NCBI GenBank assembly: GCA_010909725.1
Contig: JAACMV010000002.1
Coordinates: 992,001-1,056,000, forward strand
Source of the DNA: Picochlorum sp. 'celeri'
Taxonomy: Eukaryota; Chlorophyta; Trebouxiophyceae
Direction: 5' to 3'
Length of the DNA: 64,000 bases
Below, piece after piece: positions 1 to 64,000 of the stretch (its first letter is position 1; each line of letters starts with the position of its first letter). The position numbers were made by a program, and so were the translations under genes. The notes beneath the pieces are model-generated. The model was not told where the DNA came from, made no database searches, and saw nothing but the letters and a program-made list of their open reading frames with translations.

Positions 1-459
1 GGCTCTAGAGGGAATTGCACTTGCCAGGATGGCCTCATGCCAATAATGGTGCAGGAAGTATTCCCACATGATGGGCCTCTTCAGAGGGTTGGGGGACAAA
101 CTCAGGAGGACCTGTCAACGAAAGTGATAGAAGTAAATAAACCTGTGAGATGGCATGAGTCACTGGTCCGTGTTGCTCCAGAAGAAAATATCAGGGCAAA
201 GAGCATAAAGAAAACCAGCAAGAGCAACAAGGAGAACACAGTTCGACAGAGCACACGCACTCGTCAGATATCTGGGATCTTCAGGGAGATTTTAAACATA
301 CGAGGGAAGAATAACAAGTACACCCCAGTAGCAGGCAAGCGAGGGCGCAAGAAAAATGGGGGAGCAAAAGGGCCAGTCATCCAGGCTTCCAAGCCTGAAA
401 CTGAAGTAGTAGAACGGCCAGGAAAACGGCGAACAACCAAAATTACCATCGGAAAGTAA
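1..459 (+). CDS. 3' part of a basic, lysine/arginine-rich protein (cut by window edge)
   Basis: The reading frame is open from the first base of the window with no stop upstream of the first visible ATG at 37, so the true start lies outside. The visible C-terminal part (about 152 residues) is strongly basic and ends in a run resembling an AT-hook (KRGRKK followed by Gly/Ala/Lys), with further KR-rich clusters. That suggests a nuclear, DNA- or RNA-associated protein, but I recognise no domain. The stop is at 457-459, followed by about 390 bp before the next coding region. Confidence covers only that this is a coding tail. Confidence 0.5.
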   Translation, partial: GSRGNCTCQDGLMPIMVQEVFPHDGPLQRVGGQTQEDLSTKVIEVNKPVRWHESLVRVAPEENIRAKSIKKTSKSNKENTVRQSTRTRQISGIFREILNIRGKNNKYTPVAGKRGRKKNGGAKGPVIQASKPETEVVERPGKRRTTKITIGK

Positions 460-851
460 TCAATATACTATATATATGTGTTAATGAATCCATTGAAGCC
501 TAGTATTGCGTAAACGAGCCGTGCCGAGTATCCAAAATTCCGGGTACCCAAACCAGAATTGCCGAAACAACAAGCCCCGTGTCTTTTGCTCGATTTCAGG
601 GCTTCTCTGGGTGCCGGAACAGTATATAATTCCATTTCATACGCGCGGTAGGGCGCGTGAGGGGGGGAACATCGGTTAAATTCGATTTTGCTTTGGCATC
701 CAGGGTGGCGAGGATCGCGCCTTCCTCAGTAGGGCAAAGGCCATATTTGATAGTGTGTGAGAACTTCCTGTGCTCAGCACAGCAAGTTGTCAGCAAGATT
801 CCTAGTTGTTATTATTATTATTATTATTCGGTTATTCACCGGAGCAGGAAA

Positions 852-2231
852 ATGCAAGTGCTTCATTGCAAGCCACCCGCCTTGTCAGCGGGTATCACCA
901 CGACTGTCTTGTCCAGAAAGGCAACATGGACACCACAGTGCGGCAGGTTTCGCAGCAGTAGAGTACCAGAGAGATTAGAGAAAAAGAAATCAATCATCTT
1001 GACTAGGGCAATGCAAAGCGTGGCTGCGTCGGCAGAGACTGATGATGATGATCCTAGTTTGTACGATCGATTGGAAGCGCTCGCGACCGCAGCGACGAAT
1101 TTATTCCCATTGTTTGTCATTTCTTTCGCGATATTGGGTACCATGAAGCCATCGTCAATGACATGGCTGCCCCCGTCTCTTCTCTCCTGGACGAGTGGCT
1201 TGTCCATGCTGGGCATGGGGTTGACTCTGACATTCAAGGATTTTCAGCGAGCCTTGTCCAATCCAAAGCAGATTTTGACAGGAGTGACATTACAGTATAC
1301 AGTCATGCCAACTTTGGCCTTTATCATCTCACGCATCGCACAGCTTCCCATCGACATGACGATTGGTCTCTGTGTGGTTGGAGCCTGCCCTGGGGGAACG
1401 GCATCCAACATTGTCACCTATCTGGCAAAGGCGGATGTGCCGCTGTCGGTGACCATGACAACCGCCAGTACTCTTGGCGCCGTCATCATGACTCCATTTC
1501 TGACCAGCATACTCTTGGGGACCTTGGTGCCGGTGAATGCAGCAGGCCTGCTCATGTCCACCCTGCAAATTGTTTTGATTCCAGTGCTGGTGGGATGTGC
1601 ACTGAATCAGTCCTTTCCCAGGACAATGGCCAAAATGGCCCCATTCAGTGCCTTTGGCGCCGTCATATTGATTGCTGTGCTGTGTGGAAGGATTATGGCG
1701 GACAATAGCGCGTCCCTCTTGTCTGCAGGATGGTCTCTGCTCTGCAGCGTGTTTGCCCTCCATGCTGGAGGATTTCTGTTGGGATACCTGGTGAGCAAAG
1801 CTGTCGGTGTCAAAGAGAGCGCGGCTCGGACGAATTCAATTGAAGTTGGAATGCAAAACTCTGCTCTCGGAGCTCTCCTCGCGACGCAACACTTTCCGAT
1901 GAATCCCTGTGCTGCAGTGCCCTGTGCCATCTCTGCATGCACGCACAGCATGCTGGGATCCATGCTTGCAGCCATCTGGAGCCGACGAGAACCAGAGGAT
2001 GTGATCCAAGAGGAAAAAGAACGCCGTGAAAACAACTTGGCCCGTAGAAAACTGGAAGTGCGATCCTGGATCTCTCGGTGGAGGGCGAGAACTGGAGTCG
2101 CGAGTGGCCCCATCCGAGAGTGGGTCACTCCGGACGAGCGCGACGTGTACTCGTCCGAGCAGATTGAATTCTTGACCCGCAAACGACAAGCCCAAGTCAA
2201 CATATTTAGCAGCACTAGTGGCAAGTTATAA
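852..2231 (+). CDS. Plastid bile acid:sodium symporter family (BASS) transporter
   Basis: The 459-residue product has a Ser/Arg-rich N-terminus that looks like a plastid transit peptide, then about nine hydrophobic segments (roughly residues 85-385). It carries the BASS signature region around VGACPGGTASNIVTYLA and the later SIEVGMQNSALGALLA motif. BASS proteins of plants and algae export or import organic acids such as pyruvate or 2-keto acids across the plastid envelope with sodium. I chose the ATG at 852; the frame is open further upstream to about 657, but that part looks like non-coding leader. Unusually, the membrane core is followed by about 80 charged residues rich in Arg and Glu, longer than in typical family members. 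The DONSON gene follows after 71 bp. Confidence 0.85.
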   Translation: MQVLHCKPPALSAGITTTVLSRKATWTPQCGRFRSSRVPERLEKKKSIILTRAMQSVAASAETDDDDPSLYDRLEALATAATNLFPLFVISFAILGTMKPSSMTWLPPSLLSWTSGLSMLGMGLTLTFKDFQRALSNPKQILTGVTLQYTVMPTLAFIISRIAQLPIDMTIGLCVVGACPGGTASNIVTYLAKADVPLSVTMTTASTLGAVIMTPFLTSILLGTLVPVNAAGLLMSTLQIVLIPVLVGCALNQSFPRTMAKMAPFSAFGAVILIAVLCGRIMADNSASLLSAGWSLLCSVFALHAGGFLLGYLVSKAVGVKESAARTNSIEVGMQNSALGALLATQHFPMNPCAAVPCAISACTHSMLGSMLAAIWSRREPEDVIQEEKERRENNLARRKLEVRSWISRWRARTGVASGPIREWVTPDERDVYSSEQIEFLTRKRQAQVNIFSSTSGKL

Positions 2232-2302
2232 TTTATTTTTCGGTTTTTTTTTTTGGTAGCTATTATTATGTTGTGAAGCGATTCAATTCAACAACAAGAA
2301 GA

Positions 2303-3511
2303 ATGATTTCAACAACAACAACAAAAGAGCGTGTGCTGAAAGATTCGGCAGTAGATAACACTACTACTACTAGTAATAAAAAGAAGCGAACATTTGCAGA
2401 CGTGGCGACGTGCACAACAACGTCAAGGCAAAAACATGTTTTTCCTTCAGCAGCACTGGGAAGCGACTGGTTGCCTCAGTTTGCCAGGGCTCGAGGGAGT
2501 GAGAAAGAAAAGGCGTGCTCATCACGGCTTCCTCCTCCATCGAACGAGCCCTTTGAAGATTGGACGCCGTGCACCACAGTGCGCATCTCGTGTGAGACTC
2601 TCTCGGAGAAGAAGAAGAAGGAGAAGAAGAAGAAGAACAATATCCGGGATGTGGTCGAGGCGGATCTGCGACACGTGTCATCTGGCATATATGATCGGGT
2701 ATCGAATCGTGATGATGAGAATCTTCGGCTGGCCATGACGGCTGCGACGTCGACGTGGACGTTTCCCCAGAGGTGCATGTCGCCAGGTGTCTTTCGATCC
2801 CTGCCAGATGATGTGAAGAAGGAGCGGCGTCACGATTGGAAAGAAGCGCTGTGCTCTGTGTATGACATGTATAAAAGCGCAACAGAGCCCTTTGTATTCT
2901 ACGTGTCGTCTCCAGAGTATCAATCAAGTAGATCAAGCCACCCAAAGTACACAGTCATGTTTGCCGCCTCCAAGACCTCGAGTCAGAAACAACGAATGCA
3001 CGCCGTTCTGTCCCAATCGACAAAAGGGCTTCGGAGTTTGTTACACTCGTGTGGAATTGGGTTTGAAGCTCCACTGCTGAAAGATCCCTTGAAGAGTAAA
3101 GACCAAGGAGCGAGGAGCATTCTTGTGTTTGAAGGGGCATTGAGGGTCCATGGCATGTTTGACATCCTCTTGAACAAGGCGATTGGAGGCATGTCCCACG
3201 ACGATTGTGATGTACCATGCGTGCATGCACCAGGGCCCTTTCGAAACGCCACCATGGTGAAGATTCCATGCCAGATCCAATCGAGTACCGTGACAATTGG
3301 GGGCAGCCATGGCTCGTGGATTCCACCATGGACGATTCGTCGAATCCTGCAATGCTTGGTGTCAACAGAAGACTACACGATATGGTTGACACCGGTTCCA
3401 GACGTGTCTCGTGGATGCATGAATTCGTATGGAGAATGTCTCTTGAGTATTGAATACAATAACGGCATGTTTACAGCAGTCAAGGCCAGTGCACCCCTCG
3501 CACCCGTGTAA
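2303..3511 (+). CDS. DONSON: DONSON-like replication factor
   Basis: The 402-residue product has a low-complexity N-terminus with Thr- and Lys-runs, then a globular C-terminal two thirds. That region resembles the DONSON family: a W-x-E-A-L-C-S-V-Y block near the middle, the FYV strand, an LSQSTKGLRSLL block, and a final YTIWLTP region. DONSON helps assemble the CMG helicase at replication origins and protects forks in the nucleus. The start is the first ATG (2303); a GTG lies 30 nt upstream in frame. The stop codon is only 2 bp from the stop of the convergent TIM44 gene. The family call is from recognised motifs only. Confidence 0.7.
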   Translation: MISTTTTKERVLKDSAVDNTTTTSNKKKRTFADVATCTTTSRQKHVFPSAALGSDWLPQFARARGSEKEKACSSRLPPPSNEPFEDWTPCTTVRISCETLSEKKKKEKKKKNNIRDVVEADLRHVSSGIYDRVSNRDDENLRLAMTAATSTWTFPQRCMSPGVFRSLPDDVKKERRHDWKEALCSVYDMYKSATEPFVFYVSSPEYQSSRSSHPKYTVMFAASKTSSQKQRMHAVLSQSTKGLRSLLHSCGIGFEAPLLKDPLKSKDQGARSILVFEGALRVHGMFDILLNKAIGGMSHDDCDVPCVHAPGPFRNATMVKIPCQIQSSTVTIGGSHGSWIPPWTIRRILQCLVSTEDYTIWLTPVPDVSRGCMNSYGECLLSIEYNNGMFTAVKASAPLAPV

Positions 3512-3513
3512 TA

Positions 3514-4425
3514 TTATAACAAATGATGCATGCCCCGAATCAGCATTTCGCGCAGCTGCCATCGAGGCGGATGGTGCTTTCCATCCTGCCCAATATACCC
3601 CGCCTCTTCCTGCTGAAGCGCCCAATAATAATACACTCGGTGAACCTCTTCCGGCCCACCTTCTACCACATTCCCATGCGTATCCCTCGTACAATTAATC
3701 TGCTGACATGTAAACTGCGCTACAATAATCGGCGAGTCGTCCAGCATTTTCAAATCCACCAACTCGACCTCGGACGTGTCCAGCAGCGTCGGATCTGGCA
3801 CCAACCCAGCCTCCTTTTGCGCTTTAATAATCCCCGTCAGCCGCTCAATCATCTCGGGAGAACAATACTCTTTAATCACGTCCTCCTTCCCTTGGAGATA
3901 TGCCTTGATGACGACTGGAACATCTGATTTCACCCGCTGCAGAAACTCAACCATGTCAAACCCAACATCCCTCGACCGAATCTCTCGAAGCGCCTGCGCA
4001 GCCTCTGATTCCTGAAAGAATGAATCAGAAGCATCCTGAATTCGATGCACCAATGGTGAATCTGACATTTCCCATCTCTCCTTCATGGCGTCAGCCACAT
4101 CCTTGCCCTTGCTTCGCAGCCTCTGAAAAAACGGATGATCGTAAATCGTCTTTTTATCACTATCTGCTATCGGTGCTATGTCTGTTCTATCAGATGTCTG
4201 AATATTGTCTGCCTTTTCAGAAGCTCCTCGAATGGCTGATGCTCGAGGAGGCTCTGGGAGCACTGCCTTGTACATTTCCCTCAGAAACGACGACGACGTG
4301 GCTTCTTTTGTTTTGTTGCTTTCTGATTCTGATGATGTGTATTCGCGCAGGAAGAGAGGAAGACTATTACGACTACTAATAATGCTGCTGCGTCTTCGTG
4401 ACGCAGCAACAAACAACAATGACAT
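3514..4425 (-). CDS. TIM44: Mitochondrial import inner membrane translocase subunit TIM44
   Basis: The 303-residue protein begins with an Arg/Ser-rich presequence-like segment and carries the Tim44 C-terminal domain. Recognisable blocks are the KTIYDHPFFQRLR region, the DPTLLDTSEVELVDLKMLDDSPIIV-type fold core, and a Tyr-rich strand (VYYYWALQ) followed by PRWQLREM near the C-terminus. TIM44 anchors mtHsp70 to the TIM23 channel on the matrix side. It is shorter than animal and yeast homologues (about 430-450 residues), with the N-terminal coiled-coil part reduced. Its start lies 48 bp from the stop of the upstream fasciclin gene on the same strand. Confidence 0.85.
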   Translation of the reverse strand: MSLLFVAASRRRSSIISSRNSLPLFLREYTSSESESNKTKEATSSSFLREMYKAVLPEPPRASAIRGASEKADNIQTSDRTDIAPIADSDKKTIYDHPFFQRLRSKGKDVADAMKERWEMSDSPLVHRIQDASDSFFQESEAAQALREIRSRDVGFDMVEFLQRVKSDVPVVIKAYLQGKEDVIKEYCSPEMIERLTGIIKAQKEAGLVPDPTLLDTSEVELVDLKMLDDSPIIVAQFTCQQINCTRDTHGNVVEGGPEEVHRVYYYWALQQEEAGYIGQDGKHHPPRWQLREMLIRGMHHLL

Positions 4426-4473
4426 GTTGTTGTTGTTTATATTTTACACACACAAAAAAAAAATTTGATTGAT

Positions 4474-5111
4474 TTACAACTTTGGCACGAGGACTCTGTC
4501 AATCACCTGGACAATGGCGCGATCGGCCCTGATGTTTCTCAGCCCTGGAATAATCTTGGCGCTTCCTGGGTACTTGAGAGACTGTCTTCCTGGCTGGACA
4601 CCACCGTAGTAGATGCGCACAGTTCCCTTGGGGCTCTTGAAAATGTCCAAGACTTGGTCGTCATCGAGGTCGGTGCCCCAGCTCTGGAGCTGCTCCAAGC
4701 TCTGGGTGGTCAACCTGTCATCTGGAATAATGTGGTATCTCAACACGGTTTGGAGCAACTCGGTGTTGCCCAACAATTCCTCAGCAGTGACGCCCAAATT
4801 ATCCAACAAGATGCCAAAGGCGTCGTTGGTTGGAGCAAAGACGGTTCCCCTGAAGTTTGGGTTGTTCAACAGGTTTTTAAACCCGGCAGCATCGATTGCT
4901 GCCACCAGAGTAGACAGCGCGTCAGCGTCCTTGGCAGTCTGGTACACGGTCTTTGCCGAGCATGTTGTTGCTGCTGAGATGAACAGCAGCGCAAACAATG
5001 CGACGATGCGACTTTTGTTGTTGGTAGGGAATCCTGTGTTGTAGTAGTAGTATTTTAGTTTAGTCTAGGGTCTTTTTTTTATTCTCATGAACACTATTGA
5101 TACGTACCCAT
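4474..5111 (-). CDS. Small secreted single fasciclin (FAS1) domain protein
   Basis: The 187-residue product has a hydrophobic signal-like N-terminus, then one FAS1 domain with the H1 motif (RGTVFAPTNDAF), the YHIIPD block and a C-terminal VIDRVLVP strand. FAS1 proteins mediate adhesion or matrix contacts. The main exon (4474-5033) has no ATG at its 5' end. I infer a first exon of only four bases (5108-5111, ATGG) joined over a 74-nt intron with a GTACGT donor and a CACAG acceptor, giving the start M-G-F-P-T-N-N-K. Single-domain FAS1 proteins of this size are common in cyanobacteria and algae. The micro-exon is inference. Confidence 0.8.
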
Positions 5112-5488
5112 TTTGTATGAAATTGAGCAAAGATTCAATCTTTTTTCTCAGTTTTTATTTATTTACTTATTGTGAATTATCTGTTGTGAATGATGATGAT
5201 GATGAATACTATTGGTGAAGAATCTTCTGATGCCGCGTCAGCATCATCATCATGATTCAAATGTGTGGCCAGGATTGATTGCAGATTCTTCATAGGGCAT
5301 TGGATGAATGGCATTATTATTTAAACGTCACGTCTTCTTAATTCTCATATTTTATTAGGAATACGCTACATATATGAACACAATGTACATATAAGAATAG
5401 CTGGCTTGGGGGTGACCCAAGTTTCTCCGCGAGTGATTTTGGCCTTTCTATTCCTCAGATATTCAGGGATTTCATATATCCTGTATCA
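5112..5488. other. Intergenic region upstream of fasciclin gene and permuted tRNA
   Basis: AT-rich sequence with short GAT and ATC runs. It should contain the promoter of the minus-strand fasciclin gene and the leader of the permuted tRNA transcript. The last part (5473-5488) contains the leader bases that can pair with the tRNA halves. No reading frame or other structured element is convincing here. Confidence 0.5.
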
Positions 5489-5615
5489 TCCATATTCGAA
5501 AGAGCGCAGGTTCGAACCCTGTCACGATCAATACATGGTACCGGAGTTTCGAAATCGATAGGAACTTCCCATCAAAGCGATCGTGTGGCCGAGCGGTTAA
5601 GGCGTATGGGTAAGG
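5489..5615 (+). tRNA. Circularly permuted tRNA-Leu(AAG) gene, 3' half before 5' half
   Basis: The 3' half (5489-5530) reads: T38, anticodon-stem CCATA (5490-5494), an 11-nt variable arm, T stem GCAGG/CCTGT with loop TTCGAAC (5506-5522), acceptor CACGATC (5523-5529), discriminator A (5530). A 48-nt spacer follows. The 5' half (5579-5615) reads: acceptor GATCGTG, T8 G9, D arm GCC/GGC with loop GAGCGGTTAA, G26, anticodon stem TATGG, then G T A A G G giving U33 and anticodon AAG. The two halves pair 7/7 in the acceptor stem and 5/5 in the anticodon stem, so the split lies at 37/38. A73 and the long variable arm fit tRNA-Leu. The B box (GGTTCGAACCC) precedes a perfect A box (TGGCCGAGCGG). Leader 5480-5486 can pair with 5610-5615, leaving a 3-nt bulge (5487-5489) with the expected endonuclease site at 5488/5489. 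Processing would be ligation to a circle, then end trimming. Confidence 0.9.
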
Positions 5616-5650
5616 TCTTTAATTAGAACATTAAATATGTTCCGATTACC

Positions 5651-5655
5651 TTTTT
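5651..5655 (+). terminator. Candidate RNA polymerase III terminator (T5)
   Basis: A run of five T residues lies 36 bases after the last base of the 5' tRNA half. It is the first T-run of that length downstream and is a plausible Pol III termination site for the permuted pre-tRNA. The stretch between the half and this run would form the trailer. Confidence 0.5.
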
Positions 5656-5670
5656 GCAACATCTCCGTTT

Positions 5671-5724
5671 GAGGCAGGTGCACCACTTGGTGCAGCTTCC
5701 AGCACCAAGTGGTGCACCTGCTTC
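5671..5724. repeat. Long near-perfect hairpin (23 bp stem, 8-nt loop)
   Basis: Bases 5674-5693 and 5702-5721 are exact reverse complements (20 bp) around the loop AGCTTCCA; three further pairs (one G-T) extend the stem to 5671 and 5724. The stem is built around GGTGCACC and GGTGC motifs. It lies 16 bases after the Pol III-type T run. Two diverged copies of TTAGAACATTAAA flank it at 5623-5635 and 5778-5790. It could be a mobile-element remnant, a structured RNA or a transcription barrier; nothing in it identifies a family. Confidence 0.85.
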
Positions 5725-7594
5725 CAGCTTTTTACATTCCTTTTACAACACGATACAGACATGCCTTCTATTTGTATTTAGAACATTAAAACGTTCTAAG
5801 ATTCATTTTTTTCAACAAGGAACTAGTGGAAATTTCTAGAAAGGTTGTCACAATTGGCTTTACAGGAAAAGCCAAACATGTGGGCATGAACGAAACGATT
5901 CGCTGTCAATCTGACGGAAGAGAAATTTATAAATCTAGTGCGATTGGAATGTGATGAGATGAGTCCACCAGGAGCACAATTGTCAGCTTCAACAAATATA
6001 CGAAAGTCTTCCTCTTTGTCCCATGCTGACAGAAGAAACGACATGGATCTTGCGTTTCGGAATGCACATTTCAATATTCTGGATCTATTGTCGGACTTTT
6101 ATGGCTGATGTTTCAAATAAACACTAGATCACGGTGATTATTAATCACAATATTGTGGGTGTATCATCATATCTCACAAGAAGTTTGGATGATGACAAAT
6201 TGTCATTGACAATCTTCTCACACATTTGTGCATCTTGTCCCGTCAATTCCTCGATGCTTTGCGATTCATTCTGGAATTAGATCTAATCTGCAACCACTAA
6301 AATTCAAACTTGAATCTTAATGGGAGCTTTCTGGCTCTGGTTCTGTGACGAGAGGGAAACGACGCCCCTGCGGTCAACAAAGGGTATCAGGAAGTCCCAC
6401 GCGCGTATAATGTAATGTTGTTCTTTGAGCATCTTTAATTCAAGATGTGAGGTATCACATAGGATTGCCACGGTCTTTTCGTGGCCAAGAGGCTGCGGCG
6501 ACCAGGTCACTGGCATGGTTAGTCATGTGGCAATGTTTCATATAGACCACATCGATACACTTGAAGAAATTCTTTACTCTGGGAACATGCATAACATGGA
6601 CTCATGGAAAGGCTTTCGCGTCTCTCAGTGGTGGCTGGTTACGGTGTGCACAACGATAACGACCCTGTGAGATGAAAGTTGGTGCCGTTGGCATCGTATA
6701 CAGAGAAGAATTGAACATGTATTTTATTATCGATAAAGACGTTCTGCACAGTCATGGGCCATTAAGGGGCTTCCAGATGTGAAGAAACGATGAAAGACGC
6801 TCTTCTTCTTCTCATCGCTCCGGATCTACTCTCCTAGATCCAGATGATGATGACGGTACGTTTCTGTATCCTGTCGTGTTCCTCTTTCTTCTGGCTATCA
6901 TTTCTAGTACGATTCTGTGCAGATGGGCCATTTGCAGCACTAGCAGCAATGCCTTGCATTGCTACACCAGGAGTATGGTTGGTTTTGGTATCCACAAGCT
7001 CTTCCCGCCTTGCTGGCTACTTTGAAAAGCCTTTCGTCAGATCATCCTCATCATCATTACTGGACAACAGGTATTTTTCCTACTCGAGAGACATCTGAGA
7101 GGTACTCATGAATGGTGTTATCATGTGTCATCTGAATGAGAGGAAGACGTGTCCTTTTTTTGAAAACCTATAATAAACAGAAAGAGAGCCCGAACCGAAC
7201 CAGTGGATGCAATATATATAATTCGAGTATATAGATAATCAGAGGTATTTTGGGTGAAGGAAGGGGTGGAAGATGGATGTCCCATCCATGATTGTTCATG
7301 TGCTGCATGAAAGGGTGATCAAGGAATGGGCGCCCTTCATGCACTGTCCGATGTCGCATCACGGTATGGCATCTGTGTATTTTCAAATCTTGTTCATTCA
7401 TTTATACTTTTATGAGTATTATTATAATATTACAGAGTGTTATCGGTCTATACAGCGGAGAGTCAGGTACGCAGCAGGTTTTTGTCCGTTTCGCGCGCGG
7501 AACTCCCCGCGCGACATCTGCAGAGTATTTTGATTTGATTTAATCGTATATATGATATTTATATTATATAGGGTAGATTTCAGCTTTTGAGGAG
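5725..7594. other. 1.9 kb with no confident gene; coding-like fragments
   Basis: No long open frame is present. At 5826-6108 a plus-strand frame reads as plausible protein but is broken by stops and a one-base shift near 5951, like a decayed gene. Open frames of about 70-85 codons at 6304-6516 (minus) and 6425-6670 (plus) overlap and cannot be ranked. A possible exon pair joins around a GTACGT donor at 6857-6862 and a GTGCAG acceptor near 6931, giving an Ala/Ser-rich product. A GC-rich hairpin (TCGCGCG/CGCGCGA) lies near 7488-7511. I cannot assign a function to any of these. Confidence 0.4.
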
Positions 7595-8622
7595 ATGGAG
7601 AGCCCCAACAAGAAGAAGAAGAAGGAGGCAGCTTCTGCCAAGGTGCGTCCACCGTCATATCAAAACTTGCTCTCTTCGTGTCCATCCACCTATTAATTTT
7701 TGTTGTTTTTTATAATTCAGAAACCTCGAGAACGCAAGGTGATGAAGGAACTCAAAAAGTCAGCAGAGGCACCTGGCCAACAAACTCTCAACAGCTTCCT
7801 GCAGCGGACAGGGCGCAGTAGCAATGATGGTGATGATAGTAGTATCCCTAGTGGCACAGAAAATGTGCAAAGAAATGAGCAACAACCACCATCGGTTGCC
7901 GCCCAAGCGGTGGTAGAAGAAGAGACTAGATCTCGAAATGATCCAGGTATGTTGGTGTTGTTTTGGAGTGGTTTTGAGGTGTTTTTATCACATCTTTTGC
8001 TGTTGCAGATGCTACTGTTCAGGATAATAATAGAAAGCAAGAAGAGGAGGTGGTGGATCTTACCACTATTCCAGAGGATCTTCATGATGATGGTATTCCT
8101 GAATCTCAGGATGCAGCATCGCATGCTGAGCAAATGAAGGAGGACTATGGTGAGAGTGGCATATCACTAATGCAGCAATTGAGGCCACTCCATGCCCCTG
8201 TGTCTCAATCTCGAGACGAAAGAGAATCAAGAAGGCCGGCAATTCAGGGCTGCATGGCACTTGTTTCTCTGGAGCAATTTGAGTCCTGGTGTGCGATCGG
8301 GAGGCAGGCAGTGCCAATCACAGTGGACGATGGCTCGAGTCATCCATATGTAGTGGACGCTCCTCGTCTGATGCAGGGTATGGGGATCCTTGAGAAGACT
8401 GCCCTTGCCCATGCGATCTATTCTGATACGACTTGCCAAGGAACCTTGTTTAGAAAGGAAGAATATCCCTCCCTGGTGTCTTCTTCATTAGGAATGTTCG
8501 TGTGTGTGGAGGACGTCATAGAGTGGATGATGGAAAACCTTGATGGTTTCATTCTCGAGGAGGTGAAAGAAGCCTTTCAACAGCAGCAGTTTGGTGCCTT
8601 TGTGAGCATGTTACAGAATTAA
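7595..8622 (+). CDS. Orphan protein with PCNA-binding-like motif, three exons
   Basis: I infer exons 7595-7642, 7721-7946 and 8009-8622, joined over introns of 78 nt (GTGCGT donor) and 62 nt (GTATGT donor, TTGCAG acceptor); the frame stays open through both. The 295-residue product starts with a Lys-rich segment. Near residue 32 it has QQTLNSFLQR, which resembles a PIP box although the usual second aromatic is Leu. An acidic, low-complexity middle and a globular C-terminal half (from about residue 160) follow. I recognise no family. The frame ends at TAA 8620-8622 and the same frame resumes one codon later in the next gene, so the two may be one interrupted gene. Confidence 0.6.
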
Positions 8623-8625
8623 AAC

Positions 8626-10896
8626 ATGCTACATATGATGGAGGATATCTACTCTGGGTATATGCGCCCGACTGTCAAAATAGTCGAGCTAAAGGTCTCC
8701 ATCAGTCTGTTTGATCTCATCCTCCACATCAAGGAACCTGGAGTCTGCAGAATGTACTTGCTGGAGGATGACCATACTGCTGCTCCTAGTCATGTTCCGG
8801 GACTTTTTAGTGATTCGCAAGATAATATCCATCTGTATTGGTCGCAGCCATGGCCTCTTGGCGTTGTCGATACTGGGTCAAAGGGAGAGCGTCGAGAACC
8901 TTTCTCATGCAGTGATGTTCTGGTCATGTCCAATGGTGTGATATTCTCGCCAGTCTCTGGACGCGTGAGGTATTTTAATAGACAGGGACGCATGATGAGC
9001 ACAGTCGACAAATCTGGCAACCAAAATGTTATTGCAGCAGCTGATCTCGTGCATGCTGCTTTATATGGTATATCAGTGGAGGAGGTGCGAAGGCTTCGCC
9101 AATGCAATACATGGGAAAATGATCATTGTCCCATATTTCACATGAATCACTCGGTTCATTGTGTGCGACTTGCGACTCGGAGTCAAAATATGCAGAATCG
9201 AATTTTCGGGAGAGCATCAAAGGGGCGTACCACATATTTCACGGAGAGGGAGGCAGAAAAGAAGTATGGCGAAGGAATCACAACGCCAGGGAATGATCCA
9301 GGGCAATGGATTCCAGCGTATCTTGCTCATCACTTATATACAATGAGAGATCTGGCAGAATTTTGTGCAGAGAATCAGGAAATCAGCATCTCTTTGCAGC
9401 GCATGGAGGGTCTCTGGGTTCACAGAGACACATCCATGTTGTGTCGGTTACGCAAGGGCGACTACTATTTCATCATGCCGGAAGACTGTTTATTATGTGA
9501 AAGGGCCGGGTATCCAAAAATAGATACGACTATTGATGGAGATTGTCACCTGGTCCGTGTGCACTTGATATTGCACGACTCTATCATGAGGCATACAGAT
9601 CCAGAGTACAAACGTCCCCTGGTCCAACGCCTCGAGGATGGTCAATGTCACATCATGGTGGTGGATCACGTCAATCGGGATAGAAATAATCAGCAATCTA
9701 CCACCCGTGAAGAGAATCATAGACGAAAGCTGGCGCCACGGATTGGGCATCTTGAACTCATATCCATGAGTGAGAATACCAGACGTGCAATTGGTACCTG
9801 TGTATCCATCGAGATTGTAGACAAGTCTAGAGACCTGCAATCTGAAGCAGAATGCACTGGTATGGTGGAGATTTTCGGATTCCTGCAAGAGAATATTGCC
9901 AATGTTTCAGTAGAGGCTCTCAGGTATTGGTGGGAGAACAATTTCGCACGTGGCAACGTGGCAGACATCATCAGGCAAAAAGACATTTCTATAGCAATGA
10001 ATAATATCCAAGTGGTCCATCATGGACGTGTCGATGCATGCAAGGTGGTGACATTGAAATGTCAGGTGGTTCAGCAGCTCATGTCAGACCGTGTGACCAG
10101 TGGAACCTCGGCAACCTGGGTGTTTGTATATTTTGGGAATGAGTATCAGCAAACAGTTAGATTCACGTGCGGTATGGGTGCGTGCAAGGAATTAATGTGT
10201 CAGCATCAGCCTCTAGGAAAGGACAAGGTAGACGTCACAGATTCTGCAATGCAGCAGCTGAGGCCAACAGGCAACTGCATTCGTTTCTACAAATGCATCG
10301 CTCGTCCTCTGAACAAAACGCCCAACAACGAGCGTACATGGCTCGTGAATGGACATGTTCCCCTGTCAATGATACTTCAAGAAAAGTACGAGGAGATTGC
10401 CAATCATTATAAGCGCCCCTGTGCCAAGATACCGGTATCTGGTGCCACGGTATCATCCCAGAGGCGATTCCAGACCTACTGCGATGCTGCCAGGGAGAAG
10501 ATAAAAGAGTGTACTGGTGAGATAAACAGGGTTGGTGGAAGCTCTTTGCGCAGATGCCGCGAGGGGATTCGATCTCAACTGCTCATAATGTACAATGAGA
10601 AAACGAAAATCAACCAAGAACAAGCAGGAGGAAGCAAGGAGCATACGTCCAAGTGTCGCTCTTGTTTGATGCATGCCATTCAGCTCATGCCGGCAGAGAA
10701 TGTACACAAGACCTTTTTGTGGTCCTTGGATGGCTATGAGGGCAAAACGTCTAACAGCAATGGTGCCATTTTAGAATCTATGATTCAAAACATCATCAAT
10801 TACCGAGAAGAGATCTTGGCAATCTGGAATGAAGGCCAGGAGGGCCTGGAAGATGATGTGTGGGACAAGGTGACAACCTTGATCGGTTTTGATTAA
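8626..10896 (+). CDS. Large orphan protein (756 aa) in frame with the preceding gene
   Basis: A single uninterrupted frame of 756 codons whose first ATG lies three bases after the TAA of the preceding frame and in the same phase. Composition is that of a soluble globular protein. It has scattered Cys and His (for example CxxC at SCLMHA and LLCER regions), but I see no canonical zinc finger, helicase, transposase or polymerase motif. There is no signal peptide or membrane segment. Codon use looks like the flanking genes. Either it is translated separately or it is the C-terminal part of a roughly 1,050-residue protein interrupted by one stop codon. Function unknown. Confidence 0.65.
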   Translation: MLHMMEDIYSGYMRPTVKIVELKVSISLFDLILHIKEPGVCRMYLLEDDHTAAPSHVPGLFSDSQDNIHLYWSQPWPLGVVDTGSKGERREPFSCSDVLVMSNGVIFSPVSGRVRYFNRQGRMMSTVDKSGNQNVIAAADLVHAALYGISVEEVRRLRQCNTWENDHCPIFHMNHSVHCVRLATRSQNMQNRIFGRASKGRTTYFTEREAEKKYGEGITTPGNDPGQWIPAYLAHHLYTMRDLAEFCAENQEISISLQRMEGLWVHRDTSMLCRLRKGDYYFIMPEDCLLCERAGYPKIDTTIDGDCHLVRVHLILHDSIMRHTDPEYKRPLVQRLEDGQCHIMVVDHVNRDRNNQQSTTREENHRRKLAPRIGHLELISMSENTRRAIGTCVSIEIVDKSRDLQSEAECTGMVEIFGFLQENIANVSVEALRYWWENNFARGNVADIIRQKDISIAMNNIQVVHHGRVDACKVVTLKCQVVQQLMSDRVTSGTSATWVFVYFGNEYQQTVRFTCGMGACKELMCQHQPLGKDKVDVTDSAMQQLRPTGNCIRFYKCIARPLNKTPNNERTWLVNGHVPLSMILQEKYEEIANHYKRPCAKIPVSGATVSSQRRFQTYCDAAREKIKECTGEINRVGGSSLRRCREGIRSQLLIMYNEKTKINQEQAGGSKEHTSKCRSCLMHAIQLMPAENVHKTFLWSLDGYEGKTSNSNGAILESMIQNIINYREEILAIWNEGQEGLEDDVWDKVTTLIGFD

Positions 10897-11093
10897 ACAA
10901 GATCAAGAGGGCATGGGTAGGACTTTTTTTTAAAATCATACTACTATCAGTACTATTCATACAGAATTTGTAATCATTATATCCAAATAAGTAGTAGGAT
11001 GAGTAAGAAGGATGAATCCTTTTTTAGTGCCACAGTATTGTCCTACCACCGAAAAATAAAAAGGATCCGGATGTGTTCTTTCATTAGCATCGA

Positions 11094-11984
11094 TTAGAGA
11101 CGCTTTGTCCTGATTTCCGACAAAATATCAGCCGCCTCGATTTCAGATATGGGGGACATCACCTCTTGGGGATGACCAGGAAACTGTTCAGACACGGTGG
11201 CATCGGATGATGAGCAATCAGGATCTCGCGTGCCTCCTGCCGTAGGCTCAACCAGCTTTTGTCTCTTGTTATTCGGTAAAACAGAGTCGGGTGAACCATG
11301 AAAGTCACCACTGTTGCATTGGGTGACCATGCCATGCTCTTCTGGATTGGCAAGGTTTGCTGTTAAATCTCGTGGTTGCCTCAAGTTTGACCGATATTTT
11401 GCAATGGCTTTTTCCATAATACATCTCTGCGCATGGCCCAGACCATTCCTCTTTCCCTTATAGTCACCTAAACTGTCGCGTAGGGCATCCACCACGGCAA
11501 GAAAGTCATCGCCAAGTGCCCGAGCATCTGCGTTGAATAGGATGAAAGAATACAGCAGAACACGTGCGCATTTTCGCTGGGTAGCTGTCATCTTCGTACA
11601 GGTACTTTTCGATAGCTCCGAATACACCTGAGAAATGTGCTGCGTATCGTTGGGCAAGGATTGCGTCAGCGAAGATTCGAGATCCGTATGCACAAACACA
11701 AAAAATGAGTGCTCATGGCTGGCTCCTTTCGATGCTTCCGGACATACGAGATGGCTCCACAGATCCTCGCTGAGTGCGCTTTTGTAGCATGAAGTGACTG
11801 TTTTCACATCAACGTCCTCTGGAAACATGATTTTCTGGTGGAGAAATGGCAGTCGTGCCCTTTGGGGAAGGCCAAACATGCGTCTGGTATAATGATCAGA
11901 TCCACCTTGGATCTCGCCCTGCAGTGTGATCCCCTCCAGAGATAGTATCTTGTGGAATGTTTCGCTGCAGATGGTGTTGGCCAT
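11094..11984 (-). CDS. Orphan soluble protein (296 aa)
   Basis: The frame is open from above the chosen ATG at 11984; the upstream extension lacks a proper ATG. The N-terminal 170 residues look globular, with a segment rich in Leu/Phe around the middle (RVLLYSFILFNADARALGDDF). The C-terminal 100 residues are Ser/Pro/Asp-rich and probably disordered, with a KRQK-type basic patch that could be a nuclear signal. I recognise no family. It is convergent with the 756-residue orphan, with about 200 bp between them. Confidence 0.5.
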   Translation of the reverse strand: MANTICSETFHKILSLEGITLQGEIQGGSDHYTRRMFGLPQRARLPFLHQKIMFPEDVDVKTVTSCYKSALSEDLWSHLVCPEASKGASHEHSFFVFVHTDLESSLTQSLPNDTQHISQVYSELSKSTCTKMTATQRKCARVLLYSFILFNADARALGDDFLAVVDALRDSLGDYKGKRNGLGHAQRCIMEKAIAKYRSNLRQPRDLTANLANPEEHGMVTQCNSGDFHGSPDSVLPNNKRQKLVEPTAGGTRDPDCSSSDATVSEQFPGHPQEVMSPISEIEAADILSEIRTKRL

Positions 11985-12687
11985 TGTTTGTTCGTTCGTT
12001 TGCCACCCAAAAAGAGAAAAAGAAAGCAAGAAAATCCAGAAAGAAAAGCACCCTGTACCCTGTCTCTATATCCTCTGCATATCGCGAGCAACAACACATT
12101 ATATAAGTCATATCATCTAAATCACAGGTGTGATTGCGACAGAATTGTCGATTCAAGCTAATCAACTCCATCAAGATGTCTCCGGCACCTCGATACAGTC
12201 AAAACCGTTCGTGGTAACACTCTCTAGCGAATTATATACAGAAATAAAGTATATGCGCATGGCAACAATGACATATAACAGCACGTACAAGAGTTTCGAA
12301 TCCAGGTTGACGACTTGCTACGGTTGACTACTCTTCTCGATATTCTCCTCTCTGATGAAAAGAAGATATGATAGTCAGTACCTATATTTATAGAGAATTG
12401 GAATTCTATTCTTATTACGTCCAAGGTCGAATTCATTTCAAGGAAATGCTGCGTTTTCTCCTTTTTTGAAAATGTTCTTAATGTTCCATACAAGGACCGT
12501 GCACTTCAAATACGAACTTTCAAACTTTGAAAGTTTGAGGATTGCCGTTGTTAACTACCTCATCCTCTGAACATTTGGCAACAGCACTCATACCACGATA
12601 GTATCCTGGTATTAAATTCTATATATATTATTCATTTGACATACTGCTCCCAAGAGCAGTATATATACCGTACTGTTCTTAAGTAAA
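11985..12687. other. Intergenic, 0.7 kb, no gene seen
   Basis: AT-rich stretch between two divergent orphan genes, presumably holding both promoters. A symmetric run of overlapping short palindromes (CTTTCAAACTTTGAAAG) lies around 12517-12537, and TATA-like runs precede 12688. No reading frame over 90 codons and no RNA gene were found. Confidence 0.4.
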
Positions 12688-13437
12688 ATGGTAAAGAAGA
12701 GAAACGGTAAAAGAGGACCCCGCCGAAAAAGGAAACACGTCCTTCAGAGGGGCAAAATTGAGATGGCTGTTATGAAAATGAGTTTTAAAAGGGTATTGGT
12801 AAGAAATAATAGTGTATGTCCGTACTGCTCTAGGGTTGTCGCGGACAATTGCGACCGAAAAACATTCATCAAACACATGGACAGTGCATGTTGCCCGAAA
12901 GAAAACCAACCCCTACGGGAGAATCTAGCTACTGACACAGAAAATGATAATGAAGAATCCGGAGCGAATGCCATGGGCGAGGACGCTGTGGATGGGTCAG
13001 TCTCAGACACTCCTCTTGAAGAACAGGGCGTTCGAGATATTCAAAATCCCAATGCATGCTGGAAGAAGCACAGAATCAGACACATTGTGAAAGAGTACTG
13101 CCCGAGAGTGGTTGTTCAGGGGGAACATTATGGGATATTTGTGACACCCGAGTCTAAAAAAGATTTCAATAGTTCATGTGATTTTGCATATGAGAGAATG
13201 GCGATTGCTTTGATTGAGGACGCAAGAGCTCACAAGTACGATTCGACATGGGCCCAGGAACAAGCAAGATTGTACGTCGATCTGGGATCATGCACCATTT
13301 GATTGTATTTTTTTTTAATGTGTAGGACCATCCATGGCTGGAATTATGCCATCAGACAAGCGGACAGCAGGGAGTTGATGTCAAGCGATGAAGACGGACG
13401 TATAGTCCGTCACGTATATGGGCAGAAGAAGTTCTGA
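12688..13437 (+). CDS. Putative C2HC/C2H2-like zinc-finger orphan protein
   Basis: Exon 1 is 12688-13271 and exon 2 is 13326-13437, joined over a 54-nt intron with a GTACGT donor and a GTGTAG acceptor. Splicing replaces an early stop at 13300-13302 and adds about 37 residues of coding-like sequence, giving 231 residues. The N-terminus is extremely basic, with KKRNGKRGPRRKRKH as a likely nuclear signal. A finger-like module follows at about residues 50-72: CPYC, then F-I-K-H and D-S-A-C-C. An acidic linker and a globular C-terminal part complete it. I know no matching family. The intron is inferred from frame continuity. Confidence 0.55.
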
Positions 13438-13855
13438 CGTACCCACACAAGGATCATGTGGATGGATCATGAGGATGCACCCAAGACCTTTTTGTGGACT
13501 TCAATTTCTCAATTGAAGAAATTAAAATGGCCATTCTGGTCGTTACATGCCACGAAACTCCTCACCCTTTTCCAAAGTCAAGTACATGCAAATACATTCA
13601 TCTACATGTGGTAACCTTGATGTGCAATACACACTAGAAAGAACGACATCCCGAGTCTTTGTTCTACCACTTGATGCTGATGAAATAGTACTCAAAAACA
13701 ATATATATGTATATATAATTGGCACTATTTTACGATTGTATCAACAACGTTGTGGCTAGACCCGTAGTCAACGGATTCCTCTGCAGTGCGCCAAGATGGC
13801 TGTTTTCCAATAGGAAAATCATATACACACCCATTAGATCTGAAAAATAATAACA
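13438..13855. other. Intergenic with a broken coding-like stretch
   Basis: From about 13470 to 13610 one plus-strand frame reads like protein, and from about 13560 to 13710 a second frame does. They would join only through a frame change, so this is probably a decayed gene or the tail of a lost exon. The rest is AT-rich promoter sequence for the glycosyltransferase at 13856. Confidence 0.35.
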
Positions 13856-14794
13856 ATGGAGGAAATATTCAGCGGTGAGAGGCTGGCAGTATCACTAAAA
13901 ACAATGGTTGTCGCTGGCGCACTCTTGTGCGTTGCACTCGTCGCCTACACATTTGCGGACATACAGAGAGGTTGTGAGGTTGTGCTGAACAAGACACGGT
14001 ATATGGATGTACAAGGCTCAAAACCAACACTTTTGATGGCAGTCGCTTTCTATTTTGTGCCCAGCAGACTGATTCATCTCAGGCAAGTTCTGATGAATTT
14101 TGAATCCTACCAATCAATGTTCAGAATCAATGTCACGATAGATACAACAGGCACTGGGTTGAATTTATATCTGGATGCACTGCAATTACATCTGGATTGT
14201 CAGGTTCGAACCTTTTTAAATCTTTCAGACCCATTCAACCTTGCTGGTCAGCATCGGAGGCTGTTTGTTAATACCATGAAGAATTTTGATTGGTACATGT
14301 ACCTTGAAGATGATATCCTGATTCCGTTAAAATCAATGAAGTATTTTATGGACAGTTTTGATGAGGTATGGTCGAAAGGCTATTCTCCAGGGTTTCTGAG
14401 GGTTGAAGAGGTTGGTGGAAAATTCTATGCATCAGATTTGCTTGATGCACAGCAAACAATGTCCGATTCCCAGAGGTTTGACGCTGGAGATCAACAGTTT
14501 GTATCTTTGATCACACCATATCATGCATTCTGGATATTGCCGGGGAGTGTGTTACAGCAGGAAGGAGAGCACTTGCTTCAGAATCCGTCTTGCTTGGAAA
14601 CAAGGGAAATCTATGCATCTTTTCCATGGTGCTCGCTACATCATAGACCAGCTGTTCCTCTCTTGCCAGATGGACACATCAATCCCGTTTCATGGGTGTG
14701 GCATCTACCCAACAATTATGCAAAGGATGGCAGTAGAAGACTTGGAACAGTGCAGGTTTTGGATGTCGCATGGCAACATACTACCTACTCGTAA
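13856..14794 (+). CDS. Type II membrane glycosyltransferase-like protein
   Basis: The 312-residue product has a short cytoplasmic tail, one membrane segment at about residues 18-38 and a lumenal domain, the layout of Golgi glycosyltransferases. A DxD-like acidic motif (YLEDDILI) lies near residue 150 in the position expected for nucleotide-sugar/metal binding, followed by a conserved-looking WILPGSV block and several Trp residues. Donor and acceptor cannot be inferred and I cannot place it in a numbered GT family. Its stop lies only 22 bp from the ATG of the methylmalonyl-CoA mutase gene on the same strand. Confidence 0.65.
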   Translation: MEEIFSGERLAVSLKTMVVAGALLCVALVAYTFADIQRGCEVVLNKTRYMDVQGSKPTLLMAVAFYFVPSRLIHLRQVLMNFESYQSMFRINVTIDTTGTGLNLYLDALQLHLDCQVRTFLNLSDPFNLAGQHRRLFVNTMKNFDWYMYLEDDILIPLKSMKYFMDSFDEVWSKGYSPGFLRVEEVGGKFYASDLLDAQQTMSDSQRFDAGDQQFVSLITPYHAFWILPGSVLQQEGEHLLQNPSCLETREIYASFPWCSLHHRPAVPLLPDGHINPVSWVWHLPNNYAKDGSRRLGTVQVLDVAWQHTTYS

Positions 14795-14816
14795 AACAAA
14801 ATACACAACTAATACT

Positions 14817-16985
14817 ATGCTCCTCCTCTGTAGACATTTGATACGAGAAAGACAAGCTTTAATATCCACACGATGCAATCACAGCAGGTGGTGGTGGTCG
14901 TCGTCGTCATCGAGTAGACATTTCCATGAAACATGTCTGCCTGTATTCCGGCGTTGCTTTTCCTCAAAGGACACGGGGCTGTTTACGACGGAAGATGTGC
15001 AACAAAATCCTGACGATACCTGTGCTGCAGGAGCATTTCCGTATACGAGAGGCCCATATAAAGACATGTACGTCAAACGACCATGGACTATTCGGCAATA
15101 TGCAGGGTTTTCCTCGGCAGAGGAGTCGAATGCGTTCTACAAGAGAAATTTAGAGAAAGGACAGCATGGTTTGAGTGTCGCATTCGATTTGCCGACGCAT
15201 CGAGGTTACGATAGTGACAATCCCATTGCGACTGGGGATGTGGGGCTTGCTGGTGTCCCTGTTGATACGGTGGAGGATGTCAAAATACTGTTTGATGGGA
15301 TCCCTTTGGATACCATGAGTGTGAGTATGACCATGAATGGGGCTGTGTTGCCCATTATGGCGTATTACATCGTGGCTGCAGAGGAGCAGGGTGTGAAGGA
15401 CTTGAGTTGTTTACAGGGAACGATTCAGAACGATATATTGAAGGAGTTTATGGTTCGGAATACGTATATTTATCCTCCAAAAGAATCATTGGAAGTGACG
15501 TCGCATGTGATTGAGTATTGTGCAGAGCATATGCCAAAGTTTCACCCAATATCGATATCAGGGTACCACATGCAAGAAGCTGGTGCGGCACCAGCGTTGG
15601 AGCTGGCGTATACGCTGGCGAATGGACTCGAATATCTGAATTTAATGCCAGAGAGGGTGGATGATGTGGCTCCGAAAGTGTCGTTTTTCTTTGGGTTGGG
15701 GATGAACTTTTTCAGCGAGGTGGCCAAACTGAGGGCTGCTCGTCGGATGTGGGCAAAGCTCGTCAAGGAGCGGTTTTCTCCCAAGAATCCCAAGTCCATG
15801 GTGATGCGAATGCACTGTCAAACGTCTGGGTACTCTCTGACGGCGCAGCAGCCGTATAATAACATTATCCGGACGACAATAGAGGCGATGAGTGGGATTT
15901 TTGGGGGTACACAATCACTGCATACGAATTCTTTTGATGAAGCGGTGGCTCTGCCGACAGAGTTTTCAGCCGATCTTGCTCGTGCGACGCAGCTTATTTT
16001 AATGGAGGAAACAGGGTTTACGGATGTGATTGATCCGCTAGGCGGGTCGTACTATGTTGAGCACTTGACTGATGCACTCGAGCATGAAGCCATGGAAATC
16101 ATCAAGCACGTCACAGAGATGGGCGGGATGACGGAGGCGATTCTCGCAGGGATTCCCCAGAGGCGAATAGAGGAGAGCGCGATTGTGAAACAGGCTCGTA
16201 TTGATAGTGGAAAGGATGTGATTGTTGGTCTCAACACGTTTTTGACAGGACATGATGACCATCATCACGCGGTTGAAGCGAGACGAATTGATAATGAAAA
16301 GGCTTTGAAAACACAACTTGAACGATTGAAAAAGGTCAAGAGCTCTAGAAATGATGTGCGCGTAAAAGAATGCCTCAAAGATTTGGAAGAGAAGAAGGGC
16401 AATCTGTTGGAACTTTCTATTCGTGCTGCACGAGAACGAGCGACGGTTGAAGAAATAACACATGCATTAGAGAAATCATGGGGTAGATATGAGGCCAAAT
16501 CATCCATTGCGACAGGAATGTATAGCAAGATCAACGCTGGTGAGATGACCACGCAGATTGAAGACTTTGAGCGAGAGCATGGCAGACGCCCGAGGATTTT
16601 GATTGCGAAAATGGGTCTCGATGGCCACGATCGTGGAGCCAAAGTGATGGCTTCAGGACTTGCTGATATTGGGTTTGATGTTGACATTGGGCCTCTGTTC
16701 ATGTCTCCCAAGGATGTGGCACAACATGCCATTGATGCCGATGTGCACATCATTGGCATTTCGACACAAGCTGCTGCCCACCGAACAATGATTCCTGAAC
16801 TCATGGAAGAATTACGTCGCCTCGTCCCGGACGATGAGGAGGTACCAATTGTTGTATGCGGCGGCATTATTCCCGAGGAAGACCACCACGACTTGTTCAA
16901 GCATGGGGTCAAGGCCATGTTTGGTCCAGGAACAACAGTCCCACAGGCTGCTTCAGATCTCGTTCATCTATTGCAATCCCAATAA
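14817..16985 (+). CDS. MUT: Methylmalonyl-CoA mutase, mitochondrial, adenosylcobalamin-dependent
   Basis: The 722-residue protein has a Ser/Arg-rich presequence, then the substrate-binding barrel (RPWTIRQYAGFSSAEESNAFY, SVAFDLPTHRGYDSDNP, the MNGAVLPI strand) and, at the C-terminus, the B12-binding domain with the D-x-H-x-x-G motif (MGLDGHDRG). This is the single-chain form, as in animals (about 750 residues). It interconverts methylmalonyl-CoA and succinyl-CoA in the mitochondrion, serving propionate, odd-chain fatty acid and branched amino acid breakdown. The frame is open upstream into the glycosyltransferase gene; I chose the ATG at 14817 because the presequence begins there. Only 23 bp separate its stop from the next ATG. 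Confidence 0.95.
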   Translation: MLLLCRHLIRERQALISTRCNHSRWWWSSSSSSRHFHETCLPVFRRCFSSKDTGLFTTEDVQQNPDDTCAAGAFPYTRGPYKDMYVKRPWTIRQYAGFSSAEESNAFYKRNLEKGQHGLSVAFDLPTHRGYDSDNPIATGDVGLAGVPVDTVEDVKILFDGIPLDTMSVSMTMNGAVLPIMAYYIVAAEEQGVKDLSCLQGTIQNDILKEFMVRNTYIYPPKESLEVTSHVIEYCAEHMPKFHPISISGYHMQEAGAAPALELAYTLANGLEYLNLMPERVDDVAPKVSFFFGLGMNFFSEVAKLRAARRMWAKLVKERFSPKNPKSMVMRMHCQTSGYSLTAQQPYNNIIRTTIEAMSGIFGGTQSLHTNSFDEAVALPTEFSADLARATQLILMEETGFTDVIDPLGGSYYVEHLTDALEHEAMEIIKHVTEMGGMTEAILAGIPQRRIEESAIVKQARIDSGKDVIVGLNTFLTGHDDHHHAVEARRIDNEKALKTQLERLKKVKSSRNDVRVKECLKDLEEKKGNLLELSIRAARERATVEEITHALEKSWGRYEAKSSIATGMYSKINAGEMTTQIEDFEREHGRRPRILIAKMGLDGHDRGAKVMASGLADIGFDVDIGPLFMSPKDVAQHAIDADVHIIGISTQAAAHRTMIPELMEELRRLVPDDEEVPIVVCGGIIPEEDHHDLFKHGVKAMFGPGTTVPQAASDLVHLLQSQ

Positions 16986-17008
16986 ATATATATATTATTA
17001 TTTGAAAA

Positions 17009-17770
17009 ATGAATATACCACCATACTTTCCTGATTATAGATTAATAGCTCCGGTGACGTTGCCAACGAATGCAAACAATGTGCATCACTTTGCCAACCT
17101 GACCAATGGACTCGAAGCACTGCCACTTTTGAAATCGATAGACGTGCCAATCCATTTTTGCAGACTTCAAAGTACACAATGTGAGGCGAGTCGACCAGAT
17201 TTGCTCATCTCGGCGGTGGAGTCGGGAATGCTCCTGTACCTGGCCCTGGGTGAGTGCTGTCTGGTGTACGACTTTGGCAGTCGAAATAAAGAGACGGGGG
17301 CCTCGAGGGCCATTTGGTATGGCCTTGAATTCTTACGCTATACATTACGGAGAGTATGGTATCCAGAGGCATCTAAAGGTGATGTCGCGTATCTCCGCGG
17401 TAGAAACGTCAGTAGGATGTTTAACGAGATTATAGATTCGTTCAGCAAGGCCACCATGAGGCAGATTAAATATTATAGACAGTTCACCTCCCCTGAAAAG
17501 ACGACGGATGTTCAACTTTATGGAGTATACAATGCGACATCAAACGATTCTGACCATGAATATTATCAGAAGATTGCATGGGGATTCAAGGACTTGCCAA
17601 TTGGCGAGCATCGCGAACAGTTTCGGCAAGCTCTTGGGCAAGGCATCCCATTCGACGAGACATATACTCGTGATGCATGCCATCCAGTAGAACGTGTTTT
17701 AGGCATGCGCCTGTTTTTAGGAGGTCTATCGCAGGAAAAGTATTTACAATTCAATGGAATGATCAACTAA
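17009..17770 (+). CDS. Protein of unknown function (253 aa)
   Basis: A soluble-looking protein with a mixed alpha/beta pattern and a central hydrophobic helix-rich block (AVESGMLLYLALGECCLVYDFG, a stretch around residues 72-92). No signal peptide, clear membrane segment or known motif is visible. It starts 23 bp after the mutase stop on the same strand. Its last 27 bp overlap the end of the convergent UBE2J coding region. Codon use matches its neighbours, so I take it as a real gene. Confidence 0.6.
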   Translation: MNIPPYFPDYRLIAPVTLPTNANNVHHFANLTNGLEALPLLKSIDVPIHFCRLQSTQCEASRPDLLISAVESGMLLYLALGECCLVYDFGSRNKETGASRAIWYGLEFLRYTLRRVWYPEASKGDVAYLRGRNVSRMFNEIIDSFSKATMRQIKYYRQFTSPEKTTDVQLYGVYNATSNDSDHEYYQKIAWGFKDLPIGEHREQFRQALGQGIPFDETYTRDACHPVERVLGMRLFLGGLSQEKYLQFNGMIN

Positions 17771-18646
17771 ATTTGCACCATCATACTCGTGTGTAAACAC
17801 ATTGCGTTGCCTTCCTCCATATAATACAATAAACACCACCTTTCGCAGAACAAATACCACGACAATAGCTACAATGCACGCTATGAGGAAACTTGACACC
17901 GAGTCGGCAGGCGCGTGGGCAACACTCAAATTCGAGCCATTGGTGGAGGGATTGCTTGTGTCTTGTTGAGTTTCTTCTTCGACTTCTTCTTTATTTTCTT
18001 CGTCTAATGCTGTGGATGTCTGAGATGCATATAATGCTCTCGACGCCTCTTCATTTGACACCATCTTTTGGTGAATCTGGTCTATAATCTCCTGCCGATC
18101 AGAACACCCAGCCTGCACGCGAGGTGGTCCCTGCAGCCGAGATTCCAACGCCATCTCCCGCCTATCCTCTGCACTCGAATCCATAGACCCAATAGCACCA
18201 TTCCCAGGAGTCTGCATAAAAGCAATCAGAGCCAACAAGGCACTCTCTACATTCCACGATGGCTGCCAGGACTCTGGGTGGTGAGAAGAAATCGACAAGC
18301 AAATCTTCTTTCCCGTCTCAAACCGACCACTCGGTGTCATCATAACAAACGCTGGTGGATTGAAAGGATAATCTGCTGGCATCAGTATCCTTCCATGATA
18401 AATACCCCGCTCAAATTCGGTACCCCACGCTCCACGAATCGCAAAAAACCATTCGAAAATGTTCGACTCTAACGCTGACGCCTCAATATCAGGATTTTCA
18501 CTCTCGTGAATCTCTTTCAACTCTCTCATAATTCTTTTCACTGCGGCATTCCTTCCATTCCACTTGCCTGGACCATTCGTAGAAGGAACGTGTTCACCAC
18601 TGGTCTGTGTCGAATCTCTGCCGCTCGTACTGCTACTTGGCTCCAT
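17744..18646 (-). CDS. UBE2J: ER membrane ubiquitin-conjugating enzyme E2 J (UBC6/UBE2J type)
   Basis: The 300-residue product has a UBC fold at about residues 35-150 with the YPFNPPAF strand and catalytic Cys116 in KKICLSIS, followed by the J-class HHPESWQPSW block. A Ser/Glu-rich linker and a C-terminal membrane anchor (about residues 258-285, VAIVVVFVL) come next. UBE2J enzymes sit on the cytosolic face of the ER and supply ubiquitin for ER-associated degradation. About 15 charged residues follow the anchor, more than in yeast Ubc6. The stop codon lies inside the convergent neighbour's coding region. Confidence 0.93.
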   Translation of the reverse strand: MEPSSSTSGRDSTQTSGEHVPSTNGPGKWNGRNAAVKRIMRELKEIHESENPDIEASALESNIFEWFFAIRGAWGTEFERGIYHGRILMPADYPFNPPAFVMMTPSGRFETGKKICLSISSHHPESWQPSWNVESALLALIAFMQTPGNGAIGSMDSSAEDRREMALESRLQGPPRVQAGCSDRQEIIDQIHQKMVSNEEASRALYASQTSTALDEENKEEVEEETQQDTSNPSTNGSNLSVAHAPADSVSSFLIACIVAIVVVFVLRKVVFIVLYGGRQRNVFTHEYDGANLVDHSIEL

Positions 18647-18683
18647 TCTTTTTGTATCTATTCAGCAAAAGAATATCAAATTT

Positions 18684-19515
18684 TTATTGGGGAGTATCAA
18701 ATTCAAGAGGATAGAGAAGGTGAAATGCCCATGTGTCCAGCACGTGTGTGCTTCCATACCATGGTCGCTTGGGCCGAGTTCCATGCCACACCCCTGGCAG
18801 AATTATATTGTCATGGGCTTTTTCCAATAACGCGATGCACACCGGGGTCACAGAATCACCAGTCACGGATCCATCACCACACACAGCCTTGTAGGCTTGG
18901 TATGCGAGGACATTGTCGAGATTCCTGAGATTGGGAGACAGCGTCTTTTCACCTTGAATGGCATCTCCGGCAACGCACACAATTCTAACACCCTCAAATT
19001 CGTCCCCCCGGGGATAGAAATAATTACAAAACTGCAAACTAGACTGCTTTTCTAATCTTACGGACGGCGGAAGGTCCAGCTTTTCGTCAAACCTGCCGAA
19101 AGGGTAGTCCTCTATGCTCTTGTGAGGTGTTCCAAGGGTGATGAGACTGCAGACTTTGCCACAGTTTTTCACACCATAGTCCTTCTGCTGGTATGGAGCA
19201 CTGCCCAGAAATAGTCGACCAATCCATCCACCAGCTGAATGTCCTACTAATCGTACTGGTACGTCACCTCCATGCGTCTCGAACACGTCCGTGACCACCT
19301 CCTCCAACCTGTCCAGGTAGACGGTCAGGTCTCCCCCCAAAATCACCTTGATCCAGTCCCTCAACGAAAACTTGACGATTCGAATATCGCTCGTGCACGC
19401 ATCATCCGTATACTGATGAATCCATGTATTTAGATTAGTCGCCAATGGACGCATACGATGCATCTGTATTCAAAAACCCTGGCAAGATGACAATTGGCAC
19501 CACCCCCCTTGGCAT
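18684..19515 (-). CDS. Alpha/beta-hydrolase, lipase-like, with a frame break near its start
   Basis: The long frame (18684-19463) encodes the nucleophile elbow GHSAGG, a second conserved block SLITLGTPHKS, and a late catalytic-type GVWHG motif. This fits plant and algal plastid-type alpha/beta-hydrolases related to PGAP1/LCAT lipases. The expected first beta strand (VVPIVILPGFLNT) is missing from that frame but present in another frame from ATG 19515. That frame runs 26 codons and hits TAA at 19435-19437 directly after GAC. Skipping one T at 19437 joins the two parts into about 276 residues with the family's normal layout. Causes could be a +1 frameshift, an assembly error, a pseudogene or an unseen intron. 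Confidence 0.65.
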
Positions 19516-19799
19516 GCTGCTCCTCGTCCTCGACTGTTGCCGAGGAAGAGAAGAGCTGCAGCACCGCAGACTGCATCTCAATATCATTAATATTACACTA
19601 CTGCTTTGCTGATGATGATATCATGTATGATTTTGTTTTCTATCCACCATCACCTGTACGATGATGGTGTTTCGGTGAACAATAGCATTTTTTTCTTCTT
19701 ACTTTTTAAGGAACTTTTCGACAGGATCGTTTGCTCAGAGAAAGAAAACCCCAATCTGTAGGAAGAAGAAAACATTGATTGAACAAAACAAAAAACAGG

Positions 19800-20571
19800 A
19801 TGGCTGCACCAAGCAGCAGTGACCCGTTCTACGTCGTCAAAGAGGAGGTGAATGACACGGTATGTCAAAGTCGTTAGTAGTATTGCTATGCAGTCCCTTC
19901 TGATTCCAAGGAATCACGACGAGACAAATGAGTATAACTCGTGTATTTATATTGTGTTGCAGTTGAAGACAGCGGAGCGAAAGTATCGACAATGTAAAGT
20001 GTCCGGTTCAGCTACTGTCCTGGGGGAGTTGAAGGATGATGTGGAAGGGTTGCGATATATGCTGCAGGAAATTAAGCGATCGGTTGATACTGCGTCCAAG
20101 AATCCGAATCGCTTTCGGTTGACGAATGCAGAGATTCAGGATAGAAAGGCATGGATGGATCATGTTGGTCAACGGGTGGAGCAGTTGTCTTCCAATATCT
20201 GGACAATGTCACAGCGCAGTCGTGTCTCGCCGTACGGAGAAACGCGTGATATAGAGAATGATAGATTTATAGAGACTGAGATGAGCCATCAGGAGCAGAT
20301 AGTTGCACGGCAGGACCAAGATTTGGATGTACTGGGGGATCATGTGCTTCGAATAGGTGAATTAGGGAGGGAAATGGGGCAAGAATTAGATGCCCAAGGG
20401 CAGTTGCTTGATGATTTCGGGTATGAGATGCAGGGCACGCAGACCAGATTGGCTGCTGCGCAGCGAAAGGTTCAGTATGTCTTGGATCGAGCGGGAGTCA
20501 AGGGCCAGCTTGCCATCATTGCCATCCTGGTCGTCGTGCTTGTTGTATTGATGGTACTGATCATCTCATAA
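19800..20571 (+). CDS. SYP6: Qc-SNARE of the SYP6/syntaxin-6 type
   Basis: Exon 1 (19800-19859) encodes the DPFYVVKEEV start of the syntaxin-6 N-terminal domain and joins exon 2 (19963-20571) over a 103-nt intron with a GTATGT donor and a TTGCAG acceptor. The 222-residue product has a three-helix N-terminal domain, then a SNARE coiled coil (about residues 130-190) with the zero-layer Gln in the GQELDAQGQLL region. A C-terminal membrane anchor of about 18 hydrophobic residues follows. It acts in fusion at the trans-Golgi network and endosomes. Confidence 0.9.
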
Positions 20572-20627
20572 GGATGATAAATATATTATTATAGATATAT
20601 AATTATTGTGAAGACAGATTGACAAGA

Positions 20628-21333
20628 ATGAACGCGTGCAGGTACGGATATATGTGAACGTGTGGCCATCGCTGCTGGTTTGATCCGCAGCCTGTCGTGA
20701 CCCTCGTATAACGCGCATTGTGATTGATTTTGCAATTACAGGGCTTTGAATAAAACATCTTTTGTCGCCGCCGCCCCAGTGCGTGCCAAGGCATCGACCG
20801 TCACAAGCACCAACAGGCGCTCCTTGCGTTTGACAGTGGTTGCTGCCAAGGGAAAGCAGAGGATGAGACGTGGTCAGGGAAATTCCGGCATGGCGATGCC
20901 TTCTGTTCCGACCCCACCAGTAGATCCAGACAATGTGGAGTTTGTCATTTTCGTACGATCAAAAAAATTGCTGCAGTGGATGCCTCTCTCTGTGATGAAG
21001 GGAGGAGGGCCAGCAAATATGTTGGTCAAGGCCATGGAGAATGACTTGGGGAAGAAAATGTACGGAAATACATTGGTAGAGAATGTTGGAAATGCAATTT
21101 ACAAGGATAAGGACGCGATTGAGCGCAGCATTAGAGCCCAGTTCCCAATGTTCAAAGCCACGCAGGAGTTTGAGTATGGCTTCAAAATCAGAGATAAGGA
21201 AGACCCCAAGTCGTGGTATTTGGCAAAGGATATTCAGGTGATTCCACCTGCCTCTGAGCTCGGAAATACTCCAATTGACAAAGTGAATAGCTTCTTCCAA
21301 GATATGGGAAAGAACCTGGGTCTTGGAAACTAG
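20628..21333 (+). CDS. HHL1: HHL1-like thylakoid protein (PSII protection under high light)
   Basis: Exon 1 is only 14 nt (20628-20641, M-N-A-C-AG) and joins exon 2 (20742-21333) over a 100-nt intron with a GTACGG donor and a TTACAG acceptor; exon 2 alone has no ATG at its start. The 201-residue product begins with an Ala/Ser/Arg-rich plastid transit peptide. The mature part contains VEFVIFVRSKK, a W-M-P-L-S strand with a following Gly-Gly, and the FEYGFKIRD block seen in HYPERSENSITIVE TO HIGH LIGHT 1. In plants HHL1 associates with PSII and LQY1 and helps repair photodamage. A degraded copy of its last 23 codons lies 1.3 kb downstream. Confidence 0.8.
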
Positions 21334-21432
21334 CAAACATGTAACTCAACATTCTTTTGATGTGTCAATGGATACAAAAACAATCATTCAAACTATTTTC
21401 GCATTGATCCATGGCAGGGTGCCCGACACGGT

Positions 21433-21509
21433 GGTCATCACGAGGTGAGGGGCATCCCAGTCAGCAAGATTGCATGCAGGCCTGCATGAGACGACGTCAT
21501 GCGAGTCGT
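21433..21509 (+). repeat. Structured repeat, copy A
   Basis: This 77-base element shares with copy B (23787-23859), in the same order and at similar spacing, the blocks GGTCATC, GGGCATCCCAG, GCCTGCAT, GACGACG and GAGTCGT. Here ACGAC (21491-21495) and GTCGT (21505-21509) can pair, and CATGCAGGCCTGCATG (21473-21488) is a perfect palindrome. It lies about 100 bp after the HHL1 stop. It may be a small structured RNA or a dispersed repeat; no known family fits. Confidence 0.6.
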
Positions 21510-21566
21510 TTTGGTGCAGAAATAAAACTTTATTTTGATATACTATCACATAGTACATAGTAAAGT

Positions 21567-22218
21567 ATGGGATTAAGAGAATACGGATTTCTTATTCGGT
21601 ACGTTGCAGTGTTTATTCCAACCCGACTTTTGCGTGATTCTCTGACACGGTGTCGATTTTTGTCTTCCTGCAGCACGGCGGAGGATGCCGAGTATCTGGT
21701 ATGTGAATTGGTATATTTGATTTAATGTATTGCTGGTTTTCCGTTCGTCGACGACCAAGGATTGAAAGAAATACTATTTCCTTCCCGCGTTGACTTGCTG
21801 ACTCCCTCTCGATGTTTCTTTCTCACCATCCATGTCCACTCTCATCCATGATGGCAATATTTTGCAGCTTCAAATGTTATTAGATCTCAACGAGTCCGAG
21901 AACAAGTTCGGAGAAACAAAGGACCGGATCTACGATACGGGATCGGAGCCGGTACACTATAACGCTTTCTTGAACTTCAAAGGGGATACATACGTATGTA
22001 TCGGTTCAGGCGGTGGTAATGCAACTGATTGGATCGAAAACTATTACAAGACGCATGGAAAGGCGTTGGAGACGTACTACCCATGGGAAAAACCAGAGTG
22101 GTGGTTCGAGACACAGAGTTGTGGCTTGGACGGGCTTGCATGCGACGAGGAGGTGAAGAAGTCACTCTGCTCGATCAAAAATATGTTAAACTATCGAAAA
22201 GTCTGGCAGCTTCATTAG
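21567..22218 (+). CDS. Small orphan protein (135 aa), three exons
   Basis: I infer exons 21567-21598, 21674-21698 (25 nt) and 21868-22218, with introns of 75 nt (GTACGT donor, CTGCAG acceptor) and 169 nt (GTATGT donor, TTGCAG acceptor). The frame is continuous across both joins and gives M-G-L-R-E-Y-G-F-L-I-R, then TAEDAEYL, then a longer part. The product has two Cys in an SCGLDGLACDEE segment and several Trp/Tyr residues, with no signal peptide or membrane span. I recognise no family. The clean splice sites and frame continuity make it likely real. Confidence 0.55.
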
Positions 22219-22609
22219 AGTGGTAGTCTAATGCCTATGGCAGTGCGTCACTCCTCTTGTAACTACATTGGATTATAGTGCAATGGAGTGATAACACTAT
22301 CTATAGATCTGTGTTCCTTGTTCAGGTGGAACTTCTTCATCTAAAATTCGTGTTTTGCTCATGCCGATGGCATGGTTATGTTTTGCTTCAAGCCATGATT
22401 CGTAGTGGATTTTAGGTACTACTTTTATCGAGCATCGTCTGCGTTCCAGGTGGAATTTCAAATCTGGAGAAGATTCAGCTTTATTTTGTCTTTCATGTCT
22501 TTTCTTTCAATAATAATATACAAGCGCGATGTAATTTTGAAAACATGTTCGGTTTTCGAGGTACGATCAGAGGTTTTTTAACCCCCTTTGGGTTTGTTTT
22601 GTCCTTGTC

Positions 22610-22678
22610 AACACTCCAGTGGACAACGTGAATATCTTCTTCCAAGATAAGGGAAAGTGCCTGGGCCATGAAAACTAA
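22610..22678 (+). pseudogene. Duplicated 3' tail of the HHL1 gene
   Basis: These 23 codons, ending in TAA, read N-T-P-V-D-N-V-N-I-F-F-Q-D-K-G-K-C-L-G-H-E-N. This matches the last 22 residues of HHL1 at 15 positions, and DNA similarity continues a few bases past the stop (AACATGT). No convincing HHL1 sequence precedes it, so it is a truncated copy rather than a second gene. It sits between the small orphan gene and the convergent RRF gene. Confidence 0.85.
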
Positions 22679-22703
22679 CATGTATACATCGTACTTATTA
22701 CTA

Positions 22704-23398
22704 CTATACTTTGGTCAGCTCATCAGATTTGGCCTTCATCAACGCATCAATCTGCTTGACGTAATCATCCGTGAGTTTCTGCACAACATCTTCCAAATTC
22801 TTCCTGCCATCCTCCCCGATATCACCATCCCTCTCCAGTTTCTCAATTGACTTCATGGCATCGCGTCTAATATTTCTCACGGCCACCTTTCCCTCCTCTC
22901 CCATCTTACTTGTCACTTTTGTCATCTCTTTACGGCGTTCAGCAGTGAGTGGAGGCACCTGCAGGCGAATAACCTTTCCATCATTGTTGGGGGTGAGATC
23001 CAGATCAGAACCCTGGATTGCCCTCTCGATGTCTGGAATGGCACTAATATCGTATGGTTGAATGACAAGCAAAGAGGCCTCTGGTGTTGTCACATTGGCA
23101 ATCTGCTGCAATGGGGTTGGTGCTCCATAGTACTCAACAACAATACGATCCAGCATGGAAGGACTTGCCCTTCCGGTCCTCACCGTCCCGAAATTCCTCT
23201 TGACGCTATCGAGAGACTTTTCCATCTTTTCCATCTGCACAACAGTACATGGTATGCACAGTGAGTGTGTGACTTTCAATATACACTGTGTTATGAAGAC
23301 ACACGCACAGTCTCCTCCTCCACAGTAAACGCAGCATCTTCATCACCACCTGCTCGGACGATCCATCGCTCACAATGTAACCTACACATCATCAACAT
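22704..23398 (-). CDS. RRF: Ribosome recycling factor, organellar (probably plastid)
   Basis: Exon 1 (23309-23398, 30 codons) joins exon 2 (22704-23234) over a 74-nt intron with a GTGCGT donor and a GTGCAG acceptor. The 206-residue product shows the RRF core: a VRTGRASPSMLDRI block, YYGAPTPLQQIANV, the LDLTPNNDGKVIRLQVP region and the C-terminal helix with RNIRRDAM. RRF releases ribosomes after termination together with EF-G. The 30-residue N-terminal part is short for a transit peptide, so plastid versus mitochondrion is not certain. Exon 1 is inferred; exon 2 alone would lack the E-E-E-T lead-in of helix 1. Confidence 0.9.
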
Positions 23399-24025
23399 GC
23401 ATGTTGCTCTCGAATGATCTTATATCTCGTTGGTATCGTATTCCGTGGCTACCTAGTCCCTGCGGAGGTACCAAGGCACGTACCCTCTTTGTCCATGCAT
23501 ATGCGCCATTTTCCTCGATGTTTTACACAATGTGCTAGTATAAGATTGCAATCGAGCCCCTAAACACACCGTTCGGCCTGCCTGGCGAGGCATCCCACAC
23601 GTGGAGGAAGCACATGTAAAAATAGAGCGATGGCTCATTGTACTCTGCATCATTGCAATCAAAACGACTGTGATTGGATAAATGCGGTCTCTCGGTGGCG
23701 TCATCCAACTACATTGCACGAATACTACAGATGACTTGTGGTCAGGAGAGTGATATCATATCTCCGGTCTAATGTGTCCAAGGACCGGTCATCGAACAGA
23801 GGGCATCCCAGGCTGCCATGTCAGCCTGCATTGGACGACGGTACTCAAGTCAGAGTCGTCATGTGTATTCATGCGCTCACATGCGGGCATCGAACTCATT
23901 GTTAATGATACATATACTGTTATTATTCTGAATTTGCGGGGTCACCCAAAAGCTATCTGTGTCCGTGTATACGGCACCCGTGCAGAGTCTCGTCTCGGAA
24001 CGTGAACGAGGGTAGTGTGACGAGA
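23399..24025. other. Intergenic with one structured repeat copy
   Basis: The region between the divergent RRF and DUF3700 genes should hold both promoters. It contains repeat copy B at 23787-23859. Apart from that I see no gene-like frame and no tRNA. Confidence 0.45.
23787..23859 (+). repeat. Structured repeat, copy B
   Basis: Homologous to copy A at 21433-21509, sharing five ordered blocks. In this copy GGCTG (23811-23815) pairs with CAGCC (23822-23826), and GACGAC (23834-23839) pairs with GTCGTC (23855-23860). The second stem is kept in both copies although the loop between its arms differs, which argues for conserved RNA structure or cruciform potential rather than a random match. Confidence 0.6.
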
Positions 24026-24804
24026 ATGCTTGCGCTACTTGCAACACGTGCATTGCTGCCGAATGCTCGGGGTTTAGAGTGTTCTCCTACCCCGGATGAG
24101 GTATGTGACATGTGCCTGCGTGTGTTGTACGGTAGGATGGGGTTTAGAAGTGGATAACGGGTATGCAGGAGGAACAGATGAACTCGGTTTTTGATGCTCT
24201 CTACGAGCATCTTCCTCGGAGACAGAGAGGATTTATTGAAGAACATACTAGTATGGGATTTGCGGGCTTCTTAGGTGTTTCGTATGCGGTGAGCATGAAG
24301 ATTAGCATTAAAGAGGATGAGCACCTCATGGTGCTTTTGTATGGGAATGTTGAGAGTAATTATAGTGGCATGGATAATGCGGATTATCTTTTGGAAGAGT
24401 ACAAGGATGCCTGTGATACACAACATGCTTCTGGTTTCATGTTGGATACGGAAACAATTATTCAAAATGTGACAGGTGATTACTTTGCATTGATTCATGA
24501 CAGGGTGTCTGATAAGTTGATCATAATCAGAGGAGGGACATCTTCGGATCTATCGATGAATCATTTATACTGGGGTACACATCGGGATACTAAAAATATC
24601 GTATTTGCCGATGATCAGGATCTCGTGTCGCGTCTCTGTGACCAGGTGCATGTGTTCCCATTGCAGCATATGTGTGTCTTTTCCCCAGGCGAAGAATTGA
24701 AACAAGCATTGTTGGTCAAAAAGGCGGCATCGAAAAAGAAGATTAAATCAGGTCTTTTGAAAGTAGAAAGTGCGAACAATTGTATTGGTCTTTCCCATCA
24801 TTAG
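24026..24804 (+). CDS. DUF3700 / aluminium-induced (Wali7-type) glutamine-amidotransferase-like protein
   Basis: Exon 1 (24026-24100) and exon 2 (24169-24804) join over a 68-nt intron with a GTATGT donor and an ATGCAG acceptor. The 236-residue product matches the DUF3700 layout: a short M-L-A start, the DYFALIHD strand, the HLYWGTHRDTKNIVFADD block and a V-F-P-L (S/V-F-P) turn. These plant proteins resemble class II amidotransferase (Ntn) domains and are induced by metal, sugar starvation or auxin. The catalytic Cys2 of true amidotransferases is absent here (M-L-A), as in the plant members. Its stop is 18 bp from that of the convergent flavoprotein. Confidence 0.72.
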
Positions 24805-24822
24805 ATAGATAGATACATGGAG

Positions 24823-26361
24823 TCATTTTTGTAAAGACAAGGCAGCGTGTATTCCTGCAAGCCTCCCACTATTCCATGCAAACAGGAAATTGAATCCACC
24901 AATTCTACCGTGAATGTCACATAATTCTCCACAGATGAATAAATTCGGCATGATTGTGGACTCCATTGTCGTACAATTCAGTTCTGAGAGTGGCACACCA
25001 CCACCTGTAACCTCTGCCTTTGGATATCCCTCATCACCGGTGACCTGCAGAGGGTATTCTGTCACGTTTGTCAGAAGTTTGATGCGTTCTTCTTTTTTCA
25101 ATTCTGCAATGATTCTATCATCTGGTATACCAGATTCTTTGCATAAAGCCTTGCAAAGGCGAAGGGGTATGTTTGACCGACGTAGTAGTGAGGTCACATG
25201 TGATTTTCCTGTCAAGCCAAACTGCCCTGGGTCTGACAATGCATCCTGTAATCTTGAAGAGGTCAACTCTAGATCCCATGCCACGCGGAAATCGGGAAGG
25301 TTCCTTTGACCTCTGGAGGCTGCCATGGTGTACACGTGTGAAAGATCCAGCACTGATGGACCAGAAAATCCCCTGTGAGTAAAAAGAAACCCATGTCGTT
25401 TTGAATGCAAGGCCTTGATCTTTTTCTTCTTCTTCTTTTTATTGGCAGTCGCCGTGCCTTTTGGTGCATTGTCTAACGCTGCATCACCCAGAGTGGGTTT
25501 CACAGAAAGATCCACTGACGTCAGTGAAACACCAGAGAGCTCTTCAGATGCCGGCAGAATACCTTTCAGTGGCGTCAATGCAGGATATGTACTAGAAACA
25601 GTATGCCCTAAGCTTTCTAAAATAGCATACCCCGTTCCAGTAGTTCCTAGATTGGGAAACGACTTGCCACCTGTTGCCATGATGACCCTGGAATGGGATA
25701 CAGTGTCATTCGAACCGGAAAATCGACACAGCCACATGCACGACGCTTCATCCCAGGTGATAGACTCGAGATCATGGGAATATTGCAGCGTGACATTGTT
25801 TGTATCCAAGCAGCTTTGCAAGAGCCGATCTCTCACCTCTGCCCCTGAATTTGAAACAGGAAACACCTTGTTTGTTTCCTTCTCCACAGTCATCTCTATC
25901 CCTATCTCATTCTCCAACCAATGTCTACATTCTTCTAGACTCCACTGCCCAAATATTGATCGTACACATCCGGGCTTTGCATCACAGAAGAAATCTTCCT
26001 CCAAGACAACATTCCCTGGCAAAATGTTACATCGAGTCCCTCCACTGATCTGAATCTTTTTACCGCTCTCATTCGTCTTCTCATACAAACACACACGAGC
26101 TCCTTGTGAAGCCGAGAAATACGCTGCTGTCAGTCCAGCGGCACCAGCCCCGAAAATGCCCACATCCTGGTGTTGTGTTGTTGCACTCACCCTACCAGTG
26201 TGACCCCTTCTCCATGGAGATGGCCATCGATGGCATGACCGCAGATGTCGATACCTGCTACTAGGATAGCACAAGGCTATTCCAAACCGAATCGATTCAG
26301 GTGCTCTCTCAACCCCGAGGCAACGTTGGTCGTGGCATGTTGTTACAACAGCATGCCCCAT
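24823..26361 (-). CDS. HI0933-family FAD-dependent flavoprotein
   Basis: The 512-residue protein has an N-terminal extension of about 70 residues (possible organelle targeting), then the dinucleotide-binding motif GAGAAGLTAAYFSA. The family signature KIQISGGTRCNI follows, then VIMATGGKSFPNLGTTG, and finally the C-terminal GRIGGFNFLFAWNSGRLAG block that closes around FAD. Bacterial members (YhiN, HI0933) and their plant homologues have no firmly known substrate. A Lys-rich insertion (about ten Lys residues) lies near residue 310. Single exon. Confidence 0.88.
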   Translation of the reverse strand: MGHAVVTTCHDQRCLGVERAPESIRFGIALCYPSSRYRHLRSCHRWPSPWRRGHTGRVSATTQHQDVGIFGAGAAGLTAAYFSASQGARVCLYEKTNESGKKIQISGGTRCNILPGNVVLEEDFFCDAKPGCVRSIFGQWSLEECRHWLENEIGIEMTVEKETNKVFPVSNSGAEVRDRLLQSCLDTNNVTLQYSHDLESITWDEASCMWLCRFSGSNDTVSHSRVIMATGGKSFPNLGTTGTGYAILESLGHTVSSTYPALTPLKGILPASEELSGVSLTSVDLSVKPTLGDAALDNAPKGTATANKKKKKKKIKALHSKRHGFLFTHRGFSGPSVLDLSHVYTMAASRGQRNLPDFRVAWDLELTSSRLQDALSDPGQFGLTGKSHVTSLLRRSNIPLRLCKALCKESGIPDDRIIAELKKEERIKLLTNVTEYPLQVTGDEGYPKAEVTGGGVPLSELNCTTMESTIMPNLFICGELCDIHGRIGGFNFLFAWNSGRLAGIHAALSLQK

Positions 26362-26650
26362 GAACTACGAATTGAATTGAACCAAATGGCGCTCATAGCA
26401 CGCTCCAAGCACTGCAAAGAAACCAATATTGTCTATCAAGGCTCGCATCATGACACATTGTCACCTAATGAATCCCTGTGCTAGGAAACTCCGACAGGCA
26501 TGCTCCATTTTTCAAAGTACGGTCCGATACAAGCGTTGATGGGACGCATTCCATATACTTGGAGATCCCTTAATACCTCAGGGATATTTCACACGAGATC
26601 CTCAACGTTGGATCCATAGTAAATTTTTGCAAACATATACATGTCTCTCA

Positions 26651-29600
26651 ATGGAGGGGCAAGGTGATTGTCTTTTAACGGCCTCACTGTCCGTTGCGTA
26701 CAACGACTTGTCGGATGTCTGGGGTGATTTAAAAGATGTACGAGTTCATCTTTCGATAGTATGCTATTTGGATGACATGTATCACAATTGAATCATTGAT
26801 GCAGGATCTGGACGCTGTGCTGCCTCTTGATCACGTATTGCTGAAAAATAAAGTAGGAAATAGTACTCGAGTGAAACATGTGCCAGTCAGGTAGGGTGCT
26901 CTCACTCGTATGGTTGATTTCTTTGAATTTTCATACATCTGATGTATATATGTTTATTTCAGGGTACTATCAGCTTCATCACGGGCGATGCATGAGTTGG
27001 AGCAGCATAAAAAGTCGTCCATGGCGTGGTTCAGACTTCCCTTTGCAGAGCTCGTCTGCTTTTCATGCGAGGATTATGACGAATACAAGAGGAATTTCAG
27101 ACTACAGTTGAGGGCCATGGTTGATCAGGAGACCAGGCTTTCAACTGATCCGATTCCAATTTTTGTCTATGTCCAGCCAAAAACTGTACAAGACCCAAAA
27201 GGACCATTGCGTGTGATGGATGCTGCGACGAAAGAGTTGAGCGATCGAGCTTCTTCGTTTCAATCAGTTATTCATATGGTAGCAGGTAATACATCGGGGC
27301 GTGCTGCATTGTCGACATCGCTGAAAGAGGCTCTATTGTTGAGCATAGAGGCTCGGCGTGCAGCCTATCACAATGAGGCAAGTAGAATCATCTTGCGATT
27401 GATTCGCGATATTACGTCTCCAGTGAAATCTGATATCACATTTTCAGATCTTTACTTGGTGAAGGATTCGTCTGCTGCGATGTTGGAAGCGGCTGGGTTG
27501 TATCAAGATGCAGTGACAGAGTACACTGAGATGGAAGCAATGATTGAAGAAACGTTTGCCCGAGTGTTGAGTGAGAATCCCACGGAGGAGAAGGATGCAT
27601 ATGCATATTTAGTGTGTAGTGATATTAACTTGCCGGAAGCTTCCCAGCTGTGGCAGAATTGGTTTGTGAATAGATCGATTGTATCAACCGCTCCTCGTGG
27701 TGTCAAGCCTGTGACAAAAGAAGGAAGGGCTTTTATTGACCTTGTGGTTTTGCCGGCAATTAAAGCCAATGTGATTCGTAATTTGGTCAAAGATGTGAAG
27801 ATTGTGGCCGCTTTGGAGACATGTGTACAGTTTGTTGAGAGGCATAGGGATTTGCTCCAACGATTTGAGGATGTCAAGAGATGTCCCTCAAATGTCGCAT
27901 CTTCTTGGACATTCTCAGCCTGTATTGGAATGGCAGTGCTTGTATGCTCTCCTTCTGTGAGAGAATGTGGTCGGATGTTTTGGTCAAAATCAATGGAGGA
28001 AGCGGAGATTCTGTCAAGGGGGTCGGAGGATGAGATGTTGACACTCAATATGGCCATGGTAAAGGCTCTGAGGAAGGAGGAGAGAGATACTAGTGCTCAA
28101 CTATTGGGTAAGATTTTGATTATTGCTCGAGAGAGTTTGAAGGTTATTGGGAACTCGAATGGGTTTAGTGCTCCAGAAATGACTGCATCGGTTGAAGAGC
28201 TCTCAAGGCAGTTGGACAAGGGCTTTGATGGCTCACCCATGTCAACGCCGCTGCCAACGGTGCAAACTCCATCGTTGACAAAGACTCCAACAGATTCCAT
28301 CCGTGTGACTCCTCAGAATAGTTTGGGTCCTAATGATATCCGACTGATGCACTTTGAAGAGAGCATGCATTTGACTCATGAGCACACAATATCCATGGAC
28401 AATATCGACTTGTCGTCCCAACTTGCAAATGTATCTGCCACTGATGTGCCGCTTGAACAAGCGAATAAACCAATACAATCAGAGATATCTCTTCATACCC
28501 GTGATATCAGTGACAGTGGATCCGGTGCATCAATGTCTCCGAGGGTAAAGCATGACTCGGACAAGGCCCTGTTTCAACAAGGTCAACAAGTTGATGCAAG
28601 GCCCAACCTATCTCTTTCTCTTTTACGGCTAGAGAAGGAAATACAAAAGCTTAAAAAGTTATCGTGCTTGTACATTTCGACCGACGAGTCAGCACAGTTG
28701 CAGGAAACATCATGGAAGCCTCAGTATTGGAGGCTCCAGGTTTGTCTGTCTAGTGCTCATGCGTTTCAAAATATGTGGAAGGCAATCACGGCTGCATGCA
28801 AAGAATTTTTCGATGTATGTGGTTGGGAAAGAAATTCATGCCTGTTCAAACTAGAGCTCGCCGATATTGCATATTTGGAAGGAAATGTCGGGGCTGCCAT
28901 GGAAATTTACACATTTATTGTTGCTGATTTGTTGCACTTGAAATGGCACACATTGTTAGTGTCAATTTTGCAGCGCCTTGCCCTTTGTCAAGTGAAGGAG
29001 AAATGCACAGGAGTGATTTGGTCTTGTTATTTGCTGATGAAGGCATGCAAGGAGTTGTCTGCAACCACTCAAGAGCTCCAAAAATACTCACAGATGTTTG
29101 CATCATCAACATGTCTTGGCGAACCCGTTCTGCCCCAGCCTTGGATTGCAAATTTACCATCGACTTGCATGATTATGAACCCCTTATTATCTGTCAGAGG
29201 CTGCACTGGTGTGTTCATGTACGATCTCTCCAGGAGGAAAGCCTCAAATGGCTGCATAAAAGCTCATGTTGGCGACTCTGTGGAGATTGCAGTGAGGTGC
29301 ACAAACAATCTCGGGATGCCCTTTTCTCTGGACAAGGTGAAAATATGCTTGACAAGACTTCAGGAGATGAGTGGTATGTTTTCGTCTTCTTTTGAAAGAG
29401 AAGAACACTAGATTAATAACAGTCCATGCATTTGTTGCCCTGCAGAGATTTCAGAGATGCCAGGCAGATCGGTAGCGAGTCCATCACTCGACACGCCTGT
29501 ACTGTTAGGACATACAAGCCCGCTTGTTTCTCCAACAAGCCCTTATCATGACTCTTGGCGCCCAAACGTAGTTTCTCATTGGCGTGATATTGATGAAATA

Positions 29601-31304
29601 GAGGGAGAATGTACAGATGCATCCCCAGTGCAGGTGAAAACAACTGAGACTACAATGCACTTCCTTGTGAACCCCATTAAATCTGGACTGTACAAACTAA
29701 GTTATATTTGTGGATTTTGGAATGAAGCTTTCATAGAAATACAAAGTGAAGACCTAGAGAGGCAGGATGGGCAGACCATCATGTTGAAGGTCGACCCACC
29801 AGTGCCAAGGATGCATGTCAAGGCTGCAACTTTGGGCAATCCATCTCTGGTATCTGGAGAAGAGCAATGGCTAGGGATAGAAATCGAACTAGAAAGGGAT
29901 TCAGTGTCGCACGCGACCGTGAATATCGATTGGCCATCCCGCGATATGAAAGGGAATAAGGGTCCAGGAATTGGTGTGCATGATCGCAATGGAGCCACTA
30001 ATCTCTTGCCATCTCAATTTCTGTTTTACCCCAAGATGCACTCTGTGTTGGTACAGAACTTGTCTGGACTTGATGATAAGCGTGTTATCGCTCCAGAGAC
30101 GGGGGATGACATTTTATCAACCTCAGGACCGGCCTCCTTGTATGCTGTGGATTTTGACAACGAGTCTGTCCATGCCCTATTATGGTGGCGAGTCTCCGTT
30201 GGCCACCTCGAGGTTCCCATAGAGGATGTTCGGATTTCTTCATACCGCGTTCGAAAAGATAATTCTTCCAAGAACCTACACCAGGACATTGATACAAAGA
30301 GATCACTGTCGACGATTGACTTGCCTATATCACTACTGTATTTTGACCAATGCAGCAGAGTCGCAGCTGCATCAGCAAAAATTACGATCGACCAGCCGTT
30401 TCAAATACAGACGGAGGCACGAGAGCTGGACAAAGGAATATTTTTGGTGTCCCTAAAGATCAGTTCTGCTACGGAACGAGAAGTACAGATTGATTCTGTA
30501 GAGATTGACTGCCAAAAGGGATTTTCGATGAGCAAAAACATGTTGCAAGAATCTGGCAGCTTGCCACTTCTCTTGGATCCGCTTGGATCATGCCATGCAT
30601 CATTCATATTGCATCTAGATGCATCTCTTTTAGAAAACAGAGCAGTGGCTCAGGCGATGGTATATAGAACAGGGAAACTGCTTCCATCTGCAGCAATAAT
30701 TGCATATTCACCAGTGACTCCAGTGGACACTGATAGAAACATCGCCATGGCAAGCCATTCACCTCGAGAGCAGCGCGTAGAGCATTCATTTGCAACAGTA
30801 TACTCTGTCTTCGACCAAACCATGGGACCGACTCACAAGGACATGGAAATGATGCAACAGGAGGCTGCAGCCCACCACGACGACAGCCATCCTACACCCA
30901 AGTGCAACCATATCCACAGGTTTGCTCTGCAGCTGTCATCCATCGACACAGATTCATACAATGTTTTCGTCTCTGTCAGGATGCTGGGTCCATTTTCAGC
31001 AACCATTGGGTGTCCAGTGACTCTTTGCTGGCAATTAGAACGAGTGGGTACCTGTGAACGCAAAGCATTGTCACAGATATCCTATGAGATTCATGCAGAC
31101 AGCCACACATGGTCTAGCACTAGCAAAGACCAAGGAAGAGTGTTACTCGGGCTGACACATGGTTCTATCGCAACGATCGAGGCACAATGGACACCTACGT
31201 CCCTAGGCACACTGGAGGTCCCTCTCCTCAGGTTGCACGATGTGTACTATGAAGAAGTTCGAGAGACTGGTGTCAAGAAAAACTACGTCATAGTTCGTTC
31301 CTAA
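26651..31304 (+). CDS. TRAPPC10: TRAPPII complex subunit TRAPPC10/TRS130
   Basis: Four exons are inferred: 26651-26737, 26805-26890, 26963-29373 and 29446-31304. The three introns are 67-72 nt and the frame is continuous, giving 1,480 residues. The N-terminal part has the V-W-x-x-L block and the WFRLPFAELVCFSCEDYDEYK region typical of Trs130. A helical solenoid follows, then a low-complexity Ser/Thr linker (about residues 480-600) and a beta-rich C-terminal half. TRAPPC10 is a core part of TRAPPII, the activator of Rab11/Ypt31-type GTPases in late Golgi traffic. It is longer than plant or human TRAPPC10 (about 1,260), mainly through the linker. Exons 1-2 are inferred from splice sites and frame. 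Confidence 0.8.
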
Positions 31305-31352
31305 TATCAATCAAATCGATTCATTTACATGTATATTGTGTCGCAAACAGTA

Positions 31353-33050
31353 TCAAATACCTTCTGGAGGCAATAAATCATATGCACGAGCCAGAGCTGC
31401 AGATCCCTTTCTGGCTGGATGCCCCTCTGGCACTTTCACAGCAGTCACGGGGAATGCAAAATCAAACAGATTCTTCTGTTGCTCAGTACGCCCCGTACAT
31501 ATCTTATCGATCTTGTGCATTTCGCTCAAGGAGCACGTGCAGTTGAATCCACATACAAAGTACTTGATATCATACTCTAAAAATCCCCATTGGAACCAAC
31601 CCTTGTCCAATGCCCGCCACTCAGAACCACCAAACATCATATTTCGCCCTTGTTCCTCACTCATCGGTGTCGTCACAATATCAATAGGCCACACTCTATA
31701 CTCTGGATCACCTGTAGCAGGCAATTTTTCCACAGTCTTGTGATGAAACACCATGTGTCCCTTTGGGTGGAGTTGGACATTCCCTAAAGTTCGATATCTC
31801 GGCTTATTATCCGGGACACCGTGTTTTGCAAAATCTACCATTCCAAACAATGGCCCAATAGGTACTTGATAATAATCATGAAGCTTTCCAGCCAGAGCAA
31901 ATGCCACCCTGAACGTATCCTTATCACCCAACGTCCCAGGCACATGATAGGTAATATTATGATGCATATTCAACAACAACAATATCTCCAGAACATCCCA
32001 ATGTCTCTCCCTATTAAATAACAACTGACCCGCCTCCGCTTGATTCTCTACTACCGCCTCTGAATTCAAACCATCAACATCCCACGTGCCATCCTCCTCA
32101 TCATAATGCTTGCCCACACGCTCTCTCCACTCCGCAATATCCCCATCCTTGTACCACGGACTATCCTTGGCAATATCGAAAAACTCATACAACTCTGTCT
32201 TCCCCTTCCAGACATCCGGCCAAAACACACTCCCATGATCAACATACTGAGGCAAACGAAACAACTTGTATGGATCCTCAAGAGGAAACGAATCCACATC
32301 CACAAACACAATCTCCTTAAAAGGCGCCGCCCTCAACGCCAATATCTTCACCATGTACCCATCCTCACGACTCCGTGGCCCAGGATGCCCATCAAACACC
32401 TCGAGATGATACTCCGGATAGGGAAACTGAGACATGTCTATAAACTGAACCTTTTTAATATGCTGCTTGATAAACATCTGGCTCTCTTCACTCACTTCCC
32501 CATAATGACACAAAGCAATAGGTAAAAACGACTCTGTCACATTTCGAAGCACAAACATGGACGCAAATGCATTCGTCAACTGCTCCTGAGTCCCAGCAGA
32601 CATGACCACCCCACGAGGAGCCAACTGAGACAACTCCTCCTCCCACAATGTCCTCAATCTCTCACTATTCTTGATCATTCTTAATAAAAGATTCTTTCTT
32701 TTCATCAAAAGCTTGGTACTCGTGTCCGAATCCTCAGATCGCTCCCACCGCATGTCCTCCAACTGGTGCCACTCCGTATCATTCGGGCTCGATCGGAATT
32801 CAACCGGCTCATAGACATATTTTCGAGGTTCTTTATACAATGACTGAACATTCAACGTGTTGCTTGTAACAAGTGACCAGTCTGCAAGGGTGATACATAT
32901 ACAAATAAGAACAACAACATTCCTCACAGCAATACCAGACAGATACGTACAAATGATACAAATAAGAAGTAAAAAAGAACTAATCTTCACTCCAGATCGA
33001 ATGCATGCGATCGATCCATCCTCTCGTCGTCGTTTCATGCTGACGTCCAT
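31353..33050 (-). CDS. Golgi alpha-mannosyltransferase-like protein (Mnn1/PF11051 type)
   Basis: The 565-residue product has a basic cytoplasmic tail (MKRRRED), a membrane segment within about residues 25-75, and a lumenal catalytic domain. The domain shows GVVMSAG, the IALCHYGE strand, KILALRAAPFKEIVFVDVDSFPL with the DxD motif, and DHGSVFWPDVWK. This pattern fits the fungal and algal putative mannosyltransferase family that extends N- or O-glycans. Upstream of ATG 33050 the frame stays open to a TTG near 33086. The TRAPPC10 stop is 48 bp away, convergent. Confidence 0.82.
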   Translation of the reverse strand: MDVSMKRRREDGSIACIRSGVKISSFLLLICIICTYLSGIAVRNVVVLICICITLADWSLVTSNTLNVQSLYKEPRKYVYEPVEFRSSPNDTEWHQLEDMRWERSEDSDTSTKLLMKRKNLLLRMIKNSERLRTLWEEELSQLAPRGVVMSAGTQEQLTNAFASMFVLRNVTESFLPIALCHYGEVSEESQMFIKQHIKKVQFIDMSQFPYPEYHLEVFDGHPGPRSREDGYMVKILALRAAPFKEIVFVDVDSFPLEDPYKLFRLPQYVDHGSVFWPDVWKGKTELYEFFDIAKDSPWYKDGDIAEWRERVGKHYDEEDGTWDVDGLNSEAVVENQAEAGQLLFNRERHWDVLEILLLLNMHHNITYHVPGTLGDKDTFRVAFALAGKLHDYYQVPIGPLFGMVDFAKHGVPDNKPRYRTLGNVQLHPKGHMVFHHKTVEKLPATGDPEYRVWPIDIVTTPMSEEQGRNMMFGGSEWRALDKGWFQWGFLEYDIKYFVCGFNCTCSLSEMHKIDKICTGRTEQQKNLFDFAFPVTAVKVPEGHPARKGSAALARAYDLLPPEGI

Positions 33051-33166
33051 GTCACTACTGACGCACAACAAGGATGTATGCTTCAAATCTGGGATACCAT
33101 TGCTGATAAAATGAAATAAAGTTACACATTTATACTGTAGTATTCATTCATCCAAGCTGCTATCAC

Positions 33167-33192
33167 CGATTCATGACCATGGTCATGAATCG
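33167..33192. repeat. Perfect 26-bp palindrome
   Basis: The bases from 33167 to 33192 read the same on both strands, centred on CCATGG with outer arms CGATTCATGA and TCATGAATCG. It lies in the 182-bp gap between the start of the mannosyltransferase gene and the end of ispE, both on the minus strand. It could be a dimeric protein-binding site in the mannosyltransferase promoter or a 3' structure of ispE. Confidence 0.85.
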
Positions 33193-33232
33193 ACCCTCAA
33201 CTCCTCTGCCGAGTTGGACGGATGCGTCGCCA

Positions 33233-34270
33233 TCATGATGTGTACCACGCGTTCTCTGGTCGAGTCAGGAGTCGTGCTGGGCGAATGAACACATCATCAT
33301 CTTGAAGCAAACATGGTGGAATATCGTCGCTACCAATCCCAACAATGGTACTGCCACTGCCAGTCATGAAGACGGCATCAAAGGTGCCCTCGCGGATCAA
33401 GTCTTCTTTCAGCTGCTTCAACTCAGGAAGACAGTCGAACGCAGGTTGCTCCAAATCATTCACCACATATTGTGGTAATACCTTTGAATCATTGCATAGT
33501 CCTCGGAGGATATCCTTTGGATCCTCTGTGCTCCGCCTGTCCAGGTCGAGGGCTTTGAATATGGTTGGGGTGGAGAGACCAATGGGGGGTTTGACCAAGA
33601 GCAAGGGCGTCTCTAGATCAATCGGTGGATCGATGTTCTCTACGATTTCACCCCGCCCAGTACAGTACGCTGCTCCTTGGCTGAAAAAGACTGAAATATC
33701 CGATCCGATATCCCCGGACCATTCCAAGAGCTGTGCTGTGGATGCTGGGGTCCCACACAGCTGGTTGGCAGCCCACAGCATGGTGGCAGCGTTGCCGCTG
33801 CCACCTCCCATTCCCGCGCCGTGGGGTACATTCTTCTCTAAATGAACTTTAAAGAATACAGACGCCAAGCCAGTCTTGTCACGGAACAGATTGGCAGCCT
33901 TGATGACGAGATTCGAATCATCCAGTGGCACATCATCCCAGTTGCAGGTGAGTTGATCCTGTGTCGCTCCTTCTGGAAGAATCGATACATCCATATAGTC
34001 TCCTAGATTGATCACATGGAACAATGAAGCTAGATCATGGAATCCATCCTCTCGTCTCCTCATGATTCTCAGAAATATATTGATTTTCGCTGGTGAGAAG
34101 AGACGAGTGCTCTGGTCTTTCACCCCTCCGCTGCCGAATGCTTGTACTCTATGATGCACTGCCGTATGCCTATATTGTCTCCTAGTATATGCAAAGAATG
34201 CCCTGCATTGCTGCGATCGACTGTCCACCCTCCATGCGCTCGGTGTCCCTCGAAGAACAGAGACGGACAT
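33233..34270 (-). CDS. ispE: 4-diphosphocytidyl-2-C-methyl-D-erythritol kinase (MEP pathway), plastid
   Basis: The 345-residue protein has a transit-like N-terminus of about 60 residues. The GHMP kinase fold follows: FSPAKINIFLRI (substrate Lys region), the RREDGFHDL block, the glycine-rich ATP loop PHGAGMGGGSGNAA, and the C-terminal MTGSGSTIVGI motif. It phosphorylates CDP-methylerythritol in the plastid isoprenoid pathway. Length matches plant CMK after removal of the transit peptide. Single exon; its ATG is the first in the frame. Confidence 0.93.
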   Translation of the reverse strand: MSVSVLRGTPSAWRVDSRSQQCRAFFAYTRRQYRHTAVHHRVQAFGSGGVKDQSTRLFSPAKINIFLRIMRRREDGFHDLASLFHVINLGDYMDVSILPEGATQDQLTCNWDDVPLDDSNLVIKAANLFRDKTGLASVFFKVHLEKNVPHGAGMGGGSGNAATMLWAANQLCGTPASTAQLLEWSGDIGSDISVFFSQGAAYCTGRGEIVENIDPPIDLETPLLLVKPPIGLSTPTIFKALDLDRRSTEDPKDILRGLCNDSKVLPQYVVNDLEQPAFDCLPELKQLKEDLIREGTFDAVFMTGSGSTIVGIGSDDIPPCLLQDDDVFIRPARLLTRPENAWYTS

Positions 34271-34350
34271 TCTTCTTTATTATTTTATTACTAACAGATA
34301 TTATGCTCTATTTCTTATATGTATCTATCTTACATTCAATGTATTCGTTT

Positions 34351-35542
34351 TTATGCATCGTTAAAGGCATCGAATGGGATGAATAGCGCATCAGATGTCG
34401 ATGGGACATCCAAATCAAGAGATTGGTCATACCCAAATCCATCAAGACAATCCAATGGTAGGTTTTCTGTGGATGAGGATGGTCTTTGGAGGCTGTCAAG
34501 AATGATTGGTGATGGAGCATCCAAGAAGAGTGCATGGCATGGTGGTGGTGGTGGTGGTGGTGGAAAAAGGTGTGCTTTTTCTGTCCTGGGAGCAGCAGTT
34601 GCAGCAGGAGAGTTGGTCGTGGAGTAAGTAAATGTCTGCATGACATATCATATATAGTATGTATCAATATCGCATACCATATGATTGATACATATAGATA
34701 TAGGTATACTTGATATGATGATGGTTACATACCTGCAGACTGGTTCTCATCGTTTCTCTTGCCATGTTGATCTCCTCCATTGTCATGCTCTGGGCCATGG
34801 TTTGTGTCATGCGTGTCATATCGTCGCGATTCCTGCACCGTCATTGGTTGGAAAAGATATATATCATATTACTGATGATGTGATATAGAATAGAATACTA
34901 CTGATGTATATATGCCGTACATGGATCGTTGCAACCCGTGGCCATGGATGAGGTTGCGAAAGTCCTTGACATGAAAATAGGTCAGTGTCTGTTCCCGGCC
35001 CATCATCGACTGCGTTTCCTCTGACGGATCTCCCACCGCATTATCAGTATATTTCTCTGTGGTATCCTCTACTAGAAACTCATGGTTCAAGAGGATATCT
35101 GCAAAGATGTGGTCTGCGTCCATTTGATCATGGGCAGATCAGAGTGTGTCGTCAACGCACAGCTCGTTTCTTCTATCTCTTCTTCTTCTATCTCTTTTTT
35201 CTCTCTTTCTCTGTATATTTCTTCTTCTATAATATCATTACACAAGAAGGAATCTTTTATGGCACATGTATAACGTGTGTCCATGGCGATTTGGGTCGGT
35301 GTTTGACCACATGAGTCCATGATATCTAAAAAACTCAATTACAGAGAGACATGTGTCTCCTGTGCATGTATATACATACATTGCCCACTAAATGCCTGCC
35401 TGCTATTCTTTAATAAGAATAAATCAAAATCAACAGCAAATACCGTTGTAGCAGCAGCAGTAGTAAGAATACAAAAACCATCAACATTGGCAAGGTAGGT
35501 CACGTCTCGTGTCGGAGATCTCGTCGAAACATTGGACTCCAT
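34351..35542 (-). CDS. Orphan multi-exon protein (about 301 aa)
   Basis: Five exons are inferred on the minus strand: 35380-35542, 35161-35325, 34921-35113, 34733-34832 and 34351-34635. Introns are 54, 47, 88 and 97 nt, with donors GTATGT, GTGCGT, GTACGG and GTATGT and acceptors ending in AG. The frame is continuous through all joins. The product has a strongly acidic Glu-rich coiled stretch (about residues 85-110), a Met-rich helical segment encoded by the 100-nt exon, a Pro run and an acidic, aromatic-tipped C-terminus (FIPFDAFNDA). No family is recognised. The last three exons are the best supported; the first two, and a start at 35542, are less certain. Confidence 0.5.
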
Positions 35543-35632
35543 AAACCCTTCACCTCTTTACAGTATACCCGTGATTCTCATGTCATATATCACACATTAT
35601 ACATATTTTGTAGGATTGGAACGGAAACCAGG

Positions 35633-36145
35633 ATGAATTCAGCCCTCAATGCACAACGCCGAGTGCCGACCGTGTCGGCACGTCCCCAGCGTGCAGCTGT
35701 CAAGGTCACAGCCATGAAGCAGCCCTCCACGCAGCGTGTCAAGAGGGCATTTGCGAAAGAGCATCAAAGTCCCATTGATTCCGTGGTGACGTACATCAGT
35801 GAGGCATTCAGCCAAATCTTCCGTACTACCGAGTCCCAGGTGCCTTGGTCTGGGACATCCTTCAGCGGTCGCATTCTTCATCACGAGAATGCTGGTACCA
35901 GGAATCGAAGCATGAATCCGTACCAAAAGAAGAATGTGGTAGTACAGGCTATTCCTGTTCAGGTGGATGAGCAGGCGAATGGAGGTGCCACAAATTTTGT
36001 GGTGGATTCAATTGGAAGAATCATGGGGGGCCGCGTGGATGAGAGCTCCGGTGAGCCTAAAAAGTTTTACTCTACCGGATACACTGGAAAGAAATACGGG
36101 TCCAGACGAGTCAAGAGGGAAGTGGACCGTGTATGGAGATATTGA
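35633..36145 (+). CDS. Probable plastid protein of unknown function (170 aa)
   Basis: A basic protein (many Arg/Lys) whose first 45 residues are rich in Ala, Arg, Ser and Val, like a plastid transit peptide (ending near KVTAMKQPS). The mature part has a short hydrophobic helix (SPIDSVVTYISEAFSQIF) and a VVVQAIPVQV strand. The C-terminal tail is rich in Tyr, Lys and Arg (FYSTGYTGKKYGSRRVKR). I recognise no family. The C-terminal I-G-R-I-M-G-G-R-V segment faintly recalls phycobilisome CpcD-type linkers, but too weakly to claim. Convergent with the SELENOF-like gene, 42 bp apart. Confidence 0.6.
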   Translation: MNSALNAQRRVPTVSARPQRAAVKVTAMKQPSTQRVKRAFAKEHQSPIDSVVTYISEAFSQIFRTTESQVPWSGTSFSGRILHHENAGTRNRSMNPYQKKNVVVQAIPVQVDEQANGGATNFVVDSIGRIMGGRVDESSGEPKKFYSTGYTGKKYGSRRVKREVDRVWRY

Positions 36146-36187
36146 TTGAACTTTTGTACATTTCCATGTTTGGATAGATTCGTATTG

Positions 36188-36682
36188 TTATTGTTCAATT
36201 TTTGAGTCATCTGGCCTGAGCTTTTCCTTTAGAAACTCTTCAATCTGTTCCTTCTTCCAGTTCATAATGTGCATTTTTTCTGGGGTGCCTTGAGAGGCAT
36301 CACCCCTCAACAAGAGTGCTGGCACGCTGCTCGGTTTCTTCACGACTTTCAGCCCCTTGAAATCTGATGCCTTTTCTTTGATGAAATCTAGTACATCTGG
36401 GTGATTATGTGCGACTATGGGGCAATATTCCAGCACAGCAGAAGTATAAAAGCCCCTGTTGTCCTTGTCATCAGGTGAGCAACATTCAAAGCATTCCTGA
36501 ATCAATTGCGCATTATCGCTCACAAAAGTCTCTAATTCTCTACAATCGCTGCATACTAATCGTAATTCGTCGAATCCTTTGTCTGCACAGCTGCCACCGG
36601 CGGTATCTGAACGAACCAACCCACAGGCTGTGCACAGCAGCAGCGGGAGGAGGAGGAATGGGGCCACAGAGTGCATTCCCAT
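36188..36682 (-). CDS. SELENOF: SELENOF/Sep15-like ER thioredoxin-fold protein without Sec
   Basis: The 164-residue product has a cleavable signal peptide (about residues 1-24), a Cys-rich N-terminal region with CSDC and CFECC pairs as in Sep15, then the thioredoxin-like domain beginning at AVLEYCPI and ending with WKKEQIEEFLKEKL. Animal Sep15 has a Cys-x-Sec redox pair in the second strand; here the pair position reads C-P-I, leaving one Cys and no Sec or Cys partner. Sep15 binds UGGT and assists glycoprotein folding in the ER. No KDEL-type signal is seen, as in other members. Confidence 0.8.
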   Translation of the reverse strand: MGMHSVAPFLLLPLLLCTACGLVRSDTAGGSCADKGFDELRLVCSDCRELETFVSDNAQLIQECFECCSPDDKDNRGFYTSAVLEYCPIVAHNHPDVLDFIKEKASDFKGLKVVKKPSSVPALLLRGDASQGTPEKMHIMNWKKEQIEEFLKEKLRPDDSKIEQ

Positions 36683-36880
36683 GCCTTTGTGTATCTATGC
36701 AAGTATTGTTTTCTGTAATACGGATAGGTGCTGTCGATCCATCGTGATGATTAATTGATTCAGAGTTGTTGATGTATTTATTTATATGTATCTATTTAAT
36801 GATTTTCACCCTGATCCTGTGGATGCACATGACGCTTTGGATCAAGCACATAACAACTATCACGATGTATTACTGACAAA

Positions 36881-37855
36881 ATGGTACTACTATGGTCTTC
36901 ATCCATGTGTAGAAACGGGAGGCTAAGCACAGTCTTGTGCCATGCATCCTCCTCAGCTTCTTCTTCTTCTTCTTCTTCTTCTTCTTCTTCTTCTTCTTCT
37001 TCATGTGTGTCTTCGATTCGACGGGTTGATGCGTATTACAATAATAAAACAATAGTGGATGGCAGAGCTGGTCCAGTGGATATTGTAAAGGAGGCTGTAG
37101 TGTGTCTTCGTTCCTCGGATATCCAGGCTATGGAGTCTCTTATACTCTCTGAGGATGCTTCTGATTCCTCTCCTTCTAGAAGATCTGATCGAATACGTAT
37201 TGGTGAGGATGGAGGGTTGCTTGTATCACTCAAGAGTGTGTTTGATGTGGGTTCTCGCCGGCTTTTGCCCTTCAACCTGTTGAGAAGGAGCCAGGTGTTG
37301 AGTGTGCTATCATTGGATAGAGATACGTGTCAGGTTCGGACAAAGATATCCTCGAAATATGGCGAAGAAGGGATTCTCGTGTGGAATGTGGAGCGTTATG
37401 GAAACACATGGCGGATTGTGCGCGTGTCACGAGAGGACACTGGTGAATGCCTTCCAACAACACTGCATCCTGTTCATAGCCCAGAGTCTGTGATACGAGC
37501 GTATTTAGATTGGATGAAGAAGAAAGATTATGTACAGGCGCATCAATTATGCGAAGGGATTCCTTTTGCCTCCATGATGATGGGGCCAGTCCAGTCACAT
37601 GCTGTTGCATTGTCATTTCTTGAGCCAGAGCAGAGGGCTTTGCTCGATTCTTTTTTTGATGAATATGAATCGTATAGGTGTATTGTTGATCAGAAAGAGT
37701 ATGTATTTGGGGACGCTGTGTTGATAGATGAGCAGTGCATGGTGCAAGAGGTGGTTGTACGAGACAGAGAGGGAACATGGTGGCATGCTGCTTTTGAATT
37801 ATCTATAAAACAGCATCATGGGTGTTGGTCAATAGATGATATACGTATGCATTGA
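36881..37855 (+). CDS. Ser-rich N-terminal, DUF4864-like protein of unknown function
   Basis: The 324-residue product begins with an organelle-targeting-like segment dominated by a run of about 17 Ser encoded by a (TTC)15 tract. The body has two similar-looking alpha/beta modules with NTF2-like character: one around LVWNVERYGNTWRIVRVSRE and one around GTWWHAAFELSI. Between them, SPESVIRAYLDWMKKKDYVQAH resembles the helix that starts DUF4864 domains (written as a 22-residue region at about positions 200-221). The assignment is tentative. It ends 30 bp from the convergent gamma-tubulin stop. Confidence 0.5.
   Translation: MVLLWSSSMCRNGRLSTVLCHASSSASSSSSSSSSSSSSSSCVSSIRRVDAYYNNKTIVDGRAGPVDIVKEAVVCLRSSDIQAMESLILSEDASDSSPSRRSDRIRIGEDGGLLVSLKSVFDVGSRRLLPFNLLRRSQVLSVLSLDRDTCQVRTKISSKYGEEGILVWNVERYGNTWRIVRVSREDTGECLPTTLHPVHSPESVIRAYLDWMKKKDYVQAHQLCEGIPFASMMMGPVQSHAVALSFLEPEQRALLDSFFDEYESYRCIVDQKEYVFGDAVLIDEQCMVQEVVVRDREGTWWHAAFELSIKQHHGCWSIDDIRMH
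36958..37002 (+). repeat. (TTC)15 microsatellite coding for poly-Ser
   Basis: Fifteen uninterrupted TTC units lie inside a coding region, read in the TCT (Ser) frame. The tract is in the N-terminal targeting segment, where length change would be tolerated. A similar TTC/TCC-type poly-Ser tract occurs in the N-terminus of the riboflavin kinase fusion near 51388-51417. Confidence 0.95.
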
Positions 37856-37885
37856 TCAGAATTGCACGAATGAATATGAAGTTTT

Positions 37886-39506
37886 TTATACGAGACCGGT
37901 TCCAAGGTCCATTTTTCTCATGGAGTTGGACAGCCCATCTGCTGTACGGAGGGGTTCAATCTGCAACAAATATATACATGACATTAGTAGTTTTCTTATG
38001 TATGAATATACAAAAATGAATAGAATACGTACGAAATCTGCTTGTTCACATGCTGCATATTCGCTTGAGACTGCCCCAACAACTTCTCGGGCATCCTCAA
38101 ATTCCTCTGGATCAAACACTTCATTTCCCTTGTCATCTATTCTGTGGAACAGTGGATATCCCTGGTAATTATGCACAAGTGCTTTCTTCTTGTACATCTT
38201 GTCAAACTGAGATAATGTACGATTGAACAAGTGTCTAATGGATGTATGGTTGGCGAGCATGAGTCCAGACACACGGTGAGATGACTTGACATATGGAGAG
38301 GAGCGCGATAATGCAACCTGAATGGACGCTGGGCCCCATTCAATGAAGGACGCAAGTTTTCTCTCTCGAATTCTCATCAAACTTTGATGAAGCTGACTTG
38401 GATCCACATCACCCTGAATAATGTTCAAAATAGAGATATATCGGGACCGTTCCTGGTCCTTCTCACGCGCATGAGGAGACACCATGAGATTCTTTGGTTG
38501 AAGGAGGCGACGCATCACATCCAAAACGGTTGTCTTTCTCACTATAGAAGCATGTGATGATTCAGCAGCATCCAACGTCAACGGCGTGTATCCTGCCATC
38601 AAGAAATGGCACTGTGGTACTGGAATCAGGGACGCCAACAGGCCCATCAAGTCATTATTCATGTACCCAGGATATCGCAACGTCGCCGTCGATGCCGCCA
38701 TAACTGTTGCTACAAGCGTATTCGTCTGATCTATTTTCAAATTATCAATACGAAGCTGCTCCGTGGCGATGCGATTTAACGCAGTATTGTCCAACACCAC
38801 AACAGCATCCGCATTCAGTGTCAACCTTTTCAATGCCAGGACAGAATTGTATGGATGCACCACCACATCTGACTCCGACTGATTCGGAAACACAGAATAC
38901 GTCTGAATCAACTTCTTAGGATACCGATCGTTCAACGCCTCTAGAATAAAAGATCCCATTCCAGAGCCTGTCCCTCCAGCAATAGAATGTGCCAACGTAA
39001 ACCCTTCCAAACTATCAGAATACCCAGCCTCTCTATCAATCATATCCAGAATATCCTCCAAAACACTTTCACCTTGATGATACCCACTCCCCCAGTTATT
39101 ACCAGCCCCTCCACCATCCTTGGACACAAAGATGTTTTCTGGATTGAACAAACTCTTAATCTCCGAGTTCTGAATCTGATTGATCACTCGCGGCTCCAGA
39201 TCGAACAAACACGCACGAGGTATATATCTCTCATCATCAGCCTGATAGAAAAACACATCTTTTCTGTCATTGATGGACGTACTAGCAAAATCTTGGAGAA
39301 TGCCATCGTTGTTGATCCCGTGCTCAGCGCATAGCTTTTTCCAAAACTCGGATCCAATCTGCGACATTATGTAACACAAAGATTCATATTCTGATGTTGA
39401 TGACACAGATGATACAGCCCTTTCGTCTCAAACAAATGTCGTTTAAACAAATACCAACCTGATTTCCGCACTGTCCGACCTGAAGCGTGATAATCTCCCT
39501 TGGCAT
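37886..39506 (-). CDS. TUBG: Gamma-tubulin
   Basis: Exons are 39459-39506, 38033-39358 and 37886-37960, giving 482 residues. Exon 1 encodes the canonical [16 protein letters not shown] start and joins [14 protein letters not shown] of exon 2 over a 100-nt intron with a GTTGGT donor. The GTP-binding GGTGSG loop lies in [11 protein letters not shown], and the YTPL and C-terminal helix regions are intact. The second intron (72 nt, GTACGT to TTGCAG) is a multiple of three and free of stops, so a retained intron would still give an open frame; splicing restores the family-like EQADF-IEPLR junction. Gamma-tubulin nucleates microtubules at spindle poles and other organising centres. Confidence 0.95.
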
Positions 39507-39823
39507 ATTCCTTTACTTACTTGTCATGTATATGTAGACGCTTAATCTGGTTTATGGACCAGATCTAAGGTAGGGGGTTGAGCGTGACAAGAAAAGCGAC
39601 GGTTCAGGGTCACGACGGATACACACAAAAATACGTTTCTATTCGATTCCAGACGTTGATGGAACTGTGTTGTAAACCACAAATGTTGTATTTTACACTG
39701 ATCCGAGTCAGAGGATGATGCTTCTTCTTCTTCAGCAACCGCATAAAACGCATAGTTTTAATCTTGTTAAACCGTCAAGGCGCAGCGTTGATGGGTCTCA
39801 GAGTCTGATCATTCATGCTCATG

Positions 39824-41420
39824 CTAGGAGGCTTGTGCCTGACTGACGAGCCTTTCTCGCACCCGCTTTTGCTTTTCCTCCATCTCGGTCGATAAAGTAT
39901 GTGCAGCTCGAGGCATGCTATCCCATTCCGCCGCTACTCTCTGCTTTACGCTGTCAAAATCAGGCCATGTATGCTGTATTGGTTTCCTGTCATAGACCAC
40001 ATGAAGCAAGTTGTCCTGTGGGTTGACAGAAGATGCTGGGAAGACGGTGGGGACACCATCGACGAGAGTAACAGCTACTTCTCCTGGGAGACTAGTCTTT
40101 GATGTATCGCTGACTGGGAACTTCATCACATCCACAGAGTTTCCATCCGCATAGGTGATGTGACAGAGCTTGACAGCCATACTCAATGTATCTCTGTTGA
40201 CCCTTTGCAACAGGCCTCCACCCATACCAAATGCAATATTTTGGGCGCTGTATCCCTCTGCAAGAGCATAGCGTAGGATGTCTGCAATGACTGGAGTGCT
40301 GACACCATCTCCTTGGATGACCCCGACACCTTGTGTCACTTTGTATCCCTTGTTATTCACGGTGACGCCAAAAGTTTTTTCTGCGGCTCTCAGAGCAGCT
40401 AGAACAGAGTCTTTTGGATCTCCAGAATCAGGTCGTAACACCCAGTATCCACCAGATTCAATCATTTGGGCAGAAACTGCTGGGACAACAGTGTCGAGTG
40501 CTTTTTGATAGTTGTATGAATCCATGACGGTTGCAAAGAGACCAGTGCCAAACTTTTGAATCATATTCTCAATCGCCTCTCGCTCCGTCGGCCATGCCGT
40601 CATCACGCTGTGCTCTGTGGCTGGTATGCTCATGCCCACTGGTTTTCCTGAATTCAGTGCAAACTGGGCATAGTATGCAGCTGACAGTGTATCCGTTCCG
40701 TCAAAATTTAATAAATGTGATACACCTCCAAGAACACTTTGCTCCATGCACGTGCATCCGCGGAAACCAAAGTCGTGCAGTCTGGATGCAAGAAGAGGAG
40801 AGTCTCTTCCCTCGTCAACCGACACCTCAAAAGCATCTGCAATGATATCCTTTGCTCGACGAGATAATGTCGCAACTGTGACTGGATACCATGTTTGTAC
40901 CAGAAGAGTCTCTAAAAATGTACAAAGAGGCGCGTACTCGCCCTCTGCCGTGATCTGAAACACTGGAACATGGGGTGCAATGACCATGCCCTCTGGCAAT
41001 GCTTGCACCTTGACTGGCATATATCCATCATTTTCCTCGATAAATTTCAAGAATAGATCCCTTGGATACGGGAATGACGAATGCATGGGAGCCATATGGC
41101 CCGAATAGAACACGTCAGCCTTGTCCACATCCTCTCTGGTCCATTTCCGTTCCACATAGTGCTCTATAATATATCGAATGCCATACCATATCATTCTCGT
41201 GTCCTTCTCATCCCCATCGAATCCTTGTCTAAATTCTCCATACTGCGCACGAGGTGGGAACACGCATGAGTATCACATTACATCTGAACACGACTTGAGA
41301 GGACAAGAGTCAAGACACACGTACAGCAACCATTTTGGTGGCATCTGGATACTGGACAAAGTGAGATGCTTTATAGGAATCGGTCAGAACCGATATTGGG
41401 ATATAATCATGCACATTCAT
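39824..41420 (-). CDS. NAMPT: Nicotinamide phosphoribosyltransferase
   Basis: Exon 1 (41325-41420) and exon 2 (39824-41242) join over an 82-nt intron with a GTACGT donor and a GCGCAG acceptor, giving 504 residues (human NAMPT is 491). Exon 1 contains TDSYKASHFVQYP, matching the NAMPT start. Exon 2 has the HDFGFRGCTCMEQSVLGG block, the PATEHSVMTAWP motif with the catalytic-loop His, WVLRPDSGDP and FGMGGGLLQ. The enzyme makes NMN from nicotinamide and PRPP for NAD salvage in two steps, an alternative to the nicotinamidase route usual in plants and yeast. No targeting peptide is evident, so probably cytosolic. Confidence 0.95.
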
Positions 41421-41803
41421 AGTGTTGGAGGAGGTTGCCCAGGTCACTAGAAAGACGCATAGAGGGAGAACAACTTGGTACAGGTATTATTCTCTGGTTG
41501 ACTGCTGCCCTGCCCAGAATTCAACCTCCAAACACACGACGAGAGATGTTCTTGTTCAGCGTTCAATCTCAATCGATCAACCCAAGGGACAAGAATATAG
41601 TGACTGTATGCTGTAGTAATCAAAATACAAGAAAGCAAGGGTATGACAGCAGGAAGATGACGCTACGCCGATGTGCCACCGGCCCTGGTGTCAAAACTAT
41701 CGAATTATGGAGAAATTTGATATCGACATTGCCCATCGATCTGATACAACAATGTGGTACGCGTATAGCGATTTTAGTATTCAAATGTAAATTCAATAGC
41801 CGC
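41421..41803. promoter_or_regulatory. Divergent promoter region between NAMPT and gamma-glutamyl hydrolase
   Basis: The 383-bp stretch separates two divergent start codons and must carry both promoters and 5' UTRs. A plus-strand frame is open through most of it in phase with the hydrolase gene, but its translation lacks coding character. I take the hydrolase start at 41804, where a signal anchor begins. No specific sites are identified. Confidence 0.4.
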
Positions 41804-42947
41804 ATGATGTGTCGGTTTCGTGTGTTGGCAGCTGCAGGCCTTGTAGCACTTGTGGCACTTTGTTTTGGGGCTCGTTTTTTTAGTCAGAATACCCAGGTGA
41901 TTCATGTCCATGGCGACCTTCATGTGAGTGGATCTGATAGGAAACATGAATCAAAAGAGTGGAAGACATATCGCCCTCTGATTGGCATATTGTCCCAAGG
42001 GGGGTCTCCAGCACCAGAGGGGTCATCATATATTGCATCCTCATATGTGAAATTTGTCGAATCAGCGGGCGCTCGAGCTGTTCCAATTCTTCATGATATG
42101 AGTCATGCTGAGGTATGTATGGTCTAAGGCATGTATTCTCATGTGCTGGTGGCTTGCTGAGTTTTTTTTTTCATCATGATGGTGTATGCAGATGAAGCGT
42201 CGTTTCAAGGCAGTGAATGGGATTTTGATTCCAGGGGGAGGGCAGGATTTGTCCCCCGGTCACCCTTTTTATGATGCTGTGAAATATTTATTCGATTTGA
42301 CCATTGAAGAAAATGATAAAGGTGTCTTATTCCCTATGCATGGAACATGCCTTGGTTTTGAAGCTATCGCAATTGCTGCTACTGGCAATACGTCCATATT
42401 GGGTCGATTTGACGCGGAGGATTACGCGCAGCCCTTATATCCAACAGAGCATGCAGAAGATAGTAGATTTTTCAAGGCTCTACCTCCACGAGTCGTGGCC
42501 AATTTGTATGCCAAGCCATATGCTATGCAAAACCATATGAATGGCATTGCCTTTAGCGTATTTGCTGAGAATCCTCGATTGGATGACTTTTTCCAAGTAT
42601 TGACACTCAGCATTGATAGGCAGAAGAAAGTGTATGTGTCTACGATGGAGGCCAAGGACTATCCAATTTCCGCAACACAGTGGCACCCAGAGAAGAATGC
42701 ATTTGAATGGACTCGAGATGAAGATATTCCACACCACCCTGATGCCATCGAAGTGACACAGGAGGTTGCAAATAGTTTCGTTGATCTTGCTAGGATGAAT
42801 TCGCATGCACCCCGATCCAGGGATGAGGAAGAAGAATTGCTGATATATAATTACAGCAAGGATATTGTGTACAGTGGCAAACACCTTCGACCTGGGGAGG
42901 AGGTGAACTTCGACCAAATCTACGTCTTTCCTGACGCTTCACCGTAA
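41804..42947 (+). CDS. GGH: Gamma-glutamyl hydrolase (folate polyglutamate hydrolase)
   Basis: Exons 41804-42112 and 42192-42947 join over a 79-nt intron with a GTATGT donor and a ATGCAG acceptor, giving 354 residues. An N-terminal hydrophobic segment (about residues 6-24) acts as signal peptide or anchor. The class I amidotransferase-like fold follows: [11 protein letters not shown], the [10 protein letters not shown] loop, catalytic Cys in MHGTCLGFE, and catalytic His in [16 protein letters not shown] trims gamma-linked glutamates from folates in the vacuole or secretory compartments. The C-terminal YNYSKDIVY block is family-typical. Confidence 0.93.
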
Positions 42948-42971
42948 CTTATACTCATGAATATGTCTTCA

Positions 42972-43449
42972 TTATTCCTTTTTATTTCTCTTGTCTGGCT
43001 CTGTTCCCCGCAACAGTGTCTCCATGTCTATGCTTGATAGGATTTCTTGAATTTTCTGCTGCTCTACATATTTCAATTCCCTATCGGCTGCTGCTTGTGC
43101 GCTATCTAATTTATCCTCAGCATTCTTACGTAAATTTTCAGAATTCTCCTTTACCTCTTGCATCTGCGTCACAGTCTTTCGCAAAGCTTGTAGCACATGC
43201 TCCTCTGCTGCCTCCTGTTCTGCCTGTTGCAGTTCTTTCACTTTTCTAAGGATTTCTTGATTCTCCAGAATCCTCTTCTTCGCCAAAGCAATCTCTTTAT
43301 TCCCAAAAGACTGATACGTTTGTATCAACTGCATCCAAAGAGCAGTAGAAGGCAAATACAGTCAGTATAAAGCATGGTGGTGAGGGAGAGAGTATTTCAA
43401 AACCACAACTGGCTCTGCGTACCTGTCTAATGGTCCTGAATAGCCCCAT
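42972..43449 (-). CDS. Small coiled-coil protein (127 aa)
   Basis: Exon 1 (43423-43449, encoding MGLFRTIRQ) joins exon 2 (42972-43328) over a 94-nt intron with a GTACGC donor and a ATGCAG acceptor. The product is almost entirely helical, with heptad-like spacing and many Lys, Glu and Gln from residue 20 to 115. No membrane segment or known motif is visible. The short hydrophobic N-terminus (MGLFRTI) could be a membrane-contact or targeting element. Function unknown. Convergent with GGH, 24 bp between stops. Confidence 0.55.
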
Positions 43450-43609
43450 GTGAGGTACGTATCGTTTAACAGTGAAAATATAGTGTCATTTTTTAATGTA
43501 ATATCGAGATTCGTGGCCAAATGCAGTCATTAAGCTTCTGCTGGATGCCCTGCGTTTCCTTGAATAAACCAAAAAAAGGGAAACTCTCCTCCATTTTTGG
43601 AATGACAAT

Positions 43610-44602
43610 ATGCACCCAATCCTCCCATGCACACTGTTTGATACAGATATAAAAACAAGAATGCCTGTATCAGTCAATGTGGTAGGAATCGGTCACATGA
43701 TTCAGAGTACTCGTCGAGTCTTCGGATCCACACCACCAACAGCAAGAAGAAGACTGCTACGAGCCACACAAAGGGCACATGTGTCTCATCCGGGCGATCA
43801 GGCAGCAGCATTCCATCGAAGGAAGATTGTGACTGCGGCTCCATTCATAGTTCCAATGCTGCTGGCCGGTGGTAGGTCAATGGCTAGTACTGTCTCATCC
43901 TACCCAGAAAAAGCAGAGGATGTTTTGGTCAATCCAAAGTTTCCGGAAGCATGGCCCTACGGTCCCGAGGCCTTTCAGCGCTATGACGAGTCTCCAGATT
44001 CCCAGTTCTATGGTGAGCCTCGTTTTGTGACTCATATTGATGACATGGCCATCAAAGCATTGACAGAGTTTTATGAAACATCATTTCCAAAGTCTGGGAC
44101 GCCTGGTACTGCATTGCTCGATATGTGCTCTTCTTGGATCAGTCATTATCCAAAAGGATATAAGGCGGATAGAATTTCGGGTGCTGGTATGAATGAAGAA
44201 GAGTTGAAGAGGAATAGTGCACTGACAGATTATGTGGTGCAGGATTTGAATGAGAATCCATCCCTTCCATATGAAGACAACACGTTTGACGTTGTGACAA
44301 ATGCCGTGTCGATTGATTATATGAATAAACCTTTGGAAGTGATGAAAGAAGTACACAGAGTGTTGAAACCAGGGGGTCTGGCAATCATGTCTTTCTCAAA
44401 TAGATGTTTTCCAACAAAGGCTGTAGCTGTGTGGACGAGCACTGGAGATTTGGATCATATTTGGATTGTGGGGTCGTATTTCCACTATGCTGGTGGATTT
44501 GAACCACCTGTGGCAAAAGAAATTACCAAAAAGGGTCTCTTGGGCACGACAGGAGATCCCATGTATGTTGTTTGTTCAAGGAAACAAAATGTGGACTTTT
44601 GA
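43610..44602 (+). CDS. SAM-dependent methyltransferase (type 11), organelle-targeted
   Basis: The 330-residue protein has a long Arg/Thr-rich N-terminal extension of about 90 residues, then a class I methyltransferase domain. Motif I is LLDMCSSWISHYP, a variant in which the usual Gly-rich loop is replaced by C-S-S-W. Later motifs are DNTFDVVTNAVSIDY and VLKPGGLAIMSFSNRCFP. Plant and algal homologues with the CSSW loop are plastid proteins of unknown substrate. An internal Met near residue 95 (MASTVSSYPEK) is a possible alternative start. Confidence 0.78.
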   Translation: MHPILPCTLFDTDIKTRMPVSVNVVGIGHMIQSTRRVFGSTPPTARRRLLRATQRAHVSHPGDQAAAFHRRKIVTAAPFIVPMLLAGGRSMASTVSSYPEKAEDVLVNPKFPEAWPYGPEAFQRYDESPDSQFYGEPRFVTHIDDMAIKALTEFYETSFPKSGTPGTALLDMCSSWISHYPKGYKADRISGAGMNEEELKRNSALTDYVVQDLNENPSLPYEDNTFDVVTNAVSIDYMNKPLEVMKEVHRVLKPGGLAIMSFSNRCFPTKAVAVWTSTGDLDHIWIVGSYFHYAGGFEPPVAKEITKKGLLGTTGDPMYVVCSRKQNVDF

Positions 44603-44738
44603 AAAAGGAAAATAAAAGTATGGGTTTACATCAATAACAATATATGATGATCTCCTGCACATTCATTCATCCGAATCTTGAAATATATATGGTGTTGAAT
44701 GCGCTCAAAAAGTAAGTATACACTCAACAAAAAGGATT

Positions 44739-47700
44739 CTACTTGTCCTCTTTGAGAACTGCAGACACACGCTGCAAGTTTCCGGCAACACGCTCGACTT
44801 CTCCAATTTGTTCATTGAGTTTTCTTTTATCCTCCTCATCAATGTAATCTCCCACATCTTCTGTAGCCTTTCTGATATCTGCAATTGTGTTTTCTGGGAG
44901 AGGAGTGGGTGACGGTCTGTCCAGAGGGCTGATTGATGTTCTTGCAGTTGCAAGGGTCTGAGAAACTCTAGCGAGTGATGGTGGGGCCTTTCCTGACATT
45001 TTCTTGGACACAAGTCTTTCGATTCCTGAGATGGCGGCATCAATCTTTCTTCCGAGCAACTTCTTCTCGACCCTTCCGGTCGCTTCTGGACCAATGTCGG
45101 CATCAGAAGGCTTGGCTGCAGATCTGACATTAACAAGAGCTGCAGTCCTTGCCTGGAAGATATCAAACTTGAGCAAGAACCAATACAAGATCACCTTCAT
45201 CAGATCTTGTACGAAGAAGAAGACAATACAGTAAATCCATACCCACAACGGCCACAAATTATACTCCTCAAATGGAGAGTTGTCATCATGGACATTGAGA
45301 CCTTGCACCTGAACACCATCAATCTGACCCTTTGGCCACAAACATCCCAAGATTGTCGAGATACCAAGTGCAAGCGTTGCAGCAGCAAAGAGAATCAGTC
45401 CCGGTCTATGACTCCAGAAGCCTCCTGGACTAGTTCTGGCAGCAAACAATGTCAGGAAATCTGAGAGCGATACCTTGAGATAAATCAATGTAACAATCTG
45501 ACCATAGGCTGGAACTGGAAGTCCCCATTCTTCAAACAACGATCCGCAGCTTGGAGAGTCCAATGCTGCCCATAACATGAGTAGGGATGTTCCCATGGAC
45601 ACCAAGCCCAACACTGCTGATGCCGTGAATAAAACTCTGAGGTTCCACTTTTCTGGTCTGGGAGATGGGTTTGCTCTGTCATATCCAACAGAAATGAGGG
45701 TACCATCGTTCAACACGGTAATCAGGAGAAGCAAGATGACTGGGAGCTGGAAGAATGCTGGGCATTTCACCTCGTAGTCACATGTCTCGACATAATTGTC
45801 AACACACTCGCTGTATCCATCCTCATTGAACCTCACAGTGTTAGTCACACCATTCCTGCATATATTAATATATCCGGTCTTGATGTCGTGCGTCTCTCCA
45901 TCTGATGATGTATAGGTATTGATTTCGTTGTAGCAGTAGTACTTGTCTGGTGGGAACGCAAAGACTGTGATGAAGAAGAAGATGAGGAGCTGCAATGTAG
46001 CAGCAATACGGTAGTTGATAAAGTTCTGCACTCTCTGGAAAATGCATCTGGCCACAAATATGGCATGAATCAGAACGGAAAGTCCTGGCTCTGTGAGAAC
46101 AATATCAGCTGCTGCCCTTGCTGCATCAGTCGCACCAGACACTGCAATTCCGACATCAGCTCTCTTCAATGCTGGAGCATCATTCACACCATCACCAGTC
46201 ATACCAACAGCAAATCCTTGCTGTCTCAATGCCTCAACAATAAGATACTTGTGCTCTGGGAATACCTGTGCGAATCCATCTGCTTCGAGAATAAACCTTC
46301 CATATTTTTCCTTCAAATCAGGGGGTGCTTTGCCATTCTCATCGAGTTCTGGCAGACCTGATGCATCGGGAATATTGGTTCCCAACCCCAGAATTCTACT
46401 CATTTCCTTGGCGATCAGAACCTGATCACCAGTGACCATCTTCACATCCACGCCAGCCTCCAAGGCAGCATCAATCGTTGCCTTTGTATCTGGTCTTGGT
46501 GGATCCAGGAATGTTAACACACCAAGAATGGCCCATTCAGACATATTTGCATCTGTTGTGATTGCCACAGAAAGGCATCGAATTCCCTTTGCCCCCTGAA
46601 TCTGCACCTCTGCTCTCACTCTCTCGCGAATAGTCTCATCCGTTGTCAATGCTGCCACAATCTGTGGCGCACCCTTGGTCACCTTGAAGGTCTTTCCATC
46701 AGGTCCCTTGATTGTCGATTCTGTTCTCTTCAAAATAGGATCAAATGGCATATGATCAAGCATTTCATAGCTCTCCAAAGCATCCAAGTCGGCAGCCCCC
46801 AACACCATTGTATCCAAGGCATCCTTGGCAGGCTCCTTCCACTTGGCAGCAAGTGCAGCGTACTGCACAACAGACTTCATATCCTTTGCGTATTCAGAAT
46901 ATGTTGGGCAGTGCTCCTGGATCATCATCGTATTCAATGTCAATGTTCCAGTCTTATCTGAGCACAACATATTCATTCCAGCCATCTCCTCAATGGACGC
47001 AAGGCGAGTCACAATGGCACCGTGCTTGGACAGCTGGCGAGATCCCAATGCAAGAGTTGTCGTACAAACAATCTCAATGGCAATAGGAATGGAAGCGACG
47101 AGCAACACAACTGCGAAAGAAAGAGCCTTGGTAAATGGCTCACCCTCTGCCACTGTCAAGTAGATGAGGGCAGTAATACAGAGTGTCAAAGACATGATAA
47201 TCAACACGGCCATGATCTTCAAAAGCAATTTTTGAAGAGATCCAAGATCATCATCACCAGAGAGCAACATGGCAGTTTTACCGAAAAAGGTATTCTTTCC
47301 AGTAAACTCCACTGTTCCCTCCACCTCACCTCTGGTGATTGTACTTCCCATCTTTGGTCGAGATCCCCTCACCATTGTGACAGGAAGAGATTCACCGGTC
47401 AAAGCAGACTGGTCGACTTCAATACGTCCCTCATTCACAATACAGTCGGCTGGTACGGCAGCTCCAGCACAGAGAAGCACCAAATCACCAGGCACAATCT
47501 GTGTTGCATCCATCTCCTGCCACTTTCCATTACGCTTTGCAGTTGCCTTGGGCTTCAAAGAAGCTTTCAACGCAGCTACAGCGTCAGCAGCCTTGATTGT
47601 TTCATACCATCCCAAGGTGGCATTCAAGAACTGGATGCCCAACAGGATGATGGCATCAATCCAGTTGGTTCCAGGACTTCCCTCAGTCACCGCGTTTGCA

Positions 47701-48181
47701 ATGGTAATACCGACTTCGACAAAAATAGCAATCCAAATCATAATAGGCATTGGTGCCACAAGCAACTTGAGGTAGATCACCAGCTTGGATGTCTTCTTCT
47801 CCACAAGTTCGTTTGGTCCATACTCGGCCAACAACTTCGCAGCCTCTGCATGCATATGCGATTTCATGGTTAGGCGCGTATGGGTGCCACTAAAATCATT
47901 TTGAATACTTTAAAAATAAATGTATCACGCATGCATTCCAATTAACGCCACTATCGCAAGCAAGCCTGCGAATCTGTGCGCAACGACGCACCATCGTCCG
48001 TGAGCCCTGTGGAGGCCTCAAAGTCCTCTAGCTTATCCTCGTGTGACAATGCTTTTTTGACATCATCTTGAGGATTGTGGCCAGTTAATTTGTCCTTCTC
48101 CTGGCGAGCAAACTCAGCCAGGTCCTCCCCAACCTCCTTGAGGTCTTCGCCGACCTTTTTCAGATCGTTCTTTTTCCCCAT
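44739..48181 (-). CDS. P-type (P3A) plasma membrane H+-ATPase
   Basis: Exon 1 (47992-48181) and exon 2 (44739-47845) join over a 146-nt intron with a GTGCGT donor and a ATGCAG acceptor, restoring GLTDDEAAKLLAEYGPNEL at the junction; total 1,098 residues. The catalytic Asp is in CSDKTGTLT, the actuator loop TGES is in ALTGESLPV, and the hinge motif is in GMTGDGVNDAPALK. About ten membrane segments are visible. Pumps of this class create the proton gradient for nutrient uptake. It is longer than plant AHAs (about 950), with an extra Cys-rich extracellular loop near residue 720 and a C-terminal tail of over 100 charged residues. Confidence 0.93.
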
Positions 48182-48532
48182 GTGAATGCACTTCTGTAGG
48201 GAAAAATATGGGTGACACGTTCTTCAGAACCAAATAATTCTGAAGATACGCGAGGCCTTGTGATGGAATGGGTCATGCATGCAATCCATCTTACCCTACC
48301 TGGATAAAATGGGTACAACGGATCCCATCAAGTTCCTCAACTGACCGAGTACAGTGCATGGAAAGGATACAAAAAGCCCTGGGATGTGCCCACCACAATT
48401 AGGGTAAGGTATTTTTTGGCGTTTCCTTACATGATTCACATCAACATATACATCTCTTTGATTGACAGCTTTCAGAAGGCACCAAGAAACGTGGTGGTAC
48501 TGTACGTGTCTGGCGAAAGAGACATACTAGAG
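48182..48532. other. Intergenic, promoter of H+-ATPase and an unresolved small gene
   Basis: Besides the H+-ATPase promoter, this stretch contains an 8-bp inverted repeat (CTTCAGAA/TTCTGAAG near 48210-48235). From about 48310 to 48410 a plus-strand frame reads like protein and ends at a GTAAGG donor. A GACAG acceptor near 48470 is followed by more coding-like sequence that runs to a stop inside the neighbouring minus-strand gene. No start codon fits that frame, so I do not call a gene. Confidence 0.35.
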
Positions 48533-49420
48533 TCATGAGTCCCTCATCACACTGCCATCGTTCAATATGAGAACCCTTTCCGGGTCTGTACCAGACGAAA
48601 ATCGCTCCAAAGACGCACTCATTCTGGCTGGATTAATGGAAACTTTCTCAACTCGGTTGACAATTCTATTCAATTCTCCATACAGCGGCTGGAATTCATG
48701 TGGAGGAGGGACCTTGTCTCCCTCTAGAATATCCTTGGCAGAAGCAGTCCCATATAGCACTGTGTTCTTCTCCGTGTCTACTGCCATACTACCCTTCATA
48801 AAAGAAACGCCAAAAATAGGTCCATGTACCAAACTTGTGCTCACCATATCGATACCCTCGCCAAAAGGAATGGTGAGCACATCTGTCTTCTCACTCATTC
48901 CCGACCCACATGACGAGGCAAATTCAATCCCGTGGAGAGGACGAGACCCGTCACCTGCCAAAAACGATTGCTCAAAGTCCATCGTCGTGCATACAGAGAA
49001 TACAGACCGTGTCTCCTTGCCAAACATGAGCCCAGCCCCTTTGAACTGAAATTTGACAAACAGGGGTGCACTCCATCTCGTTAGGGATTCGTGAGGCGAT
49101 GGTAATCTGCATGCACATGTATGGATCGCCACACATACAGTTCTTCAAGTGAATCAGAGAATGCAATAATGATGACAGTACCTTTTAAGGAGAATCCCTT
49201 GTCCTTGCATGGTTCCATACAGGCAACTCGTTGTCTTGACAGAGTACACCAGAACAGTCTTTGCCATTTCAATTATCCAGGGTTTCAAAGGACTTTCATC
49301 AAAGGATGGCCTCCCTGACGTCTCTCTATTACCCTGCTGCACAATGTGACGAATTATATCTTCTGCTTGCTGACATTCGTGGGCAAACTGTCTATGCACG
49401 GCATCATTTACATTCGACAT
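48533..49420 (-). CDS. Protein of unknown function (270 aa)
   Basis: Exon 1 (49182-49420) and exon 2 (48533-49106) join over a 75-nt intron with a GTACTG donor and a ATGCAG acceptor; the joined frame reads through K-R-L-P-S-P-H. The N-terminal part is helical and the rest looks beta-rich, with Gly/Ser turns such as FASSCGSGMSEK and a VHGPIFGVSFMKGSM region. There is no signal peptide, membrane segment or recognised motif. Confidence 0.55.
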
Positions 49421-49747
49421 GGTTCATTCAGTGATTAGTTTGCATCTAGTACTATTTTTGATACAAACTGGTGTGGCTGAGGAGCTGCAGATGTTGTCCC
49501 ATTAGTACCCTTGCAGAAGATCCGCCACGTGGCGGTCGAGATTTTTTTTTTTAATTCCGACACTTGCCTCCGTGCGATTTGAAGACACGATCATCACCAT
49601 CGTGAGAGAGTCCCAATCATTATATACATACGTGGTGCATTGCTCTCGCCATTGGTGCAACGCAAAGCAACAGAGAAGGAGAGCAAGCCTTGTTCTGTGC
49701 AACAAGGGCAGAGCAGCAGCCCACCCAAACCCAAATATAATACCGTC

Positions 49748-50299
49748 ATGTATATTTCATACAGCGCTCTACTTCCGGCAGTAGCGGGATATTTATTCAC
49801 ATTTTATAATACGAAAAAAACGGATGAACGGAAGGCTCAGATTGATAGGATTAATGAACAGGTTAAAGATTTGTACGGTCCTCTGCTTGCCTGCATTTCT
49901 GCTAGTAAGACGAGTTATGACGCCATGATACGCCAACATAGCCCAGACGGGACGGTATCTAGCTTTGTTGGTGCAATTCAAGAGAATCCAAAGGGGGAAC
50001 AGGGGCATGCGTACAGGCATTGGATCAAGACTGTGTTGATGCCATTGAACCAAAAGGCTGCTGATGTCATCATCAACAATCTAAATCTGTTAGAGTCTGC
50101 GACCATACCGGCGAGTATGTTGCAGTTTGTAGCGCATGTTTCTTCGTTGAAAGTTGTGATTCAGCAATGGGACCAAGGGTACTTGGGGGAGCGGTCGCAG
50201 ATTCCGTATCCAGATGATTTGATGGAGCTTGTGTCTGCTGATTTCAAGCGGATCAAGAAGAAGCAGCAAGATCTGTTGGGTATGAGCTCCAAGTTGTAG
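49748..50299 (+). CDS. Membrane-anchored protein of unknown function (183 aa)
   Basis: The product starts at the first ATG (49748) with one membrane segment (about residues 3-20), then a cytosolic-type domain opening with RKAQIDRINEQVKDLYGPLL. This R-(I/V)-N-x-Q-(V/L)-x-x-L-Y-G-P-L pattern recurs in anonymous one-pass proteins of algae and bacteria. The rest is mostly helical with no catalytic motif. The open frame extends upstream of the ATG, but without a start codon. Confidence 0.6.
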   Translation: MYISYSALLPAVAGYLFTFYNTKKTDERKAQIDRINEQVKDLYGPLLACISASKTSYDAMIRQHSPDGTVSSFVGAIQENPKGEQGHAYRHWIKTVLMPLNQKAADVIINNLNLLESATIPASMLQFVAHVSSLKVVIQQWDQGYLGERSQIPYPDDLMELVSADFKRIKKKQQDLLGMSSKL

Positions 50300-50350
50300 A
50301 TACAATATACATACCAATGTAGTATTACAAAAAAAATGTAGATGGATGGA

Positions 50351-50966
50351 TTATGCTTCGAGGGCCTTGAGCACGAACTGGACGTGCTTTTCTGGATCAA
50401 ATTGGTTGTTGAAGACTCCCTTGACAGTGCCATCCTTGTCAATGACGTACGTCTCGCGTCCTGGTAAGAGTCCAAAAAGATCCTTTGGTACTCCAAACTT
50501 CTCACGGATGCTTCCGTCTTCATCGGAAAGGAGTGTGTATGACAGACCTAATGAGGAGCAGAAGTTGGAATGGCTTTCTGGATCATCACTTGAAATGCCA
50601 TATACTTTGGCAACTTTTCCGATCTGGGCATAGGCATCTTCAAACGCCTTGGCCTCGCGAGTGCATCCTGGAGTATTATCTTTTGGATAAAAGAAGACGA
50701 CGGTTGGCTTGGCACCAATGAGTCCACCATACTCTACTTTCACAGTCTTTCCATTCTGCATGCAGGGACAGAAGCCGTGTGATGCATTGATCTGGATGAT
50801 ATCTACGTACAAGAATCCATACCTGATTCTTCAATGAGAATGCTGGTGCCTTGTCGCCAACCTTGAGAGAGGCTTGTGGACTGACTGTCCTCCTGACAGG
50901 TCTTGCCCTCGAGGAAATTGCCACCTTTGATGGCACATTGGCACGCATTCCAGTCAATTTCATCAT
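50351..50966 (-). CDS. PRXQ: Peroxiredoxin Q, plastid, atypical resolving cysteine
   Basis: Exons 50823-50966 and 50351-50755 join over a 67-nt intron (GTATGG donor, ATGCAG acceptor), giving 182 residues with an Arg/Ser/Val-rich plastid transit peptide of about 32 residues. The peroxidatic Cys is in FFYPKDNTPGCTREAKAF. In plant PrxQ the resolving Cys lies five residues later; here that position is Lys (GCTREAK). The only other Cys in the mature part is in SHSNFCSSLGLSY. The LFGLLPGRETYVID and NNQFDPEKHV blocks are typical of plastid PrxQ. It reduces peroxides with thioredoxin electrons; here it is either 1-Cys or uses the distant Cys. Confidence 0.92.
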
Positions 50967-51260
50967 ATTTATGATATTGCAAAGTAATAATGAAAACTGA
51001 GGGAGATCGGTGGGCGCATCGTCCTTTGTGATTCTGTGGCTCTCAGATTGGTGCAACCAGGGCGCCCAGAGAGCAATGAGAACAATCCTGCACACGCCAG
51101 GATTCTTTTCGAATAAAACTGATCCAGTGTGAATTGCATATATAATTTATTATTATCCCATCGGTCATGTTGATTTTATGATACAATACGCGTTCTTGTA
51201 CTGTTGGGCTCTGAAGTTTCGAAAAAATCATTCTGAAAAACAAATCTCACGGACTACCCA

Positions 51261-52394
51261 ATGATACGATTGTGTGGTCTCAATAGCAGTAGTAGTAGTA
51301 GTCATCGTTTATACCAAACGGGGATACGCCATGTTGGTCGATTGCATAATGGCTTTGTCAATGTTGTTGCCAAGTCAGGAGCAAGTTCTTCTTCTTCTTC
51401 TTCTTCTTCCTCCTCTACATTGTCTGAACTGATTGCCACAGTGTCTGATCCAGAGCATCGTGTTCTGAATATTGAGAGATCTATTCAAAGCTCAGAGGAT
51501 ATCGTGGGTATTTTGTCACGGTGTTCTGTGTCAGATATTTTGACAGTTGTTGACAGTGCTGGAGGGAGTGATGAAAAGGAAGGAAGACCCTTTTCTTTTC
51601 ATCGTGATGGTGATAGTGTGTTGGGCAATGATAAGATTCCTAGATATTGGAGGGGTTCATTTGAATCAGTTCCATCCTACATGGGGCAGTACGATGTTAT
51701 TATTTGCAACATGGGGAACAGTGCAGAGACCCTTCGGGATGATTTGCTTAAAAGTAGCCTTGTGACTCGCCCAGGAGGATCTATAATTTTATGGAGTAAC
51801 GATGCGTCCGAAACATTTTCACGGGACATGCTTGAGAAGGTTGTGCATGATTTGTGTATTGATGTTGTGGATGTTGGCTGCTCCTCTGGTTCTGTTGCAC
51901 ACCTGAGAGTGCCCAAGCATTATGCGTTTGCCAGGGGCCCAGTGTATATGAAGGGTGAAATTGTACAAGGATATGGAAGAGGAAGCAAAGAGCTGGGAGT
52001 TCCAACAGCGAATTTGGCCGTCCCTGATGTCAAGGAGCAGATTGCAGGGCTGCCGCTGGGGGTGTATTTTGGTTGGGCTCAGCTCTTGGACTCGGACAAT
52101 GGTGTGTATAAAATGGTGATGAATATAGGAAAGAGACCAACATTTGTCAAAGATAATTCGCCAGATAGCAGTGTAGAGGCTCATGTGATGCATTCGTATG
52201 ACCATGACTTTTATGGGGAGACCATGAAGGTTGTACTTCTCGGGTATCTGAGACCAGAGATTCCATTTTCAGGACTGCAGGAACTCTTAAATAGAATACA
52301 TACGGATATTGGTATATCAAGAACTCAATTGGATAGCGAAAAATGGAGTGAGTTCGCGAATGATGAGTTTTTTGACGCCCGTCAATCAGGTTGA
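51261..52394 (+). CDS. Fusion of a methyltransferase-like domain with riboflavin kinase
   Basis: The 377-residue protein has a Ser-rich, organelle-targeting-like N-terminus (residues 1-50). A central segment (about 85-190) with the tail half of a class I methyltransferase fold follows: YDVIICNMGNSAETL, then VTRPGGSIILWSND. From about residue 228 there is a complete riboflavin kinase domain, with GYGRGSKELGVPTANL and the catalytic Asn/Glu region MNIGKRPTF plus SVEAHVMH. Riboflavin kinase makes FMN from riboflavin and ATP. No FAD synthetase domain is present. Motif I of the methyltransferase part is not recognisable, so that part may be non-catalytic. Plant RFK is fused to a HAD phosphatase instead. 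Confidence 0.85.
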   Translation: MIRLCGLNSSSSSSHRLYQTGIRHVGRLHNGFVNVVAKSGASSSSSSSSSSSTLSELIATVSDPEHRVLNIERSIQSSEDIVGILSRCSVSDILTVVDSAGGSDEKEGRPFSFHRDGDSVLGNDKIPRYWRGSFESVPSYMGQYDVIICNMGNSAETLRDDLLKSSLVTRPGGSIILWSNDASETFSRDMLEKVVHDLCIDVVDVGCSSGSVAHLRVPKHYAFARGPVYMKGEIVQGYGRGSKELGVPTANLAVPDVKEQIAGLPLGVYFGWAQLLDSDNGVYKMVMNIGKRPTFVKDNSPDSSVEAHVMHSYDHDFYGETMKVVLLGYLRPEIPFSGLQELLNRIHTDIGISRTQLDSEKWSEFANDEFFDARQSG

Positions 52395-52564
52395 TTTCCC
52401 TGCTGTATTGATGCATGACGTGTCTTGGACCGGCCAATAGACTTGGGATGTACCACGGCACTCTTCCCATGGGCATCTCTGTTCTTGCATAGATATGCGG
52501 TCCTTCATACGTGCGAATTCTACTAGACGCAAAACATAATCTTTCCAAACGAGAACCCAACAGA

Positions 52565-53137
52565 ATGAAGAAATTCAAAAAGACAAACTCACTCTGCACT
52601 GCCATGGTTATTGGTGTGGTTGTGAGTGGTGCAGATGGCTCCAGGACATTGTCGCAGCGCCTCAAAGCTCCATGTGCTGTCACAGGGACATATTATCCAT
52701 TTAGAACATGTCGAATTAGTGAGAATGACGCCGAGTGCGGAAAAGGTTTCAATGCCTTTGCCACCATGGAAGAGTGCTGCAACATCTCTTTTGGTGATGA
52801 AGGGTGCACCAATTTGGACGACATGGCACGGTGCTGGGTTCCTGGAGAGTATTTCCCAGAAACATCATGTGTACTGAGCTCCAATCCAGAAGAGTGCAAA
52901 GTTGATTGGGGACATTGGAAGACATGGAAAGAGTGCTGTGAGCCAGGCTCTGGAGCATTTGATGGTGGGTGCTCAGCACCAAAGCCCTGCTTTGTAGCCA
53001 AGGACTACTATCCAGAAAAGACATGTGGTTCCGTGACAGACCAAGATATATGTTTACGTGGATGGGGAACATTCAAAGACCACGAATCATGCTGTGAACC
53101 AGGTGCTGCTTTTGACACTGGCTGCAGTACAGCATGA
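52565..53137 (+). CDS. Secreted cysteine-rich protein with three tandem repeats
   Basis: The 190-residue product has a basic, hydrophobic signal-like start (about residues 1-25) and three tandem modules of about 50 residues. Each module opens with P-C or R-C, then V-x-G/K-x-Y-(Y/F)-P and a Cys, and ends with a C-C pair followed by a Gly-Cys (for example KECCEPG, ESCCEPG and a final TGC). Six Cys per module suggests three disulphides each. The pattern recalls Cys-rich modules of algal and oomycete cell-surface proteins, but I cannot name a family. The in-frame extension upstream to 52511 is less signal-like. Confidence 0.65.
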   Translation: MKKFKKTNSLCTAMVIGVVVSGADGSRTLSQRLKAPCAVTGTYYPFRTCRISENDAECGKGFNAFATMEECCNISFGDEGCTNLDDMARCWVPGEYFPETSCVLSSNPEECKVDWGHWKTWKECCEPGSGAFDGGCSAPKPCFVAKDYYPEKTCGSVTDQDICLRGWGTFKDHESCCEPGAAFDTGCSTA

Positions 53138-53175
53138 TTACCTACTGTTGTTTTCCAAGTATTATTACCATAGTA

Positions 53176-54839
53176 TTATGTATGACTAATGTAACTCTGC
53201 ACAGATAGCCGTATGTTCTGCTTGATATCACTACCACAGGTAGCAAACATGTCACTAGACTCGACTGCATTGATCAGCAAATCTCCAAATTGATGCCCAA
53301 GGTTTTCCAAGGAAATGGCAAGCTCCATCTTCACCACATCAAGAACCGAATCAACTCTCCTGTACGAGTATATCTCTTCACCCGACGCACGCCACCGCAG
53401 ACTGCGCGTCCCATGTCTACCGGCAGCTATCCACTGCCCTAGGTGTTTGAGCTCCAGATTCAAACGTGCAATCCAGTACACAATATCCCCAAGCCGTGGC
53501 TCACTAAGTTGCAAAATTCCATACGTATCTTCTTTCACAGACACATATGCCATATCACTAAGGAAACGAACGGAAAGCACGAGAGACTGATGATACCCTG
53601 CAAGCTGCAACAAGCAGTGCATGGCTTCATTCATCACAGCAGAGGGTTTGATGTTTCCAGTCGGTATCGTGTTCCATTTCGCCCCATGCCTATCTTTGAC
53701 AGTATTCTTTGATACCTCATGTACCTTTTCAATCTCAGAAATCATACCACCCAAAATATCACTGCAGAGAGATGCCAATCTCTTCCATGATACCCCTGAA
53801 TCATCAGCAAATATATCCAGTCTCCTCCATGCCACCTTCTCTTCATCACTTGGAATCAATGATAGATCATATAACGATATCATGCGCATCATATCTCCTT
53901 TCTTCCCATTCAAGCAGTCCTGGAGAGCAGTCATGGCATCTTTGGAGTCATAATCCCTCACTCGAAAGCGCTCAGTCAGCACCACATCTACAATCAAATC
54001 CCCCAATGACCACAGCACTATCAGAAGCGTCGCTAATAATATGTTTAAAAATAAACTATAAATACCGATGGCCCCAGGTGCTCCCAGCACGACTCTGCAG
54101 CCCAAACTGTGCCCCACTGCAGCAACAACTCCTACTGGGATGCCTCTCTGCACAACCCCATCACACCCGTCCCTCCATCGATACCATCTATGTTTGATCT
54201 CGCTGGGAAACACAATCACATCTCGAGACCAAAAGATCATATGAATATGATACAACGCAGTACAGAAGAATCCCAAGACACTGACATGGAAAGCACCCAG
54301 CCGTGTCCCTAACAAAATCCCTGCACATACACCACATCGTCATCACCACGCACTCTTGGCAGGATATCTAATCGTCACAACCTACCACTGATAACCTCTA
54401 AACCAACCACCCCAGAAATATATCGAAGCATCAGGCAGCATGCCTGCACCAGGCACCCCTCAACCGTCGACAAACGCCCCCCCAACTTCATCAGAGTAGC
54501 TGCAACTATCTGAGGCATATACTGTTCATATGAATTAAAGGTTACTATATGATCATGAATCTGTAGTGAGAATGCGTACGCAAGCGTTTCGAGACCCATG
54601 GATGCCTGGAGAACGCCAACCATCAACCACCACGACCACGACTGCAATCCGATGCCAACTCTAAGAAACGGCACTATAAATGACACTATCCCTTTTAACA
54701 AGCATATAGAGAACATCAATCCCCATATTGCTATGATACAGCACGCAAATGCTCCCAACAGTCTCCATCGAAGTACTCTGTTGTCAAAGTACTGAGACGC
54801 ACTCTCCCACGTCTTTGTCATCCCCTTTTCCACCCTCAT
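53176..54839 (-). CDS. NDC1: Nuclear pore membrane protein NDC1
   Basis: Exons 54386-54839 and 53176-54320 join over a 65-nt intron with a GTAGGT donor and a GTGCAG acceptor, giving 532 residues. Splicing creates a continuous membrane segment across EVISGILLGTRLGAF. The N-terminal 240 residues hold about six hydrophobic segments; the C-terminal part is soluble. Just after the membrane part, DLSLIPSDEEKVAWRRLDIF and SGVSWKRL match the family's W-R-R-x-x-(F/I)-F and (Y/W)-K-R pattern. NDC1 anchors the nuclear pore in the envelope. Human and yeast forms are about 655-675 residues. Confidence 0.75.
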
Positions 54840-55482
54840 ATTCTAGTACATTGTATTTATAAGTATTCAAAATGCCGGGACTGAGCGATATTTGTTGAGT
54901 AAAAAAGAGGGAAGGATCCAATGCATCTTATTCTAGGAACAAGACAAGCTTGTTCTTTTATCAGGGAAGGAGGTACAGCAGGAGCCTGAAACATATATAT
55001 ATATATATACAGTCATGATGATACAAACCTTTGATATTGTTGAGGACTCTGAGAAGTCAAGTCGCCATCACGGAGTCCAAGGCTCCCAAAATTGGCTGCT
55101 CGCATCCTCAAGAAGGCAAGGTGCATTGTTCCACTTTTTGCTTGTATGAGAGCCCATCATTAGATCATGATTGGATGGACACCATACGAGTTTACATCCA
55201 TTCTTACACCATAAATACTTCAGTAGTAAAGCTACGTACGGTTACGTGTCAAAACTTGCTGGGGCAGACATGCCTCAACAACAATTGCATGTGATGGGAA
55301 CAGCAGGCCTCACAATGAATCTTTGTCCCCTCCATATTTTTAAAAGTAAACCATTACCACGCATGTCATAATGCAACCCACACTAATAAATAAATTAATT
55401 AATTACATTAATAAATACCGGGTAAATGAGTTGTTACCCGCAGATACTGCCACAGACTGGGACCCAGTGACATGTGTCCACC
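54840..55482. other. Intergenic, 0.64 kb; short open frame only
   Basis: The region between two divergent genes contains a (TA) run near 54990-55005 and a plus-strand open frame of about 44 codons from roughly 55014 (M-M-I-Q-T-F-D-I-V). That frame has a reasonable composition but no other support. The rest is AT-rich and presumably promoter sequence. Confidence 0.35.
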
Positions 55483-56264
55483 ATGGCTTCAAGTCTCGTC
55501 AAACTGTCAGATAAAATGCGCCCACATCTCAGCATCATAGTTCCTGCCATGGTTGTGGCGATATATTTTGTTTTTCTCGAGCAAAAAAGACCAGCAATAA
55601 GGGTGCATCCACGTTCAAGCATCGACCCGTTGCCCACCCTTGCTACCCGTGATGCCTTGGGCGGTCTTCTGCAACAACTCAACATGACTGTTGGGGCAGA
55701 ACTGGGAGTTGCACTGAACTCCCAGTTCAGAGGGGGGCATTCGCCAAAATAACGTTGGATCAATGGCCACATGCAAAGAAGTATATTCTTGTAGATTTGT
55801 GGCGTCAGCAAGAGAATTACAAGGATGTTGCCAACGTGGATGATCAGGCACAAGAAAATTTGAAACAAGAGGCACTGAATAATCTGCAGATGTATCGAGA
55901 TAAACTCGTGGTGTGCCGGAATTACACGAGTGTGTGCGGAGCACAGTTTGAAGATGGGTATTTTGACTACATTTACGTTGATGCACGGCATGATTACAAA
56001 GGGGTCAGGGAAGATATTGAGATTTGGTGGCGAAAGTTGAAAGTCGGGGGTATTATGGCTGGTCATGACTATATCGATGCCGAGGAAGTGGCGAGGATCT
56101 CTGGGCAGGATTGGTCAGTGTCTGCTGATGGAACAGTTAATCCTGATGGCAAGGCTGTAAAGAGTGCTGTAGATGAATGGGCGACTCAAAACAAAATTGT
56201 GTTGCAGATAACATATAGAGACGCTCCCTGGAACACATGGGTGACTCGGAAGATACGACCATGA
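55483..56264 (+). CDS. Membrane-anchored methyltransferase-24-like gene with a 17-nt fold-back insertion
   Basis: The start codon at 55483 opens a frame with a signal anchor (about residues 13-30) that reaches motif I, G-A-E-L-G-V, then goes out of frame and stops at 55750-55752. A second frame from about 55728 continues the fold with FAKITLDQWPHAKKYILVDLW and later YFDYIYVDARHDYKGV, both typical of Methyltransf_24. Removing 17 bases (for example 55711-55727) restores G-V-Q-R-G-A-F-A-K in one frame of about 254 codons. The inserted bases are largely the reverse complement of the preceding bases, so 55699-55710 and 55717-55728 form a perfect 12-bp stem. Either a broken gene, an assembly artefact or an unusually processed one. 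Confidence 0.65.
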
Positions 56265-56707
56265 TGATGAGTACTCTAGTCCAGACTGCGAAGATCGCCT
56301 TGCATCCTCCGCATGCACTCTCTCTCGATCGTATGCATACAATCTAGTATGGTCCTACTCCGTGCAACCCATGGTTTGTTGTTGCATGGCATGGAACCCT
56401 GTTGTCTTTTGTTGTTGCATGGCATGATTGCATGCTTCATCCAAAGGGTTTCTGTAGATACGCATAGAGATGCATCGTTATCCTATAGTAATTCTACAAT
56501 CACAATCGTTCAATTCAGCCCGACGTTGTTTGACCAAGATTGACGTCAGGGTGCAGAAGAGAGAGAGAGAGAGGCGCCTGACCGAAACCAAGTACTGGGT
56601 ACCCATGGTCAACAGCGCTGTCGACATGGTCAACGGTTCATTGATATCAGTCAATAAATTTAAAAAAATATTTTGATTTAATTTGATCTTTATAGAGTAA
56701 AAGAGGA
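56265..56707. other. Intergenic, 0.44 kb, no gene seen
   Basis: Contains short repeated pieces of TTGTTGCATGGCATG (56380-56394 and 56413-56427, 18 bp apart) and a (GA) run near 56559-56571. It presumably holds the 3' end of the methyltransferase transcript and the promoter of the RING gene. No reading frame is convincing. Confidence 0.4.
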
Positions 56708-57751
56708 ATGCGCATTGTATCTGGTGATAAGCACGATGGCCCTCCGGCTTCGAATCCAACACAGACTCGGGACGACAATGTTGGGGTAGAACCGAATGGG
56801 ACCACGTCGAGTGATAGACATGATAACATAGTGGTACAAAACAGGGCAGATGAAGAGGAGGGCGCTCATGTAGAGCCTGAAGGGCCTAGACAGATTCCTC
56901 TGACTGTGACTCAGAAACAGATCCTGTTGTCCTGTGGGTTTCGACAGGACGAGTTGGATAGAATGCGGTTTTCGACAGTAACGGAGGCGTACGATTGGTG
57001 TGGTGTGCAGATGCGTTCTCCAAAGAAGAGATCTCCTTCGCAGCAGAACAATGATGTGGCTTCGCCATCGGAGAAGAGGATCCGTTTGACCAGAGCACAG
57101 AAAGACGTGCTCCGAAGTTTTGGACATTCGACTGAAGAGCTTGAGAGTATGAGATTTTATACTGTTCAGGAGGGGTTCAATTGGGTGGGGTCTATGATAA
57201 ACGGCTTTTTTGCTCCTTGCTATGATTATGGTGATGAATACTGGGACCCTGAGTACGGGGCGTATTCCCCTGAGGAGGAAGACTTTGAGGAAGAATATGA
57301 TGACGATCAAGAGGAAGAATCATCTGAAGGAGAAGAATCATCATCTGAAGGAGAAGAATCATCATCGGAAGAAGGAGATGAGGAAGAGGGTGATATGAGT
57401 CCAGATGGAACTCTGGTCCTTCAAAACACTCTTACACAGCCTACTTCTATAGATTCTGGAAATCACGTTATGATTAAACAGGAGGAGGAGGAAGAAGAAC
57501 AAGAAGAAGAAGAAGAAGGAATGGAAACGTGCAATGGTGTAGTGCCCAAAAGACAGACGGACATGCAGTACATGTGTGAAATCTGTTTCGAGCCTATGGG
57601 GCATGATACAGATCGACAGATGGCATCGGCGAAATGTGGGCATGTGTACTGTCGAAGCTGCCTTGTGGGTATTGCATCTGCCAAGAGAACATGTCCATCA
57701 TGTGGCAAGGGGGTACATGCAGCATCCATTCGGAATATATACATACCCTAG
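56708..57751 (+). CDS. Acidic RING-finger protein with duplicated N-terminal module
   Basis: The 347-residue product has a C-terminal C3HC4 RING (about residues 292-337): CEICFEPM, then C-G-H-V-Y-C-R-S-C and CPSCGKG. That layout resembles small nuclear E3 ligases such as RNF4-type proteins. Upstream lies a very acidic stretch of Glu/Ser runs (about residues 190-280). Two copies of a roughly 38-residue module occur at about 61-98 and 123-160, each with LT-x-x-Q-K-x-(I/V)-L, then G-(F/H)-x-x-(D/E)-E-L, then M-R-F-x-T-V-x-E. The module is unknown to me. Single exon. Confidence 0.75.
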   Translation: MRIVSGDKHDGPPASNPTQTRDDNVGVEPNGTTSSDRHDNIVVQNRADEEEGAHVEPEGPRQIPLTVTQKQILLSCGFRQDELDRMRFSTVTEAYDWCGVQMRSPKKRSPSQQNNDVASPSEKRIRLTRAQKDVLRSFGHSTEELESMRFYTVQEGFNWVGSMINGFFAPCYDYGDEYWDPEYGAYSPEEEDFEEEYDDDQEEESSEGEESSSEGEESSSEEGDEEEGDMSPDGTLVLQNTLTQPTSIDSGNHVMIKQEEEEEEQEEEEEGMETCNGVVPKRQTDMQYMCEICFEPMGHDTDRQMASAKCGHVYCRSCLVGIASAKRTCPSCGKGVHAASIRNIYIP

Positions 57752-57982
57752 TCCCTAGGACGCACGCGCTGATTTCGTGCAAAAGTAATCGTGATTGTCT
57801 TTTTGTTTGTGTGACATATATGTGGCCATGTCACGGAGAATCCCAATGCATGCATATGCATATGCATATGAGGGCCTATTTTTTCCTTGTGACGGCAGCA
57901 CAGAAGCACCACATGCGCTTATGGTCATCTTTTTTTACATGTCTTGAAGACATTAACTAGAATCATATTCCTAAGAACCAAT

Positions 57983-58435
57983 TTACTCTGCATCGTCAGC
58001 CTTTTCCTCAAAGTTTCCTACCAATTCTGGGACATCATCATCGTCCTCTCCTGCACCATTACCCTGCATAGCCTGCATGGCCTGCATTTGCTGCATCAGT
58101 TGCTGAATGTTTGTGCTGCTCATTCCTCCAAACATGGCTGCCAATGCCTCCTGGGCATTCTTGTGCTGAGCTGGGCCACTGACCACATATGTGTTTGCTC
58201 CAATAGATGCCTGGACCTTTGGGTTATTGAATGCGATCGCAGTATTATCTTCATTAAACATCAAAACTTCTTCAATTCCTGGAATCATGTTGCATCCAAG
58301 GCGCTTCAAGGTGCTCTGGAGCTTGCTATCAGAGTTGCTGCCAGACTTGTGAACAGCCTTCTTCTTCCTCCTCATAGTTCCCTTTCCTCCAGTCCTCACG
58401 GACCCAGCCAACTTCTGAAGCTTTTCAACATTCAT
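57983..58435 (-). CDS. BTF3: Nascent polypeptide-associated complex beta subunit (BTF3)
   Basis: The 150-residue protein shows the NAC domain: MNVEKLQKLAGSVRTGGKG, the ribosome-binding MRRKKKAVHK motif, then LQSTLKRLGCNMIPGIEEV and the INTGPAQHK-like VSGPAQHKNAQE. It pairs with NAC-alpha at the ribosomal exit tunnel and shields nascent chains. The C-terminus is Met/Gln-rich and ends acidic, as in other eukaryotes. Single exon, and its length is normal for the family. Confidence 0.95.
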   Translation of the reverse strand: MNVEKLQKLAGSVRTGGKGTMRRKKKAVHKSGSNSDSKLQSTLKRLGCNMIPGIEEVLMFNEDNTAIAFNNPKVQASIGANTYVVSGPAQHKNAQEALAAMFGGMSSTNIQQLMQQMQAMQAMQGNGAGEDDDDVPELVGNFEEKADDAE

Positions 58436-59441
58436 GATTATTTTCTATATAGATTAATAATACCTCTAAATGATTGCCGTAGAAACACCAGTCCTACTCC
58501 CTCAGAGAAACAACAACCCTGCACAAGCATGCCATCATGAGGACGGGTACTCTTGTCGCAAAGCAAACAGCATAATAATAGGGCATTTTTAAAACAATGA
58601 GAGAGAGAGGGAGAGCCAGAGGCAAATGTCATCATCAAACGGGTTGCCCACGAAAGAATGAAGTGTGTCCAAAATCACTGGTATTCTTTCACTGGGTCTG
58701 AGGGAAAAGACGGCCGATGGAGGTCATGGTAATACCATCCGATATGCATATTACTACTCTCTCGATCCTGGGCATGATTTGTGCAATGAGCTGGTCGCCG
58801 CATTCGCTCGGGAATGCCAACGCAGCCACCCACTGTTCCGCTCTCTCTTGCGCACCCCTCAACGCAACACCTCTACTATAGAACGCACCTAATATTCTTT
58901 GTATTTAGAACAGTTTGGATACGCAGGTAGCATAGAGACGACGGGCAATGGACCGACGCTTTCTCGCGGATGGTCCAATCGGATGGTCAGCCGAAGGGTC
59001 GCCGAAATTTTAATTCTGTAACGGTTGATTAATGTATATCCAGAGGCTCCCATCAACAACCTCCTTGGATAGATCGTATCCATGTGATATCATCAATACA
59101 AACCTCCCATCCAAGGTATGCGTTGATGGGACCCCAATTTTGCCACCCGGGTGCAAAAAAAGGTCACGTGTCCCCTTTTTTACAAGGTCGACCACGTGTC
59201 CGGTATCAAAATCACAATGATACATGAGGCGATCAAACACGGTTTTCAAATCAAATGAAATGTTTATAAAGTCCTGTTCCAATTGTATTCAAGCCTAAAT
59301 TGAATACATAATTGTGTCCTAATAGTCTCTACGCGCGTCAAAGACGGAGAAACAGTACAGAGCCGATTCTGGCATTGCACGGGTTTCAGGGTCTCTCATT
59401 CAGAGTTTAGATTTATTATATTCTAAAAGAGTAATTACACA
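58436..59441. other. 1 kb intergenic with one orphan coding-like fragment
   Basis: On the minus strand, 59010-59273 is an open frame of about 87 codons with good coding character (for example FDRLMYHCDFDTGHVVDLV and DGRFVLMISHGYDLSKEV). It begins right after an AACAG acceptor-like sequence and has no ATG. It is either a last exon whose partner I cannot find or a decayed gene. The remainder holds a (GA)-rich tract near 58602-58615 and promoter sequence for its neighbours. Confidence 0.4.
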
Positions 59442-60443
59442 ATGACGACGTCGTCCTCAGCTGCTGTGGTGCAATTACTGAGGAGGTTGGAGGCGCAGAA
59501 CGTTTGGAGAGCCACCGGTGGGGGTGCTGCCACCCTGAGCGGGGGGCAGGGCTTGTTCGGACAGCAACTGCAGAGCAATTGTCAACAGTTCTTGTCAAAC
59601 GAGTTTCATACTGGAACGCCAGACATTGTGGACGGCCAGTATATGCCTAACTTTGGAGGGATGATGGATGGCCCTGGGTTGTATGCAACCCAGCAGCAGG
59701 TGAATGGGCAGCCACATGGATTGACACGCGTTTCCAGTAGGTCTGCTCTGCATACCCAGCAACAACAGCATCGTCCAGAGTTGATGCAGCCAGCGTATGG
59801 AAGCTCATATGCCACTGTTGCAAGCCCAGCCCACGGAATGAGTGCAGCACACCAGACCTCTCCACCACCAGTCCAAGGAGAATGGTATGATGATTCCTCA
59901 ATCACCGTGCCAGACGCTCTAAGAATTTTGGTGGAAAGGATTAGAGAATCCGGGCCAGTGAAGCAGAGACATCTGCAGCAACTGTATCAAAAGTGCTCAA
60001 CCAAGGAAGAGTTGGAGAAGGCACTCGGTTTGACACGGTTGAACTATCTGGCCAGGGGAGAATTGCAGCAACATGATCCATTCTCCCACAGAACGTCCTC
60101 TATTTTGTTACAGCAAGCCATGAAGCTCGAAGCTCCTGATATTGCGAAGAGGGCACTTTTGCAAAGCACTGAATTTGGCTTCTCACCAGCAAACACACGC
60201 CTGTACAATCATTTGTTGATTTATCACTCCAAGCAAAAGGATCTGAGAAGCATGTTGGAGATGTATGAACTCATGAAATCAGCTGGTCCACGACCTGATT
60301 CCGAGACGTGCTTTATTCTTGTCAAGGGCAGTGTAGATTGCGACCGTGTCGATATTGCACGTGCCATTGTGAAGGAATTTGATGCTGCTGGTGCACGCGT
60401 CAGAGATGGAGTCAGATTGTATATTGAGCAACACAGTGCATGA
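59442..60443 (+). CDS. PPR-like organellar protein
   Basis: The 333-residue product has a Gln/Gly/Ser-rich, low-complexity N-terminal half, then helical pairs. The segment from about residue 245 (NTRLYNHLLIYHSKQKDL, then MLEMYELMKSAGPRPDSETC and AIVKEFDAAG) matches about two pentatricopeptide repeats, with further degenerate helices before them. PPR proteins bind organellar RNA or form part of mitochondrial ribosomes. The N-terminus (MTTSSSAAVVQLLRRLEA) could be a mitochondrial presequence. A single-exon gene, 141 bp from the convergent eIF4A-III. Confidence 0.72.
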   Translation: MTTSSSAAVVQLLRRLEAQNVWRATGGGAATLSGGQGLFGQQLQSNCQQFLSNEFHTGTPDIVDGQYMPNFGGMMDGPGLYATQQQVNGQPHGLTRVSSRSALHTQQQQHRPELMQPAYGSSYATVASPAHGMSAAHQTSPPPVQGEWYDDSSITVPDALRILVERIRESGPVKQRHLQQLYQKCSTKEELEKALGLTRLNYLARGELQQHDPFSHRTSSILLQQAMKLEAPDIAKRALLQSTEFGFSPANTRLYNHLLIYHSKQKDLRSMLEMYELMKSAGPRPDSETCFILVKGSVDCDRVDIARAIVKEFDAAGARVRDGVRLYIEQHSA

Positions 60444-60584
60444 TGCATACGTGAAAACTGGATGTATTCACGATACAATACACATCGACATTGATATATA
60501 TAAAAAAGGAGAGCAATTCTACCATGTCTATTCATGATTTCATGGTACTACTACTATTGAAAATACTGTAACACATTCTTTATA

Positions 60585-61790
60585 TTAAATCAAATCGGCA
60601 ACATTCATTGGCATTTCATCGATATGAGTCGAGTAATACTGCTCGATATCCCGCAAAGCTTGCACATCATCATCTTTGATGAAATTGATGGCAACACCCT
60701 TTCGTCCAAACCTGCCTGATCTTCCAATCCTATGGATATAATTCTCTCGATTGAATGGAATATCATAATTTATGACTAAAGACACCTGCTGCACATCGAT
60801 TCCACGAGCCCATACATCTGTGGTGATGAGCACCCGTGTTTCTCCCTTTCTAAATTCAGACATGATGGCCTCTCGCTCCTGCTGAGGCATCTCTCCATGC
60901 ATGGACGACACGGTGAAATTATTTTCCCTCATCTTGGACGTCAACCAATCCACTTTTTTCCTCGTGTTGCAGAAAATGACTGCTTGTGTAATCGTCAGGG
61001 TGTCATACAAATCACAGAGCGTATCAAACTTCCACTCTTCCCTCTCCACAGCTATGAAAAACTGCTTGATTCCTTCTAATGTCAACTCATCGCGCTTGAC
61101 CAATATTCGCACAGGATCTGTCATAAACTTGTGCGTCATCTCCAGCACATCATGCGGCAGAGTAGCACTCACCAATACCACCTGAGTCTCTGGAGGCAGA
61201 TATCTGTACACATCATAAATCTGTTCTTTGAACCCCTGACTCAGCATCTCATCTGCTTCATCCAACACAAGAGTTCGAATTCCTCTCGTACGCAATGCCC
61301 GCCGCTGAATCATATCAAACACACGCCCAGGAGTCCCACTTACAATCTGCGCCTGACCTTCCAACTTTTTCATATCCTCCCCAACGCTCTTCCCTCCAAT
61401 GCATGCATGGGCCTTGACCTTGAGAAAATCCCCCAACGCAAGTATGTTCCTCTCCGTCTGGCTTGCCAACTCACGTGTAGGAGACACAACAAGCGCCTGC
61501 GTCTCCGGGGAAGATGAATCGATCAACTGACACAGACACAGAGCAATCAGGGACGTCTTTCCAGTCCCAGACTGTGCCTGAGCAATAACATCCTTCCCCT
61601 GAATAATCGGCAATATCGCTCTTTGCTGAATAGCAGATGGCTTCTCAAATCCATATTGATATATTCCCCTCAACAACTGCTCCTTTAAGCCCATGGCATC
61701 GAAACTTGTCACCACGTGCACATCTTTCGATGTCTCAAACTGCGTCGTGTCCTCTCCTCTCCCCTGCCGCCTATGCCCCGTTCTCGACAT
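60585..61790 (-). CDS. EIF4A3: eIF4A-III, exon-junction DEAD-box helicase
   Basis: The 401-residue protein carries all DEAD-box motifs: F and Q motif (PSAIQQRAI), motif [24 protein letters not shown] in [12 protein letters not shown] in VLVSATLP, and [13 protein letters not shown]. The [18 protein letters not shown] block and the end at MNVADLI are diagnostic of the eIF4A3 subfamily rather than eIF4A1. It clamps spliced mRNA in the exon junction complex and acts in rRNA processing. Its presence fits a genome that still splices. Single exon. Confidence 0.97.
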
Positions 61791-62074
61791 GATAATAGTA
61801 TACTTTGTATCGTTTTACTGCTATTGTCACCCCGCCCTCGCGCATAGAAACCCCACATGGGCGGTATACGCAGTCAAAGCAATATGCACGGTCAACCATC
61901 ATTCTTGATGGGAGGCTACAATTTAAATACTCCACATGAACATGTGCGCTGCGGTTTCCTAGTCCATGAAAATCCCTCGCATAGAAAGGTATTATTTCAA
62001 CTATCAGAGTAGTAAGATCTCTCAGACATAGGTGCCACCCCAACCCAACAGCGTTGAGTCGATTTCATCACAGC
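61791..62074. promoter_or_regulatory. Divergent promoter between eIF4A-III and PP2A catalytic subunit
   Basis: The 284-bp gap between two divergent housekeeping genes must supply both promoters. No TATA box stands out at a fixed distance and no other feature is visible. The upstream TTG at 62054 is in frame with PP2A, but the ATG at 62075 is the natural start. Confidence 0.4.
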
Positions 62075-63034
62075 ATGGAAGAGACGATGCCACACGGAGG
62101 AGATGGAGGGAGCCCGGCGTATTTTGGAGATTTAGATAGACAAATAGAACATTTGATGGAGTGTAAACACTTGCCTGAAGATGAAGTTCGCGAACTTTGC
62201 CTCAAAGCTCAGGAAATTTTCGTCAAGGAAAGTAACGTGCAGCCCGTCAAGTGTCCTGTGACGGTATGCGGGGATATTCATGGTCAATTTGCGGATTTGA
62301 TAGAATTATTTAGAATAGGGGGGAAGAGTCCGGACACCAACTACCTATTTATGGGCGATTACGTCGACAGAGGGTACCACTCTGTGGAAACAGTCACGTT
62401 GCTCGTGGCTCTCAAGGTTAGATATCCGGATAGAATTACCGTGCTTCGCGGAAATCACGAGAGTAGACAGATCACCCAAGTATACGGTTTTTATGATGAA
62501 TGTCTCCGCAAGTATGGAAACGCAAACGTGTGGAAGTTCTTTACAGACCTGTTTGATTACATGCCATTGACTGCTTTGATTGAGAATCAAATATTCTGCC
62601 TCCATGGTGGACTATCACCAACGCTTGATACTCTCGATAATATTAGAGCGCTTGATAGAGTACAGGAAACACCGCATGAGGGACCCATGTGTGATTTGCT
62701 GTGGTCAGACCCGGACGATAGGCATGGCTGGGGAATCTCCCCCAGAGGCGCAGGCTACACCTTTGGGCTTGATATTTCTCAGCATTTCAATCACACCAAC
62801 GGGTTGCAGCTGATATCGAGAGCGCATCAGCTCGTGATGGAAGGATATAATTGGAGCCATGGCGAGAATGTCGTGACGATCTTTTCGGCACCAAATTACT
62901 GCTATCGGTGTGGCAATATGGCTGCCATCATGGAAGTAGACGAACGCATGGAGCGGTCATTCTCACAGTTCGACCCTGCTCCCAGGAAGGGAGAGCCAGA
63001 GGTCACGCGTCGCACACCAGACTACTTTTTATAA
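62075..63034 (+). CDS. PP2AC: Protein phosphatase 2A catalytic subunit
   Basis: The 319-residue product has the three metal-binding signatures [16 protein letters not shown] and LRGNHESRQ, the FCLHGGLSP and [11 protein letters not shown] blocks, and the terminal TPDYFL whose Leu is carboxyl-methylated in PP2A. That tail separates it from PP4 and PP6. It is a Ser/Thr phosphatase of cytosol and nucleus acting with A and B subunits. The first ten residues are a Met/Gly/His-rich extension not found in most homologues. Single exon. Confidence 0.97.
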
Positions 63035-63060
63035 TGTAATTACGCAAGAAAATGAATCAA

Positions 63061-63431
63061 TCAATATGCATCCTCCTCCCGAGACGACCCACTTGGGTGC
63101 AGCGTCCTGTGATAGGCCTCAAGACCAGCCATGGCCCCTAAAGCTCCCAGGGTGATTGCTTGGGCATACACACGGGAATGAATGACTTTCAGACTCGCTG
63201 GAATAGGCCTAGACCACTGATATGCCTGCAATATATATATAATGGCGATCATCATCATTCATTCCCGAATCAAAAAAGTCAATGGTAAACACGCACCAGA
63301 CTCCCACCAATCCCAGTCAACCACGTATATCCGATAGCCTTGAGTTTATTCTCAACAATCCAATCCACCAAACTCTCTGTTTGACTCATCGCCGCGACGC
63401 CCCCGCTGCTCGAAGAAGACTCTTGGGCCAT
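63061..63431 (-). CDS. HIG1-domain mitochondrial inner membrane protein
   Basis: Exons 63297-63431 and 63061-63225 join over a 71-nt intron with a GTGCGT donor and a TTGCAG acceptor, giving 99 residues. The product has a Ser-rich N-terminus, then the two-helix HIG1 domain: helix 1 around KAIGYTWLTGIGGSLAYQW, and the loop-helix 2 part KVIHSRVYAQAITLGALGAM with the (Q/I)-x(3)-R-x-x-x-Q motif. HIG1 proteins (RCF1/RCF2, HIGD) help assemble or tune cytochrome oxidase and supercomplexes. Both exons are needed for the full domain, which supports the inferred intron. Stops of this gene and PP2A lie 26 bp apart. Confidence 0.82.
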
Positions 63432-64000
63432 GTCACGTCTCCGTTTTCAAAAGTATCTCCTGTACGGTCTATTTGGTATTCGGCCAATTACAAAAGCTTA
63501 TTACAAGAGTATAGAGGAATTATTTGAAAAAATTATACAGAGTAGCGAGACAAACCCTTCCCCCATGCAATACACGTCTCAGGGCATTTCGTAGCGCTTG
63601 CATAGATTCCCTCCCATCAAGGAATTATTTGATAGGCATGTATAGACGATCTTGAGTGACGAGAATAATGGGCTCATCTCTCGAGCTCGGTTCCGGCAAA
63701 GACTGCTGTATTCATTTGTATGCAACAGTTTTGAATTTGGCATATTATTACTACTGTAGTAGTATTACCGACCACATATTTCTGTGTGCAATTCCTTTGG
63801 CAAAGCAACTCCTCACTCTTTTTTTGCTTGTTTTCAAAGAACCCTGGCGCCAGGGCGACAAAGACAAAGACGGTAATTCTTTACACGGTCGTGTGTACAA
63901 AAGTTCAATATATACGTGTCAAGAAAGGTACAGTCACGTGTATATCCATTTCCACATACTGCAACACACGCGACTAGAAAACAGCAGCAACAGCAGTAGT
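63432..64000. other. Right-edge intergenic sequence, no gene seen
   Basis: Contains the HIG1 gene promoter. A GC-rich palindrome CCCTGGCGCCAGGG lies near 63842-63855 and a CAG/CAA-type run at the very end. No reading frame longer than about 65 codons and no RNA gene is recognisable; a gene may start beyond the window. Confidence 0.4.

Follow-up and report, generated by a model that had tools for sequence, protein, structure and literature searches.

Permuted tRNA genes are known from Cyanidioschyzon merolae, prasinophytes, nucleomorphs and the archaeal Thermofilum (PMC3978253; PMC4494063). In C. merolae (Soma 2007, cited in PMC3978253) the 3' half of the tRNA precedes the 5' half, an upstream element and a T-stretch accompany the genes, and a circular intermediate has been shown; according to the same review, 11 of 43 tRNA genes are permuted, with four junction types, and Leu(CAG) is split at 37/38. 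The prasinophytes Ostreococcus and Micromonas (Maruyama 2010, cited in PMC3978253, Table 1) carry genes of type II, with the junction at 37/38 and a helix-bulge-helix motif. The table gives three to six permuted genes per prasinophyte species, among which Cys(GCA), Leu(TAA), Ser(GCT) and Ser(AGA) each occur in at least one species, and prasinophyte spacers of up to 64 nt, the range over the whole table being 1-74 nt. Auxenochlorella UTEX 250-A (PMC12636532, 2025) is described as a trebouxiophyte relative with permuted tRNA genes, the tRNAscan-SE set of which was incomplete until these genes were found. For Picochlorum, no report of permuted tRNA genes was found in the literature searched, which was mostly non-subscription; the genome paper on Picochlorum SENEW3 used tRNAscan-SE, and its text contains no word beginning with "permut". 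The sequence-only reading of the locus described here had named C. merolae, prasinophytes and nucleomorphs as hosts, a correct list that omits Thermofilum and Auxenochlorella.

The locus lies in Picochlorum sp. 'celeri', in a stretch of 64,000 nt (positions 992,001 to 1,056,000 of contig JAACMV010000002.1, here C2) which was analyzed as a whole and is called the window. It is almost certainly a functional nuclear tRNA-Leu(AAG) gene permuted at position 37/38 and one of a large set in this alga; judged by its sequence, the gene is of a known kind, in a genus for which we found no report. As in C. merolae, the 3' half comes first, the set as a whole shows a candidate upstream element and downstream T-stretches, and a Leu(CAG) gene is permuted at 37/38; the circle, shown in C. 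merolae, is predicted in P. celeri, and all 16 genes of the P. celeri set have the 37/38 junction, the finder being limited to this type. Junction type and motif are shared with the prasinophytes, as are permuted Cys(GCA), Leu(TAA), Ser(GCT) and Ser(AGA), whereas P. celeri has at least 16 permuted genes, spacers of up to 128 nt and a permuted Leu(AAG), which is absent from the review's Table 1. The set thus exceeds the published counts compared, those of C. merolae and the prasinophytes, Auxenochlorella standing outside the comparison.

Table 1. Features of the permuted tRNA-Leu(AAG) gene (positions within the window).
Feature	Position	Strand	Remarks
Leader	5449..5488	+	first 40 nt upstream; 5484-5486 pair with loop positions 34-32
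3-nt bulge	5487-5489	+	predicted cut between 5488 and 5489
tRNA-Leu 3' half	5489..5530	+	same in all 4 genomic copies found
U38	5489	+	part of 3' half
Anticodon-stem 3' strand	5490-5494	+	part of 3' half
Variable arm	5495-5505	+	part of 3' half
T arm/B box	5506-5522	+	part of 3' half
Acceptor 3' strand	5523-5529	+	
A73	5530	+	
Spacer	5531..5578	+	48 nt, without TTTT; removal predicted from PMC3978253
tRNA-Leu 5' half	5579..5615	+	from sequence, finder and ARAGORN on joined halves
Acceptor 5' strand	5579-5585	+	
U8	5586	+	
D arm/A box	5588-5603	+	part of 5' half
Anticodon-stem 5' strand	5605-5609	+	
Loop positions 32-37	5610-5615		
Anticodon AAG	5612-5614		
Trailer	5616..5655	+	ends in T5 (5651-5655), candidate Pol III terminator

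The 3' half of the tRNA lies upstream of its own 5' half on the same strand, with a short spacer in between (Table 1), exactly as the sequence-only reading had placed them; the conventional order, in which the 5' half stands upstream of the 3' half with or without an intron, was tested at this locus and not found. Joined at 37/38, with the exact nucleotide of the cut being a prediction, the 5' half of 37 nt and the 3' half of 42 nt give a canonical class II tRNA of 79 nt. The pairings previously claimed across the halves hold in full, with 7/7 pairs in the acceptor stem, all of them Watson-Crick, and 5/5 in the anticodon stem (TATGG/CCATA). So do U33, G37 and A73, an A box in the D arm, a B box in the T arm and a Leu-type variable arm, which measures 11 nt. 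U8 is present as well, the T arm (GCAGG-TTCGAAC-CCTGT) pairs at 5/5 positions including one G-U, the D stem consists of three pairs and one mismatch, and the anticodon loop reads G32 U33 A34 A35 G36 G37 U38. A tRNA search on the joined halves had been proposed together with the original claim; ARAGORN called tRNA-Leu(aag) on them and called no tRNA in the genomic order of the locus, and a scan of the window at the Rfam gathering threshold missed the gene. An ARAGORN call of tRNA-Val(aac) at 45650-45729 is probably false, being located inside the frame of a P-type ATPase (44739-47867, minus strand) and showing no tRNA features by eye. Just 3' of the Leu(AAG) gene, at 5671-5724, lies a 23-bp inverted repeat with a loop of 8 nt; the other haplotype (L002) carries the reverse complement of this loop, as would result from a flip of the hairpin loop. 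Elsewhere in the window, the named algal relatives of a methylmalonyl-CoA mutase include Micractinium, Prototheca and Auxenochlorella.

For the statistics, a strict rule was applied to the matches of the permuted-gene finder, requiring U33 together with 7/7 acceptor, 5/5 anticodon and 5/5 T-stem pairs. On both strands of the 64-kb window the finder returned a single match, Leu(AAG), which passes this rule. Third-order Markov sequence modelled on the window yielded no strict match in 16 Mb and none in a further 240 Mb (256 Mb in total); without the strict rule the same sequences gave 35 and 487 matches, which is why only strict matches were counted. Folding was less distinctive. The 161-nt precursor is no more stable than its shuffles (z 0.27), and its minimum-energy fold forms the acceptor, T, D and anticodon stems with the anticodon stem lengthened and the bulge-helix absent; a 181-nt stretch folds differently. 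Among the 16 joined tRNAs of the set, minimum-energy folds judged by eye were four-armed in four cases (Cys, Ala TGC, Ala CGC and Leu AAG, the last with a lengthened anticodon stem).

The assembly searched comprises 27.41 Mb on 30 contigs, and pairs of contigs match position by position as two haplotypes, in line with the 27.43 Mbp, two sets of 15 scaffolds and 46% GC given for Picochlorum celeri by Becker et al. (PMC7225527). The Leu unit was found four times, on C2 and C22 (97%) and on C11 and C19 (85%), which corresponds to two loci on two haplotypes. At the second locus (C11/C19) the 3' half is identical and TTCAGG replaces GTAAGG in the loop, which makes it a permuted tRNA-Leu(CAG). That tRNA-like pieces came together by chance, or that the halves were exchanged in error during assembly, is exceedingly improbable: nothing was found in favour of either, the strict matches missing from 256 Mb of model sequence speak against chance, and a local misjoin does not explain the layout, because the same order recurs on both haplotypes at all four loci for which both were fetched, and in 16 distinct genes.

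These genes emerged from a partial survey of the genome. Loci were gathered with B-box patterns and then scanned with the permuted-gene finder, so that all counts are lower bounds. The pattern GGTTCRANYCC occurs at 187 places, of which 96 of the 100 listed and five others were examined; of the 53 places with AGTTCGANYCT, the 26 on one haplotype were examined; CGTTCGANYCG (50 places) and TGTTCGANYCA (136) were counted, the new places among them lying outside the survey. An Rfam tRNA search of the genome gave scores for 63 of 866 candidates. On roughly one haplotype, and with the window gene included, we identified at least 16 permuted genes for 15 isoacceptors: Leu (AAG, CAG and TAA), Ser (GCT and AGA), Cys (GCA), Gly (GCC), Ala (AGC, CGC and TGC), Arg (TCT and two genes for TCG), elongator Met (CAT) and Thr (CGT and AGT). 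For Met(CAT) and Thr(CGT) a variable length of 5 nt was set by hand. The halves stand in the same order throughout, with spacers of 11-128 nt, and ARAGORN called the expected tRNA on 16/16 joined sequences and on 0/16 in genomic order. Base 73 is G in the Ser and Arg genes, U in Cys and A in the rest, which matches the isotype expectation. The two permuted Arg(TCG) genes (C8:59353 and C8:537665; L095 and L098) are nearly identical, lie in opposite orientation on the same chromosome and have a spacer of 128 nt; each gene has a match to TGTTCGACTCA about 6.1 kb upstream, which may point to an inverted duplication of larger extent.

In the same surveyed material ARAGORN found 22 conventional genes, many of them intron-bearing, a count that leaves aside three spurious or doubtful calls (L057, L069 and L112) as well as repeat loci and alleles on the second haplotype. 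Anticodons re-read by hand are Leu(CAA) in L033, Arg(ACG) in L101, Arg(CCG) in L029, Ser(TGA) in L055 and Pro(TGG) in L125. Within the surveyed material no isoacceptor occurred in both permuted and conventional form, with L112 regarded as uncertain and L018, a Met gene, assigned to the initiator; ARAGORN calls L112 Ser(AGA) with a poor fold, and a genuine L112 would give the permuted Ser(AGA) a conventional counterpart. Genes for tRNA-Asn and tRNA-Phe (L009, L025 and L028) are directly preceded by a common B-box-like stretch GGTCCCGGGTTCAAA (1483-1500 in L009), as if a truncated tRNA had been fused upstream.

The genome check for a standard tRNA-Leu(AAG), also proposed with the sequence-only reading, could be answered in part. 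BLAST with the joined Leu tRNA found no conventional Leu(AAG) gene and reported separate halves at the four permuted places only, but the search loses diverged matches, and the 5' halves of both Leu(CAG) copies went unreported in it. Joined Cys(GCA) gave halves at its two permuted alleles only and joined Gly(GCC) at permuted loci only. With joined Ala(TGC), no pair of halves in conventional order was reported; both halves appeared, in permuted order, at C4 and at C30:266426, and the 3' half alone at two other places, one of which corresponds in position to the permuted Ala(CGC) gene of the other haplotype. This search missed the known permuted Ala(CGC) on C10 and Ala(AGC) on C4. Since known permuted genes and halves escaped these searches, a diverged conventional copy could escape them too. 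The Ala-like gene at C30:266426-266512 was read in permuted order from the BLAST match, its 5' piece being weak (E 1.7), and the permuted Ala(AGC) at C4:267382 (minus strand) has no AGTTCGANYCT counterpart on C30; the C30 gene could be an inverted or diverged Ala(AGC) allele or a separate gene.

These searches also bear on the idea that the two halves are a silent relic, unexpressed remnants of a tandem tRNA duplication. Permuted genes have been proposed to arise, among other routes, by duplication and subsequent loss of the outer segments (PMC3978253, section 10). However, no conventional replacement copy was found with the lossy BLAST, no second same-strand copy of either half was present in the 16 fetched stretches of 361-3137 nt, and Cys and Gly(GCC), for which no other copy was found, share the permuted layout. 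Furthermore, the two Leu(AAG) alleles are the same at 79/79 tRNA positions, while the spacer differs at 4/48 and the flanks differ as well. Over four loci, of which Leu(CAG) is identical between alleles throughout, changes were counted at 0/313 positions in halves, 4/155 in spacers and 52/11326 in flanks. As about 1.4 changes in the halves would be expected at the flank rate, 0/313 is not significant and the allele result is only suggestive. Taken with the leader complementarity described below, these observations make a silent relic very unlikely, and we retain the reading as a functional permuted gene.

The leaders, which the finder had ignored, were examined in a register test in which bases -3 to -6 were set against each gene's own loop bases 32 to 35. 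In 15 genes, 49 of 60 positions paired (G-U counted), compared with 35.1 (sd 3.0) when leaders were shuffled among genes, and the observed 49 was reached in 0/5000 shuffles; at offsets 1, 2 and 4-8 pairing was at chance level. Ser(GCT) is off the predicted register with 1/4 pairs and fits one base further when read by eye. For Leu(AAG), the pairing of leader and anticodon loop around a 3-nt bulge, which had been claimed earlier, is real but modest: three of four pairs form, one of them a wobble (G32-U5486, U33-A5485 and A34-U5484, followed by a mismatch), so that the bulge-helix is apparent in the 15-gene set and weak in this gene alone, whose fold lacks the motif. The test supports a processing of these predicted precursors through the bulge-helix register, and the gene-specific complementarity across the set argues against silent remnants. 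Structure, the set of like genes and the leader register together uphold the original assignment as a circularly permuted tRNA-Leu(AAG).

Candidate transcription signals were counted as well. A run of four or more T occurs within 40 nt after the 5' half in 15/15 permuted genes and TTTT in 0/15 spacers (523 nt); Leu(AAG) has both features. The trailer count alone is not strong evidence, because TTTT is also found in 9/15 leaders (80 nt each). The 5' half of Leu(TAA) itself holds TTTT. Upstream, AAATTC is the commonest hexamer between -60 and -15 in both permuted and conventional genes, occurring in 8/15 and 11/22, respectively (counted by start position; 10 conventional genes by hexamer tally, and 10/22 if L031 is used instead of its allele L032; L143 and L144 had less than 60 nt upstream). 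Across the window, which is mostly coding, the hexamer has a background frequency of 1.3% per 45 nt; the motif had been spotted before the counting began. Its distribution suggests a shared upstream Pol III element, although the exact hexamer is absent from the Leu(AAG) leader. For C. merolae an upstream element has been proposed, the reversed A and B boxes being thought unsuitable for TFIIIC (PMC3978253, section 5).

The same halves and junction would also serve a split tRNA, whose halves are transcribed separately and then joined by trans-splicing, as known for split tRNA genes of archaea (PMC3218864). In P. celeri, however, the halves lie 11-128 nt apart and in the same order in 16/16 genes, and the absence of TTTT from the 15 spacers tested, combined with T-runs after the 5' half, fits one transcript; circles have moreover been detected in other algae (PMC3978253). 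Trans-joining of separately transcribed halves is accordingly a highly improbable explanation compared with a single permuted gene.

By analogy to other algae, for which a pathway with a circular intermediate has been demonstrated (PMC3978253, sections 5 and 6), the cell probably has to make its permuted tRNAs through circular RNA, and for Leu(AAG) we infer transcription, cutting, a circle and aminoacylation. Pol III would start upstream and end at the downstream T-run, producing one linear transcript of leader, 3' half, spacer, 5' half and trailer. The two halves would fold into a cloverleaf with its open end in the anticodon loop, and the leader would pair with loop positions 32-35, leaving a 3-nt bulge. 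A Sen2/Sen34 splicing endonuclease would then cut after 37 and before 38, a ligase would close the molecule into a circle between 37 and 38, the spacer would be excised by RNase P and tRNase Z, and CCA would be added. Sen34-like and Sen2-like genes were both matched in the genome. Copies of the Sen2-like gene with 3.2 kb of surrounding sequence, 99-100% identical, are present on C9, C12, C26 (1564-1779), C21, C25, C10 and C16; five copies were compared with L128, and C9 is known as a match only. The recurrence may represent a real multicopy segment or an assembly effect.

A covariation model was built from 10 of the 16 permuted genes with variable arms trimmed, as MAFFT with full spacers misaligned the arms; Ser(AGA), the second Arg(TCG), Ala(AGC), Met, Thr(CGT) and Thr(AGT) were left out of the alignment. 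In these 10 genes every cell of the two helices formed between the halves, acceptor and anticodon, is paired (100%), and both partners vary at 6/7 acceptor and 4/5 anticodon pairs. Covariation over the whole structure scores 0.907, compared with 0.236 after shuffling; since the rows were preselected by a finder that demands pairing, covariation describes the set rather than testing it. The match of the model in the window begins at 5495, owing to the trimmed variable arms, and is not independent, because Leu(AAG) is part of the model.

Comparison of flanking sequences was informative about the origin of the set. Leu(AAG) and Leu(CAG) (L001/L004) are alike over 304 nt downstream from position 38 or the adjoining base (73%), and Ala(TGC) and Ala(CGC) (L071/L104) over 332 nt from about three bases before the 3' half (83%), and in both pairs the leaders upstream are unlike. 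For Ala(AGC), the Thr pair and Leu(TAA) the similarity is shorter or absent. Because the likeness runs from the 3' half past the trailer and leaves the leader apart, genes which were already permuted seem to have duplicated and changed their anticodon, with the leader replaced or diverged to match the new loop.

A more far-reaching reading would make permutation a main and indispensable tRNA architecture of this alga (16/38 tRNA genes identified in the survey), with codon boxes served by permuted genes alone and with permuted genes that multiply and change isoacceptor. All Ala, Cys, AGY-Ser, GGY-Gly and CUY/CUG-Leu boxes could be of this kind, and a leader that differs and matches the new anticodon loop would mean that decoding and splice-site recognition co-evolve. 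We consider this wider reading evenly balanced between true and false, a weight lowered slightly because known genes escaped the searches for conventional copies.

Standard tRNA annotation can miss permuted genes. Should the apparent size of the set hold, this fast-growing alga would rely on circular pre-tRNAs to decode several amino acids. The paralogue pairs, which differ in anticodon, indicate that a permuted gene can gain a decoding role while its splice site is kept. Gene editing is reported to be possible in the genus Picochlorum. With such a dependence, the question why permuted genes persist could be tested directly by swapping a permuted gene that is the sole source of its tRNA for a conventional one.
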